A stretch of DNA of 50,544 bases from Alphaproteobacteria bacterium (GTDB taxonomy: Bacteria > Pseudomonadota > Alphaproteobacteria > Rhizobiales > OSC116), in assembly GCA_002400495.2 (NCBI GenBank), contig NVQL02000014.1, forward strand, positions 1,244 through 51,787, in the 5' to 3' direction. Shown in pieces: positions 1 through 50,544 of this stretch. A program made the translations under genes and the position numbers. The notes under the pieces were generated by a model that had not been told where the DNA came from, searched no databases, and saw only the letters and a list, made by a program, of their open reading frames with translations. The first letter of the stretch is position 1, and the number at the start of each line of letters is the position of its first letter.

Positions 1-33
1 GTAGAGAAAGCCAAAGCCGCGATTGCTGCATAA
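1..33 (+). CDS. rplT: 50S ribosomal protein L20, C-terminal end (partial)
   Basis: The window opens inside a reading frame that ends VEKAKAAIAA-stop. This matches the usual C-terminus of ribosomal protein L20, and the gene directly upstream of pheS in many proteobacteria is rplT, so the context agrees. Only ten residues are visible. A strong intrinsic terminator follows 23 bases after the stop. The assignment rests on the tail sequence and synteny only. Confidence 0.75.
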   Translation, partial: VEKAKAAIAA

Positions 34-55
34 AGCAAGCTAAGCTGAAGATTTT

Positions 56-101
56 AAAGCTCTATGAGCGTGGTGTATACTACGTTGATAGGGCTTTTTT
101 T
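56..101 (+). terminator. Intrinsic terminator after rplT
   Basis: The arm AAAGCTCTAT (56-65) pairs with ATAGGGCTTT (88-97) with one G-U pair, the stem continues inward through AGCGT/ACGTT, and a run of T follows to 101. It separates rplT from pheS. It also explains why the in-frame ATG at 64 is not the pheS start: that codon lies inside the terminator stem. Confidence 0.85.
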
Positions 102-123
102 ATGTAAAAATATTGGAAAAAAC

Positions 124-1206
124 ATGGCAGACCTTGCTGAATTGGAACAAAAAATATCGGACGAAATTGCAGCGGCTGATGGTTTAACCGCGCTGGATAA
201 CATCCGCATCAACGCCTTGGGTAAAAAAGGCGAAATTTCGCTATTGCTCAAAACATTAGGCAAAATGCAACCCGATGAGCGCAAAACATTTGGCGCCGCC
301 GTCAACCAACTAAAAGGCCGCGTCAACCAAGTCCTAGCCGCTCGCAAGACCGTGTTAGAAGATGAAGAGCTAGACAGACGCCTCGCCACAGAAACCATGG
401 ATGTAACCTTGCCAGTACAGGCCGACCCAGCCAACCAAGGCCGCTTGCACCCACTCTCTCAAGTGTGGGAAGAGGTTGTGGCAATCTTTGCCGATATGGG
501 TTTTGCCGTAGCCGATGGCCCACACATCGAGACCGATTTTTACAATTTCACCGCGCTCAACATTCCGCCAGAACATCCTGCCCGCCAAGAGCATGATACA
601 TTTTATTTCGCCCCTGATGAGAATGGCGACCGCAAAGTGTTGCGCACCCAAACATCCAACGTGCAAATCCGCACCATGCAGACGCAAGAACCGCCCATCC
701 GCATCATCGCGCCAGGCCGCACTTACCGCAATGACAGCGATCTAACTCACACCCCACAATTTCATCAAGTCGAAGCGTTGGTGATTGATAAAACCACCAC
801 ATTGGCGCATTTAAAAGGCACATTGGAAGAATTTTTCAAAGCCTTCTTCGAAATTGACAATCTAAAAATGCGTTTCCGCGCCTCTCATTTCCCATTCACC
901 GAAGTCAGCTATGAAGTTGACATTGGCTACACTCGCAAAGGCAACCAAATCATAATTGGTGATGGCGATGAATGGCTAGAAATTTTAGGCAGCGGCATGG
1001 TGCATCCAAACGTTTTGCGAAATTGCGACCTAGACCCTGATGTATATCAAGGCTTTGCTTTCGGCATGGGCATTGACCGCATCGCCATGCTTAAATATGG
1101 CATCCCAGATTTACGCGCCTTCTTTGATGCCGACCTAAGATGGATCGACCATTACGGATTCGCCCCCTTCGACATTCCGTCTTTAACCGGAGGATTAAGC
1201 CGATGA
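124..1206 (+). CDS. pheS: Phenylalanine--tRNA ligase alpha subunit
   Basis: Catalytic alpha subunit of the cytoplasmic (alpha-beta)2 phenylalanyl-tRNA synthetase, 360 residues, a normal length. The N-terminal coiled-coil arm (about 1-90) is followed by the class II catalytic core, with [19 protein letters not shown], a motif 2 stretch around [10 protein letters not shown] and APGRTYRND, and the C-terminal motif 3 region [18 protein letters not shown]. The start at 124 gives the family N-terminus MADLAELEQ and follows a GGAAAA sequence; the upstream in-frame ATG at 64 is inside the rplT terminator. The stop codon overlaps the pheT start by 4 bases, so the two subunits are translationally coupled. 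Confidence 0.97.
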
Positions 1207-3620
1207 AATTTACGTTAAGCTGGTTAAAAGACCATTTAGATACAGACGCAAGCCTAGAGAAAATTTGCGAAACACTCACCCTTATCGGCCTCGAAGTCGA
1301 AGGTGTCGAAAACAACGCAGCCATACTAGCGCCTTTCACCGTGGGCTATGTTACGGATGCGATTCAACATCCTAACGCCGATAAATTGCGTTTATGCACG
1401 GTAGACATTGGCGATGGCGAAAGCATGCAAGTCGTCTGCGGCGCACCTAATGCGCGTGCTGGTATCAAAATTGTATTCGCCCGCGAAGGCCTGACAATTC
1501 CAAGCAACGGCATGCTGCTCAAACCAACCGAAATCCGCGGTGTAAAAAGCTGCGGCATGATGTGTTCCGAACGTGAAATGGGTATATCTGACGAGCATGA
1601 CGGCATCATTGAATTGCCTGAAGATGCTGAAGTCGGAAAGCCATTTGCCCCCATTTTAGGCATTGATGACCCCGTCATTGAAATCGCCATCACCCCCAAC
1701 CGCCCCGATGCCTTAGGCATTTATGGCGTTGCACGTGATTTAGCAGCGGCAGGTTTAGGCACACTAAAACCAAGCGTCATAAAACCCATTGCAGGCAGCT
1801 TCGAAAGCCAACAAAAAATTGGCTCATTAAGTGACGGCTGTCCACAATTTGCAGGTCGCTTGATTAAAAACATCGAAAACCGCCCCAGCCCCAAATGGCT
1901 GCAACAGCGTTTAATCGCCATCGGTTTGCGCCCCATTTCAGCTTTGGTCGACATCACCAATTATGTATCTTACGATCGCTGTCGTCCGTTGCATGTTTAT
2001 GATGCCGATAAACTCACTGGCGACATTGTCGCGCGCATGGGCAAACCAGATGATGCTCCCTTCACCGCCTTGGATGGTAAGGATTATTCCGCCACCGAAT
2101 CATTGCAAGTGATTGCCGATGATGCCCGCGTATTAGGCTTTGCAGGCGTAATGGGCGGCGAATATTCTGGCTCACAATTAGACACCACCAATGTATTCAT
2201 CGAATCGGCTTATTTCGACCGTATCGTCACCGCCATCACAGGCCGCCAAACAGGCATTGAATCCGATGCGCGTTATCGTAACCAACGCGGTATTGATACC
2301 CAATCATGCATCGAAGGCATTGAGCAAGCCACCCAATTGGTGCTAGATTTTTGTGGCACAGATAAAACCGAAATCAGCCATGTTGTCGTCGCTGGCCAAG
2401 CGCCAACCCGCGCCAAACGCATAGAATTTCCAATTGCTGAGGTTAAAAGAATCACATCTGTAGATGTGCCAACAGATAAAATAATCACCATCCTTACTGA
2501 CCTCGGTTTTGAGGTCACTGGATCAGGCGATGTTTTAGATGTGCTAGCACCAGAATGGCGGCCAGACATTAACGGCAAGCAAGATCTAGTCGAAGAGGTG
2601 ATCAGAATCTACGGCTTTGACAGCGTGATTGCCACAGCCTTGCCACGCACATTGGTGGTCAGCAAACCAGTATTGACACCCTTGCAAGACAAAACCGTAC
2701 GCAGCCGCCGTGTGCTGGCCGCCCGTGGTATGAAAGAAGCGGTGACTTATAGTTTTATTCCTGAAGAGCAAGCCAAAATGTTTGGCGGCGGCGCGGCAGA
2801 GCTGATATTGGACAACCCAATCTCGGTCGAAATGTCGACCATGCGGCCATCTTTATTACCAAACTTGCTAGCCGCCTCGGTGCGCAATGCAGGCCGTGGC
2901 ATTAATGACCAAGCCATGTTCGAGGTGGGGCAAATATTTTTGGGCGCAGAAAATGCCGACCAGAAAATATGCGCAGCGGGCATCAGACGCGGCACCGCCA
3001 CATTGGCAGGCCAAGACCGCCATTGGGCAGGCAAAAATAGCAAAGTCGATTTATATGATGTCAAAGCCGATGTGATGGCAGCGTTAAATGGCATTGGCGA
3101 AAAAGCCGAAAAATTCCAAATCACCACCAATGCGCCCGCTCATTATCACCCTGGCCGCAGTGGCACATTGCAGCTTGGCCCCAAAAACATCATCGCCCAT
3201 TTTGGCGAAGTCCACCCGCGCATCCTCAAAGCCTTTGGCATTAACGAGGTGATTGTGGCGTTTGAAATTACCCTGAATGCGATACCTCAAGCCAAACAGA
3301 AAAAAATTGGCAAAGGCGCGCTAAACTTGTCTAACCGCCTAGAAGTAAAACGCGACTTGGCATTCATTGTTGATGACAATGTCGAAGCCATTAAGCTGAT
3401 GAACGCGGTGATAGGCGCTGACAAAAAGCAAATAAGCGGCGTGAGCTTATTTGACGTTTATAACGGTGCGAATATGGCCGAAGGTAAAAAATCTTTGGCG
3501 GTTGAGTTCAGCATCAAGCAGAGCGATAAAACTCTAACTGACGAAGAGATTACCGCGATTATGGACAAGGTGGTTGCCAAAGTTGGCAAAGCCGTTGGCG
3601 GCCAATTGCGCGATTCATAA
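1203..3620 (+). CDS. pheT: Phenylalanine--tRNA ligase beta subunit
   Basis: Beta subunit of phenylalanyl-tRNA synthetase, 805 residues, normal length. Visible domains in order are the EMAP/tRNA-binding fold near residues 40-150 ([18 protein letters not shown]), the B3/B4 editing module, the B5 domain, the catalytic-like core, and the C-terminal anticodon-binding FDX-ACB domain ([17 protein letters not shown]). The start at 1203 ([12 protein letters not shown]) is chosen because it is the family N-terminus and follows a good GGAGG at 1189-1193. It forms an ATGA overlap with the pheS stop. The longer in-frame extension upstream lies wholly within pheS. Confidence 0.97.
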
Positions 3621-3639
3621 TTCAACAAAAACCTACAAT

Positions 3640-3673
3640 AATGGCCGATGAATATAAAAATTCATCGGCCATT
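3640..3673. terminator. Bidirectional intrinsic terminator between pheT and hisG
   Basis: A perfect 14-bp inverted repeat, AATGGCCGATGAAT (3640-3653) and its complement (3660-3673), with a six-base loop and T-rich sequence on the plus side. It sits between convergent pheT and hisG and could end transcription from both sides. Confidence 0.85.
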
Positions 3674-3678
3674 TTGTT

Positions 3679-4650
3679 TTATTTGGTTGAAAGCCGTTGT
3701 TTAATTTGTGCAAATTGTTGCTGATCGGCGTTGAAAATATATTTTAAATCCGACACGCTGATATAATCAACTTGGCAAGATTTAAGATAATCAACAACCT
3801 CAAACACACGGCTTTTATCCGCCACCAAGGTCAATCTGTCGGCCTTATCGCCAAAGGGCAAAACACAACCCATATTATCAACCATATGCTTGATATTAGC
3901 GGCAGACAGGCCGTCTAACGCACAATTAATCTCTTGCTTCTGGCGGGCAGATTGCTCTGCTGCTGTCAGGTTGAGTAATTTTTCCAGCACCAATAACTGA
4001 TCATCATCCCAATCTGCCGTATATGACAATGTCAAATTGGCCTGAGAGCGCAAAATAACCCCGTCAGATAGAATTTTTAGATTATTGGCCGCAAGGGTCG
4101 AACCCGTCGATGTAATGTCGACAATCAGCTCAGCACTGCCCGCAGCAGGTGCGCCTTCTGTCGCGCCCGCGCTGGCCACCAACCGATAATTCTCAATGCC
4201 ATGATCAGCAAAAAAGTTAGCCGTCAGATTGTTATATTTAGTCGCAATGCGCAAACGCCGCCCATGATCATCACGGAAACGATTGGCAACTTCGTCCAAA
4301 TCTTGCATCACATTGACATCAATCCAACTTTGCGGCACGGCCACAATCACATTGGCATGACCAAACCCCAAAGGGTTAAGAATTTCAATCTTTTCATCAG
4401 CATTGAGGATGTTTTCGCGCAACAGGTCTTCACCCGTCACCCCCAAATGCACGTGGCCTTCATCTAACGCTTTAGCAATTTCAGAGGCGCTTAAAAACGC
4501 AATCTCAACATTATCTAAGCCTTCCAATGTGCCGCGATACCCGCGCGCGCCTTGGGTGCGTTTCAGTTTAAGCCCTAGTTTTTCAAAAAACGCTTGAGTA
4601 TTTTCTTGCAAGCGGCCTTTGCTTGGAATGGCAATGATTAAATTAGACAT
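3679..4650 (-). CDS. hisG: ATP phosphoribosyltransferase, catalytic subunit
   Basis: First committed step of histidine biosynthesis: ATP plus PRPP to phosphoribosyl-ATP. The protein has 323 residues and starts [16 protein letters not shown], with the family motifs [11 protein letters not shown] and the PRPP-binding stretch [18 protein letters not shown]. The start at 4650 follows GGGGAG with 7-base spacing; upstream in-frame codons lie in hisZ. It overlaps the 3' end of hisZ by 8 bases. The length exceeds the roughly 210-230 residues of classic short HisG, with an additional C-terminal ~100 residues, yet it is encoded with HisZ. Extended HisG of this sort is known from other alphaproteobacteria. 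Confidence 0.93.
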
Positions 4651-5812
4651 TTTTTGTCTCCCCTTCCAACAACTCAGCGAGGTGCGCATCCCACATCGAA
4701 GCACCAACCGCATTTATATGCTGCGCCGCGCCCAATTGTTTGGCCAACGTATCATAACGCCCACCACCAATAAGCGGCTTGTCGCTGCGGTCACCAAGGT
4801 CAATAATCTCAAACAACATGCCCGTATAATATTCAAACCCGCGCCCAAGCAGGCTGTTGAATAATATCTCATGCTTGGCAAAACCTTTAATGTTCAACGC
4901 GTCAATCGCATTAAACCGCGCCGCCAAAGCTTCAATTTGATCATCTAACCTAAGCTTATATTCTTGGTTCAACGTAGTTAGTCTTGCGAGACAGTCATCA
5001 GCTTTGCCACTGATGGCAAAAAATGCTTTGACGATTTGCAACGCTTCTTGCGGCAATTCAGGCGCGGCGGATAAAGCCGCTTGCTCCAAAAACCGCTCGG
5101 CAATTTCGCCCGCGCTGCGCCCGCCAATTAAGTCGATGCCGCTAAAGCTCAATACATTCTCAACCAGCATTTGCGCCGCATTCACCTCAAGCCCTTCAAT
5201 GGCGTTTAAAAACGCGGCACGTTCATTGTTAACGGGAGCCACTTGCGGCTTGGCCAATGCCTGCAGCAAATCATCCAGATTATTGTGCGATAAAAACAAG
5301 CGTTTTAGCTTTTTACGCCAAATGTCTGAAATGTTTAAATTATTCAGCAGGCTGAAAAACAATTCATAATCGCCCATTTGCAATTGCACATTTTTTATAC
5401 CCAGCTCGTCAATGGTCCGCAAAGCATATTCAATGGTTTCAATATCGGCTTTAAAACGATCTTCAGCCGCAAAAATCTCGATACCAGATTGAATGCTCTG
5501 TTTACACTGGTGCTGATCATCAGAGCGAAATACAGGCCCCGAATAAGCCAGCTTTGCAGGCTTTACCGTGCCACCAGCAAGGCTTCGAATATAATCTTTA
5601 GCTATGCATATGGTAAATTCTGGTCGCAGCACAAAATCTTGGCTGGCACTGGCATTCATCGCATTTTGCACCACATAAAGGCGGCGGCGCAAACCATCAC
5701 CCAACAAATCAAAATAAGCCGTAGCGCCCTGCACAATATCAGGATTGGCTTTTACATAACCTAAATCAGCACTTAATTTACTAATTTTTTCATTTACAGT
5801 ATTTTTTGTCAT
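4643..5812 (-). CDS. hisZ: ATP phosphoribosyltransferase regulatory subunit
   Basis: A HisRS-like paralogue that lacks aminoacylation and instead assembles with HisG and transmits histidine feedback. It has 389 residues and keeps the class II fold remnants: [16 protein letters not shown] for motif 1/2, [15 protein letters not shown], and the late motifs [14 protein letters not shown] and [15 protein letters not shown]. It sits between hisS and hisG (46 bases after hisS, 8-base overlap with hisG), an arrangement frequent in alphaproteobacteria. An AGGG sequence precedes the ATG. The missing canonical motif 2 (RxE, QFxQ) separates it from hisS. Confidence 0.92.
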
Positions 5813-5858
5813 TTTATGACCCTTTATATCTACATTGAACTTGAATTTTTAAAAAGTT

Positions 5859-7364
5859 TCAATGTTGATGATGGGGTTTGGCTAAAATTTCTTGTATTTT
5901 ACTGACTAAATCAGCAGATTTTATAGTTATTTGCGCCACTTGGCTAGTGCGCCATTCTTCGTTATCAGTAATGTCTTTTGAGGCTTTTGAACCGACAACT
6001 AAATCCTTAATGGTAATCTCATCATTGGCGCGTTCATCTTCACCTTGAATGACCACCAACGGCGCGCCGCGTTTGTCGGCATATTTTACCTGCGCCTTCA
6101 TACCGCTGCTGCCCATGTAAACTTCGGCTCTTATGCCCGCTTGGCGTAAATCCATCGCCATTTGTTGGTATGTCGCCCGCTCAGATTTATCCATCACCGT
6201 GATGATCACCGGCGCACGCACGCTTGCCGCTTTATGTTTACCCAATTTATCGAGCGCAGCATATAATCTGCTCACCCCGATAGATATACCCGTTGCAGGT
6301 ATCTCAATGCCCTTAAAACGTGCCACAAGCCCGTCATAACGGCCGCCACCACCCACAGAGCCAAAGCGCACTAAATTGCCCTTCTCGTCTTTAATTTCAA
6401 AGGTCAGTTCGGCTTCCATCACGGGGCCAGAATAATAACCAAGCCCGCGCACAATAGACGGGTCAAAACAAATCCGATCTTCCGCATAGCCTGCAGCCGA
6501 AGTCAAAACATCAATTTCGGCCAACTCAGCAATACCCGCTTCACCAATTTCACTGCCAGCAATCAATTCGGCCAACGCCGTCAATGTGGCTTTGTTAGTG
6601 TCTTTACCCGCTTCAACAAAAGCAATCACCTTGTCGATCGATGCCGCATCAAGTTGCGCACCTTTGGTGTAATCGCCACTTTCATCTTTGCGGCCTTCGC
6701 CGAGCAACAGCCTCACGCCATCACTGCCCAAACGGTCTAATTTATCCATCGCCCGCATCACAGTCAGGCGGGTCGCGGCCGAAGCTTCATCATCACCCAG
6801 CAAATTGATTTTATCCAACACACCATCAAGAATTTTCCGATTATTCATCCGAATGACATAATCACCACGCGCAATGTCGAGCTTTTCCATCACGTCCGAC
6901 CACATCATCGCCAATTCGGCATCTGCCGCCATTTCGGCGCTGCCAATCGTATCGGCATCAAATTGCACAAATTGTCTAAATCGCCCAGGGCCAGGTTTTT
7001 CGTTACGCCATACCGTGCCTGTTTGATAACGCCGAAACGGCTTGGCCAACGCGTCATAATTTTCAGCCACAAACCGTGCGGTCGGCGCGGTCAGGTCATA
7101 CCGTAATGACATCCACTGCTCGTCATCATCTTGCAACGCAAACACCCCTTCATTGGGGCGGTCGGCATCAGGCAAAAATTTACCCAAACATTCAGCAAAT
7201 TCTAAGGCAGGAGTTTCAAGCGGCTCAAAACCGTATAATTCATACACTTCGCCAATGGTTTTAATCATCGCGGCCATCGTGCGCACTTCATGAGCATTCA
7301 CATCACCAAAGCCACGCGGTAGTCTTGCTTTAGGGCGAAATGTTTTTTGTTTTTTCTTACTCAT
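5859..7364 (-). CDS. hisS: Histidine--tRNA ligase (alphaproteobacterial type)
   Basis: Histidyl-tRNA synthetase, 501 residues, class II. Visible are RGFGD near residue 17, motif 2 at about 114-136 ([20 protein letters not shown]), the histidine-binding region at 304-317 ([14 protein letters not shown]) and GGGGRYDGL at 338-346, followed by the anticodon-binding domain. Two normally strict positions differ from the common bacterial form: RHE is RNE in motif 2 and RGLDYY is RGLGYY. These changes match the divergent HisRS of alphaproteobacteria whose tRNA-His lacks the extra G at -1. It is the first gene of hisS-hisZ-hisG and lies 73 bases downstream of tadC. Confidence 0.95.
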
Positions 7365-7437
7365 GAGAAACCTATATTTAAATAAAATTCTTTCGCAAGA
7401 CTTTTAACGCAGTGCGGGGGTTTGAGCAAGTGTTTAG

Positions 7438-8409
7438 CTAGAAATTTTTAGCCACAGTCATAATGGTTGGGCCCAGAATCACCGCAAAAATAACTGGCAG
7501 AAAAAATACAATCATCGGCACAGTGAGTTTGGGTGGCAAAGAAGCCGCCTTTTTCTCGGCGCGGGTCATCCGCGCATCGCGATTTTCTTGGCTAATCACG
7601 CGCAAGGCCGTTCCCAATGGTGTGCCATATTGTTCGGCTTGCACCAAGCTGGTGGTCAGCGCTTTAATTTCATCAAGCCCTGTACGGCGGGCAAAGTTGC
7701 GATAAGCAACCTTACGTGAGGATAAATAAGAAAGCTCCGCCGTCGTCAACGCCAATTCTTCTGACATTTCGACGCTTTGTACTGATATTTCGGCAGCCAC
7801 TTTGTTAAATGCCGCTTCAATCGCCATGCCCGATTCAACACAAATCAGCAATAAATCCATAGTGTCGGGAAACACCTCGCGTAAAACCTCTTTGCGTTTA
7901 GAGATGGCGTTGGAAATATACATATTGGGCAAGTAAAAACCCACCATCGCAACACCAAACGAATAACACCACAACATGGTGGTGGTTTGATCATGACGAT
8001 TGATAAAAAACAGATAAATCAGCGACGCAATGAACAGGATGATCGGCATCACCATGCGAAAGAACAAAAATACATAAATCGGTGTTTGCCCCCGAAACCC
8101 TGCATTGCGTAATTTATCAACGGTTTCTTCACTCTCAAAAGCTTTGCGTAAATTAAATTTTTCGACCACCGATTTCATAAAATTAACTTTGGAGCCAGGC
8201 GTGCGTTGCAAGGTTTTCTTGTTAATTTCATCCAATTGCCGCTCGCGCAAACGCTTGCGTTCATCGGCCACAGATTTCATCCGCGTGTCTAAACTATTGC
8301 TCTGCAAAGCGGGCCCAACAAATACCATAATGGTGATGAACGAGCTGATGCCAACCACCATCATGATCAGATTTTCAGAATTTGTCATGAAATTAACAAA
8401 ACCATCCAT
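7438..8409 (-). CDS. tadC: Tad/Flp pilus inner-membrane platform protein TadC
   Basis: Type II secretion F-domain membrane protein, 323 residues, the second of two platform proteins on which the Flp pilus is assembled. It has an N-terminal membrane segment, a conserved cytoplasmic F domain (LLLICVESGMAIEAAFNKVA and ALTTSLVQAEQYGTPLG), and C-terminal membrane segments ending in PVIFAVILGPTIM. The start follows GGGGCGG. It lies 9 bases after tadB as the last gene of the pilus run; the hisS group follows 73 bases later with no obvious terminator between. Confidence 0.9.
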   Translation of the reverse strand: MDGFVNFMTNSENLIMMVVGISSFITIMVFVGPALQSNSLDTRMKSVADERKRLRERQLDEINKKTLQRTPGSKVNFMKSVVEKFNLRKAFESEETVDKLRNAGFRGQTPIYVFLFFRMVMPIILFIASLIYLFFINRHDQTTTMLWCYSFGVAMVGFYLPNMYISNAISKRKEVLREVFPDTMDLLLICVESGMAIEAAFNKVAAEISVQSVEMSEELALTTAELSYLSSRKVAYRNFARRTGLDEIKALTTSLVQAEQYGTPLGTALRVISQENRDARMTRAEKKAASLPPKLTVPMIVFFLPVIFAVILGPTIMTVAKNF

Positions 8410-8418
8410 ATGCCGCCC

Positions 8419-9399
8419 CTAAATTTTCATATTAATCATTTGGCGCATCACCAAGATACCGCACACCATCCAAAAAATCGAACCACCGATTATAAAATGC
8501 CCCATTTGGGTGTCAAATAACGGGTCTAAATAACCCGGCGACATGGCAGAGATGGCCACAATAATCAAAATCGGCAATGAACCAATAATCCCCGCACTTG
8601 ATTTAGCTTCGGTTGACATGGCATCAATTTTAGCCCGCATTCTATGCCGATCGCGAATGATTTTGGATAGGTTAGATAAAGTTTCAGATAAATTGCCACC
8701 CATTGTCTGTTGAATATTGACCACAATCGCCAGAAAATTAAGCTCAGGCAATTCAATGCGATCATTCATCCGAAACAAGCCCTCTTGAATGGTGATGCCC
8801 ATTTTTTGCTCGTTGATCAGCAATGCAAATTCACCGCGTAACGGTTCGACAGATTCTTCAGCAATCATTTTAAGCGCATCATTGAGCGGCAGGCCAGAGC
8901 GTACACCCCGCACCACCACATCAATCGCACTTGGCAATTCTTTTAAAAATTTGGCTTGGCGGCGTTTTTTAAGCCAATTTAGCATCATTCGTGGAACACC
9001 CAATGCCCCAACAAATAACGCCCCGCCTGCAATCATCGGGCTGGCCGTAAAGATAAGAGCAGCCAAAGCACAACAGACACCGCAAACCACACTCAATATA
9101 TAAAAACCCGTAATCGATATGCCCAAACCAGCTTGCAATAAGCGTTGCGGCATTGATATTTTTCTATTTTTTTTATCTTTTTCGCGTTTTTTGAGTTTGT
9201 TTTGAATCTCTTTGCGTTTTTGGTCATTGCGCTGATTGTTAAGCATGGTATCGCGGCTAGCATGAGCCTGTGGTTGCGCACGGCCAATGTTTTTATGGCG
9301 TATAGTGGCTTTTGATTTGCCAAAAATACTGCTCAAAATGGTATAAACCACCCCCAGCACAATGGCAGCGACGATAAATATGGTGGCCAATTGCACCAT
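8419..9399 (-). CDS. tadB: Tad/Flp pilus inner-membrane platform protein TadB
   Basis: First platform protein of the Flp pilus machine, 326 residues, with a type II secretion F domain: DVVVRGVRSGLPLNDALKMI and LAIVVNIQQTMGGNLSETL. Membrane segments are at about residues 5-25, two near 95-140, and two at the C-terminus. A basic lysine-rich stretch (about 55-75) lies between the first and second segments. The start at 9399 (MVQLATIFIVAAIV) is chosen because it begins the first membrane segment; the longer frame upstream runs through the end of cpaF. It begins 13 bases after the cpaF stop. Confidence 0.9.
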   Translation of the reverse strand: MVQLATIFIVAAIVLGVVYTILSSIFGKSKATIRHKNIGRAQPQAHASRDTMLNNQRNDQKRKEIQNKLKKREKDKKNRKISMPQRLLQAGLGISITGFYILSVVCGVCCALAALIFTASPMIAGGALFVGALGVPRMMLNWLKKRRQAKFLKELPSAIDVVVRGVRSGLPLNDALKMIAEESVEPLRGEFALLINEQKMGITIQEGLFRMNDRIELPELNFLAIVVNIQQTMGGNLSETLSNLSKIIRDRHRMRAKIDAMSTEAKSSAGIIGSLPILIIVAISAMSPGYLDPLFDTQMGHFIIGGSIFWMVCGILVMRQMINMKI

Positions 9400-9412
9400 T
9401 TGTGGGTCAAGG

Positions 9413-10987
9413 CTAAGCAAAATTATCCTCCTGCGCTGCACTTCTGGTGAGCGCTTCGGCCAGTTTTTCATGCTCATTATAATAGCGGGCTTTGTCCCAG
9501 AAATGTGGTTTGACAATGCCTGTTGATGCATGTCGACCAATGAGATTGCCATTGGCATCCTCACCCTCAAAGCTATAGGTAAATAAATCTTGCAAAACCA
9601 CCACATCGCCTTCCATACCAATCACTTCGCTAATATGGGTGATGCGCCGCGAGCCATCACGCATTCGCGAGGCTTGGATGACAATGTCAATCGCCCCCGC
9701 AATCATTTCTTTAATGGTGATGCTGGGCAGGCTATAGCCCATGGTAATCATACTCTCCATCCGCGACATGGCTTCGCGCGGGCTGTTGGCATGCAATGTG
9801 CCCATCGAGCCATCATGGCCAGTATTCATCGCTTGCAATAAATCAAACGCTTCTGGGCCACGCACCTCACCAACAATGATGCGTTCTGGGCGCATCCGCA
9901 AACAGTTTTTAATCAGGTCACGCATGGTCACCTCGCCTTCGCCTTCAAGGTTAGGCGGGCGGGTCTCTAAGCGCACCACATGATCTTGTTGCAATTGCAA
10001 TTCGGCGGTATCTTCACAGGTAATCACCCGTTCATCATGATCAACAAATTGCGTCATGCAATTGAGCAATGTGGTTTTGCCCGAGCCTGTACCACCCGAA
10101 ATCAGCACATTACAGCGCGAGCGGCCGATAATCTCTAAAATCGTTGCGCCATCAGCCGAAATAGACCCAAAACCAACCAAATTGGCCAAGGTTAGCTTGT
10201 CTTTCTTAAATTTACGAATGGTCAATGTTGGGCCGTCAATCGCCAAGGGCGGCGCAATCACGTTCACCCGCGAGCCGTCCATCAATCGCGCGTCACATAT
10301 CGGGCTGCTTTCATCAACGCGGCGGCCCACTTGGCTCACAATGCGTTGGCAAATATTCATCAATTGCTCATTATCTTGAAATTTAATATTGGTCAATTGC
10401 ATTTTGCCATTCACCTCAATATAGCATTTATCAGCGCCATTGACCATAATATCGGCAATGTCATCACGTGCCAATAATGGCTCTAACGGGCCATAACCCA
10501 GCACGTCATTGCAAATATCTTCGAGCAATTCTTCTTGCTCAGCAATCGACATCACGCCGCCCTGAATGATCAGAATTTCATTGACCACGTCAGCAATTTC
10601 AGCGCGTGTGGTGTCATTGTCCATCTCGGCCAATTGGCTCATATCAATGGTTTCGATCAATGTATCAAATACGGTTTTTTTAGTGGCGTAATATTCAGGT
10701 GTTTTGTCAGTGGCGATATGTGTTGCGACCTCAGCTTGCACCTTAATGTCAGGTATATATGCAGGTGCTAATGGCTGCTTCACATGTTGGCTTGGTGTTT
10801 GCTCCGTTATTCCTCCTAATGCTTGCATAGCTGGGGGTTGCATAGCAGGAGGTTGCGGGGCAGATGACGGCAGGAGAGGGACTTCAGGCTGCATGTCCGC
10901 AGGCACAGTTACAGGTGCAGCAACTGGCGGGTTAGGCGCAGCAGGAGCGTCAGGCTTACTACCAAATTCATCACGTTTTCCAAACAT
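9413..10987 (-). CDS. cpaF: Flp pilus assembly ATPase CpaF/TadA
   Basis: Hexameric secretion ATPase that powers Flp pilus assembly at the inner membrane, 524 residues. The first ~75 residues are a proline/alanine-rich low-complexity tail. The N-terminal domain includes [20 protein letters not shown], followed by Walker A GGTGSGKT (298-305), the Asp box CEDTAEL, Walker [18 protein letters not shown], and the His box [20 protein letters not shown] precedes the ATG. It follows cpaE by 18 bases in the pilus operon. The P-rich N-terminus has tandem PPAMQ repeats at about residues 46-55. Confidence 0.96.
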
Positions 10988-11005
10988 ATTTATTCCCCTA
11001 AACCT

Positions 11006-12493
11006 TTATGCAGATTTCTTTTTCATAAACATATCAAACAGGTTTTTCTTAGCGCTAACTTGCTGCGTTTTTTTGTGCAGCATCAACTGAGCCAAATCAT
11101 CCAACTGACCCAATATTTTTTCATTTCTAGAAAATTCTTGCAACATTTGACCATTATTAGCCGCTGTGCCAAATAATTTTGGGTCATAGGCAATTTCAGT
11201 CACAACCGATGCCCCAACCGTATCGGCAAAATCTTTGGTTTTAATTTCAGGTTTTCTCAGCATGCCCATTTGGTTCATCACAATCAGCGGGTCACTATCT
11301 TGCACCCGTGAGGTTTTAAGAAAATCAATAATATTTTTAGTGTTGCGCAAACTGGCCAAATCAGGTGTGGCGGTGATGATGATTTGATCGGCCTGAACCA
11401 GAGTGGATTTAACCCAATCATTCCATACATGTGGCAAATCAATGATAGAATTGGCCACGCTTTGTGACATGCATTGCAGCATATTGCCCACGGCAGCCAC
11501 GCTAATCTCAGTGCTTTTTTCAATCGATGTCATATTGGGCAATAAATTCAGGTACCCACCGTGCCGCAACAACATTTTATCAATGGTCGCTTCGTCAATC
11601 CGATCGGGAGTTTTTAGCAACTCCGCAATATTCTGGCTTGGATCTTGGTTAAAATTAAGCCCCAATGTGCCAAACGCAAAATCCATATCCACAACCGTAA
11701 CGCTGTCTTGAATGTTATAGGCAATCGAATAAGCGATATTATGCGCCAAAGTGCTTGAACCGACGCCGCCTTTGGCGCCAAAAAACGCAAACTTTTTGCC
11801 CAATGGCTTACTTTGCGGGTCGTGATAAATATTATATATGCATTCGATCAAGTTAAGCGGCGATGTTGGCAATACCAAATAATCACTCACCCCTTTGGAC
11901 ACCAAATCACGATAAAGCATAATGTCGTTTTCATGCCCCATAATGCAAACTTTAGTGCCAGCATCACAAACCGAGGCCAAATCATCCAGCGCCAATAATA
12001 ATTCATTATGTGCCAAGCGGCTTTCGATGATGATTAAATTGGGCGTGGGAATGTTTTGGTAAAAAGCTTTAGCTGCCACAATGCCACCAGCTTGCATGGT
12101 GATATGGGTGCGCGACATCCGTCGGTCACCAGCGCTCATTTGCAACAATTGCGCGGTGGGCGTGGTTTCGTAAAACGCTTGGATCGAAATTTGTGGGATC
12201 TGCAATATTTTTTGGCTGGCATCATTGCCACTCACCACATTGCCACTCACTACCGCAGGGCTCAGGTGATTTTGATCCATAGCATGCCCGTGCGTGACAT
12301 CGGCACTCAGGTGCGATGGCACTTGCTTCGGGTCAGATACGACGGGTAAGAGCGCGGAAGTTAGATTGTCTTCACCCGAAGTCTGCATTGGCACAGGTTG
12401 ATCAACGCGCACGATTGGCGCCGATTGTTCAACATCGCTTTGTGCAATGTCCATATCGGTCGGCAGATCGTCAAAAAAATCATCATCACTCAT
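11006..12493 (-). CDS. cpaE: Pilus assembly protein CpaE/TadZ
   Basis: MinD/ParA-like localisation factor that places the Flp pilus machine, 495 residues. Residues 1-105 are low complexity; 115-225 resemble an atypical receiver fold; the ATPase domain starts at about 234 with a deviant Walker A, GAKGGVGSST (239-248), followed by VVDMDFAFGTLGLNF. The start follows GAGG with 7-base spacing and overlaps the cpaD stop by 4 bases. The position between cpaD and cpaF is the canonical order. Confidence 0.93.
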   Translation of the reverse strand: MSDDDFFDDLPTDMDIAQSDVEQSAPIVRVDQPVPMQTSGEDNLTSALLPVVSDPKQVPSHLSADVTHGHAMDQNHLSPAVVSGNVVSGNDASQKILQIPQISIQAFYETTPTAQLLQMSAGDRRMSRTHITMQAGGIVAAKAFYQNIPTPNLIIIESRLAHNELLLALDDLASVCDAGTKVCIMGHENDIMLYRDLVSKGVSDYLVLPTSPLNLIECIYNIYHDPQSKPLGKKFAFFGAKGGVGSSTLAHNIAYSIAYNIQDSVTVVDMDFAFGTLGLNFNQDPSQNIAELLKTPDRIDEATIDKMLLRHGGYLNLLPNMTSIEKSTEISVAAVGNMLQCMSQSVANSIIDLPHVWNDWVKSTLVQADQIIITATPDLASLRNTKNIIDFLKTSRVQDSDPLIVMNQMGMLRKPEIKTKDFADTVGASVVTEIAYDPKLFGTAANNGQMLQEFSRNEKILGQLDDLAQLMLHKKTQQVSAKKNLFDMFMKKKSA

Positions 12494-13203
12494 CTTGCCA
12501 CCTCACTAATGGATACTTTTTCTGCTTCGGAGCGCGTGGCACCTGTTGATGTGCCTTGAATATATTTAGCCCAAATAATCTGATGTCTTTCAGCTGAAGC
12601 GCTGCTCATGGTGGCAGGGCCCAAAAGATCCTTTGGGTTCGAGATCATTTTGGCAATGTTATTTTGATAGGCACAACCAAAATTGCTATAATTTTCATTT
12701 TTGAAGTTTTGAGATAAATTACCCATTTGTCTGCCGCATTTACTGGCAGTGGCAAAATAACGTTCAAATTTCAACCCCAATGGCGCGTCATCGCTGCCAT
12801 TTGCATCAAAAGAATGATAGGTAACCGCCGTGGCAGGAATGGCCGCTTCGTATAAAATGCTACGTACTTTTTGATGAGCCGATTTGATCGCTTGGCTATT
12901 TAAATGACCCTTTGGCCGCCAAATCTCAAAATGCCCTTGGCCTTTATCCATATAATCTATGATAAATTGCGCCGCGATTGCGGTTTGGTTTGGTGACAGG
13001 CCGCCAGATTTTTTTGGCAGTGTGAAATTTATTTCGGCCATGCCTTTTTTTACGCTTATCGGATGGTTTCTTTTATATTCTGGTTGGCTTAAATCTCCTG
13101 GCCCCATTGTGGAGGGAACAGTCTGGTAGCAAGCGCTTAAGCTCAAGCAAGCCACGATGATGGTTAGTTTTTTAAACACTTTATTTGTATAGATATTTTT
13201 CAT
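12490..13203 (-). CDS. cpaD: Pilus assembly lipoprotein CpaD
   Basis: CpaD-family protein of 237 residues, thought to act at the outer membrane with the CpaC secretin. A signal peptide ends in the lipobox LSLSAC (cysteine about residue 25). The mature part includes GLSPNQTAIAAQFIIDY and FGCAYQNNIAKMISNPKDLLGP, the latter being the recognisable CpaD stretch. The start at 13203 (MKNIYTNKVF) follows GGAG with good spacing; the longer frame upstream is inside cpaC and lacks a sensible N-terminus. It starts directly after the cpaC stop and overlaps cpaE by 4 bases. Confidence 0.88.
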   Translation of the reverse strand: MKNIYTNKVFKKLTIIVACLSLSACYQTVPSTMGPGDLSQPEYKRNHPISVKKGMAEINFTLPKKSGGLSPNQTAIAAQFIIDYMDKGQGHFEIWRPKGHLNSQAIKSAHQKVRSILYEAAIPATAVTYHSFDANGSDDAPLGLKFERYFATASKCGRQMGNLSQNFKNENYSNFGCAYQNNIAKMISNPKDLLGPATMSSASAERHQIIWAKYIQGTSTGATRSEAEKVSISEVAR

Positions 13204-13204
13204 T

Positions 13205-14662
13205 TCATTCTCCATCCACGAAACCAAAATCGCCTGCCAAATTAGTGTTAGACGCACTGCCACTGGCATCACCATTGCCATAAATGGCGTTAATTTGCCC
13301 CATAAATGAGCCGTGGAAATCATCGGCAACTTTAAAGCCCGCATCAGGGCGGGCCAATTCGTGATCAGCCACAGGGTCGACTAAATATGGTGTGGCAATG
13401 ATCACCAATTCGGTTTCATTATTAATAAAATCAACACTGCGGAACAAGCTTCCTATAATTGGCACATCTTTAAAAAATGGAATGCCCGAAATGGTTTTCT
13501 TGGTAGACTCTTGTATCAACCCAGCCAATACCAATGAGCCGCCAGTTGGCAATTCAACCGTGGTGGTTGCGCGCCGCACTTTAATCGATGGCAATGTTAA
13601 ATTATTGTTGATGGCAAACGCGTCTTCTTGAGAAATCGAGCTCACTTCGGTGCTCACTTTAAGGCTAATCCGCCCGCCATCAAGCACCACAGGGGTGAAG
13701 GTCAGGCCAACGCCAATTGGTTTATATTCAATGCTCACCGTGTCAGTATCCGCATCATAACCAGACGGAACGGGAAACTCACCGCCCGCCAAGAAGCTTG
13801 CCGCCTCGCCAGATATGGTGGTCAATACAGGTTCGGCCAATGTTCTGACCACCCCAATTGTTTCCAGCGCTTTAATGGTGACAGATGTGCCGCCCGAGAA
13901 TAAAGAACTTGCAACCCCGCCAGAGGTGCTGCCTAACGTATAAGGATTGTTGTTGTTAAAAGATATGGAGGATGAACCAATGCCACCCGATATTGATAAA
14001 TCAATGCCCAATTGTTTGACGCTGGAGCGCTGCATTTCAACAATTGATACCTTAAGCATCACTTGTTCGCGGGCATTATATGTCAGCATATTGATGACAT
14101 TTTTTGTGTCCAACTGATCGGCGGTGGTGACCGCGCCTCTGTTGATATATTTACCCGCAATAGACACCGCGCGGCCAACTTGTGAGGCGCTTTTCACCTG
14201 CCCAGACAGCACAATATTGCCGTTCATTGCCTCGACATGAATGCGGCTGTTTGGCATTTTTTCCTCAAATAAATGGGCCAACGCCGCCACATCAGGCTCA
14301 ACATTGATAATGATATTGGCAATGCGGCGGTTGCTGGCATCAAAATATATAATATTGGTCGAACCCAGAGTTTTACCGATCACATATGATTTACGGGCGC
14401 TCCGTGCCACAACTTCAGCAATTTCGGGGTTGCCAATCAGAATGTCGCGGGCGTTACGCGGCAAGTCAATCACCAAGGTTTTATCTTTACCCAAATTAAC
14501 CGTTCGTGTGACCACATTTTTTGAATTTTTGATTTTGATATAATCTTCATCAGCCAAAGCCATATTGGTTTGTGACATGAATAACAATCCAGCCATAAGC
14601 GACATGAAGCAAGCTTTTTTAAAGCTGTATGATTTTGGTTCACTATACATTACTTTCACCAT
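13205..14662 (-). CDS. cpaC: Flp pilus secretin CpaC/RcpA
   Basis: Outer-membrane secretin for the Flp pilus, 485 residues. A signal peptide (cleavage near ALA-DE) is followed by the secretin N-domain (NLGKDKTLVIDLPRNARDILIGNPEIAEVV), a BON-like module (VEAMNGNIVLSGQVKSASQVG) and the C-terminal secretin domain with FLAGGEFPVP, GVGLTFTPVVLD and GGSLVLAGLIQ. The start at 14662 has GGGAAA at 7-base spacing; the ATG at 14677 has no ribosome site and lies inside cpaB. It follows cpaB with a 1-base gap. Confidence 0.94.
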   Translation of the reverse strand: MVKVMYSEPKSYSFKKACFMSLMAGLLFMSQTNMALADEDYIKIKNSKNVVTRTVNLGKDKTLVIDLPRNARDILIGNPEIAEVVARSARKSYVIGKTLGSTNIIYFDASNRRIANIIINVEPDVAALAHLFEEKMPNSRIHVEAMNGNIVLSGQVKSASQVGRAVSIAGKYINRGAVTTADQLDTKNVINMLTYNAREQVMLKVSIVEMQRSSVKQLGIDLSISGGIGSSSISFNNNNPYTLGSTSGGVASSLFSGGTSVTIKALETIGVVRTLAEPVLTTISGEAASFLAGGEFPVPSGYDADTDTVSIEYKPIGVGLTFTPVVLDGGRISLKVSTEVSSISQEDAFAINNNLTLPSIKVRRATTTVELPTGGSLVLAGLIQESTKKTISGIPFFKDVPIIGSLFRSVDFINNETELVIIATPYLVDPVADHELARPDAGFKVADDFHGSFMGQINAIYGNGDASGSASNTNLAGDFGFVDGE

Positions 14663-14663
14663 T

Positions 14664-15416
14664 TTATGATTTCCCATGACGCAGAATGGTCAGTTTCTTC
14701 TTGAGCTGTGTCGGGGTGTTTTCGTTTAAATTGCGGTCTGCAAGGCTCCGCAGGCTGAGCGTGACGCTGCCCTCATTATTGGCCAATGCCAAAATTTCAG
14801 ATTGTGCCGAGCTCAATTCCAAGGTGGCAGTTCGCCCCACAACCACTTGTTGACCGTCTTCTTCTCTGATGGTTTGGTCTATCGCCAACACTTTAATATT
14901 GACCAAAATGGTTTTGGTTTTATTTTGATCATTCTTGTCTTGCTTGGTTAGCAATATATCAACTTTGTCATTGGGCAGAATAAAGCCACCAGCACCTGTT
15001 TCTGGCGATATTGGTGTGCTAATCGCCCGCATGCCAGGCGCCAAAATTGCCGATAATAAACCACCATTTTTAGGGTCGATAAGTTTTGAAAACCGAATGG
15101 GGTCGCCTTCATCAATTTGTATTTTAACAATAGATGCCAAAGCTTTTTGCATCATATCTTCACCATTATCTTGGGTGATCATATTTTCATGCACCATGTC
15201 TTTTGGCCAGTCTTGCCAAATAACATCACCTCGGCTCACTTTATGGCCCATCGGCATCATGGTTTTGGCCAGCAGAATCATAGTCTTTTCGATTTCCTCA
15301 ACCACTTGCACGTCAGCAACTTGTTGTGGTTGGCTGATCAGGCTTTTAGAAAACATCATGGCGCCGATGGCAACGCCCAACGCCACTATAATTATGAGTA
15401 TTTTTGACAAATTCAT
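14664..15416 (-). CDS. cpaB: Flp pilus assembly protein CpaB/RcpC
   Basis: Periplasmic/membrane-anchored assembly protein of the Flp pilus, 250 residues. An N-terminal membrane anchor (ILIIIVALGVAIGAMMF) precedes a SAF domain (about 45-110: VSRGDVIWQDWP) and the RcpC domain (APGMRAISTPISPETGAGGFILPNDKVDILLT), which is diagnostic for the family. It begins 89 bases downstream of the cpaA stop, the widest internal gap of the operon. Confidence 0.93.
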   Translation of the reverse strand: MNLSKILIIIVALGVAIGAMMFSKSLISQPQQVADVQVVEEIEKTMILLAKTMMPMGHKVSRGDVIWQDWPKDMVHENMITQDNGEDMMQKALASIVKIQIDEGDPIRFSKLIDPKNGGLLSAILAPGMRAISTPISPETGAGGFILPNDKVDILLTKQDKNDQNKTKTILVNIKVLAIDQTIREEDGQQVVVGRTATLELSSAQSEILALANNEGSVTLSLRSLADRNLNENTPTQLKKKLTILRHGKS

Positions 15417-15466
15417 TTAACCATCCCTTTAAACTGAAGCGTTTAAATTTTTCTTTTTTTGTTTTA

Positions 15467-15529
15467 TGTGCGCTAATTTGTGTTGTAAGTGCGCCAAATT
15501 ATGTTTCAAGTGAGCCAAACTTTCGGTGA
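15467..15529. repeat. Three degenerate 21-bp tandem repeats at the cpaA/cpaB junction
   Basis: On the plus strand, units begin at 15467 (TGTGCGCTAA), 15488 (AGTGCGCCAA) and 15509 (AGTGAGCCAA), each 21 bases long. Units 1 and 2 agree at 15 of 21 positions. The third unit is inside the last codons of cpaA, the other two are past its stop. No function can be read from this. Confidence 0.55.
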
Positions 15530-16021
15530 ATATATAATCAGCCCTGCCGCCCCAATCGCCACCCCATAAGGCATGCGCATTTCGGGTGTGATAATAGATG
15601 CCACCCATTTTATCGAACTAAATTTAATGGGCAACATATCGCCAATATTGCGTGACCTGATGAAAATTAAAACAACCGCAAAAACCCCGCCAAACACCGC
15701 TGTAAGCAATAAAAACATCAAGGTCTCGACATTCCAACCAAACCAAGCGGCAATCGCGGCAATGCTTTTGGCATCCCCGCCACCAAATAAGTTGAAAGCA
15801 AACGCCGTAAACCCGGCAGCCAAAGTGACAAACGCCGCCAATAAATGCCAACCAATAATCTCGACCGACAAGCCATTCATCAGAGCCAGGCCCAAAAACC
15901 CAAAAAATAACAAAATATTTAATCCATTTGGAATGATCATCATAAAAAAATCATAGAGAATTATGCCCACCATCAAGGCAGGGAAAAAATATTTTATAAA
16001 AATGATTAAGAAGTTATCCAT
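15506..16021 (-). CDS. cpaA: Prepilin peptidase CpaA/TadV (A24 family)
   Basis: Inner-membrane aspartic protease that cleaves the Flp prepilin leader, 171 residues, the short form without a methylase domain. The two catalytic aspartates are visible: YDFFMMIIPN near residue 24 and GGGDAK near residue 83. About six hydrophobic helices cover the rest. It lies between pilA and cpaB. Its ATG is immediately preceded by TGAGGAAAA, a strong ribosome site that forms the 3' arm of a 9-bp stem. Confidence 0.92.
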   Translation of the reverse strand: MDNFLIIFIKYFFPALMVGIILYDFFMMIIPNGLNILLFFGFLGLALMNGLSVEIIGWHLLAAFVTLAAGFTAFAFNLFGGGDAKSIAAIAAWFGWNVETLMFLLLTAVFGGVFAVVLIFIRSRNIGDMLPIKFSSIKWVASIITPEMRMPYGVAIGAAGLIIYSPKVWLT

Positions 16022-16050
16022 TTTTCCTCACGTTAAACAATTGAGGAAAA
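16022..16050 (-). promoter_or_regulatory. Hairpin overlapping the cpaA ribosome-binding site
   Basis: Perfect 9-bp arms TTTTCCTCA (16022-16030) and TGAGGAAAA (16042-16050) are separated by 11 bases. In the cpaA mRNA the 3' arm contains the GAGGA ribosome site and ends directly against the ATG, so folding would hide the start. It could also be a DNA operator. Confidence 0.6.
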
Positions 16051-16138
16051 TATCGCACGGTATGGTAAATCAATCCTTAACTTTGCTGTCAATAAACAGG
16101 TGAATTATACCATAGAATAAAGGGTTGGACGTTTAGGC

Positions 16139-16169
16139 AAAAAAAACGACACCAGAAAACTGATGCCGT
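16139..16169 (-). terminator. Intrinsic terminator after pilA
   Basis: Reading on the minus strand, ACGGCATCAG and CTGGTGTCGT form a 10-bp stem with two G-U pairs and a TTTT loop, followed by a run of T. It lies about 20 bases after the pilA stop, so pilin mRNA is likely made in excess over the cpaA-tadC transcript. Confidence 0.85.
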
Positions 16170-16190
16170 TTCATGTAAATATGTAACTGC

Positions 16191-16385
16191 TTATGATGCA
16201 GTTCCAGATGCATCTGCACCTGTTTTGATAGATGTACCAATGTTGCTAAAGATAGCGCTTAGGTCATCACCTAGTGTTTGCACAGCGGCAATAATCGCAA
16301 CAGCGATACCCGCGGCAATAAGGCCGTATTCAATAGCGGTTGCACCAGATTCGTCATTTATAAAACGTGTTGCTAAATTTTTCAT
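16191..16385 (-). CDS. pilA: Flp family type IVb pilin
   Basis: Major pilin of the Flp pilus, 64 residues, typical size. After a short basic leader (MKNLATRFINDESG) comes the cleavage region G|ATAIEYGLIAAG with the Flp glutamate-tyrosine motif, followed by a hydrophobic helix and a short polar, alanine/serine-rich tail. The start at 16385 follows GGAG with 7-base spacing. It is the first gene of the pilus locus and has its own terminator. Upstream are two CtrA-type boxes (16573-16621) and a GANTC at 16476-16480, in keeping with the CtrA control known for pilA in Caulobacter. Confidence 0.95.
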   Translation of the reverse strand: MKNLATRFINDESGATAIEYGLIAAGIAVAIIAAVQTLGDDLSAIFSNIGTSIKTGADASGTAS

Positions 16386-16572
16386 AATATACTCCATACA
16401 CAATATTGTTAAGCACCGTCAGGATTAATGCATTTAATCGCTGAACACGTACCAATATAATTAGCAAGTATTACCGACTCGTTAATCGCAACAATTTAAT
16501 ATAAATGTAGGATATAAGGACTACAACTATAGCATATTAAAACATACAATGGCATTATAAGCATTTTTATAG

Positions 16573-16588
16573 TTAAAAATGAATTAAC
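16573..16588. promoter_or_regulatory. CtrA box (TTAA-N7-TTAAC)
   Basis: TTAAAAATGAATTAAC is a perfect match to the CtrA recognition pattern TTAA-N7-TTAA(C). It is 188 bases upstream of the pilA start and 257 bases upstream of the gene at 16845. Confidence 0.7.
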
Positions 16589-16605
16589 TTCGAAGAATAA
16601 TTAAG

Positions 16606-16621
16606 TTAACACTCAATTAAC
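16606..16621. promoter_or_regulatory. CtrA box (TTAA-N7-TTAAC), second copy
   Basis: TTAACACTCAATTAAC is a second perfect CtrA-type site, in the same orientation and 33 bases from the first, close to three helical turns. The tandem placement makes chance less likely. Confidence 0.72.
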
Positions 16622-16844
16622 GGGACGAAGACTTCAAATTAATAGTGTAATTTTAGTATAGTTTCTTTTAATTATTGGTCATTCATCTATACGCTCAAAG
16701 ATTTTTTTACCCAAACTTTTAGGACTTCTAATTAAATGTATTTATTTGAGACATTTTTTGAAAAACCTTTGTAATTCGTTCACCTTTAACAGGTAGATCT
16801 GGTGGTAATTCAGTTGAATTTATGTCACCAAAGGGTTGTATTAT

Positions 16845-17489
16845 ATGTTATTTATAAATTTATTATCATGTATAAAAAAACATGCCGCACAAGTTAGTTT
16901 GGCGGTTTTATGTGTCATGAGCACCATTATAATCACCCCCGCCATGGCCGAAACATTGCGCATTGAAGTGAATAAAGCCAGCATTCTAAAATTAACCCAA
17001 ACCCCGATGACCATTATCATCGGCAACCCAGCCTTAGCCGATGTGACTCCGCAAGAAAATAATATTTTGGTTTTAGTCGGCAAAGCCAGTGGCCGCACAA
17101 ACATCATCATTTTAGATGAAGCGGGTGACGTTATGCATAATTACGACATTGCCGTGCAAGAAGAGCAAAACGGCAATTTAACGCTTTATAAAGCCGGCAA
17201 GCAATGGAGCTATTCCTGCGCGCCTTATTGCGAGCGGGTGATCAACCCCAATGATGACGCCGAGGCATTTGCTGGCAATTTTGGCCAAGTGATGTCCAAA
17301 ATGGGCCAAATGAGCAATGCCGCAGCTGAAGCCGCAGCCACAGTAGATTCCGATGTTGGTGGCATATCCTACGGGGCGGCAAATGCTGCGGGCGGCAGTG
17401 TCGTTGCCAATAATGGAGCCCAATCAGGCGCTGCAGGCAACACCCCTGTTGAGGAATTACAAACTTTCACAATATTGCCGCCGCAATAA
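16845..17489 (+). CDS. Exported protein with secretin-type N-terminal domain (pilus locus)
   Basis: A 214-residue exported protein. A signal peptide ends at AMA-ET. Residues about 30-105 resemble the N-terminal domain of CpaC-type secretins: TLRIEVNKASILKLTQTP, IIIGNPALADVTPQ and GRTNIIILDEAGD parallel the IDLPRNARDILIGNPEIAEVV region of the CpaC here. No secretin beta-domain follows; the rest is a short charged segment with two cysteines (SYSCAPYCERV) and an alanine/glycine-rich low-complexity tail. The start at 16845 is preceded by AAAGGG. It is divergent from pilA and shares its CtrA-box region, so a role in the Flp pilus is likely but unproven. Confidence 0.8.
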   Translation: MLFINLLSCIKKHAAQVSLAVLCVMSTIIITPAMAETLRIEVNKASILKLTQTPMTIIIGNPALADVTPQENNILVLVGKASGRTNIIILDEAGDVMHNYDIAVQEEQNGNLTLYKAGKQWSYSCAPYCERVINPNDDAEAFAGNFGQVMSKMGQMSNAAAEAAATVDSDVGGISYGAANAAGGSVVANNGAQSGAAGNTPVEELQTFTILPPQ

Positions 17490-17511
17490 TGACATTAAAT
17501 ATATAACAATT

Positions 17512-17546
17512 AAAAAGCCTTTCTGTTTACATGGAGAGGCTTTTTT
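17512..17546 (+). terminator. Intrinsic terminator before truA
   Basis: AAAAAGCCT (17512-17520) pairs with AGGCTTTTT (17537-17545), followed by T residues. It closes the transcript of the secretin-N protein and lies upstream of truA. Confidence 0.8.
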
Positions 17547-17580
17547 AGTATGGCTGAGTGACGAAAAGACAAGGCTCAAA

Positions 17581-18333
17581 ATGTTTCGATATAAATTAAC
17601 AATTGAATATAATGGCGCGGCGTTTTTTGGCTGGCAAATTCAAGACACTGGTAGCACAGTGCAAGGCCAAATTGAAATTGCATTGGCTAAATTCACCAAA
17701 CAGCAGCCAAGGGTTAATGGTTCTGGCCGCACAGACTCGGGCGTGCACGCATTGGGCCAAGTGGCGCATATGGATTTGACAGATCAGTGGGACCCACAAA
17801 AAATACGTGAGGCGGTTAATTATCACCTAAAACCTGATGCCATTTCAATCCTATCGGTCGAATTGGTAGATGAAAATTTCGATGCCCGCTTTGCGGCCAC
17901 AGAGCGCCATTATATATACCGCATCATCAACCGCCGTGCGCCATTGGCTTTAGATCTTGGCTTGGCGTGGCATGTTCGCCAAGAACTGGATGCAAAAGCC
18001 ATGCAACAAGCCGCGCAATATTTAATAGGCCATCATGACTTCACCACATTCCGCAGCGTGCATTGCCAAGCCAAATCGCCCATAAAAACCGTCAATAAAG
18101 TGAACGTAACGCGTCACGAAGAAGATATTGAAATTGAAGTTTCGGCCCGCTCATTCATGCACAATCAAGTGCGTTCATTTGTCGGCAGTCTTAAAAATGT
18201 TGGCGAAGGCCGATGGGAAGCACAACAAATTGATCTGGCATTAAAAGCTTGTAACCGCGCAGAATGTGGTGAAGTGGCGCCAGCTCATGGCCTGTATTTA
18301 GCACAAATCGACTATGGTCAGAGCGCTCATTGA
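17581..18333 (+). CDS. truA: tRNA pseudouridine(38-40) synthase
   Basis: Forms pseudouridine at positions 38-40 of the tRNA anticodon stem-loop. 250 residues, normal length. The active-site motif GRTDSGVHALGQVAH has the catalytic aspartate at residue 52; the second TruA repeat has FTTFRSVHCQAKSPIKTV and the C-terminal SFMHNQVRSFVGSL. The start at 17581 (MFRYKLTIEYNG) is the family N-terminus; the in-frame extension upstream crosses the preceding terminator. Its last 7 bases overlap the end of the convergent gene 18327-18683. Confidence 0.96.
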   Translation: MFRYKLTIEYNGAAFFGWQIQDTGSTVQGQIEIALAKFTKQQPRVNGSGRTDSGVHALGQVAHMDLTDQWDPQKIREAVNYHLKPDAISILSVELVDENFDARFAATERHYIYRIINRRAPLALDLGLAWHVRQELDAKAMQQAAQYLIGHHDFTTFRSVHCQAKSPIKTVNKVNVTRHEEDIEIEVSARSFMHNQVRSFVGSLKNVGEGRWEAQQIDLALKACNRAECGEVAPAHGLYLAQIDYGQSAH

Positions 18334-18683
18334 GTGCAATATTTATCGATAACGGCACACATATTGTCAGCTTTTTCACTAATTTTTTTATTTAAATGGT
18401 CAACCAGTTCATAACTGAAATTTGCGTCTTTTTTCTTAATAAGAATAAACGCTTCACGGTTTGAATTGCAAATTAGTTTTTTATAAGCCAAATTATCATT
18501 TTTACTAAGTTTTTCGGTATTCATATTCCATTGATCGGAAATATAGGCAGCTTCAGCGCAATTTTCCTGCGCGGGGAGTGTGATGTTTTCAACTGTATCA
18601 ACCGCCAAGGAAATAGAGGGTAAAAAGCTAAAGCCAATGGCCAACACGCTAGCCCCAATAATTTGTTTTAATTCATCTAACAT
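18327..18683 (-). CDS. Small secreted protein of unknown function
   Basis: A 118-residue protein I do not recognise. It has a probable signal peptide (SVLAIGFSFLPSISLA, cleavage near residue 27), then a mature domain of about 90 residues with four cysteines (ENCAEAAY, KLICNSN, DNMCAVI, DKYCTQ), suggesting two periplasmic disulfides. It is convergent with truA and overlaps its stop. Upstream are two ~29-bp direct repeats (18714-18771) that may be operators. Its codon use is AT-rich. No ribosome site stands out. Confidence 0.6.
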   Translation of the reverse strand: MLDELKQIIGASVLAIGFSFLPSISLAVDTVENITLPAQENCAEAAYISDQWNMNTEKLSKNDNLAYKKLICNSNREAFILIKKKDANFSYELVDHLNKKISEKADNMCAVIDKYCTQ

Positions 18684-18713
18684 GATTACAAAATCTCATA
18701 ACGAATCACTCGT

Positions 18714-18771
18714 AATATAGGTATAAATTACGAATTTGTCACAATATAAGGTATAAATTAAAAAAATGTCA
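18714..18771. repeat. Pair of ~29-bp direct repeats upstream of the small secreted gene
   Basis: AATATA(A)GGTATAAATTA followed about 7 bases later by TGTCA occurs twice, beginning at 18714 and 18743. It lies 31-88 bases upstream of the ATG at 18683 and could be a tandem operator; a chance AT-rich repeat is also possible. Confidence 0.5.
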
Positions 18772-18819
18772 ATATTGTAGGTTAACAAAACCTAATAAGG
18801 CAAGTTTTATAAAGATGAA

Positions 18820-19602
18820 TTAGCTGTCACCATTGATGGTTTTGAGTTGTACTATATTGGCATTCACCTGTTCTAGGGTTAAATCTTGCAAAAACATTTT
18901 ACGAGCCGCCTTATATTTGCCTTGTAAGCCTAAAGTAAAAGCATAGTTTTGGCGCATTTTAGCGGTGGCATTGGGGTGTTTGATGGCAATGCCTAAATGT
19001 TTTTCTGCCAAAATGAGCTGCTTATTAAACATATAAGTCACTCCCATATTGGTGTGAATATTGGGGTTGTTTGGGTTGAGTTTGAGTGCGCGTTTAAAGC
19101 TATCAATCGCCAAGCTCTGTTCACCCATTTTACTGTGTAACTCGCCTATATCGTTATAAAGCCGCCACTCATTAGGCGCATATTTTAACGCGGCTTGCAT
19201 TTTGCGCAAAGCGGGGCCCACTAAACCCTGTTTGGATAATATTTTGGCATGGCTGCGCAGAATAGATGGGTCTTTTGGATATTTAACCGCGCCATCATCA
19301 AGCACCTTAATCGCCCGCGTTTCACTGCCAATGCCCGACAAAGCTTTCGCATAGCCAATGATATTGATGACATCATTAGAATTGGCCTCATAAGCCGCGC
19401 TCCACAATTGTACCGAACGAAACGCCTGTGCTTGCCGGTCAACCTCTGGGTTGCCAGTGGAGTTTAACGCCATCTCACTCGCGGCATTTGGGCCCGATGA
19501 AGTGCAGCTGGCAAGCAGCATAGATGCGGCGCAGACAGCAGCAAAAACGCTATTTTTTTTAAATCTTGACTGATTGGTTGAGCAATTCGACCGAAAGTAC
19601 AT
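18820..19602 (-). CDS. tadD: TPR-repeat lipoprotein, TadD-like
   Basis: A 260-residue lipoprotein: signal peptide with lipobox LLASC near residue 33, then tetratricopeptide repeats over about 75-235, e.g. YNDIGELHSKMGEQSLAIDSFKRALKLNPNNPNIHTNMGVTYMF split over two repeats. The size, lipobox and TPR array fit TadD, the outer-membrane lipoprotein of the Flp pilus that aids secretin assembly, and the Tad locus is 2.4 kb away. A generic TPR lipoprotein cannot be excluded. The tadE/F/G pseudopilin genes are not in the window. No clear ribosome site precedes the start. Confidence 0.75.
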   Translation of the reverse strand: MYFRSNCSTNQSRFKKNSVFAAVCAASMLLASCTSSGPNAASEMALNSTGNPEVDRQAQAFRSVQLWSAAYEANSNDVINIIGYAKALSGIGSETRAIKVLDDGAVKYPKDPSILRSHAKILSKQGLVGPALRKMQAALKYAPNEWRLYNDIGELHSKMGEQSLAIDSFKRALKLNPNNPNIHTNMGVTYMFNKQLILAEKHLGIAIKHPNATAKMRQNYAFTLGLQGKYKAARKMFLQDLTLEQVNANIVQLKTINGDS

Positions 19603-19702
19603 GGCAGGGGCAGTTATAATTGAGTTCTATATATAGGCTTACATAATGCGACGAGTTTGTTTATAAAGTGTTAACCATAGTTAAAAATAACCGCGAGCTC
19701 AT

Positions 19703-21139
19703 ATGAATTTACTCAAAAACTCTGATATTAAAAATGCCATATCCATTAAATTAATTTCTTCACAAAATTACTCTAATAATTTTATAACGGATACGAAACA
19801 TACAACCTGGTTAAGATTGCATAATTTTAGCGCCTCCGAGGGTGAAATATGCAGCATTCCTAACTCAAATGGCGGCATTGAGTGCGTTTATTTTGGCGTC
19901 GGAAAACAAGATATTTCGCTGGATAACGACATTTACCAATTGGCCGATCCATTTCAATTGGCAAAATTAAGCGCTCTACCTGCGGGCATTTATAAGTTGG
20001 ATGAACAATTAGAAAATGCCGAAACGGCTTATATTGCCTTCGGCCTATCCGCATATAATTTCAGCCGCTATAAACCAAAATCTGACGAGAAACCTAAGCC
20101 GCAATTGTTATTGCCCAAAAGCGCAGATCTGCCGGCCATCCAAGCGCAAGTTGAAGCCATATGCCTAACGCGTGACTTGGTCAACACTCCGGCCAATGAT
20201 CTAGGCCCCGCCGAATTGGCCAAAGCTTTGAAAGATCTTGGCGCAAAATTTGGCGCAAAATATAGTGAAATTGTTGGTGACGACTTGCTCAAAAAGGGCT
20301 TCAACCTCATTCATACAGTCGGCCGCGCTAGCGCCGATGCCAGCGACTATGCAACAGATCGTGCGCCACGATATGCCGAATTTAAGTGGTCGCCAGATAA
20401 AAAATCCCAAAACCTACCCAAAGTAACCCTCGTCGGCAAAGGCGTGGTGTTTGATACAGGTGGGCTAGATTTAAAAACCGCCGCTGGCATGGTCACCATG
20501 AAAAAGGACATGGGCGGTGCCGCCAATGTGATGGGGCTAGCCTATATGATTATGAGCGCAAATTTACCGATCGAGCTAACCGTAATGATTGGCGCGGTAG
20601 AGAATTCCGTGGCCGCCAACGCCTTTAGACCTTCCGATGTGCTGACATCATATAAAGGGCTGACCATCGAGATTGGCAATACCGATGCCGAAGGCCGTTT
20701 GGTTTTGGCCGATATGTTAGCTTATGCCGATGAGGCCGCGCCCGATCTGCTGCTAGATATGGCAACCTTAACTGGCGCAGCAAGGGTCGCCGTAGGGCCA
20801 GAAATTGCCGCTTATTTCACCGATGATGAAAAAATTCCGGCTGAATTAAACAGTCATTCCGCCGCAACATTTGACCCCATTTGGCAATTGCCATTGCACA
20901 AAGCTTACCTAAAAACCATGGACAGCCGTGTGGCAGATTTGAACAATTTGTCCTCGATGCCATTGGCAGGAGCTTCAACCGCTGCATTGTTTTTAAAGCA
21001 ATTTGTCGAGCATGCCAAAACCTATATTCATTGGGATTTGAATGCTTGGAACATTTCCGCCCGTCCTGCAAGACCCATTGGCGGCGAAGCGCAAGGCATA
21101 AGGGCTATATTTTCCATGTTAAAACAACGGTATACGTAG
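19703..21139 (+). CDS. Leucyl aminopeptidase family protein (M17)
   Basis: Cytosolic di-metal aminopeptidase, 478 residues. The metal and catalytic residues of M17 are all visible: K246 and D251 in VGKGVVFDTGG, K258 in GLDLK, D269 in KKDMGGAA, D328, E330 and R332 in NTDAEGRL. The N-terminal domain (1-150) is poorly conserved. This matches the PepA/PepB-like group common in alphaproteobacteria, so I do not assign a symbol. It is divergent from tadD. Two CtrA boxes and two GANTC sites lie in the short gap after its stop. Confidence 0.93.
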   Translation: MNLLKNSDIKNAISIKLISSQNYSNNFITDTKHTTWLRLHNFSASEGEICSIPNSNGGIECVYFGVGKQDISLDNDIYQLADPFQLAKLSALPAGIYKLDEQLENAETAYIAFGLSAYNFSRYKPKSDEKPKPQLLLPKSADLPAIQAQVEAICLTRDLVNTPANDLGPAELAKALKDLGAKFGAKYSEIVGDDLLKKGFNLIHTVGRASADASDYATDRAPRYAEFKWSPDKKSQNLPKVTLVGKGVVFDTGGLDLKTAAGMVTMKKDMGGAANVMGLAYMIMSANLPIELTVMIGAVENSVAANAFRPSDVLTSYKGLTIEIGNTDAEGRLVLADMLAYADEAAPDLLLDMATLTGAARVAVGPEIAAYFTDDEKIPAELNSHSAATFDPIWQLPLHKAYLKTMDSRVADLNNLSSMPLAGASTAALFLKQFVEHAKTYIHWDLNAWNISARPARPIGGEAQGIRAIFSMLKQRYT

Positions 21140-21155
21140 TTAACAAAAGGTTAAC
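21140..21155. promoter_or_regulatory. CtrA box after the aminopeptidase gene
   Basis: TTAACAAAAGGTTAAC is a perfect TTAA-N7-TTAAC site starting immediately after the stop codon. It is in a convergent gap where no promoter is expected. A 12-bp palindrome CTCGCTAGCGAG follows at 21155-21166. Confidence 0.6.
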
Positions 21156-21256
21156 TCGCTAGCGAGCATAGCGACGAGTAAGCACAATAAGAATCTTGCT
21201 AGCGGAAGGTTTTTGCGTTTACCTGGCAAAAAATTGACGGGTTGATTCATTAGTTG

Positions 21257-21272
21257 TTAATAATTAGTTAAC
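21257..21272. promoter_or_regulatory. Second CtrA box in the convergent gap
   Basis: TTAATAATTAGTTAAC is another perfect TTAA-N7-TTAAC site, abutting the stop codon of the ABC permease gene. GANTC sites lie between the two boxes at 21191-21195 and 21244-21248. Confidence 0.6.
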
Positions 21273-22099
21273 TAAGATTTGATTTTATAGCCGACTTTAA
21301 TCAAATAATAACCCCATATCCACAGCGCCACACATGTGCCGACGCTGACCAATATGGTCACATAAATATTACCCTCACTTTGGCCAATAAAGCCAAATCT
21401 AAACCCATCGATTAAATAAAAGAACGGGTTAAATTTAGTGATGGTTTGCGCAAATTCTGGCAGCTGTTTGATGGAATAAAAGGTACCAGATAAAAAGGTC
21501 AATGGCGTGATGATAAAATTGGTAATCATACCCATCTGGTCAAATTTATCAGCCCACAACCCGCCCAATAGCCCAAGCAATGCCATCACCATGCTGCCCA
21601 AAATGCCAAACAAAATAACCATAGAAAAATGTTGAATTTCCAAATCGACCACAAATGCCATAACAATGCCGGTTGATATGCCCACCACAAACCCGCGTGT
21701 TGCGCCGCCCATGGTAATGGCAAACATCATTTCACCTGCAGAAATTGGTGGCATAAGAATGTCAACAATATTGCCTTGCATTTTGCCCATCATCAGTGAT
21801 GAGCTGTTATTGGCAAAGGCATTTTGCATCATAGCGTTCATAATCAAGCCCGGCACAATGAATATAATAAACTCAACACCATTAATTTCCGCCCGAAATT
21901 TACCAATGCTGATGGTAAAAATGGCTAAAAACAGCATCATCGAAATAACCGGTGCGATAATGGTCTGTAAATAGATCGACATGAAGCGCATCACTTCTTT
22001 AGTATATAGAGTGTAAAGCCCCAACCAATTTACCCGGCCAAATTTGCGCACACCAAATTCGGGTAATTTGGTTTTTGTAGGTGACAGATGATCGCTCAT
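21272..22099 (-). CDS. ABC-2 type transporter permease
   Basis: A 275-residue membrane protein of the ABC-2 (YadH/NodJ-like) permease family. Six hydrophobic segments are visible, with the family stretch FIIFIVPGLIMNAMMQNAF, PLTFLSGTFYSIKQLP and the C-terminal NPFFYLIDGFRFGF. It would need an ATP-binding partner; none is encoded next to it in the window. The substrate is unknown. A possible small gene lies 10 bases upstream. Confidence 0.9.
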   Translation of the reverse strand: MSDHLSPTKTKLPEFGVRKFGRVNWLGLYTLYTKEVMRFMSIYLQTIIAPVISMMLFLAIFTISIGKFRAEINGVEFIIFIVPGLIMNAMMQNAFANNSSSLMMGKMQGNIVDILMPPISAGEMMFAITMGGATRGFVVGISTGIVMAFVVDLEIQHFSMVILFGILGSMVMALLGLLGGLWADKFDQMGMITNFIITPLTFLSGTFYSIKQLPEFAQTITKFNPFFYLIDGFRFGFIGQSEGNIYVTILVSVGTCVALWIWGYYLIKVGYKIKS

Positions 22100-22109
22100 A
22101 AAAGTCTCA

Positions 22110-22361
22110 TTATTTTATTAGTGAATTGACATATCTATCGGCTTGATTGCCAATCAAGTCAATAGGCGATGTCAAGTCATTAGATAACAAACAAAATCCG
22201 CTTAAGCATGCAACTTTGTAAGGAAATAGCCAATTACGAGCAATATGCTCCACAGCTGCCTGTGCATAAGCATAAGCAAAACTGCGCAATCGTTGCAGAA
22301 AAGTACCAATTTTAAGGTTAATTGGGGAAAAGCGGTTTATTTGCTCAAGTGAGCTTGCCAC
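22110..22361 (-). CDS. Possible small hypothetical protein
   Basis: An 83-residue frame with a GTG start and no visible ribosome site, ending 10 bases before the ABC permease gene. It has no motif I recognise; amino-acid composition is balanced, with a tract FAYAYAQAAVEHIARNWLF. It may be real and co-transcribed with the permease, or a chance open frame. Confidence 0.3.
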   Translation of the reverse strand: MASSLEQINRFSPINLKIGTFLQRLRSFAYAYAQAAVEHIARNWLFPYKVACLSGFCLLSNDLTSPIDLIGNQADRYVNSLIK

Positions 22362-22391
22362 CGATTCAGCATATGGTGTAGTTTACTTTTT

Positions 22392-22425
22392 GTTAACCAC
22401 ATTATGTGGGGGTGTGGAGGTTAAC
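22392..22425. promoter_or_regulatory. Nested palindromes in the gcrA promoter region
   Basis: GTTAACC (22392-22398) and GGTTAAC (22419-22425) are inverted arms, each carrying a CtrA half-site GTTAAC. CCACATTATGTGG (22397-22409) is a second palindrome starting inside the first arm. They lie 32-65 bases upstream of the gcrA start. A GANTC is nearby at 22363-22367. Confidence 0.5.
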
Positions 22426-22456
22426 AAAAGCGGCAACTTAAGTGAAGGAGGTCTTC

Positions 22457-22981
22457 ATGGCATGGACAGATGACAGAGTAGAATTACTCAAAAAATTATG
22501 GAATGATGGATTAAGTGCGAGCCAAATCGCCAATCAAATGGGAGGCGTTACCCGCAACGCAGTGATTGGTAAAGTGCATCGTTTGGGTCTTTCTGGTAGA
22601 ATTACCTCAACCCGCGGCAGAGCCGCTAAAGGCGCAGGCAGGACAGCAGCATCAAAGCAGCGCAGCCAACGCCGAGAGCCCAAAATGCCCAATATCAGCA
22701 TTGGCAATACGGCGCTAAAAGCGGAGCCAATGGCTAAAATGGCCACACCGCTGCCCAAAGAAAAAATCATACCAATGGCCTTGGTAAAAAGTTCAAAGGG
22801 CGACAATATCTCAATCTTTGAATTAACAGAATACACTTGCCGTTGGCCAGAAGGCGACCCAAGCAACAATGATTTTCATTTCTGCGGTGGAAGAAATAAT
22901 GGCTCTGGCCCTTATTGCGAAGCCCATGCTGCAGTGGCTTATCAGCCGACATTGCGTCGCAAAAAAGCCGCAGCTTCATAA
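22457..22981 (+). CDS. gcrA: Cell-cycle regulator GcrA
   Basis: GcrA, an RNA polymerase sigma-70-binding regulator that reads GANTC methylation in alphaproteobacteria. 174 residues. The N-terminal DNA-binding domain is canonical (MAWTDDRVELLKKLWNDG, SASQIA, TRNAVIGKVHRLGLSGR), followed by a basic linker and the C-terminal sigma-interacting part with LTEYTCRWPEGDP, FCGG and PYCEAHAAVAYQP. The start at 22457 follows GGAGG at 5-base spacing; an in-frame GTG at 22442 is upstream of that ribosome site. A terminator follows the gene. Confidence 0.96.
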   Translation: MAWTDDRVELLKKLWNDGLSASQIANQMGGVTRNAVIGKVHRLGLSGRITSTRGRAAKGAGRTAASKQRSQRREPKMPNISIGNTALKAEPMAKMATPLPKEKIIPMALVKSSKGDNISIFELTEYTCRWPEGDPSNNDFHFCGGRNNGSGPYCEAHAAVAYQPTLRRKKAAAS

Positions 22982-23007
22982 GCTGACTAATATTTTAAGA
23001 CAAACGA

Positions 23008-23036
23008 AAAAACCTCATCCAATCGGTGAGGTTTTT
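23008..23036. terminator. Bidirectional intrinsic terminator between gcrA and phoB
   Basis: AAAAACCTCA (23008-23017) pairs perfectly with TGAGGTTTTT (23027-23036), loop of 9 bases, T-runs on both strands. It serves gcrA (+) and the pst-phoB operon (-). Confidence 0.9.
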
Positions 23037-23064
23037 ATTTGTCCAGATCACAAAAAATTTGAAT

Positions 23065-23787
23065 TTAAAATTTATCGTTAAAACTGTATCCCGCGCCGCG
23101 AATGGTGCGGATCGGGTCGGCAAAGCCTTGCTTGCCTTTAAGCGCCTTGCGCAACCGCCCGATATGCACATCAACCGTGCGCTCATCGACATAAACATCA
23201 TGGCCCCAGACATTGTCGAGCAGTTGCTCGCGTGAGAAAACCCGTCCTTTGCGTTGCATTAAATATTGCAACAGCTTAAATTCGGTTGGGCCCAAATCCA
23301 CCTCAACACCTGTATCAGTTTTATTTTCTGCATCAGCCATATGGCGTGTCACACGGCGGGTGCTGGCATCCAAAACAATATCACCACTGACCAATTTATC
23401 TGACATTTGATCAGGCGCGCTGCGTTTCAGCACCGCTTTAACCCGCGCCATCAATTCCTTCATGGCAAATGGCTTAACCAAATAATCATCAGCACCGACA
23501 TCAAACCCGCGTAATTTTTCCGCCTCCTCACCACGTGCCGTCGCCATGATGATGGGGATGTTACGGGTTTGGCTGCGCAATCTTAAGCGGCGGCAAATTT
23601 CAACGCCAGAAATGCCGGGCAGCATCCAATCCAACAAAATCAGATCGGGTAATTTTTCGTCAATAAATAAATCAACTTGATCGCCATGGGTGCAAAGCCG
23701 CACCTCATAACCTTCATTTTCGAGATTATAAGTCAGCAAAATACCCAATGAATCTTCGTCTTCAACAATCAGTATTGAGGCTTTCAT
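23065..23787 (-). CDS. phoB: Phosphate regulon response regulator PhoB
   Basis: OmpR-family response regulator, 240 residues, that activates phosphate-starvation genes by binding Pho boxes. The receiver has the acidic pair E9-D10, phosphoacceptor D53 (LILLDWMLPG) and K105 (LVKPF). The winged-helix DNA-binding domain ends with SREQLLDNVWGHDVYVDERTVDVHIGRLRKAL, split over the recognition helix. It is the last gene of the phoR-pst-phoU-phoB run, 11 bases after phoU, and ends at a strong terminator. Confidence 0.97.
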   Translation of the reverse strand: MKASILIVEDEDSLGILLTYNLENEGYEVRLCTHGDQVDLFIDEKLPDLILLDWMLPGISGVEICRRLRLRSQTRNIPIIMATARGEEAEKLRGFDVGADDYLVKPFAMKELMARVKAVLKRSAPDQMSDKLVSGDIVLDASTRRVTRHMADAENKTDTGVEVDLGPTEFKLLQYLMQRKGRVFSREQLLDNVWGHDVYVDERTVDVHIGRLRKALKGKQGFADPIRTIRGAGYSFNDKF

Positions 23788-23798
23788 ATAGCACCACT

Positions 23799-24524
23799 CT
23801 AGATGTTAGAATTTTCATCAAAATCAAATTTTGATGTGCTTGTATTGTCCATTTTCGGCCGCTCTTCGGTCAATAAAACACCCGTCACCATATAATGGAT
23901 ATTTTCGGCAATATTCGTCGCATGATCGCCAATGCGTTCAATATTTTTCGCGCCGAATAGCAAATGCGTGCAAAAGCTAATATTGCGCGTATCTTCCATC
24001 ATATAGGTTAATAACTCACGAAAAATGCTGTTATATAATGCATCCAAATCTTCATCTTTGCGCCACACACGCACAGCTTTTTCGACATCTTCAGAAGCAA
24101 AAGCATCTAAAACATCTTTAAGCAGTTTTTGCGCCAATTCGCTCATCGCATGAAAACCGCTAACCAAGCTTTTAGGCGTTTGGCCATCAATGGCAATCAC
24201 CCGTTTGGCAATGTTTTTGGCCAAATCACCAATCCGCTCAAGGTCAGAGCTGATCCGAATGGTCACAATCACCCGCCGCAAATCCAAAGCCATCGGTTGG
24301 CGCTTGGCAATCACCAAGATCGCCCGCTCTTCAATGTCCAATTCAAGCTCATCAATGACTTTATCGGCGGCAATGGTTTTTTTGGCCAATTCAAAATCAT
24401 TGGTTTCCAGTGCCTTGATCGACATAGCCAGCTGTTCTTCGGCCAAACCACCCATTTTAGATATTTTATGACTAAGCGCTTTTAAATCATCTTCAAAAGC
24501 TGTAACGATATGTTTTTGCATCAT
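23799..24524 (-). CDS. phoU: Phosphate transport regulator PhoU
   Basis: PhoU, the helical peripheral protein that links Pst transporter state to PhoR and limits uptake. 241 residues with two PhoU three-helix repeats: MGGLAEEQLAMSIKAL with the metal-site-like RISSDLERIGDLAKNIAKR in the first repeat and LLFGAKNIERIGDHATNIAE in the second. Two adjacent ATGs are possible starts (24524 and 24521); AGGAG lies 3 and 6 bases away, favouring the second slightly. It lies between pstB and phoB. Confidence 0.96.
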   Translation of the reverse strand: MMQKHIVTAFEDDLKALSHKISKMGGLAEEQLAMSIKALETNDFELAKKTIAADKVIDELELDIEERAILVIAKRQPMALDLRRVIVTIRISSDLERIGDLAKNIAKRVIAIDGQTPKSLVSGFHAMSELAQKLLKDVLDAFASEDVEKAVRVWRKDEDLDALYNSIFRELLTYMMEDTRNISFCTHLLFGAKNIERIGDHATNIAENIHYMVTGVLLTEERPKMDNTSTSKFDFDENSNI

Positions 24525-24541
24525 AATCTCCTTGTTTCAAA

Positions 24542-25324
24542 TCAACCGTAACGGCCAGTTATATAATCTTGTGTCTGCTGGTTGCGCGGGTTGGTGAATA
24601 TCTGATCTGTCTCGCCAAATTCAATAATTTTGCCCAGATGGAAAAAAGCAGTATTCTGCGAAACCCGCGCCGCTTGCTGCATACTATGAGTCACAATGAC
24701 AATGGTGAAATTCTCTTTCAATTCATCAATAAGCTCTTCAATAATCGCCGTGGCAATCGGGTCAAGCGCACTACATGGCTCGTCCATTAAAATAACCTCG
24801 GGGTTAACCGCAATGGCGCGGGCGATGCACAAACGCTGTTGTTGTCCGCCAGAAAGGCCTGTGCCAGGTTCATTGAGGCGGTCTTTAACCTCATTCCACA
24901 ATCCAGCACGTTTCAAGCTAGTTTCGACAATCTCATCAGCATCTGATCTACCATCAATCATGCCATGAATACGCGGCCCATAAACGATATTCTCATAGAT
25001 GCTTTTGGGGAATGGATTGGGCTTTTGAAACACCATGCCAACCCGTGCACGCAGCTCAACCACATCAATTTCAGACGCATAAATATCTTGCCCATCGAGC
25101 AGAATCTCACCCTCAAAACGGCAAATGTCAATCACATCATTCATGCGGTTCAAACAGCGCAAGAATGTAGATTTACCACAGCCAGACGGGCCAATTAGGG
25201 ACGTAACTTTATTTTCCATAATGTCAATATCAATGCCAAATAGGGCTTGTTTATCGCCATAATACACATCGACACCACGTGAGGTAAATTTACCTACTTG
25301 GCTCGAAATTTGTTTTTCAGACAT
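24542..25324 (-). CDS. pstB: Phosphate ABC transporter ATP-binding protein
   Basis: ATPase of the high-affinity phosphate importer, 260 residues. Walker [10 protein letters not shown], the PstB stretch [20 protein letters not shown], signature LSGGQQQRL, Walker [15 protein letters not shown], and H-loop [12 protein letters not shown] are all present. The start at 25324 (MSEKQISSQ) follows GGAG with 5-base spacing; an ATG at 25351 gives nine more residues but sits just after the pstA stop without a clear ribosome site. Confidence 0.97.
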
Positions 25325-25357
25325 GGGGACTCCAGTTTTTTGTACACTCATAATCGC

Positions 25358-26638
25358 CTACCATCTTCTTTCATAACGGCGGCGTAATAAAACCGCAATT
25401 GCATTCATAATCACCAAGAAGAATAGCAGCACTAAAATAGCCGCGCTCATCTTGGCTTCAAACGCCCGCTCGGGGCTGTCAGCCCATATATAAATTTGCA
25501 CAGGCAAAACAGTTGAAGGGTCAGTAAATCCTGTCGGCACATCAACAATAAACGCCACCATGCCAATCATCAATAAAGGTGCGGTTTCGCCCAAAGCACG
25601 CGCCATGCCGATAATCGCACCCGTCAAAGCCCCAGGCATGGCTAACGGCAAAACATGGTGCAACACCGTTTGCATTTTAGACGCGCCAATGCCCAACGCC
25701 GCTTCGCGTATCGATGGAGGCACCGATTTAAGCGCCGCGCGGGTGGTGATGATGATGGTCGGTAAAGTCATTAACGACAGCACCATACCGCCAACCAATG
25801 GTGCACTACGTGGCATGCCAAAAAAGTTGAGAAATAACGCCAAACCCAACAGACCAAATACAATCGACGGAACCGCCGCCAGATTATTAATATTGACCTC
25901 AATAAATGCGGTCATTTTGCTAGGTTTAGAATATTCTTCCAAATAAACCGCCGCCAACACGCCAAGCGGAAAGCTCAGCAACAAGGTGATGATTAGCGTA
26001 AAGAATGAACCCACCACGGCACCACGAATGCCCGCATCTTCAGGTGAGCGGCTGTCGCCAAATTTAAAGAAATCCCAGTTGAAACGTTTTTCAATCCGCC
26101 CATCGGCCATCAATTGATCGACCCAGCCAATCTGCTGGTCATTCACCCGCCTGCGGCTTTCGTCAACATCACGCCTAATCAGGCCTTTGATAAAACTGTC
26201 AATGTCATCAGATGATTTCACCCAAACACTTTGTTTTGTGCCAATAAACTCAAAATCAGGTTGATCATCGGCCAGCAAAACCCGCGCAATGTGATAACCC
26301 GCTTCGCTCGAAATCAACTTCTTCAATTTACGTTTTTCTTTGCGATTGGTCACTTCAGGAAACAATGCATAAATCCCGTCACGCACGATTTTTTGAAAAT
26401 CAGCTTTGGCAATCTGCACTTTTTCACGCGCGCCATCGGGGTCGATGACATTTTCACTAAATTCAATGTCAACTTTCACATAAGTTTGGCTAAACGCGGG
26501 CAGGGCACGGAAGGTAATCGTCACCAACATAATGGCCAAAAACCCAAGCGCAAACATAATGGCCAACAGACCATACATTTTAAACCGACGCTCAGCTGCG
26601 TAACGCTTTTTAATATGTGCTGCTCGTAAATTAGTCAT
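25358..26638 (-). CDS. pstA: Phosphate ABC transporter permease PstA (extended form)
   Basis: Second permease of the Pst importer, 426 residues, well above the ~295 of the Escherichia coli protein. After the first membrane helix there is an extra ~150-residue non-membrane domain (about 55-200, charged, DUF3333-like). The permease core starts near 205 and includes GVLAAVYLEEYSK, the coupling-loop region REAALGIGASKMQTV and GMARALGETAPLLMIG. This long form is usual in alphaproteobacteria. The start overlaps the pstC stop by 8 bases. Confidence 0.95.
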   Translation of the reverse strand: MTNLRAAHIKKRYAAERRFKMYGLLAIMFALGFLAIMLVTITFRALPAFSQTYVKVDIEFSENVIDPDGAREKVQIAKADFQKIVRDGIYALFPEVTNRKEKRKLKKLISSEAGYHIARVLLADDQPDFEFIGTKQSVWVKSSDDIDSFIKGLIRRDVDESRRRVNDQQIGWVDQLMADGRIEKRFNWDFFKFGDSRSPEDAGIRGAVVGSFFTLIITLLLSFPLGVLAAVYLEEYSKPSKMTAFIEVNINNLAAVPSIVFGLLGLALFLNFFGMPRSAPLVGGMVLSLMTLPTIIITTRAALKSVPPSIREAALGIGASKMQTVLHHVLPLAMPGALTGAIIGMARALGETAPLLMIGMVAFIVDVPTGFTDPSTVLPVQIYIWADSPERAFEAKMSAAILVLLFFLVIMNAIAVLLRRRYERRW

Positions 26639-28022
26639 ATTTTTCTCTATATTTATTCACAATTTTAAGCGCCAATATATTCAGGCACAATGTGATGATG
26701 AACAGAACAAACCCTAAGGCAAACGCCGCTAAGGTTTTGGGACTATCAAACTCTTGATCGCCAACCAATAAGGTTAAAATCTGCACCGTAACCGTGGTCA
26801 CGGCTTGGAACGGGTTGGCAGTTAGATTTGCCGCCAAACCTGCCGCCATCACCACAATCATCGTCTCGCCAATGGCGCGCGATGTGGCCAACAATACCGA
26901 GCTAACAATGCCCGGTAAAGCCGCAGGCAGTAGCACCAATTTAATGGTTTCACCGCGAGTTGCCCCGAGCGCATAAGAGCCATCGCGCAAACTTTGCGGC
27001 ACCGCGTTAATCACATCATCCGACAAAGATGAAACGAACGGAATGATCATCACCCCCATCACCACCCCGGCCGCCAACGCGCTTTCGGACGAAATCTCCA
27101 ACCCAAAATCCACCCCCCAATTGCGCAACATAGGCGCCACACTAAGGGCAGCAAAAAACCCATAAACCACGGTCGGAATGCCCGCCAAAATTTCCAACAG
27201 AGGCTTAGCCCAACTGCGGAATCTCGGGCTTGCATATTCAGACATATAAATCGCCGAAAACAGGCCAATCGGCACCGCAATGACCATCGCAATGGCGGTG
27301 ATTAACAACGTACCCGCAAAAATCGGCACCGCGCCAAAAGAACCAGAGCTAGCCACTTGGTCATCGCGCAAAGCAATTTGTGGTGACCAATGCAAACCAA
27401 ATAAAAACTCAGTAAATGACACCATGCCAAAAAACCGAATGGTCTCAAATATAAGCGAAACCACCACACCAAATGTAGTCAACACCGCCACCAATGAGGA
27501 TAGCAGCATAATGATCGAGAATATTTTTTCGACCCTATGCCGCGCCGCAAAACGTTGAGCAATCTTCTTCTGGCTAAAATACAGCCCAATAATCGCACCA
27601 CAACCAATCACCACCATGCCGCCAATGCCTGTGCTGTTGACGATATTTTTATAGCTCTCAACCACAGGTAATAATGTGTCATCAATCGGGTTTTGGCTAT
27701 TTTGTGCCGCACGCCTAATAGAGCCTTTGAGCAATTCGAGCTGGTCTTGGCTCAGGCCAATGCCCGCATCGCCTAACGCATTGCCCAACATGGCAGATAA
27801 TATGCTGGGTTCTAAAAACAACCACGCAAATAACAAAAGCAAACTCGGAATGCCGCACCATAACGCCACATATGTGCCATGAAAACCCGGCAATGAATGC
27901 AATTTATTTTCAGGTAATTTGCTTTTTACGGCAGGCCGCATGCCAACGGCACGGCGGTTGCCAATAAAATAACCAATGATAATGGTACAAATTAAAAATG
28001 CGAATAATGTAAGATATGACAT
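26631..28022 (-). CDS. pstC: Phosphate ABC transporter permease PstC (extended form)
   Basis: First permease of the Pst importer, 463 residues, longer than the ~320 of the E. coli type. The N-terminal third has additional membrane helices and a soluble segment (about 80-125) before the permease core, which has GLFSAIYMSEYASPRFR, the coupling loop GSYALGATRGETIKLVLLP and ATSRAIGETMIVVMAAG. It is translationally coupled to pstA. It is separated from pstS by about 125 bases that hold a strong stem-loop. Confidence 0.95.
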   Translation of the reverse strand: MSYLTLFAFLICTIIIGYFIGNRRAVGMRPAVKSKLPENKLHSLPGFHGTYVALWCGIPSLLLLFAWLFLEPSILSAMLGNALGDAGIGLSQDQLELLKGSIRRAAQNSQNPIDDTLLPVVESYKNIVNSTGIGGMVVIGCGAIIGLYFSQKKIAQRFAARHRVEKIFSIIMLLSSLVAVLTTFGVVVSLIFETIRFFGMVSFTEFLFGLHWSPQIALRDDQVASSGSFGAVPIFAGTLLITAIAMVIAVPIGLFSAIYMSEYASPRFRSWAKPLLEILAGIPTVVYGFFAALSVAPMLRNWGVDFGLEISSESALAAGVVMGVMIIPFVSSLSDDVINAVPQSLRDGSYALGATRGETIKLVLLPAALPGIVSSVLLATSRAIGETMIVVMAAGLAANLTANPFQAVTTVTVQILTLLVGDQEFDSPKTLAAFALGFVLFIITLCLNILALKIVNKYREKYD

Positions 28023-28083
28023 AATTTAATCCAGTAAGTGATGACTGATCTTTTACTATTTATTGTTCGTAAATCAAAGTCAT

Positions 28084-28133
28084 TTACCCACTATTACAGA
28101 GAAAAGTGGGTAAGTCATTTTAGACTTACCCAC
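28084..28133 (-). promoter_or_regulatory. Competing stem-loops between pstS and pstC
   Basis: GTGGGTAAGTC (28106-28116) pairs with GACTTACCCAC (28123-28133) around a 6-base loop. The same central arm can instead pair with TTACCCACT (28084-28092). On the pst mRNA the first stem is followed by TTTTCTCT. It probably acts as a partial terminator or mRNA 3'-end stabiliser so that PstS is made in excess. Confidence 0.7.
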
Positions 28134-28147
28134 CCTAAACATCGTGA

Positions 28148-29185
28148 CTATTTAAGTGAAACAGTCTTCATTTCGGTCAAACCAGTAACCACTTCAGCCA
28201 GCTCAGCTTCGGTCAAAGGAATAAGGCCTTTTTCTAAAAGATAACCATCTTCGCCCATGGCTTTGCTGCTCAAAAACTCTTCATTATATTCTTTAAGACC
28301 AGGAATTATATCCATATGTTCTTTTTTCACATAATAATAAAGCGCCCGTGAAATGCCATAGCTGCCATCAGCAATATTGTCAAAATCAGGTGCCGCACCA
28401 TTGATGATTGCACCTTTAATGCTGTCTTCATTTTGGTCCAAGAAAGAAAAACCAAAGATGCCCAATGCAGCAGGGTTAGCTTTTAGTTTTTGCACGATTA
28501 GATTGTCATTTTCACCAGCTTCGATGAACGCACCATCTTCACGCAAGCTATGCGCCACAGCTTGGAATTTCTTTTTGTCTTCTTTACGAAGAGCAGCAAG
28601 TGATTCAAATTTCTTGGCGCCGCCTTCCATAGCCAATTCAACAAACGCATCACGTGTGCCAGATGTTGGTGGGGGGCCAAGCACTTCGATTTTAACATCA
28701 GGTAGGCTGGCATCAATGTCCGACCATGTCATGTTTGGATTGTCGATCAATTTGCCATCGGGGCCAGGAACTTTAGCAGCCAGCGCCAAAAAGATTTGCT
28801 GTTTAGTCAGCTCAAATGCGGGCGCGTCAACTGAGTTGGCAAGCACGATGCCATCATAGCCGACTTTAATTTCAATCGGGTTGATGCCAGCCGCTAAACA
28901 AGCTTCAAGCTCAGATGATTTAATGCGGCGCGAGGCGTTTGAAATGTCAGGGTGACCTTCACCAATGCCAGAGCAAAATAATTTCATGCCGCCGCCTGTA
29001 CCAGTAGATTCAACCACAGGTGTGTTGAACGAACTGGATTTGCCGAATTTTTCAGCAACCAATGATGAGAATGGAAACACAGTAGATGAACCCACGATTT
29101 GGATTTGATCACGTGCGAATGAGGTAGTGGCCATCAATGGCAATGCCAAAGCCGCTACAGCTAATAATTTGATAGATTTATTCAT
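28148..29185 (-). CDS. pstS: Phosphate-binding protein PstS
   Basis: Periplasmic phosphate-binding component of the Pst importer, 345 residues. A signal peptide ends near SFA-RD. Ligand-loop motifs are visible: IVGSSTVFPFSSLVAEKFG, STGTGGGMKLFCSG, and PDISNASRRI, with GPPPTSGTRDAFVELA later in the protein. It starts after AGGAGAG. A Pho box lies 93 bases upstream (29278-29295), so it has its own promoter in addition to read-through from phoR. Confidence 0.96.
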   Translation of the reverse strand: MNKSIKLLAVAALALPLMATTSFARDQIQIVGSSTVFPFSSLVAEKFGKSSSFNTPVVESTGTGGGMKLFCSGIGEGHPDISNASRRIKSSELEACLAAGINPIEIKVGYDGIVLANSVDAPAFELTKQQIFLALAAKVPGPDGKLIDNPNMTWSDIDASLPDVKIEVLGPPPTSGTRDAFVELAMEGGAKKFESLAALRKEDKKKFQAVAHSLREDGAFIEAGENDNLIVQKLKANPAALGIFGFSFLDQNEDSIKGAIINGAAPDFDNIADGSYGISRALYYYVKKEHMDIIPGLKEYNEEFLSSKAMGEDGYLLEKGLIPLTEAELAEVVTGLTEMKTVSLK

Positions 29186-29277
29186 TTAATCTCTCCTAAT
29201 GACTTAGTATATAACTTCATTTCGGTTATAGTTTTAGCAGGTCTATTTGCTTAACTGAGCTGGTTATATGATGCTTA

Positions 29278-29295
29278 TATTACAGTTTTATGACA
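29278..29295 (-). promoter_or_regulatory. Pho box upstream of pstS
   Basis: On the minus strand TGTCATAAAACTGTAATA contains two 7-base half-sites (TGTCATA and TGTAATA) with an 11-base period, matching the PhoB consensus of CTGTCAT direct repeats. Confidence 0.8.
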
Positions 29296-29356
29296 TTATT
29301 TTTTTTGCCGCACCCAAATGTGACAACGCGGGCGCCAAGCAAATGGGGCAATATAG

Positions 29357-30700
29357 TTATTTTGATTTACTGAACGCAATTTCAACCTTGGTGCCTTTGT
29401 CAATTTGGCTTCGAAATTGAATTTCGCCACCATGCCGCTGAATGATATGTTTGACAATCGCCAACCCAAGCCCCGTGCCTTTGGTGGCATGCTGGTTAGA
29501 CACGCGGTAAAAACGCTCAGTCAAACGCGGCAAATCCGTTTGCGAAATGCCATGGCCAAAATCAATCACCGACACCAGATATTTGTCTTGTGCCGTGTTT
29601 TCTGCGTCAGCATCATCACCAGTTTGCGACAGGCGGATGATGATTTTATCACTGGCATCACCGCGCAAGCCATATTTAAAAGCATTGTCCAGTAAATTGC
29701 CAAACAATTGAATCAATTGATCACCATCACCTTTAATCAAAGCGCCACCAATTTGGTTATTAAATTCAAGTTTTACATTCTTGTCACCCGCCAATGGCGC
29801 GGCACTGTCCAAAACATGTTCAATAACCTGTTTTAAATCAACATCATCAGTAGGTTTGGTATGAATGTTCATTTCGATATGGCTTAAGCTCAATAAATCA
29901 TCAATCAGCCGCGTCATGCGCAAAGCCTGTTCTTGCATAATGGTCAAAAACTCAGCCTTGGCTTTCTCATCATTTTTCGCAGGGCCTTGTATGGTTTCAA
30001 TAAACCCGCTAATCGAAGCCAACGGCGTGCGCAATTCATGGCTGGCATTGGCAACAAAATCCACCCGCATGCGGTCAGTCTTGCGATCCATAGTTAAATC
30101 ACGCAAGGTAAAAACATATATGTAATCTTTTTCCGAGGTTAATGCCCAATCTTCAGCCGAATTTTTGGGCGCGCTTAAGGCAATCGGCGAAATATTGACC
30201 CAATATTGCCGCTCGCCATTATATACATGTTCAAAATGAAACTGCTTCGGCAATTTGTTAGCCTTCACTTCATCATAGGCATCAAGCAACTGTGGAAGCC
30301 GCAACAGAGCCGAAAAATCTTGGCCGATCAATTGGTCTTTTTGCTTAATTTCGGCAGTGTCATTAAACGCCTGAACCATAATTTGGTTCACATGGATAAT
30401 GCCATCATTGGCATCCAAAACCAGTGTCGGGAAAACCTGCGCCTCAATGTAATTGTTAATGTCCAGCGCTGATTTTGGCAATATAACAGGGGCATCAGCC
30501 GCTAGTTTTTGCTCAGTCGCCTCTATATAAAGCCGATAAAAAACAAACGCCATACAACCCAAAACCACATTAAGCAGAGTGAGTGTCCAGATATTGCCAC
30601 CGAGAATATTAGACAAGGCAATGATAAATATAGCGATAATCAGGATATAAAAAATATGTTTCTTAAATATTTCGTAAAAATGCATAAGCCTGCCAATCAT
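29357..30700 (-). CDS. phoR: Phosphate regulon sensor histidine kinase PhoR
   Basis: Membrane sensor kinase, 447 residues. Two N-terminal membrane helices (about 15-30 and 38-57) with almost no periplasmic loop, a PAS-like domain (about 80-200: FPTLVLDANDGIIHVNQIMVQ), HisKA with H221 in VANASHELRTPLASISGF, and the HATPase domain with N-box LLDNAFKYG, DFGHGI and GTGLGLAIVKHI. The absence of a periplasmic sensor domain is typical of PhoR, which is controlled through PstSCAB/PhoU. It starts the minus-strand pho cluster and has a Pho box directly upstream. Confidence 0.95.
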   Translation of the reverse strand: MIGRLMHFYEIFKKHIFYILIIAIFIIALSNILGGNIWTLTLLNVVLGCMAFVFYRLYIEATEQKLAADAPVILPKSALDINNYIEAQVFPTLVLDANDGIIHVNQIMVQAFNDTAEIKQKDQLIGQDFSALLRLPQLLDAYDEVKANKLPKQFHFEHVYNGERQYWVNISPIALSAPKNSAEDWALTSEKDYIYVFTLRDLTMDRKTDRMRVDFVANASHELRTPLASISGFIETIQGPAKNDEKAKAEFLTIMQEQALRMTRLIDDLLSLSHIEMNIHTKPTDDVDLKQVIEHVLDSAAPLAGDKNVKLEFNNQIGGALIKGDGDQLIQLFGNLLDNAFKYGLRGDASDKIIIRLSQTGDDADAENTAQDKYLVSVIDFGHGISQTDLPRLTERFYRVSNQHATKGTGLGLAIVKHIIQRHGGEIQFRSQIDKGTKVEIAFSKSK

Positions 30701-30726
30701 TGACTTTCCCGTATAGCATAAGTTAT

Positions 30727-30744
30727 TTGACAGTTTTATGAAAA
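30727..30744 (-). promoter_or_regulatory. Pho box upstream of phoR
   Basis: On the minus strand TTTTCATAAAACTGTCAA matches the Pho box, with the right half perfect and the left half (TTTTCAT) degenerate. TATGCT follows at about -10 spacing and the ATG is only 27 bases away, implying a very short leader and autoregulation by PhoB. Confidence 0.78.
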
Positions 30745-30923
30745 TAAAAACAGTTTATTTATAACAATTCTAATTAAGCATTTAAGTGGTTGAAATATAT
30801 TTACAAAAAATGCCTAATATTTTTATCATAGAAAAATTATTAAACATCTGATTTCATTGTTAAAATTAGTATCATTGTAAACTAGGACTTATCCCACGTT
30901 AAATGTTAGAAATTACAAGATTC

Positions 30924-30946
30924 AACTTGCATATCATTATCAAGTT
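30924..30946. promoter_or_regulatory. Inverted repeat, candidate operator for the imelysin operon
   Basis: AACTTG (30924-30929) and CAAGTT (30941-30946) flank CATATCATTAT. The centre plus the first base of the right arm gives ATCATTATC, equal to the right half of the classical Fur box. It is 80 bases upstream of the first ATG. A Fur-family or other metalloregulator is a reasonable guess. Confidence 0.5.
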
Positions 30947-31025
30947 CAAATATGATGCGACCAATTCTTAATTGCGGACGGTTACACCAATAAACTAGTC
31001 AATTTTAAACAGAATGGATTATATC

Positions 31026-32276
31026 ATGAAAAAATTTACCATCGCAGCCGCTCTTGCAGCGACTCTATTTTCGACAACAGCCATCGCTGCCGCGCCAAGC
31101 ACCGAAGATGTTCTAGCAACTTATGCCAACATCGCACATGCAGGTTATGAAGATAGCCTCAGCACAGCAAAAGCTTTGCAAGCTGCCATTGCGACACTTG
31201 TTGCGACACCAACTGAAGACAGTCTAAGCGCTGCAAAAGCCGCTTGGTTGGCTGCTCGCGCCCCTTACCAACAAACCGAAGCTTACCGGTTCGGTAACGC
31301 CATCGTTGATGATTTTGAAGGCTTGGTAAATGCATGGCCACTAGATGAAGGCCTGATCGATTATGTCGACGCTTCATATGGTACAGAATCTGACGAAAAC
31401 CCATATTACACCGCAAATGTCATTGCCAACCCAAAACTAAACGTTGCGGGCACGATGGTTGATGCCAGCAAAATCACTAAAGAATTGCTTGCTGATACAT
31501 TGCAAGAAGCTGATGAAGTCGGCTCAAACGTAGCCACTGGTTATCATGCCATCGAATTTTTGCTTTGGGGTCAAGATTTAAACGGCACCGGCCCAGGCGC
31601 TGGTACTCGTGCTGCAACAGATTATGACACCGCAAATTGCACCAATGGCAATTGCGACCGTCGTGCAGAATATATCACAGCCGCAACAGATTTACTTATT
31701 GATGATCTAGAAGGCATTGTTGGCGCTTGGTCAATGAGCGGCGAAGCCCGTGCAGCATTAGCTGATGGCGGCGTTGCAGCCATCTTCTCTGGCCTAGGTT
31801 CACTTTCATATGGCGAACTAGCTGGCGAACGCATCAAGCTTGGCCTCATTGTGCATGACCCAGAAGAAGAGCATGATTGCTTCTCTGACAACACGCATAA
31901 TTCACATTATTATGACATTTTGGGCATTCAAAATGTTTACACAGGTAGCTATACCCGTGTTGACGGTTCAGTGGTCGAAGGCCCATCAATCGAAGATTTG
32001 CTAGCGGATAAAGACGCCGCTGTTGCCAAAGAGCTAACGGATAACATTGCTGCCACAGTGGCTGCGGGTGCCGCCATGGTCAAACGTGCCGAAACCATCG
32101 AAGCTTACGACCAAATGATTGGTGAAGGCAACACAGAAGGCAATGCAGTTGTGCAAGCCGTTGTTGATGGCCTTGTAACCCAAACTAAATCACTCGAAAA
32201 AGCTGTAAGCGCGCTTGGCCTTTCTGGCATCGAGTTCGAAGGTTCAGACAGCTTGGATGCTCCTGAAAAAGTATAA
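31026..32276 (+). CDS. Imelysin family periplasmic protein (IrpA-like)
   Basis: A 416-residue exported protein of the imelysin (M75) family. A signal peptide (MKKFTIAAALAATLFSTTAIA-A) precedes two helical imelysin-like bundles. The family motif GxHxxE is intact at 172-177 (GYHAIE), inside TGYHAIEFLLWGQDLNGTG. Later motifs are ELAGERIKLGLIVHDPEEEHDCFSDNTH split over 270-300 and NVYTGSY. Imelysin proteins are iron-regulated and thought to bind metal rather than cleave peptides. It begins a four-gene plus-strand operon with a di-haem protein, a second imelysin-like protein and a DUF1513 protein. Confidence 0.92.
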   Translation: MKKFTIAAALAATLFSTTAIAAAPSTEDVLATYANIAHAGYEDSLSTAKALQAAIATLVATPTEDSLSAAKAAWLAARAPYQQTEAYRFGNAIVDDFEGLVNAWPLDEGLIDYVDASYGTESDENPYYTANVIANPKLNVAGTMVDASKITKELLADTLQEADEVGSNVATGYHAIEFLLWGQDLNGTGPGAGTRAATDYDTANCTNGNCDRRAEYITAATDLLIDDLEGIVGAWSMSGEARAALADGGVAAIFSGLGSLSYGELAGERIKLGLIVHDPEEEHDCFSDNTHNSHYYDILGIQNVYTGSYTRVDGSVVEGPSIEDLLADKDAAVAKELTDNIAATVAAGAAMVKRAETIEAYDQMIGEGNTEGNAVVQAVVDGLVTQTKSLEKAVSALGLSGIEFEGSDSLDAPEKV

Positions 32277-32293
32277 CTGATTGATTTCAGTTT

Positions 32294-32309
32294 AGGCAGG
32301 CAACTGCCT
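32294..32309 (+). other. Small hairpin between imelysin and di-haem genes
   Basis: AGGCAG-GCAA-CTGCCT forms a 6-bp stem with a four-base loop, 18 bases after the imelysin stop. No T-run follows, so it is more likely an mRNA-processing or stability element than a terminator. Confidence 0.45.
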
Positions 32310-32374
32310 TAAAATTCGTGTTCAAATGCATTGTGGGGGTGCGTTTGGGCACGAACTCGTTTATACGGTGTGCT

Positions 32375-33853
32375 ATGTTTAGATTGATCGCCATTTTTTT
32401 ACTATTTTCCACCAGCCCCGCTGTTTCGGATGAGCTGACCAAGCGCCAACGCCTATTATTGCCAACAACCGATTTTTCCCAACCAGAAAAACGAGAGCAT
32501 TATCCAGGCGGCACAACTGGTAAATTTGTTAAATTAGACAGAGACTCATTGTCTCATCCAACCAAATCATTAGGCATAAATGGCGATATGGATTACGCCA
32601 TCGGCCGCGCCATGTTTAAAAAATTATGGGCACCCGCACCCGCCGCCACCCAAGCCTCCAACGGCCTAGGCCCACTATATAACGCCCGCTCATGCTTAAG
32701 TTGCCACATTAAAAATGGCCGTGGCCATGTGCCTGATATTGGTTTTCCCAACGAAGATGCCAACAGCATGCTCATCCGCCTATCAATCAAACCACAAACC
32801 GACCAACAGCGCCAAGATTTAGCATCTGGTGTGGCAAAAACAATCAATGAACCAATCTATGGCGGGCAATTGCAAGACATTGGCGCATCAGGCTTTGCCC
32901 CCGAAGGCAGAATATCGGTAAAATGGACATATACCAATGTCTCCCTGGCCGATGGTACGGTGGTAGAACTCCGCCAACCAGATTTTAAAATCAACAACCT
33001 AGCCTATGGCAATATGCATAAAGATGTAATGACCTCACCCCGCATCGCCACCCAAATGATCGGCATGGGCTTGATTGACGCCATCGACAGCACCGCAATT
33101 TTAGCCCACGCCGATCCAGACGATAAAGATGGCGACGGCATCTCAGGCAAAGCCAATATGGTCTGGGACATCGCGGCGGATAAATTAGCTTTAGGCCGTT
33201 TCGGCTGGAAGGCAGGCCAACCCAATTTACGCCAACAAGTCGCCTCCGCTTTCTCGGGCGATGTTGGCATCAGCAACCCTCTATTCCCCAACGGTTCGGG
33301 CGATTGCACCATAAACCAAACCGAATGCTTAACCGCCCCCAATGGCAACACCGCACGTATGGGCGGATTTGAATTATCCGCAGAATTGCTAAATTTAACC
33401 ACCTATTTCAACGCCAACTTGGCCGTGCCACACCGTCAGAATGCCGCCAATGACAATATATTACGCGGCAAGCAAATATTTTATCAAGCCGGCTGTATTT
33501 CGTGCCACATGCCCAAACACATCACCTCCGATAAATCGCAGTATAAAGACCTGCATAACGAGCTAATCTGGCCATATTCAGATTTTCTATTACACGATAT
33601 GGGCACAGGTTTAGCCGACAACAGACCCGAAGGCCAAGCCACAGGCAGTGAATGGCGCACCCCACCATTATGGGCATTAGGAGCATCTAAATATCTAGGC
33701 AAACATTGGCAATTATTGCATGATGGCCGCGCCCGTACTATACAAGAGGCCGTACTTTGGCATGATGGTGAAGCGCTTGGCGCAAAAAGCAAATTTTTAA
33801 ACCTTTCGGCGACCGAGCGTCAAGCTTTGGTCGATTTCGTGCAATCGCTTTAG
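32375..33853 (+). CDS. Di-haem oxidoreductase family protein (DUF1111)
   Basis: A 492-residue periplasmic c-type cytochrome of the di-haem thiol-oxidoreductase/DHOR family. A signal peptide ends near VSD-EL. Two haem-binding CxxCH motifs are visible: CLSCH at 107-111 and CISCH at 374-378, the second followed by a distal-ligand-type HDMGTGLAD segment. DPDDKDGDGISGKANMV and WRTPPLWALG are family hallmarks. The start at 32375 (MFRLIAIFLLF) gives a clean signal peptide; the frame is open 57 bases further upstream. The gene lies between two imelysin-type genes, a conserved proteobacterial neighbourhood. The substrate is unknown. Confidence 0.9.
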   Translation: MFRLIAIFLLFSTSPAVSDELTKRQRLLLPTTDFSQPEKREHYPGGTTGKFVKLDRDSLSHPTKSLGINGDMDYAIGRAMFKKLWAPAPAATQASNGLGPLYNARSCLSCHIKNGRGHVPDIGFPNEDANSMLIRLSIKPQTDQQRQDLASGVAKTINEPIYGGQLQDIGASGFAPEGRISVKWTYTNVSLADGTVVELRQPDFKINNLAYGNMHKDVMTSPRIATQMIGMGLIDAIDSTAILAHADPDDKDGDGISGKANMVWDIAADKLALGRFGWKAGQPNLRQQVASAFSGDVGISNPLFPNGSGDCTINQTECLTAPNGNTARMGGFELSAELLNLTTYFNANLAVPHRQNAANDNILRGKQIFYQAGCISCHMPKHITSDKSQYKDLHNELIWPYSDFLLHDMGTGLADNRPEGQATGSEWRTPPLWALGASKYLGKHWQLLHDGRARTIQEAVLWHDGEALGAKSKFLNLSATERQALVDFVQSL

Positions 33854-33863
33854 GAGTGACAAG

Positions 33864-34946
33864 ATGAAATTATTATTTAAAATGTCCATCGGTTTTTGCC
33901 TACTATTTTCAGCAGCCCATGCTGATGACGCCTTAACCCAAAAAGTGCATCAAAAATTCATCGATGATTATATTGTGCTGCATTTAAACAATTTCAAGCG
34001 TGCGGCCACCTCACTAGATGCCACCGTAACAAAGGCCTGCACAGTCGGTAGTGACGTAGTATGGCAAAAAGTCAAAACCCAATATGCCAAGACAGCTCTT
34101 ACGTGGATGCCATTGCAATCCATGCGGTTTGGCGCGTTCGAGAAAAACAGCCGAGATTTACGCATTTATTTCTGGCCCAATAGCCGCGGCGAAAAACAAG
34201 CGGGTAAATTTCTAGCCAAAATGGACATGAGTAAATTAGAACCAAGCTATTTTCACAACATAAGCGTCGCCTTGCAAGGCCTGCCCATCATCGAATGGCT
34301 GCTCTATCACCCCGACAGCACATTAGCTGCCAATGATGCCGCGCTCAAACAATATACCTGCCAATATTTTCAAGCCATCACGCTCAACCTACAAACCGTT
34401 AATGATGAGCTAATCGCCGAATTCAGCCAAGGCGGCGCGATGCGTGAAGCTTTGCTCACCCCATCCGACACCAACGATTTTTACGGCAGCTTGCCAGAAG
34501 TGACTTTGCAGCTTTACAAAAACATCCACGCCATGGTCGAATTGGTCAATGGCCAAAAATTAAGCCGCCCGATCGCCAAAGAGTATAAATTCTTAAAACC
34601 CAAACGCTTAGAAATGTGGCGCTCAGGCCAAAGCAAAGCCAATCTACTCGCCAATATCAGTAATATTTATCAAGCCTATTTAATTTACAGCCCCTTGGTG
34701 CAAGCAGGCCAAGCCGACCAGCAAATTGATCAACAAGTGCGCGCAAATTTCGAGCAAACTTTGGCACAAATAGCCGCATTGCCCGATGATTTTTACGCCG
34801 CCTTTAACGGCGAAAAACGCGCCGAAACATGGCAACAAGGCCGCGATTTAATCGCCCAAATCGTCATTTTGCGCACCATATTGGGCGATAAGGTAACCGC
34901 GGCTCTAGACATTCCACTCGGCTTTAATTCATTAGATGGTGATTAA
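33864..34946 (+). CDS. Imelysin-like family protein, second copy
   Basis: A 360-residue exported protein (signal peptide MKLLFKMSIGFCLLFSAAHA-D) with the imelysin fold. The position of GxHxxE reads GLPIIE (139-144): glycine and glutamate are kept, histidine is proline. This GLPxxE variant characterises a second imelysin clade often encoded beside di-haem proteins. Other conserved blocks are LTWMPLQSMRFG and DLRIYFWPN. GGAG precedes the start, 10 bases after the previous stop. It overlaps the next gene by 11 bases. Probably a periplasmic metal-binding protein with a different ligand set from the first imelysin. Confidence 0.88.
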   Translation: MKLLFKMSIGFCLLFSAAHADDALTQKVHQKFIDDYIVLHLNNFKRAATSLDATVTKACTVGSDVVWQKVKTQYAKTALTWMPLQSMRFGAFEKNSRDLRIYFWPNSRGEKQAGKFLAKMDMSKLEPSYFHNISVALQGLPIIEWLLYHPDSTLAANDAALKQYTCQYFQAITLNLQTVNDELIAEFSQGGAMREALLTPSDTNDFYGSLPEVTLQLYKNIHAMVELVNGQKLSRPIAKEYKFLKPKRLEMWRSGQSKANLLANISNIYQAYLIYSPLVQAGQADQQIDQQVRANFEQTLAQIAALPDDFYAAFNGEKRAETWQQGRDLIAQIVILRTILGDKVTAALDIPLGFNSLDGD

Positions 34947-36072
34947 TGTGAAACTTTCACGCCGTATATTGCTAAAATCAGCCGCAGCACAAGCATTATT
35001 ATTGCCCGCGCTAAGCGCCCCAGCATGGGCGGCACAGGCCGATATACTACAAAATTACCTACTATGCGCCAAAAATGCCGAAGGCGAATATGTGGCGGTA
35101 AAAATCACCGAAGATGGTCAGATAAAGCAGCAATTCACTTTGGCCGATAGAGGCCACGGCCACGCCAAAAGCCCAACAGGCGGCTTAGCCATTTTCGCCC
35201 GCAGACCCAATAATCAACTCTATTTAATCGATGAAACGGGCAAAATGCGCCTATTATACGCTCCCGAAGATCGCCACTTTTTCGGCCACGGCGTATTTTC
35301 GCCCGATGGCAAATTATTATATACATCCGAGAATGATTTTGACAATGAGGATTACGAAGCCACAGGAGTCATCGGCATTTGGGATGTCAAACACGGTAAA
35401 AAGATTGGCGAATTTTCATCAGCAGGCATTGGCGTGCATCAAATCATGCTGATGGCCGATGGCGAAACATTGGTCATCGCCAATGGCGGCATTCTCACTC
35501 ATCCAGATCATCCACGCCAAAAACTAAATTTGGCCGATATGCAGCCCAATTTGGCCTTCGTAAACCGCAAAAACGGCCAACTAATCAGCAAAGTTAACTT
35601 GCCCGCCGAGCTACACCAACTGTCCATCCGCCACATTGACATCACCACAAGAGGCTTGGCCGCCATTGCCATGCAATATCAAGGCGGTTTGGCCGAAGAC
35701 GTGCCGCTTATCGCCACGGTCGGCCAAACCCAGCCGCTTAAATTTGTGCAAGCGCCGCAAAACCTAATCAAACGTCATAAACAATATGTCGGTTCTATTT
35801 GTTTCGATAAGAGCGGGAAGTTTTTTGCTGCCAGTTCACCACGTGGCAATATTGTTAGTTTTTATACCAAAACTGGCCAATTTTTAAGCCTATATGCGAT
35901 GAATGACGTCTGTGCAGTGGCCGCTGCACCCGCTCCATATCAGTTCATTCTGGCCTCAGGAATGGGCGAAATTGACCTTTATGACCTAGGCCAAAAAACC
36001 GCCATAAGCCTACACACCCAATCTGCTAAAACCGAACTATACCAATGGGACAACCACATGTTGGCGCTATAA
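34936..36072 (+). CDS. DUF1513 domain-containing Tat-exported beta-propeller protein
   Basis: A 378-residue protein with a twin-arginine signal (LSRRILLKSAAAQALLLP, cleavage near AWA-AQ), then repeated propeller-like blades such as GHGVFSPDGKLLYTSENDFD and RGLAAIAMQYQGGLAEDVPL. It matches DUF1513 proteins that accompany imelysin and di-haem genes. The Tat signal suggests folding, perhaps with a cofactor, before export. The ATG at 34936 is used here; a GTG at 34948 would place the RR motif nearer the N-terminus and is possible. It closes the operon. Confidence 0.88.
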   Translation: MVINVKLSRRILLKSAAAQALLLPALSAPAWAAQADILQNYLLCAKNAEGEYVAVKITEDGQIKQQFTLADRGHGHAKSPTGGLAIFARRPNNQLYLIDETGKMRLLYAPEDRHFFGHGVFSPDGKLLYTSENDFDNEDYEATGVIGIWDVKHGKKIGEFSSAGIGVHQIMLMADGETLVIANGGILTHPDHPRQKLNLADMQPNLAFVNRKNGQLISKVNLPAELHQLSIRHIDITTRGLAAIAMQYQGGLAEDVPLIATVGQTQPLKFVQAPQNLIKRHKQYVGSICFDKSGKFFAASSPRGNIVSFYTKTGQFLSLYAMNDVCAVAAAPAPYQFILASGMGEIDLYDLGQKTAISLHTQSAKTELYQWDNHMLAL

Positions 36073-36639
36073 AATATGTAAAAAATACCGCAAATATGTG
36101 CTTGTTTGTAATTTTTCCACAGTAAAAGATTGGGGCGTGGATAAGTGGGGCTATTTTTTCATAAAAATGTAATAAATATATATTATATCCTATGCAAAAT
36201 ATGCATAACTATTGCAAAAACCGACTTAACGGTCTTGCTAGCAGGCGGAATTTTTATGCAAATTTAACCATAAAAAACCTGTTTTTTGCTGATTTTGGCT
36301 GTAAATAGACCAAATATTGCGTCAAACCAAGCCGCTAAGGCCATCCATCAAATAAACATATTGGACAATAGCACGGTATTTTGTTACTTAACTAATAGTG
36401 ATTTATGTATAGTAGATGCCATTTCGGCACAGCGAACTAAACAAAATTGAGTCTAAGACTCAAGCCACTAGCCATTAAATTGGCACTCAATAGAATGCAG
36501 GCATAAGAATAACCCCAAGCCTGTTTTTCAACCAAGTTAAGTTTTGACTGAGCGTGAATAGTAAATAAAAGGCACATCCTTTGGTGAGGATAATCTTGTG
36601 TTCCCATCACCCGCCCCGTCATGAAGAAAGGTCAAGACC
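36073..36639. promoter_or_regulatory. Long intergenic region upstream of gltB
   Basis: 567 AT-rich bases. Contents: two DnaA-box-like sequences in opposite orientation (36113-36121 TTTTCCACA; 36136-36144 complement of TTATCCACG), a very AT-rich tract (about 36150-36190), a 17-bp palindrome with two GANTC sites (36447-36463), and two mutually exclusive small hairpins (36568-36591) in the likely gltB leader. The minus-strand open frame at 36437-36622 has no coding features. Confidence 0.6.
36447..36463. promoter_or_regulatory. 17-bp palindrome with paired GANTC sites
   Basis: TTGAGTCTAAGACTCAA is a perfect inverted repeat with a TAA centre. Each arm contains a GANTC (GAGTC at 36449-36453, GACTC at 36457-36461), the methylation target of CcrM read by GcrA. 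It lies 177 bases upstream of the gltB start. Confidence 0.55.
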
Positions 36640-39600
36640 ATGCCGATTATAAATGAAGATTTTATCGCCACTTTGGATGATCGTAAATTATACGATCACA
36701 AAAAATATAGCGATAGCTGCGGCGTTGGTTTTATCACCCATAAAAAATCCATCCAGACTCATGATATTTTGGTCAAAACCCACGAAGCATTATGCACCAT
36801 TCCGCATAGGGGCGGCATGTCTGCCGAAGGCATTGGCGATGGCGCAGGTGTGAATTTCGATCTATCTGAGCGGTTTTTTAGAGTTGTAACCAACAATGAA
36901 AATCTTGAGCTTGGCCAATTTGGCGTGGCCAATTTCTTTTTGCCTAAACAAGAAGAATTCGAAGAAGACGCTGTCACTTTGGTTGAAGAAAAACTACGCG
37001 CTCACCGCATGCCAATCATTGCATGGCGCGATGTACCAGTGAATAACAGCATTCTAAGTGACGCATCAGTGCGTGCTCAACTAAGCATTAAACAGGTTAT
37101 TTTTGGCCGTCCTCAAAAATTGGCCGATGCCACTTGGCATGAATTTGATTTGGAAATTGCCCGCTGCTTAGCCGATATTGAAGATGATTGCTATGACATT
37201 GCTGAGCTAGATGGTTTTTACCCCTGCTCAATGAGCGCCCGCACCCAAGTGCTGAAAGGCCGTCTCAATTCCAACGAAGTGATCCCATATTTCGAAGATT
37301 TGCGTGACCCCGATCATGAGATTCATTCAATCTTCTTCCACACGCGTTTCTCGACCAATACCGAGCCTGCCACCATGATGGCACAGCCGTTCCGCCGCAT
37401 GGCGCATAATGGCGAGCTAAATACCGATAAGAAAAACCGCTTGTCAGAAGCTTCAATCGCCAAGCAACAAGGCAAAACCATACATTTCCCCAAAGGCCAA
37501 TCGGACAGCGCTCGGCTCGACCAAACCATTGCCCGCCGCATCCTTGATGACGGCTTCACTGTGGTCGAAGCCATTGTTGCCATGATGCCGCCAGCATGGG
37601 AAAACCTGCCAGATCTTGACCCAGATGTCAGAGCCATGCTCGAATATTTCAGCTTGTTCGAAGAAAAAAACGACGGCCCCGCCGCGATTATTTTTGGCAA
37701 TGGCCAATTTATCGGCGCGCGCCTAGATCGCTTGGGTCTGCGCCCCTTGCGCAGTGTCGAAACTGAAGATTATTTAGCGGTTATGTCCGAAGCCGGACAA
37801 ATAAATTTCGCCGCCGAAACGATTCTAAAACGTGGCCGTATTGAAGCGGGCGATATGCTGTTTTGGAGCCATATTGAAGGCCGTTCATATACAGGCGAGC
37901 AATATCTAGAAAAACTCAGCAAGCGAGAAGATTATGCAGCACTTTTAGCCGCTGCAAAAATTGACATTGAAGACATTGCTGATGCCGACGAAACGGCGTT
38001 AACGGGCCTCGAAGGCTTAAGCGTCGACCAAGCTCACATTGCTTATTACATGAATGATGAAAGCTTCAGATTTCTACTCGACCCCATGCTCGAAAAAGGC
38101 GCAGAACGCGTCTATGCCATGGGCTATGGCCTCACACCCAATGCGTTAACCCGCACCGAAGGCGGCATGAGTCAATATTTCAGCCAACGTTTCGCGCAAG
38201 TCACCAACCCGCCGCTCGATTCAATTCGTGAATCCGATGGAATGACTTTACGCGTGGCTTTGGGCGGCAAGCCAGGTTTTGTGCAAGATCAGCGGCAAAT
38301 TGTCATTCAATCGCCCATTCTTTTACAACAAGATTTTGCTAAAATCTGTCAGCAAGACGCAGTGGCAACCCGCATCATCGACATCCTATATACCCCCAAT
38401 TACGCCGATGAATCGCTCAACGCCCATGCCTTGGAAGATGCGCTTGCTGATTTGCGTGACGAGGTTGAAGACGCCGCACGGGATAATGTTGGCATCATCA
38501 TTTTAAGCGACCGTAAATTATCGGCTAATCAAGCCGCGATCCCTCTCTTACTGGCAATCGCCACAGCCAACCAACGCTTAATCCGCACAGGCTTGCGTTT
38601 CAATTCTAGCCTGATTGCCGACAGTGGCCAGTTGGCGTCGACCCATGATGTCGCAACCGCCTTAGGCTTTGGCGCGGCAGCCATTTTTGCCATCACCGCG
38701 CAGCATCGCGCCGAACAAATGGACGCAGGCAATGCCAACGCTTTGATGAAGAATTTCAAAAAATCAATCGAGAAATCATTGATGAAAACCATGGGCAAAT
38801 TTGGCCTGTGCACCGCCGAAAGCTATATTGGCGGCGAGTTTTTCGAATCTAGCTTCCTAGACACCAAAGAGCCGCATCTAAAACACTTTTTTCCTAAAAT
38901 TGACGCCCCTGTTGGCGGCGTGCATTTTGCAGACATTGCCACATCAGCGGCCGAATGGCACCATAAAGCCCGCGAACTAGGCGACGATGCAAATGTGCCA
39001 AACCTCGGCCTATTTAAAGAACGCGGCGATGGTGGCGGCCATAGTTTTGGCATCACCTCGGTGCGCGAATATGGCCATATGATCAAAGAAGAAATCACCT
39101 ATATTGAGCAAGATGAGCCCAAACACTTACGTTTGCTTGGCGATGAAGGCGATAACTTTGCCTATAAAGATTTTGGTTATGAAGCCCGTACACCCGCGCA
39201 AATTGACGCTCATAAAATCACCAAAGCTTACATTCAATTCTCTAGCGAAATGACCAAAGAACGCCAAGCGCGTCCCGCCACATTGCGTGATGTGATGGCT
39301 TTGCCTGTCGATGTAACACACGCCCAAACCACAGCTGAATTTGATGCCATTTTGGGCAGCCAGCACATTAAAGGCAACTTAAATTATTACATCCGCGGTC
39401 TAAACGTAAAATGCCAAAGTGTTGGCATCTATCACATTTCATTTGCCGATAATGACAATTCAAGAGACCGTCTCAAACAATTGGCTTCGCATTACAAAAC
39501 CCGTTTTCCATCCGCTGATTATAAAATCACCGTTGAGGATGATCATTTGTCGGTCGCAGCCGCACATGCATTCTTACATTATCTAAGCCATATCGAGACG

Positions 39601-42147
39601 GCGCACAGCGCAATAGGGCTTGATGAGGTGCAACCTGCTCACGAAATTACGCGCTACTTCTCCTCAGGCGCAATGAGTTATGGTGCCCTTGTCAAGCCTG
39701 CCCATCGGGCGGTTGCACAAGGCACAAATATTGTCGGCGGCCTGTCCAACTCCGGCGAGGGCGGTGAAGAATTCGCCCGTTCAAACTCTATTTTAGCCAG
39801 CCGCATTCGCCAATTTGCCTCGGGCCGTTTTGGCGTGTGGGCAGGCTATCTGGCCGACCCCTTACTAGAAGAAGTTGAAATTAAAATCGCCCAAGGCGCA
39901 AAACCAGGCGAGGGCGGGCAATTACCAGCCAAAAAAGTCACCGTCGAAATGGCCGCCATGCGTGGCGGCACACCGGGAGTCGAACTTGTCTCACCCCCGC
40001 CGCATCACGACACTTATTCGATCGAAGATTTGGCCCAGCTCATCCATGATTGCAAAGCCACCCGTCGCCGGGTGATTGTGAAATTGGTTTCATCCGAAGG
40101 CATTGGCACCATCGCGGTTGGCGTGGCCAAAGCCGGCGCTGATGTGATCAACATTGCTGGCGGCACAGGCGGCACAGGTGCCGCGCAAGTGACCAGTCTC
40201 AAACATACAGGCCGCGCAGCCGAAATCGGCATTGCCGAAGTACATCAAGCCTTAGCTGCCAACGGCCTGCGTGACAAAGTGATTTTGCGCACATCAGGCG
40301 CGCATCAAATTGGTGTCGATGTCGTAAAATCGGCCATATTGGGCGCTGATAGCTTTGAATTTGGCACAGCAGCTCTGATGATGCTCGGCTGTGTGCAAGC
40401 CAAAACCTGCAACATTAAATGCCCTGTTGGCCTCACCACCAATCCCGAAGTCTACGATGGTGATGCCCGTATCTTGGCACAATATTATATGAATCTCGCC
40501 CACGAAGTGCGCTTGGTTCTAGCCGATATTGGTTTTGCTTCTTTGGCCGAAATTCGCGGACGTACCGATCTATTGCATTTGGTAGATCATGACAAAATGG
40601 TCGGCGCGTTAGACTTACGCGGCCTGCTCAAAACCGTGCAAGAAGTCAAAATCGATGAGCCAATTTATCTTGAAGCCGAATTCCGCCATGATGACAAGAG
40701 CTTTGATCTGGTGAAAGAAAAAATCTTCTCAGGCGAAATGGCTGAACTTGTGCTTGAAGGCAAAAAATACACTCTCAATAACCGCCATAAAACTGTCGGC
40801 GGCCAACTAGCCATCGACATTGAGCGTGCATTAAATTACGAGCTTTCAGACAAACAACGCGGCAAAATTAAATCTCTCTATCAAGGCCATAATGGCCGCT
40901 ACCATCTTGGTGAAAACACCGTAAAAATCAAAACCACTGGCTCAGCAGGCCAAAGCTATGGCGCATTCTGCATTGTTGGCATGAATATGAGCCATGAAGG
41001 CACCTGTAATGATGGCGTCGGCAAAGGCCTCAGTGGCGGCACAATCGCGGTTAAAGTGCCGCAAAATGATGGCGTTAAAGCAGGCGTGCAAAACACTTTA
41101 ATCGGTAACTTTGCCCTATTTGGCGCAGTTGGCGGCATGCTATTTGTGCAAGGCGAGGCGGGCGATCGTTTCGCGGTGCGTAACTCGGGCGCAATGAGCG
41201 TGGTCGAAGGCGTTGGCGATTTCGCCTGCGAATATATGATCAATGGCTCAGTGCTAAACATTGGTACATTTGGCAAAGGTTTTGCCAACGGCATGTCAGG
41301 CGGCAACGCGTACCAATATGATCCCGAGCAAAAATTTGACCATCTTTATGATGCCTCATCAGTGCGTTATGGCTATCTGAACGATGGCTCAGACGAAGCA
41401 TTGGCACATGAGCCTTTCATCAAATATATGTTAGAACAACATGTAGACGCCACAGGCAGCCTAATCGCACAAAAATTACTCGATAATTGGGCGCAAGAAA
41501 AACAGCATTTTGTCTACATGCAACCTCTAGCTCTAGAGCAAACCCAAAGCAGCGAACATTTGCAAACATTGGGTCGCAAGGTTTTGGCTGATGAATTGGC
41601 CCATGCCATGGCCGAATATCAAATCAAACCTTTGCGTGAGGCATTTGCCAAAGGCGAGGCGGTCTTATCTGGCCAAGTGCCCGCCAACCAAGAGGTTGAT
41701 TCAACATTAAGTTTTGAATTGCTCAACGCCTATGGCGTGCTGCGCATTGCCAAACAGGTCGTGCATAGCCTTGCCAAAAAACAAGGCATTGATGTCAACC
41801 CGATTTTCGAGGTCAAAGCCGCCAAAAACTTGGTCAAAACCGAGGATTATGCCCTCATTGAAGCCCTGTCCAAAGAATGCAAAAAAGCCCTTGAGAAATT
41901 TAGCGAGCAAGAGCTTGCCATTATGTTGGCCGATAAACGCATCAAGGATTACAAAAAAAGCTTGATTTTGCGTGATGTTCAATCTATTTACTCGCTAGGA
42001 TCAACGGCTTGGATTATGTCGCAAGACCGCCTAAACCGTGAAAAAATGGGACATATCCCTGATTTTAGAGAAACACTTGCTGAGCAATTGGTTAAAACCG
42101 TGCTCAAAGCCAACCAAGCGGCTCACCAGCTAGCTGCGGCTGAATAA
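36640..42147 (+). CDS. gltB: Glutamate synthase large subunit, extended form
   Basis: Glutamate synthase (GOGAT) of 1835 residues, about 300 longer than usual GltB. A propeptide of ~26 residues precedes C27 (DSCGVGFI), the N-terminal nucleophile of a class II glutaminase; HNGELNT and FHTRFSTNTEPATMMAQPFR support an active glutaminase. The central domain includes SQRFAQVTNPPLDSIR (about 510-530). A ~100-residue insertion (about 890-990) precedes the FMN domain, which begins near 1003 (ITRYFSSGAMSYGAL). The 3Fe-4S cysteines are C1251, C1257 and C1261. The GXGXG beta-helix domain runs to about 1580 and an extra helical tail covers about 1630-1835. GAAAGG precedes the ATG. No gltD follows; a diflavin reductase does. 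Confidence 0.93.
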   Translation: MPIINEDFIATLDDRKLYDHKKYSDSCGVGFITHKKSIQTHDILVKTHEALCTIPHRGGMSAEGIGDGAGVNFDLSERFFRVVTNNENLELGQFGVANFFLPKQEEFEEDAVTLVEEKLRAHRMPIIAWRDVPVNNSILSDASVRAQLSIKQVIFGRPQKLADATWHEFDLEIARCLADIEDDCYDIAELDGFYPCSMSARTQVLKGRLNSNEVIPYFEDLRDPDHEIHSIFFHTRFSTNTEPATMMAQPFRRMAHNGELNTDKKNRLSEASIAKQQGKTIHFPKGQSDSARLDQTIARRILDDGFTVVEAIVAMMPPAWENLPDLDPDVRAMLEYFSLFEEKNDGPAAIIFGNGQFIGARLDRLGLRPLRSVETEDYLAVMSEAGQINFAAETILKRGRIEAGDMLFWSHIEGRSYTGEQYLEKLSKREDYAALLAAAKIDIEDIADADETALTGLEGLSVDQAHIAYYMNDESFRFLLDPMLEKGAERVYAMGYGLTPNALTRTEGGMSQYFSQRFAQVTNPPLDSIRESDGMTLRVALGGKPGFVQDQRQIVIQSPILLQQDFAKICQQDAVATRIIDILYTPNYADESLNAHALEDALADLRDEVEDAARDNVGIIILSDRKLSANQAAIPLLLAIATANQRLIRTGLRFNSSLIADSGQLASTHDVATALGFGAAAIFAITAQHRAEQMDAGNANALMKNFKKSIEKSLMKTMGKFGLCTAESYIGGEFFESSFLDTKEPHLKHFFPKIDAPVGGVHFADIATSAAEWHHKARELGDDANVPNLGLFKERGDGGGHSFGITSVREYGHMIKEEITYIEQDEPKHLRLLGDEGDNFAYKDFGYEARTPAQIDAHKITKAYIQFSSEMTKERQARPATLRDVMALPVDVTHAQTTAEFDAILGSQHIKGNLNYYIRGLNVKCQSVGIYHISFADNDNSRDRLKQLASHYKTRFPSADYKITVEDDHLSVAAAHAFLHYLSHIETAHSAIGLDEVQPAHEITRYFSSGAMSYGALVKPAHRAVAQGTNIVGGLSNSGEGGEEFARSNSILASRIRQFASGRFGVWAGYLADPLLEEVEIKIAQGAKPGEGGQLPAKKVTVEMAAMRGGTPGVELVSPPPHHDTYSIEDLAQLIHDCKATRRRVIVKLVSSEGIGTIAVGVAKAGADVINIAGGTGGTGAAQVTSLKHTGRAAEIGIAEVHQALAANGLRDKVILRTSGAHQIGVDVVKSAILGADSFEFGTAALMMLGCVQAKTCNIKCPVGLTTNPEVYDGDARILAQYYMNLAHEVRLVLADIGFASLAEIRGRTDLLHLVDHDKMVGALDLRGLLKTVQEVKIDEPIYLEAEFRHDDKSFDLVKEKIFSGEMAELVLEGKKYTLNNRHKTVGGQLAIDIERALNYELSDKQRGKIKSLYQGHNGRYHLGENTVKIKTTGSAGQSYGAFCIVGMNMSHEGTCNDGVGKGLSGGTIAVKVPQNDGVKAGVQNTLIGNFALFGAVGGMLFVQGEAGDRFAVRNSGAMSVVEGVGDFACEYMINGSVLNIGTFGKGFANGMSGGNAYQYDPEQKFDHLYDASSVRYGYLNDGSDEALAHEPFIKYMLEQHVDATGSLIAQKLLDNWAQEKQHFVYMQPLALEQTQSSEHLQTLGRKVLADELAHAMAEYQIKPLREAFAKGEAVLSGQVPANQEVDSTLSFELLNAYGVLRIAKQVVHSLAKKQGIDVNPIFEVKAAKNLVKTEDYALIEALSKECKKALEKFSEQELAIMLADKRIKDYKKSLILRDVQSIYSLGSTAWIMSQDRLNREKMGHIPDFRETLAEQLVKTVLKANQAAHQLAAAE

Positions 42148-42158
42148 TAAGGTTATAT

Positions 42159-43895
42159 ATGTCTGATAACAATAACGATCTGCCGTTTAACGAAGATCAA
42201 CAACAATGGCTGAGCGGTTTTTTTGCAGGTGCCAACACCCGACTTTTGCAAGCTGGTGGTGATGCTGCGGCCGCAAATACGCGCCCCCTAACCATTTTAT
42301 TTGGCACCCAAACTGGAAATGCCGAAAGCATTGGCGAAGGCATAGTGTCTATAGCAGGCGACTATGGCCTAACTGCCACATTGCTAGATATGGATGACAT
42401 CGAAATTGAGGATTTGCCCAAAATTGAGCGTTTGCTCATCATCTGCTCAACCTATGGCGAAGGCGATATGCCTGACAATGCCGAAATATTGTGGGAAGCC
42501 TTAACCGAAGATGACGCACCACGCCTAGAAAACATGAATTTCAGTGTGCTGGCTTTGGGCGATAAATCCTATGATGACTATTGCAAAGCAGGCATCGATT
42601 GGGACGAAAGACTGGCCGAATTAGGCGCCACCCGCGTGGCTGACCGTGTTGATTGCGATGTAGATTTCGAAACAGACGCCGACAAATGGTGCATATCAGC
42701 TTTAGACGGCATTAAAGACACAGGTTCTGCCCCCGAAGCGGGCGCTGCCCCTGCTGCCGCACCAAAATCTGCGGCCAAAGACAAGCCAGAATTCGACCGT
42801 AAAAACCCATTCCCTGCAAGCGTTTTGGTCAATAAAGTCATCTCAGGCGAAAACTCAAGCAAACAAATTGTTCATTATGAGATCAGCCTCAAAGGCAGTG
42901 GCCTAAACTATGAAGCAGGCGATGCGCTTAACATCGTGCCGCAAAATGACCCAGAACTTGTGAAGCTAGTCCTCGCTCATTTGGGCTTAAGCGGTGACGA
43001 ACAAATTAATGGCGAAAAACTATCCGCCGCTCTAAAAACCACCTATGACATTAAATTGCCAACAGGCCCATTTTTAGACGCTGTCGCCAAAAAATCTGGC
43101 GATGAAGAGCTGGCAAGAATGCTTGAGAATAACGACAGAGAAGCCCTAAACAGCTATCTTTGGGGCCGTGATGTGATTGACTTCATCATCGATATGAAAG
43201 TCACTTTCGGCGCTGATGAATTTACCGACTTGCTACGCAAATTACAACCACGCGCCTATTCAATTTCCAGCTCAGCCAAAGCCCATGAAGACGAAGTACA
43301 TCTAACCATCAGCTCCGTGCGTTATGACAGTTTTGAGCGCAAACATGAAGGCGTGGCATCCTGCTATTTGGCCGACCGTGTTGGCGAAAATGACAAAGTC
43401 GGCGTCTATTTCAGCCCCAATAAAGCCTTCCGCGTGCCACAAGATACCGACAAACCCATCATCATGGTTGGCCCAGGCACAGGCATAGCACCGTTCCGCG
43501 CATTCTTAGAAGAACGCCAAGCCACAGGCGCCAAAGGCGACAACTGGCTATTCTTTGGCGACAGAAAAGCCGCAGATGATTATATCTACAAAGACGAAAT
43601 TGAAGCGTGGCAAAAATCTGGCGTTTTAACCAAGCTCGACCTTGCCTTCAGCCGCGACCAAAAAGACAAAATTTACGTGCAAACCCGCATGAAACAAAAC
43701 GGCGCCGAGTTATTCAAATGGCTCGAAAACGGCGCTTATTTCTACGTATGCGGCGACGCAACCTACATGGCCAAAGACGTTGACCAAACCCTGCAAGACA
43801 TCATTGCCGAACACGGCAAGCACGACGAAGCTGGCGTCAAGGCATATATGAACAACCTCAAAAAATCGAAACGCTACGTCCGCGACGTCTATTAA
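42159..43895 (+). CDS. NADPH-dependent diflavin reductase, CysJ-like
   Basis: A 578-residue diflavin reductase resembling the sulfite reductase flavoprotein subunit. The flavodoxin (FMN) domain at about 44-195 has ILFGTQTGNAES, STYGEGDMPDNA and LALGDKSYDDYC. An Ala/Pro linker (about 197-212) leads to the FAD domain, with RAYSISSS at 365-372 and GVASCYLADR, then the NADP domain with GPGTGIAPFRAFLEE from 438 and YVCGDATYMAKDV, ending RYVRDVY like CysJ. No cysI or other sulfite reductase gene is in the window. It starts 11 bases after gltB with AAGG as ribosome site, in the place normally held by gltD. I infer it donates electrons to this GltB; sulfite reduction in trans is the alternative. Confidence 0.9.
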   Translation: MSDNNNDLPFNEDQQQWLSGFFAGANTRLLQAGGDAAAANTRPLTILFGTQTGNAESIGEGIVSIAGDYGLTATLLDMDDIEIEDLPKIERLLIICSTYGEGDMPDNAEILWEALTEDDAPRLENMNFSVLALGDKSYDDYCKAGIDWDERLAELGATRVADRVDCDVDFETDADKWCISALDGIKDTGSAPEAGAAPAAAPKSAAKDKPEFDRKNPFPASVLVNKVISGENSSKQIVHYEISLKGSGLNYEAGDALNIVPQNDPELVKLVLAHLGLSGDEQINGEKLSAALKTTYDIKLPTGPFLDAVAKKSGDEELARMLENNDREALNSYLWGRDVIDFIIDMKVTFGADEFTDLLRKLQPRAYSISSSAKAHEDEVHLTISSVRYDSFERKHEGVASCYLADRVGENDKVGVYFSPNKAFRVPQDTDKPIIMVGPGTGIAPFRAFLEERQATGAKGDNWLFFGDRKAADDYIYKDEIEAWQKSGVLTKLDLAFSRDQKDKIYVQTRMKQNGAELFKWLENGAYFYVCGDATYMAKDVDQTLQDIIAEHGKHDEAGVKAYMNNLKKSKRYVRDVY

Positions 43896-43950
43896 TAACT
43901 GCAAACTCTGAGCCCTCGTTTGCCCTCGCATCCAAATAACGTGCCATCCA

Positions 43951-44084
43951 GTGAGCGCGACAGCGGCTATTCGAAGCCGCTGCCAACTAACGCGCGGTAG
44001 GCAAGAGAGCGAAGCGAGCGCACGCAAGTGTCAACAGTGAGCTTAAGCGAACGTATAAATGAAGTACCCGAGTGTAGGCAGGAC
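43951..44084 (-). repeat. GC-rich intergenic repeat, copy A (inverted relative to copy B)
   Basis: The complement of this stretch aligns with 45603-45752. Shared exact blocks are CATTTATACGTTCGCTT (44045-44061, complement) and CACTTGCGTGCGC (44018-44030, complement), plus TCCTGCCTA and the CCGCGCG region. Copy A also contains an 8-bp hairpin CAGCGGCT-ATTCGA-AGCCGCTG (43961-43982), and a 6-bp hairpin GGACAG-CTAA-CTGTCC lies at its end (44081-44096). It is more GC-rich than surrounding intergenic DNA. No convincing coding sequence. Confidence 0.7.
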
Positions 44085-44179
44085 AGCTAACTGTCCATGT
44101 CTAAACCCATCAAAACCATTGATTGGTAATTATTCATTTCACTTGTTAGCCTCTTAATAAAATTTATCGAGGTCAACAT

Positions 44180-44800
44180 ATGTCGTATGAAACTTGGGTC
44201 GCCTATCTAATTGCCAATATTGTTCTAACGCTCATCCCAGGGCCAAGCGTCATGTTGGTTGTCGGATTGTCATTAACTCGCGGGCTAAAATCAGCACTTT
44301 CAAGTATACTGGGCGATATGTTCGCCAGCGTCATTCTGACTATATTATCATTAGTAGGCGTTGGCGCCATATTGGTGGCATCAGCAACCCTATTTGTGAT
44401 TGTAAAATGGGCAGGCGTAGTCTACATGGCCTATTTGGGTTATTGCCAAATTAGAGACGCACGCAACGGCGGTAGCTTTAAGATAAAACAACAGCCCAAA
44501 AAAACCGCAATAGATAGTTTTAAATCGGGCTTCTTAGCGGCGCTTTTAAACCCCAAAGCCATTATATTCTATATGGCGTTTTTAACTCAATTTATGAACC
44601 CAGAAGCTGATATGCTCCTACAATTTGGCATATTAGTGGCGACATCCACCGTGGTAATAGGTGTTTTACTTGCGGGATATGCATTACTTGCAACGCGTGC
44701 CAAAAAAGCCTTTAAAAGCCAAAAGGCACAAAAATATTTTGGCTATACAGGCGGTAGTTTTCTCATTGGCGGCAGTGTGTTGATGGCAACAACACGTTAA
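44180..44800 (+). CDS. LysE/RhtB family amino-acid exporter
   Basis: A 206-residue membrane protein with about six helices and the family features: LIANIVLTLIPGPSVMLVVG near the N-terminus and FLAALLNPKAIIFYMAFLTQF in the middle. This family exports amino acids such as lysine, homoserine or threonine; the substrate cannot be read from sequence. GAGG precedes the start. It is convergent with the methyltransferase gene, sharing 4 bases at the stops. Both genes lie between the inverted repeat copies A and B. Confidence 0.9.
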   Translation: MSYETWVAYLIANIVLTLIPGPSVMLVVGLSLTRGLKSALSSILGDMFASVILTILSLVGVGAILVASATLFVIVKWAGVVYMAYLGYCQIRDARNGGSFKIKQQPKKTAIDSFKSGFLAALLNPKAIIFYMAFLTQFMNPEADMLLQFGILVATSTVVIGVLLAGYALLATRAKKAFKSQKAQKYFGYTGGSFLIGGSVLMATTR

Positions 44801-45552
44801 ACCACCCCGTAAATAATTTTGGTCACGTAATCTATCGCCAATTTCCCATCGGCATCAACATATTCCGCAATCAATTTTCTTAACTCGCCAAGCACCGCGT
44901 CATCAGTCGCCTTACGTGCCGCAGCCATTTTGCTGCTTGAGCATGACATGTCGGTAAACTCAGCCGCGCTCATCACCCGTTGCCAAATGCTTTCATGTGC
45001 GGTGACGTCTTTAAAACCAGCGTCGGCCATTTCGGCCATATAGTCGGTGTCGCGATAGTGGCGGGAATAGTTGGGGCTGTGGGCTTCAAGCAAGTCTTCA
45101 TATTTAGCAAAAAATGCGTCAGTTTGCCACGAGCGGTTATTCTCGATCAGCGCCAACACGCCGCCTTTTTTTAGCACCCGCATCATCTCAGGGTAAAATT
45201 TCGGGCGGTCGAACCAATGTACGGCTTGTCCGACCGTGATGAGGTTGAATTGGTCATCATCAAACGGTAAATCTTCGGCAATATTCTCAAAGAATTTTAT
45301 GCCGCTTGAGGATTGCTTGGCCTTGGAAATCATGTCAGCATTGATGTCGCAGCCTTGGATATTTGCTTCTGGCATTGCGGCTTGTAGTTGGCGGGTGAGT
45401 ATGCCAGTTCCGCAACCTATGTCGATTATTTCGGCCGAACCGCTATTTATCAGCGCCTTTAGCTTGGTGAGTGACTCGGCGGGATATGTCGGTCGTGCCG
45501 CATCATAAATATCTTGCAGGCCAGAGAAAGTGTGGGTGTTTGAATGTGACAT
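44797..45552 (-). CDS. Class I SAM-dependent methyltransferase
   Basis: A 251-residue soluble methyltransferase with the SAM-binding glycine motif EIIDIGCGTGILTRQLQ near residue 40, an acidic loop NIQGCDINADM, and LITVGQAVHWFDRPKF, typical of the methyltransferase 11/25 group. The substrate is unknown. GGGAAG precedes the ATG. Convergent with the lysE-type gene. Copy B of the inverted repeat lies immediately upstream and may contain its promoter. Confidence 0.88.
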   Translation of the reverse strand: MSHSNTHTFSGLQDIYDAARPTYPAESLTKLKALINSGSAEIIDIGCGTGILTRQLQAAMPEANIQGCDINADMISKAKQSSSGIKFFENIAEDLPFDDDQFNLITVGQAVHWFDRPKFYPEMMRVLKKGGVLALIENNRSWQTDAFFAKYEDLLEAHSPNYSRHYRDTDYMAEMADAGFKDVTAHESIWQRVMSAAEFTDMSCSSSKMAAARKATDDAVLGELRKLIAEYVDADGKLAIDYVTKIIYGVV

Positions 45553-45602
45553 TGTGCTTCCCTATAGAGCGCCAAATTATCGGCTCAGAGCCAAGCGGCG
45601 CT

Positions 45603-45752
45603 CCTGCCTAAGCTCTGGAAGTTTGCATTTATACGTTCGCTTGCGCTCTCTGTTAGCACTTGCGTGCGCAATCCCAAACAAGTTGGGCTTGGCTAGCTGC
45701 CGCGCGTGGGCTGACTGGGGCTGCGAACGGCTACTGGACGCACTCACCGAAT
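45603..45752 (+). repeat. GC-rich intergenic repeat, copy B
   Basis: Partner of copy A in inverted orientation: TCCTGCCTA, then CATTTATACGTTCGCTT (45626-45642), then CACTTGCGTGCGC (45657-45669), then CCGCGCG, in the same order as in the complement of copy A. It has its own small palindrome CCCAA-ACAAG-TTGGG (45673-45687). Together A and B bracket about 1.5 kb holding two genes. Confidence 0.7.
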
Positions 45753-45769
45753 GACAGGGGTGCTTGGAG

Positions 45770-46456
45770 TTAGATAACTTGCTCTAAGAATCCTGCCAAG
45801 TCTTTTGTCTTATGCTCGATATGTTCGTCATTACCATCAAATGCCCAGCGGCTGTCAGGATGTTGCGCCTCGGCAGGTTGTACCAACACTGTGGTCATGC
45901 CAAGTTTTTTCGGCACCACCAGGTTTTTTGGCAAATCCTCAAACATCGCACTGGTTTTGGGGTTGATGTCGACCATATCAAAAAATTTATCAAATGCTTC
46001 GGCATGTGGTTTGGGCACAAAATCAGTTTCTCTGATGCCAATAATAATATCAAACAGGTCAGTAATTTCAAGCGCATCCATCACGTTAATTGCGTGTCTG
46101 CGCGTGCCATTGGTATAAACGATGCGGCGGTTGAACTCGCGCTCTTCGGTGATGCGAATAAGCTGTTCGCGCAGCTCGACATCGGCAGGAATGCCGCTGA
46201 CATCAATGCGATGCACATGGCCTAAAAATTCGTCAGGGTCGATGCCATGCTCGCTCATCAGGCCATTCAACGTTGTGCCATAAGTTTGGTAAAAATGCTT
46301 TTGTTTCTTGCGCGCTTCGTCATGCGGCAAGCCCAAATGCTTGACGATAAATGCCGTCATATTGACATCAATCTGGTCAAATAGCTGATATTTAGGCGGA
46401 TAAAGCGTATTGTCTAAATCAAATACCCAATTTTTAATATGTTCAAAACCTGCCAT
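45770..46456 (-). CDS. Pyrimidine 5'-nucleotidase (HAD family)
   Basis: HAD-superfamily phosphatase of 228 residues. Motif I is WVFDLDNTLYP (DxDxT), motif II IVYTNGT, motif III lysine in FVPKPHAEAF, and motif IV FEDLPKNL. The protein matches the pyrimidine 5'-nucleotidase (SDT1-like) group that commonly follows argB in alphaproteobacteria. GAGG precedes the start, 9 bases after argB, so the two are probably co-transcribed. Confidence 0.9.
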   Translation of the reverse strand: MAGFEHIKNWVFDLDNTLYPPKYQLFDQIDVNMTAFIVKHLGLPHDEARKKQKHFYQTYGTTLNGLMSEHGIDPDEFLGHVHRIDVSGIPADVELREQLIRITEEREFNRRIVYTNGTRRHAINVMDALEITDLFDIIIGIRETDFVPKPHAEAFDKFFDMVDINPKTSAMFEDLPKNLVVPKKLGMTTVLVQPAEAQHPDSRWAFDGNDEHIEHKTKDLAGFLEQVI

Positions 46457-46465
46457 ATGACCTCT

Positions 46466-47362
46466 TTAAACTTTTGTAATCTGTGTTCCCGCACCATGGT
46501 CGGTGAATAATTCCAGCAGCACTGCATGTTCCTCGCGGCCATCCAAAATAGTTGCCGCTTCAACGCCATTGTTAATCACATTCAGGCAATTCTCAACCTT
46601 CGGAATCATCCCACCCGCAATTACCCCATCATTAATCAGCTCAAGCGCCAGAGCTTCAGGCAATTCACGTATTAATTTTTTGTCGCCATCAAGCACACCC
46701 ACAATATCGGTCAGCATTAACAAGCGTTTGGCCTTCATCGCCGCAGCAATTGCACCTGCCGCAGTGTCAGCATTTATATTGTAAGTTTGGCCGCTTTCCG
46801 ATGTGCCAATCGGCGCAATCACCGGGATAATATCACCCTCCTGAAAGCTATCCAATATGCCAGTATTGACTTTTTTAACCGCTCCAACATGGCCTAAATC
46901 CAACACTTGTTCAATCGCGCTATCAGGGTCTTTCACCGTCTTAGTCAGCTTTTCGGCGATGATTAAATTACCATCTTTGCCGCAAATGCCAACCGCCACG
47001 CCGCCAGCATTGTTAATTGCCGCCACAATTTGTTTGTTAATTTTGCCAGCCAGCACCATTTCGACAATCTCAATCGTCTCATCAGTCGTCACCCGCAACC
47101 CGCCTTTAAATTCGCTCTTAATGTTGAGTTTCTCCAACATTTCAGCAATCTGCGGCCCGCCGCCATGCACCACAATTGGGTACATACCGCTTTGTTTCAA
47201 AAGTACAATGTCATGTGCAAATTGCTTGGCCAAACGTGGGTCACCCATCGCATGGCCGCCATATTTAACCACCACAGTTTTACGGTCATAACGTTGCATA
47301 TAAGGCAGCGCTTCAGATAATATATGCGCCATTTCGAAATGTTTGTTTTTGGTTTCGCTCAT
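46466..47362 (-). CDS. argB: Acetylglutamate kinase
   Basis: Second step of arginine biosynthesis, phosphorylating N-acetylglutamate. 298 residues. Motifs: [11 protein letters not shown] near residue 27, [39 protein letters not shown] split over the substrate and nucleotide sites, and [14 protein letters not shown]. It lies between engB and the 5'-nucleotidase gene as in other alphaproteobacteria. Three imperfect repeats of TTTATAGTCAC lie 47-88 bases upstream of the ATG. Confidence 0.96.
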
Positions 47363-47408
47363 GATGGACTCAATGCTGATTTAACAATGTTGATTTTACA
47401 GTAATTTA

Positions 47409-47450
47409 TTTATAGTCACACTATTTAAAGTCATTACCATTTATAGTCAC
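47409..47450. repeat. Three short direct repeats upstream of argB
   Basis: TTTATAGTCAC occurs at 47409-47419 and 47440-47450, with TTTAAAGTCAT between at 47424-47434, a 15-16-base period. It lies between engB and argB and could be a tandem operator for argB. It does not resemble the classical ARG box. Confidence 0.5.
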
Positions 47451-47462
47451 TAATCGTAAAAA

Positions 47463-48143
47463 TTAGACTAATCGCATCATTTCAGCCCGCAATTCGCCCA
47501 AGCCCCATTCCTTAGCGCTCGAAGTCGCTAAAATAAACGGATGCGCCGCAGGACGTTTAGACAGTGTTTCATGGGTATCATCAAATAATTTTTGCTGCTC
47601 AGGCTTTGGCACCTTATCCAACTTAGTCAAGACAATCTGGTAAGATACTGCTGACTTATCGAGCATTTTCATAATCTCAATGTCATTACTTTTAATGCCA
47701 TGGCGCGAGTCAATCAGCATAAACACCCGTTTTAACTGGGTGCGGCCACGCAGATAATCGCGGATCAAAGCATTCCATGCAGAGATTTCAGTTTTGGGCG
47801 CTTTGGCATAGCCATAACCAGGCATATCAACCATTTGCAATTCTTGGCTGAGGTTAAAAAAGTTAAGCTCGCGTGTGCGGCCAGGCGTATTAGATGTCCG
47901 CGCTAAAATTTTACGGTCAGTTAACGCGTTGATCAAGCTAGACTTACCAACATTAGAGCGGCCAGCCAAGGCAATCTCGGTCATCGATGTGTCGGGCAAG
48001 CCCTCCATAGCGACCACGCCTTTGACAAATTCGCACTCAGCCTGAAACGCCACCCGCGCCGCTTCAATCTCTTCATCCGAATAAGTATCAAATGCATCGA
48101 GTTTAAAATCTGCTAGATTAGGTATTACTTCATCGTCCGACAT
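47463..48143 (-). CDS. engB: Ribosome biogenesis GTPase EngB/YihA
   Basis: GTPase required for cell division and large-subunit assembly, 226 residues. G1 [15 protein letters not shown]2 [15 protein letters not shown]3 [13 protein letters not shown]4 VLTKLDKV and G5 ATSSAKEWG are all visible. An ~45-residue acidic N-terminal extension is longer than in E. coli, as usual for alphaproteobacteria. It starts 15 bases after yidC in the rnpA-yidC-engB-argB order. Confidence 0.95.
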
Positions 48144-48158
48144 ATATATCCGTGCCTA

Positions 48159-50003
48159 TTATTTTGCGTCTGCTTCAGGTTTCTTTTTCCAAATGGCGGT
48201 AATATTGCCCCAAATGTCAACATCAACGCCATTTTTCTTCATAATATATGATTGTTGAATGACACCAAGGAAGTTACTCCATGTCCAATAAATCACCATG
48301 CCAACAGGGAATGAAGCCAGCAAGAAAGTAAAGAATACCGGCATCCAACCAAAGATCATGGCTTGCACTTTATCAGCAGGCGCAGGGTTTAAGCGCATTT
48401 GCACAAATTGCGTGATGCCCATCAAAATAGGCCACACGCCAATCATCAAGAATGAAGGCGGGTCAAACGGAATAAGACCAAACAAGTTGAATATTGATGT
48501 TGGATCAGGTGCTGACAAATCTTGAATCCAACCAAAAAACGGCGCTTGGCGCATTTCAATGGCAATATACAGCACTTTATACAACGCGAAAAACACCGGA
48601 ATTTGCAGCAACATCGGCCAACAACCCGCCATCGGGTTAACTTTTTCGGTTTTGAACAATTCCATTTGAGCTTGTTGTAAACGGGTTTTGTCATCAGCAA
48701 AACGCTCTTTCAGCTTCGCAATTTCGGGCTGTAATTTCTTCATCTTACCCATAGAGGCATATGATTTACTGGCCAACGGGTAGAATATACCTTTAACAAT
48801 CAGCGTTACCGCCAAAATTGCCAAGCCAAAATTACCAATATAACCATTAATAATGTTCAACAGCGCAAATAATGGTTTGGTGATGAAGTAGAAAATACCC
48901 CAGTCAATCAGCAAGTCAAATTTATCAAAGCCGTTCACATCACGGTAAGCCGTGATGACCGCATCTTCTTTCGCACCGACAAATAGATTATTGACCACGC
49001 TCACTTCAGCGCCAGCACCAATGCTGCGCGCTTGTAGCAGATAATCGGTTTGGTAATTGTCTTTTTGAATGCCCGACACGCTATAGCGTGCGGTATATTC
49101 TTCATCTTGTGGGGGGATTAAGCTGGTGGCAAAATATTTATCGGTAAAGCCCAACCAACCTTTGGTATCGGTAAAGCTTTGTGGGCCATCATCAACCACA
49201 TCATCATAATCAATTTCTTGCAAACCACCTTCACCCATCACGCCGACCAAGCCTTCATGTAGGATATAAATGCCCGTGGTGGCAGGTGTGCCATGGCGCG
49301 AGATCAAAGCATAGGGATGCATACTAACAGTGCCAGCACCCGTATTTTTAACTTTTTGCTCAACGGTGATCAGAAAATTTTCATCAATGTTATAAATGCG
49401 GTTAAATGTTAAGCCAGCGCCATTGTCCCAGCTTAGGGTAACAGGCGATGTTTCGCTTAATGTCTTGCCGCTAGCCGTCCAAACAGTATCGGCATTTGGC
49501 ACCACAACGCCATCAATCGGCGCCCAGCCAAAATCAGCATAATAAGGCGCTTCCGTACCAGAAGGAGAAAAAATCCGCACCCGTTCTTCGCCATTAAGCT
49601 CAACCGCGTAATCTTTTAAAATAATGTCATCAACCCGGCCACCAGTTAAGGCGATAGAGCCAGAAATACCTTTTGAATCAATAATCACCCGTAGGTTTCT
49701 AGCTTTTTGCTCATCTAATGATAAGCTGCTTGCGCTAATGCTCGTTGCCACAGCAACCGCGCTACCATCAGCATTCGTACTGCTGGCGCTTGGCAAATTG
49801 CTGCCACTGCTTTGCGGTAAATTATTATTAGTGCCGTTATTGCTAGCTGCAGGTGCGTTGGCACTTGCGGCTTCTTCAAGCTTTAATTGCTCTTCATATG
49901 CCGCTTGTTCAACTTCTTGTTGCGGGGCAACTACAAAATATTGCCAGCCAAATAAAAAACCAAAGCTGAGTATCAGCACCAAAAATAAATTCTTATTTTC
50001 CAT
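48159..50003 (-). CDS. yidC: Membrane protein insertase YidC
   Basis: Oxa1-family inner-membrane insertase, 614 residues, long Gram-negative form. An N-terminal anchor (LFLVLILSFGFLFGWQYFVVA) is followed by a Ser/Asn/Ala-rich linker (about 40-95), the periplasmic beta-sandwich domain (about 100-360), and the C-terminal insertase core with the coiled hairpin KMKKLQPEIAKLKERF and NPMAGCWPMLLQIPVFFALYKVL. It ends in a basic tail. AGGA precedes the start. The usual yidD is absent from the 155-bp gap to rnpA. Confidence 0.96.
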   Translation of the reverse strand: MENKNLFLVLILSFGFLFGWQYFVVAPQQEVEQAAYEEQLKLEEAASANAPAASNNGTNNNLPQSSGSNLPSASSTNADGSAVAVATSISASSLSLDEQKARNLRVIIDSKGISGSIALTGGRVDDIILKDYAVELNGEERVRIFSPSGTEAPYYADFGWAPIDGVVVPNADTVWTASGKTLSETSPVTLSWDNGAGLTFNRIYNIDENFLITVEQKVKNTGAGTVSMHPYALISRHGTPATTGIYILHEGLVGVMGEGGLQEIDYDDVVDDGPQSFTDTKGWLGFTDKYFATSLIPPQDEEYTARYSVSGIQKDNYQTDYLLQARSIGAGAEVSVVNNLFVGAKEDAVITAYRDVNGFDKFDLLIDWGIFYFITKPLFALLNIINGYIGNFGLAILAVTLIVKGIFYPLASKSYASMGKMKKLQPEIAKLKERFADDKTRLQQAQMELFKTEKVNPMAGCWPMLLQIPVFFALYKVLYIAIEMRQAPFFGWIQDLSAPDPTSIFNLFGLIPFDPPSFLMIGVWPILMGITQFVQMRLNPAPADKVQAMIFGWMPVFFTFLLASFPVGMVIYWTWSNFLGVIQQSYIMKKNGVDVDIWGNITAIWKKKPEADAK

Positions 50004-50105
50004 TCCAAATTCCTACAAATGGGTGACATAACCATATCACTATATTATTTAGACAACCTTATAGCCATAAATGACCAATTGATAAACTGTAAACTGAGCC
50101 TTATG

Positions 50106-50119
50106 CGCTTATATAAGCG
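50106..50119. other. 14-bp palindrome between rnpA and yidC
   Basis: CGCTTATATAAGCG is a perfect palindrome in the rnpA-yidC gap. It has no T-run on the transcribed strand, so it is not an obvious terminator; it could be an mRNA cleavage site or a regulator site. Confidence 0.35.
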
Positions 50120-50158
50120 GTAAATTTTATATCTCAAGCCGTGAGCATGCTTTTTTGC

Positions 50159-50506
50159 CTATTTTAGTTTATTTCGAGCCCGCTCTAAATGCTTTGTGGC
50201 TTTTGCCACTTCCTGCTCAAGCGCCGCATAATCCATGTTTAAAATATTTTTACGTGCCACAAAAACATAATCAAAACCATTTGACGCATATTTAAGCGCC
50301 ACATCGCGCGCCAATGCGCGCAAACGGCGTTTGGCACGGTTGCGTTTCACCGCATTGCCTACTTTTTTAGATGCCGTAAACCCAATTCTGATGTTTTGCT
50401 CAACATTTTCATGATGTTTGATCGATTGCAAAACAAAACCGCGAGAGACGTATTTCAGTCCCTTCGCGGCTTTGAGAAAATCGGATCTTTTTTTCAATAT
50501 ATGCAT
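50159..50506 (-). CDS. rnpA: Ribonuclease P protein component
   Basis: Protein cofactor of RNase P for tRNA 5' maturation, 115 residues. The N-terminal ILKKRSDFLKAAKG and the RNA-binding RNR motif region IGFTASKKVGNAVKRNRAKRRLR are diagnostic. It starts 38 bases from the window end; rpmH, expected upstream, is not reached. The final bases 50507-50544 show no coding sequence. Confidence 0.95.
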   Translation of the reverse strand: MHILKKRSDFLKAAKGLKYVSRGFVLQSIKHHENVEQNIRIGFTASKKVGNAVKRNRAKRRLRALARDVALKYASNGFDYVFVARKNILNMDYAALEQEVAKATKHLERARNKLK

Positions 50507-50544
50507 TTGGCAATCATTCTTTATGGCGCAAATGACAGATTGAA

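What the first reader, a model, noticed from the sequence alone, without database searches (positions are those of the whole stretch)
36640..43895. Glutamate synthase paired with a CysJ-like diflavin reductase in place of GltD
Seen: a 1835-residue GltB is followed 11 bp later, same strand, by a complete FMN-FAD-NADPH diflavin reductase. There is no GltD, cysI or ferredoxin gene in the window. Known: bacterial GltB takes electrons from GltD (NADPH, FAD, two 4Fe-4S clusters) or, in the plant type, from ferredoxin. Inference: the diflavin protein is the electron donor, making an NADPH:diflavin:glutamate synthase with a domain order not described for this enzyme. The large-subunit insertions and altered cluster loop fit a changed docking partner.
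Basis: partly seen in the sequence, partly recalled or inferred. Interest (0 to 1): 0.82.

Follow-up and report, generated by a model that had tools for sequence, protein, structure and literature searches.

The report
Glutamate synthase with diflavin partner
A long glutamate synthase gene in this bacterium sits beside a sulfite-reductase-like flavoprotein gene, and the same pair stays together across distant bacteria, many of which lack the usual partner GltD; the flavoprotein is therefore likely the enzyme's electron supply, which would be a third way, apparently undescribed, to power a central step of nitrogen assimilation.

Summary
The 1835-aa GltB belongs to a sharply separate long class (cluster loop C-x5-C-x3-C, a lost 10-residue loop, a helical C-terminal extension of 187 aa). 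In 74 of 75 relatives with room downstream, a CysJ-like diflavin reductase follows on the same strand; no CysI lies in those loci. Across 32 diverse loci these two genes are the only widely conserved neighbours. GltD was found in none of 28 distinct genomes whose only GltB is long, a complete Pantoea agglomerans among them, but in 33 of 34 tested genomes with a canonical GltB. The window's genome has one GltB, no GltD (only a PreT beside PreA) and a separate CysI cluster. GltB-partner and CysI-partner diflavins lie on two sides of one branch, and the pair seems to move together between classes and phyla. Best reading: NADPH-FAD-FMN of the diflavin to [3Fe-4S] to FMN of GltB, a new electron-donor variant of glutamate synthase. 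Proof with purified proteins is missing.

The parts
36640..42147 (+). long-class glutamate synthase large subunit (GltB), 1835 aa; predicted acceptor of electrons from the diflavin protein
   Evidence: ORF; Pfam; NCBIfam PRK11750 1045.9 bits, just under its cut-off of 1047; PDB GltS relatives
36718..37938 (+). glutaminase (class II amidotransferase) domain, residues 27-433; nucleophile Cys27 after a 26-aa propeptide-like stretch
   Evidence: Pfam; Cys27 invariant in 22 long + 8 canonical rows; CGVGF near the N-terminus in 87 of 89 long sequences
37468..37512 (+). site of the 10-residue deletion relative to canonical GltB (E. coli 263-272)
   Evidence: loop length 35 in 88 of 89 long sequences (1 not parsed), 44-45 in 7 of 7 canonical
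38038..38850 (+). central domain (Glu_syn_central), including conserved Met494-Gly495
   Evidence: Pfam; AMG[YF]G in 89 of 89 long sequences
39091..39591 (+). class-specific insertions (residues 818-858 and 888-984)
   Evidence: alignment; second insert predicted as alpha/beta, mostly pLDDT 86-92
39556..40536 (+). FMN-binding synthase domain, residues 973-1299
40390..40422 (+). [3Fe-4S] cysteine loop C1251-x5-C1257-x3-C1261, one residue shorter than in canonical GltB
40867..41385 (+). GXGXG beta-helix domain
   Evidence: Pfam
41584..42144 (+). class-specific C-terminal helical domain, residues 1649-1835
   Evidence: absent from canonical GltB; AF2 pLDDT 87.4 for 1620-1835; no PDB match at E<=0.001
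42149..42152 (+). AAGG, possible ribosome-binding site of the diflavin gene
   Evidence: sequence
42159..43895 (+). CysJ-like NADPH-FAD-FMN diflavin reductase, 578 aa; predicted electron donor of GltB
   Evidence: TIGR01931 634.6 bits, under its cut-off of 668.15; PRK06214 443.7, over its cut-off of 432; E. coli CysJ structures
42294..42677 (+). flavodoxin-like FMN domain of the diflavin
   Evidence: Pfam
42789..43784 (+). FAD and NADPH domains of the diflavin, with SRD-x3-4-K[IV]YVQ and GPGTG[IV]APFR
   Evidence: Pfam; motifs in 95 and 93 of the 96 diflavins taken by score to the window's own

Best explanation
The two adjacent genes likely encode one glutamate synthase in which a CysJ-like diflavin reductase would replace GltD as the NADPH-oxidising electron donor. 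Predicted path: NADPH reduces FAD, FAD reduces FMN in the diflavin protein, FMN passes electrons one at a time to the [3Fe-4S] cluster of GltB, and that cluster reduces the GltB FMN, which turns 2-iminoglutarate (from 2-oxoglutarate and the ammonia released from glutamine) into glutamate. Shown: intact domains and active-site residues, conserved pairing, no GltD found where this is the only GltB, and a diflavin lineage distinct from CysI-partnered CysJ. Inferred: physical contact, electron transfer, NADPH specificity, and that the class-specific inserts or C-terminal helical domain form the dock.
For: Pairing: of 80 long-GltB loci, 5 end within 0.9 kb; of the other 75, 74 have the diflavin downstream on the same strand, 69 of them within 242 bp; no CysI in any of the 80, sought with ten CysI queries. 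The 9 long-class plasmid records among the 40 listed of 253 are also the 9 best diflavin hits, at adjoining coordinates. Neighbourhood control: in 32 diverse loci both genes are present in all (31 and 29 in the clustering, the misses L101, L135, L137 being ORF-filter losses seen intact); the next family recurs in 10. GltD: in 33 of 34 tested genomes with a canonical GltB (miss: G136, 78% complete; one of the 33, G045, is the source of the query) and 0 of 28 distinct long-only genomes, Fisher p 8e-17, relatedness not corrected. Order sample: 145 of 150 genomes have a GltB; 9 carry the long class, 8 of them as the only GltB. Trees: 44 GltB-partner and 9 CysI-partner diflavins on two sides of one branch, SH-aLRT 98; long GltB 44 against canonical 7, 100; distances correlate 0.96, maximum of 2000 permutations 0.21. 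A 13-row clade mixing Pantoea, Tsukamurella, Ketogulonicigenium and Rhizobiaceae recurs in both trees. Three further genomes of a phylum sample have the pair. G001 of the same genus lacks GltB and diflavin but keeps a CysI 98% identical to the window genome's.
Against: No biochemical, transcript or complex-structure data. G001 is 94% complete, and because the two genes are adjacent one assembly gap could hide both. In the window's own genome no other CysJ was found beside CysI, so the diflavin might also serve CysI. One locus (L056) has a long GltB and no diflavin within 9 kb; in Crenothrix (L055) a canonical gltBD lies between the two; in four loci (L030, L032, L040, L051) one or two other genes do. 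Genomes with both systems exist (G080 and 8 of 27). The diflavin is CysJ-like (39% to E. coli CysJ), and NCBIfam would name it sulfite reductase subunit alpha. Tree correlation partly reflects shared species history, and the 80 loci are mostly methanotrophs (51 ranked Methylococcales).
Confidence: 0.85

Rival explanations
1. The diflavin protein is simply the flavoprotein (CysJ) of assimilatory sulfite reductase, and its place beside GltB is incidental.
For: It is CysJ-like by sequence (TIGR01931 634.6 bits, PRK06214 over its cut-off), and the genome has a CysI-like gene at L087:8521-10299 with no CysJ beside it and no other close diflavin.
Against: No CysI in the 80 loci; congener G001 keeps CysI but has no diflavin match at all (94% complete); G071, G080 and G088 carry a second, different diflavin right beside CysI; separate branch in the tree.
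Confidence: 0.06
2. GltB takes electrons from a soluble ferredoxin or flavodoxin, and the diflavin serves as NADPH:ferredoxin reductase upstream or has another acceptor.
For: GltB without GltD resembles ferredoxin-dependent GltS in subunit make-up, and a diflavin could reduce small carriers (inference, no call).
Against: A stretch of 28 residues in the Synechocystis enzyme (911-938 of chain 1llw) faces only 5 residues here (its role as ferredoxin loop is recalled). No family of 110 aa or more besides the pair recurs in more than 10 of 32 neighbourhoods (smaller proteins were not clustered). The diflavin has its own FMN domain.
Confidence: 0.06
3. The pair works together, but on another reaction: a glutamate-synthase-like enzyme with a different 2-oxo acid or amide substrate.
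For: Separate lineage and class-specific domains.
Against: 261 alignment columns are identical across 22 long and 8 canonical rows, covering the Cys nucleophile, synthase motifs and the three cluster cysteines. It is the only GltB found in 28 genomes, where a glutamate synthase would be expected.
Confidence: 0.06
4. A normal GltD encoded elsewhere in the genome pairs with this GltB.
For: The window's assembly is 91.6% complete, so one gene could be missing.
Against: 0 of 28 distinct long-only genomes have one, including 97-99% complete assemblies with no match at all (G065, G071) and a Pantoea agglomerans titled complete, with only a partial match.
Confidence: 0.01

Closest known systems
Bacterial NADPH-dependent glutamate synthase GltBD (alpha-beta)
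   Same: Large subunit domains, Cys nucleophile, synthase motifs, three cluster cysteines, NADPH as the likely ultimate donor
   Different: No GltD (FAD plus two [4Fe-4S]); a diflavin protein instead; cluster loop one residue shorter, a 10-residue loop lost, inserts and a C-terminal helical domain
Ferredoxin-dependent glutamate synthase (plants, photosynthetic bacteria)
   Same: GltB-type catalytic subunit without GltD
   Different: Dedicated adjacent NADPH diflavin gene; 1llw residues 911-938 face only 5 residues here
Assimilatory sulfite reductase flavoprotein CysJ
   Same: FMN-FAD-NADPH domain order, 39% identity to E. coli CysJ, C-terminal RDVY
   Different: Partner gene is GltB, not CysI; separate branch; shorter N-terminal part than E. 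coli CysJ
Eukaryotic single-chain NADH-GltS
   Same: Reduced nicotinamide-driven GltS
   Different: There GltD is fused to GltB (PMC8097209); here no GltD, and no fusion among the hits listed

Membership tests
Glutamate synthase large subunit (GltB/GltS alpha) | class II amidotransferase, central, FMN synthase and GXGXG domains in order | tested here: met
   Pfam
Glutamate synthase large subunit (GltB/GltS alpha) | N-terminal Cys nucleophile and three [3Fe-4S] cysteines | tested here: met
   invariant in 22 long + 8 canonical rows; loop spacing differs, x3 in 89 of 89
Glutamate synthase large subunit (GltB/GltS alpha) | glutamine + 2-oxoglutarate to two glutamate | not testable with these tools
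   needs enzyme assay
NADPH-GltS GltBD holoenzyme | GltD small subunit with two [4Fe-4S] clusters | tested here: not met
   none found in own genome (91.6% complete) or in 28 distinct long-only genomes, own included
Ferredoxin-dependent GltS | ferredoxin-loop insertion in the synthase domain (role recalled) | tested here: not met
   1llw residues 911-938 face only 5 residues between two aligned stretches
Assimilatory NADPH sulfite reductase (CysJI) | flavoprotein encoded with the CysI hemoprotein | tested here: not met
   no CysI in the window or the 80 loci; own CysI lies on another contig
CysJ flavoprotein | NCBIfam equivalog cut-off TIGR01931 | tested here: not met
   634.6 against 668.15 bits; PRK06214 is met, 443.7 against 432
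Diflavin reductase superfamily (CysJ/CPR type) | FMN flavodoxin, FAD and NADPH domains in one chain | tested here: met
   Pfam; PDB relatives
GltB-diflavin pair (proposed here) | direct electron transfer from diflavin to GltB | not testable with these tools
   needs purified proteins

The most novel reading that the evidence does not exclude
A third electron-delivery class of glutamate synthase, NADPH-FAD-FMN-[3Fe-4S]-FMN without any [4Fe-4S] cluster, is widespread in Proteobacteria and reaches Actinomycetota, moves between phyla as a two-gene cassette, and is the sole glutamate synthase of many bacteria such as Pantoea agglomerans and Methylomonas species; its C-terminal helical domain or inserts serve as the diflavin dock, and dropping two [4Fe-4S] clusters would save iron and reduce oxygen sensitivity.
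Probability: 0.6. Interest if true: 0.82.

Novelty: new variant of a known kind. Interest (0 to 1): 0.74.

Why it matters
Glutamate synthase is a central enzyme of nitrogen assimilation, and the 2021 review read here (PMC8097209, section 6.1, part 1 of 2) lists GltD-dependent, ferredoxin-dependent and GltD-fused forms, with separate-domain ORFs in Archaea. A diflavin-driven form would add a donor class with a different cofactor chain, explain how many bacteria manage without GltD, correct annotations that call the partner sulfite reductase, and offer a natural case of partner exchange in a multi-centre redox enzyme. It is directly testable with two proteins.

Tried and rejected
GltD elsewhere: the single Fer4_20 protein (G000:C37) is PreT-like, followed by a DHO_dh/Fer4_21 (PreA-like) gene and, further on, aminotransferase, M20 hydrolase and amidohydrolase genes, so not GltD.

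Iron-uptake link: an imelysin, di-haem oxidoreductase, imelysin, DUF1513 cluster lies just upstream in the window, but members of it recur in only 3 of 32 loci, all of the window's genus. Dropped as a general link.

Fusion of GltB and diflavin as a Rosetta stone: none among 20 hits of the C-terminal region (1822-1854 aa) or the 120 listed of 7624 hits (1812-1845 aa); the unlisted hits were not seen, and canonical GltB may be among them.

Promoters and terminators: 17 and 16 found against 11.5 and 12.1 in shuffles, nothing that helps. Rfam: no match in the window. Complex prediction was not on offer.

CysI search mended: the first test for CysI in the 80 loci used only E. coli CysI on ORFs of 250 aa or more and did not flag the CysI of G001 (L182), so I repeated it with ten CysI queries: still none in the 80 loci, the window, 4 plasmid loci, 9 loci of genus and order, or 3 of the phylum sample, while the positive controls L087, L174, L175 and L182 were found. 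On rechecking I also saw that the G001 argument is weaker than first put (one assembly gap could hide both genes), and moved the main confidence from 0.86 to 0.85 and the sulfite-reductase rival from 0.05 to 0.06.

Literature: searched the open PMC subset only; no title or abstract start listed described such a pair. Seen: passages of PMC9045290 and PMC8097209 and one section part of the latter; other papers as listings only.

Phylum-wide frequency: the single-sequence search with the C-terminal extension found 4 of 299 genomes, a lower bound only.
Full report
WHAT IS THERE. The window carries an 1835-aa GltB at 36640-42147 and, 11 bp downstream on the same strand, a 578-aa diflavin reductase at 42159-43895. 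Pfam gives all four glutamate synthase domains and the flavodoxin, FAD and NAD(P) domains. NCBIfam places GltB a hair under the cut-off of PRK11750 (1045.9 against 1047), the flavoprotein under TIGR01931 cysJ (634.6 against 668.15) but over PRK06214 'sulfite reductase subunit alpha' (443.7 against 432). The nearest solved structures by sequence are GltS large subunits and sulfite reductase flavoproteins.

PAIRING. One genome-contig scan gave 80 loci of the long class, the best 80 of 494 matching stretches; 51 of the 80 are ranked Methylococcales, 9 Hyphomicrobiales, 3 Enterobacterales, 2 Alteromonadales, the rest otherwise or unranked, so they are not independent. Five end within 0.9 kb of the GltB stop (L006, L043, L049, L063, L065; L043 shows the start of a diflavin). 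Of the remaining 75, 74 have the diflavin downstream on the same strand: 69 within 242 bp (starts taken as the longest ORF), four at 604-1455 bp behind one or two extra genes, and Crenothrix L055 at 6872 bp behind a canonical gltBD. L056 has none within 9 kb. No CysI was found in the 80 loci with ten CysI queries. In the plasmid collection, 9 of the 40 listed of 253 matching records carry the long class (50.9-54.2% identity over 98-99%; the next listed has 34.8%), and the nine best diflavin hits are the same nine records at adjoining coordinates, one of them Tsukamurella, an actinomycete. As a control I clustered the proteins of 110 aa or more around 32 diverse loci: GltB in 31, the diflavin in 29, an ABC ATPase family in 10, everything else in 4 or fewer. 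The missing ones (L101, L135, L137) were ORF-filter losses: both genes were read intact there.

GltD IS NOT FOUND WHERE THE LONG GltB IS ALONE. In an even sample of 150 genomes of the same order, 145 have a GltB: the long class is in 9, and in 8 of these it is the only one. In the genus, 5 of 6 genomes have only the long one (in G002 a contig-end fragment) and G001 has none. A true GltD from the order (L143, from G045) was sought in 37 genomes: 24 of 25 chosen canonical-only genomes (of 136; G045 itself among them) have it at 60% identity or more (miss: G136, 78% complete), G080 with both systems has it (72%), and none of the 10 long-only genomes has it (best full-length 30-32% paralogues; no match at all in G002, G065, G071). 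In 27 further genomes behind the loci, 19 have only the long GltB, among them a Pantoea agglomerans titled complete, Methylomonas fluvii and Methylobacter luteus, and 8 have both. GltD is found in 8 of 8 of the latter (40-74% identity) and 0 of 19 of the former (one, G447, has a 30% paralogue; the others partial matches or none; completeness of these 27 is not given). G433 and G005 are the same genome by identical coordinates, so the totals are 33 of 34 against 0 of 28 (Fisher p 8e-17, relatedness not corrected).

NOT SIMPLY THE SULFITE REDUCTASE FLAVOPROTEIN. The own genome has a CysI-like gene between a siroheme-synthase-like gene with a DUF2849-like ORF and DUF934-like and CysH-like ORFs, with no diflavin beside it (CysI domains, the other names are read from the sequence). 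G001, same genus, keeps a CysI 98% identical to it but has neither GltB nor any diflavin match. G001 is 94% complete, and since the two genes are neighbours a single assembly gap could hide both, so this is suggestive only. The diflavin occurs at over 50% identity in the 10 long-class genomes with a complete locus; among the other 27 genomes the best full-length match is 41%. G071, G080 and G088 carry a second diflavin right beside CysI. In the diflavin tree, 44 GltB partners and 9 CysI partners lie on two sides of one branch (quick search, SH-aLRT 98). A double role for the diflavin in the window's genus is not excluded.

CO-INHERITANCE. Long GltB is separated from canonical GltB with support 100; distances in the two trees correlate at 0.96 over 44 pairs (maximum of 2000 permutations 0.21), and 29 of 41 splits are shared. 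Shared species history inflates this, but non-taxonomic groupings recur in both trees: Pantoea, Tsukamurella, Ketogulonicigenium and Rhizobiaceae together (13 rows, 100 and 91), and the window's genus with two MAGs labelled Methylophaga and Proteobacteria (100 and 100; MAG labels may be wrong). The pair has therefore probably been transferred as a unit. Three further genomes found through the C-terminal extension in a phylum sample (4 of 299 positive, own genome included) also have the diflavin next door. Names among the 120 listed of 7624 hits include Agrobacterium, Shinella, Methylobacillus, Enterobacter and Pantoea.

MECHANISM. [quoted passage not shown] Here the predicted chain is NADPH to FAD to FMN of the diflavin, then [3Fe-4S], then FMN, then 2-iminoglutarate. 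The diflavin keeps an NADPH-type motif in 95 of 96 sequences (its meaning is recalled). Contact and electron flow are inferred.

NOVELTY. The review part read describes GltD-dependent, ferredoxin-dependent and eukaryotic fused forms and separate-domain ORFs in Archaea. Ten searches of open PMC papers listed no description of a diflavin partner; subscription papers were not searched. Annotations seen call the two genes 'glutamate synthase-related protein' or 'glutamate synthase large subunit' and 'sulfite reductase subunit alpha' or 'sulfite reductase flavoprotein'. I therefore class it as a new variant of glutamate synthase.

Noticed in passing
L055:9878-24066: Crenothrix sp. D3 has long GltB, then a canonical GltB and GltD, then the diflavin: both systems interleaved in one locus.
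   Followed up: partly
L030, L032, L040, L051, between GltB and diflavin: One or two extra ORFs separate the pair; by eye they look like an Mrr-type nuclease domain protein and a PemK/MazF-like protein (not scanned against a library).
   Followed up: no
L056:9962-24479: The only long GltB locus with room but without a diflavin; an ORF that by eye looks like a transposase lies just downstream, which suggests loss.
   Followed up: no
window 31014-36072: Imelysin, di-haem oxidoreductase, imelysin, DUF1513 cluster (probable iron uptake) immediately upstream; members recur in only 3 of 32 loci.
   Followed up: partly
G001 (same genus): 94% complete genome in which no GltB of either class and no GltD was found; how it assimilates ammonium was not examined.
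   Followed up: no
L198:13029-15994: In G208 the tail of a canonical GltB and a GltD lie directly beside the long GltB and diflavin.
   Followed up: no
window 3679-7364: ATP phosphoribosyltransferase beside two histidyl-tRNA-synthetase-like ORFs, possibly one of them HisZ.
   Followed up: no
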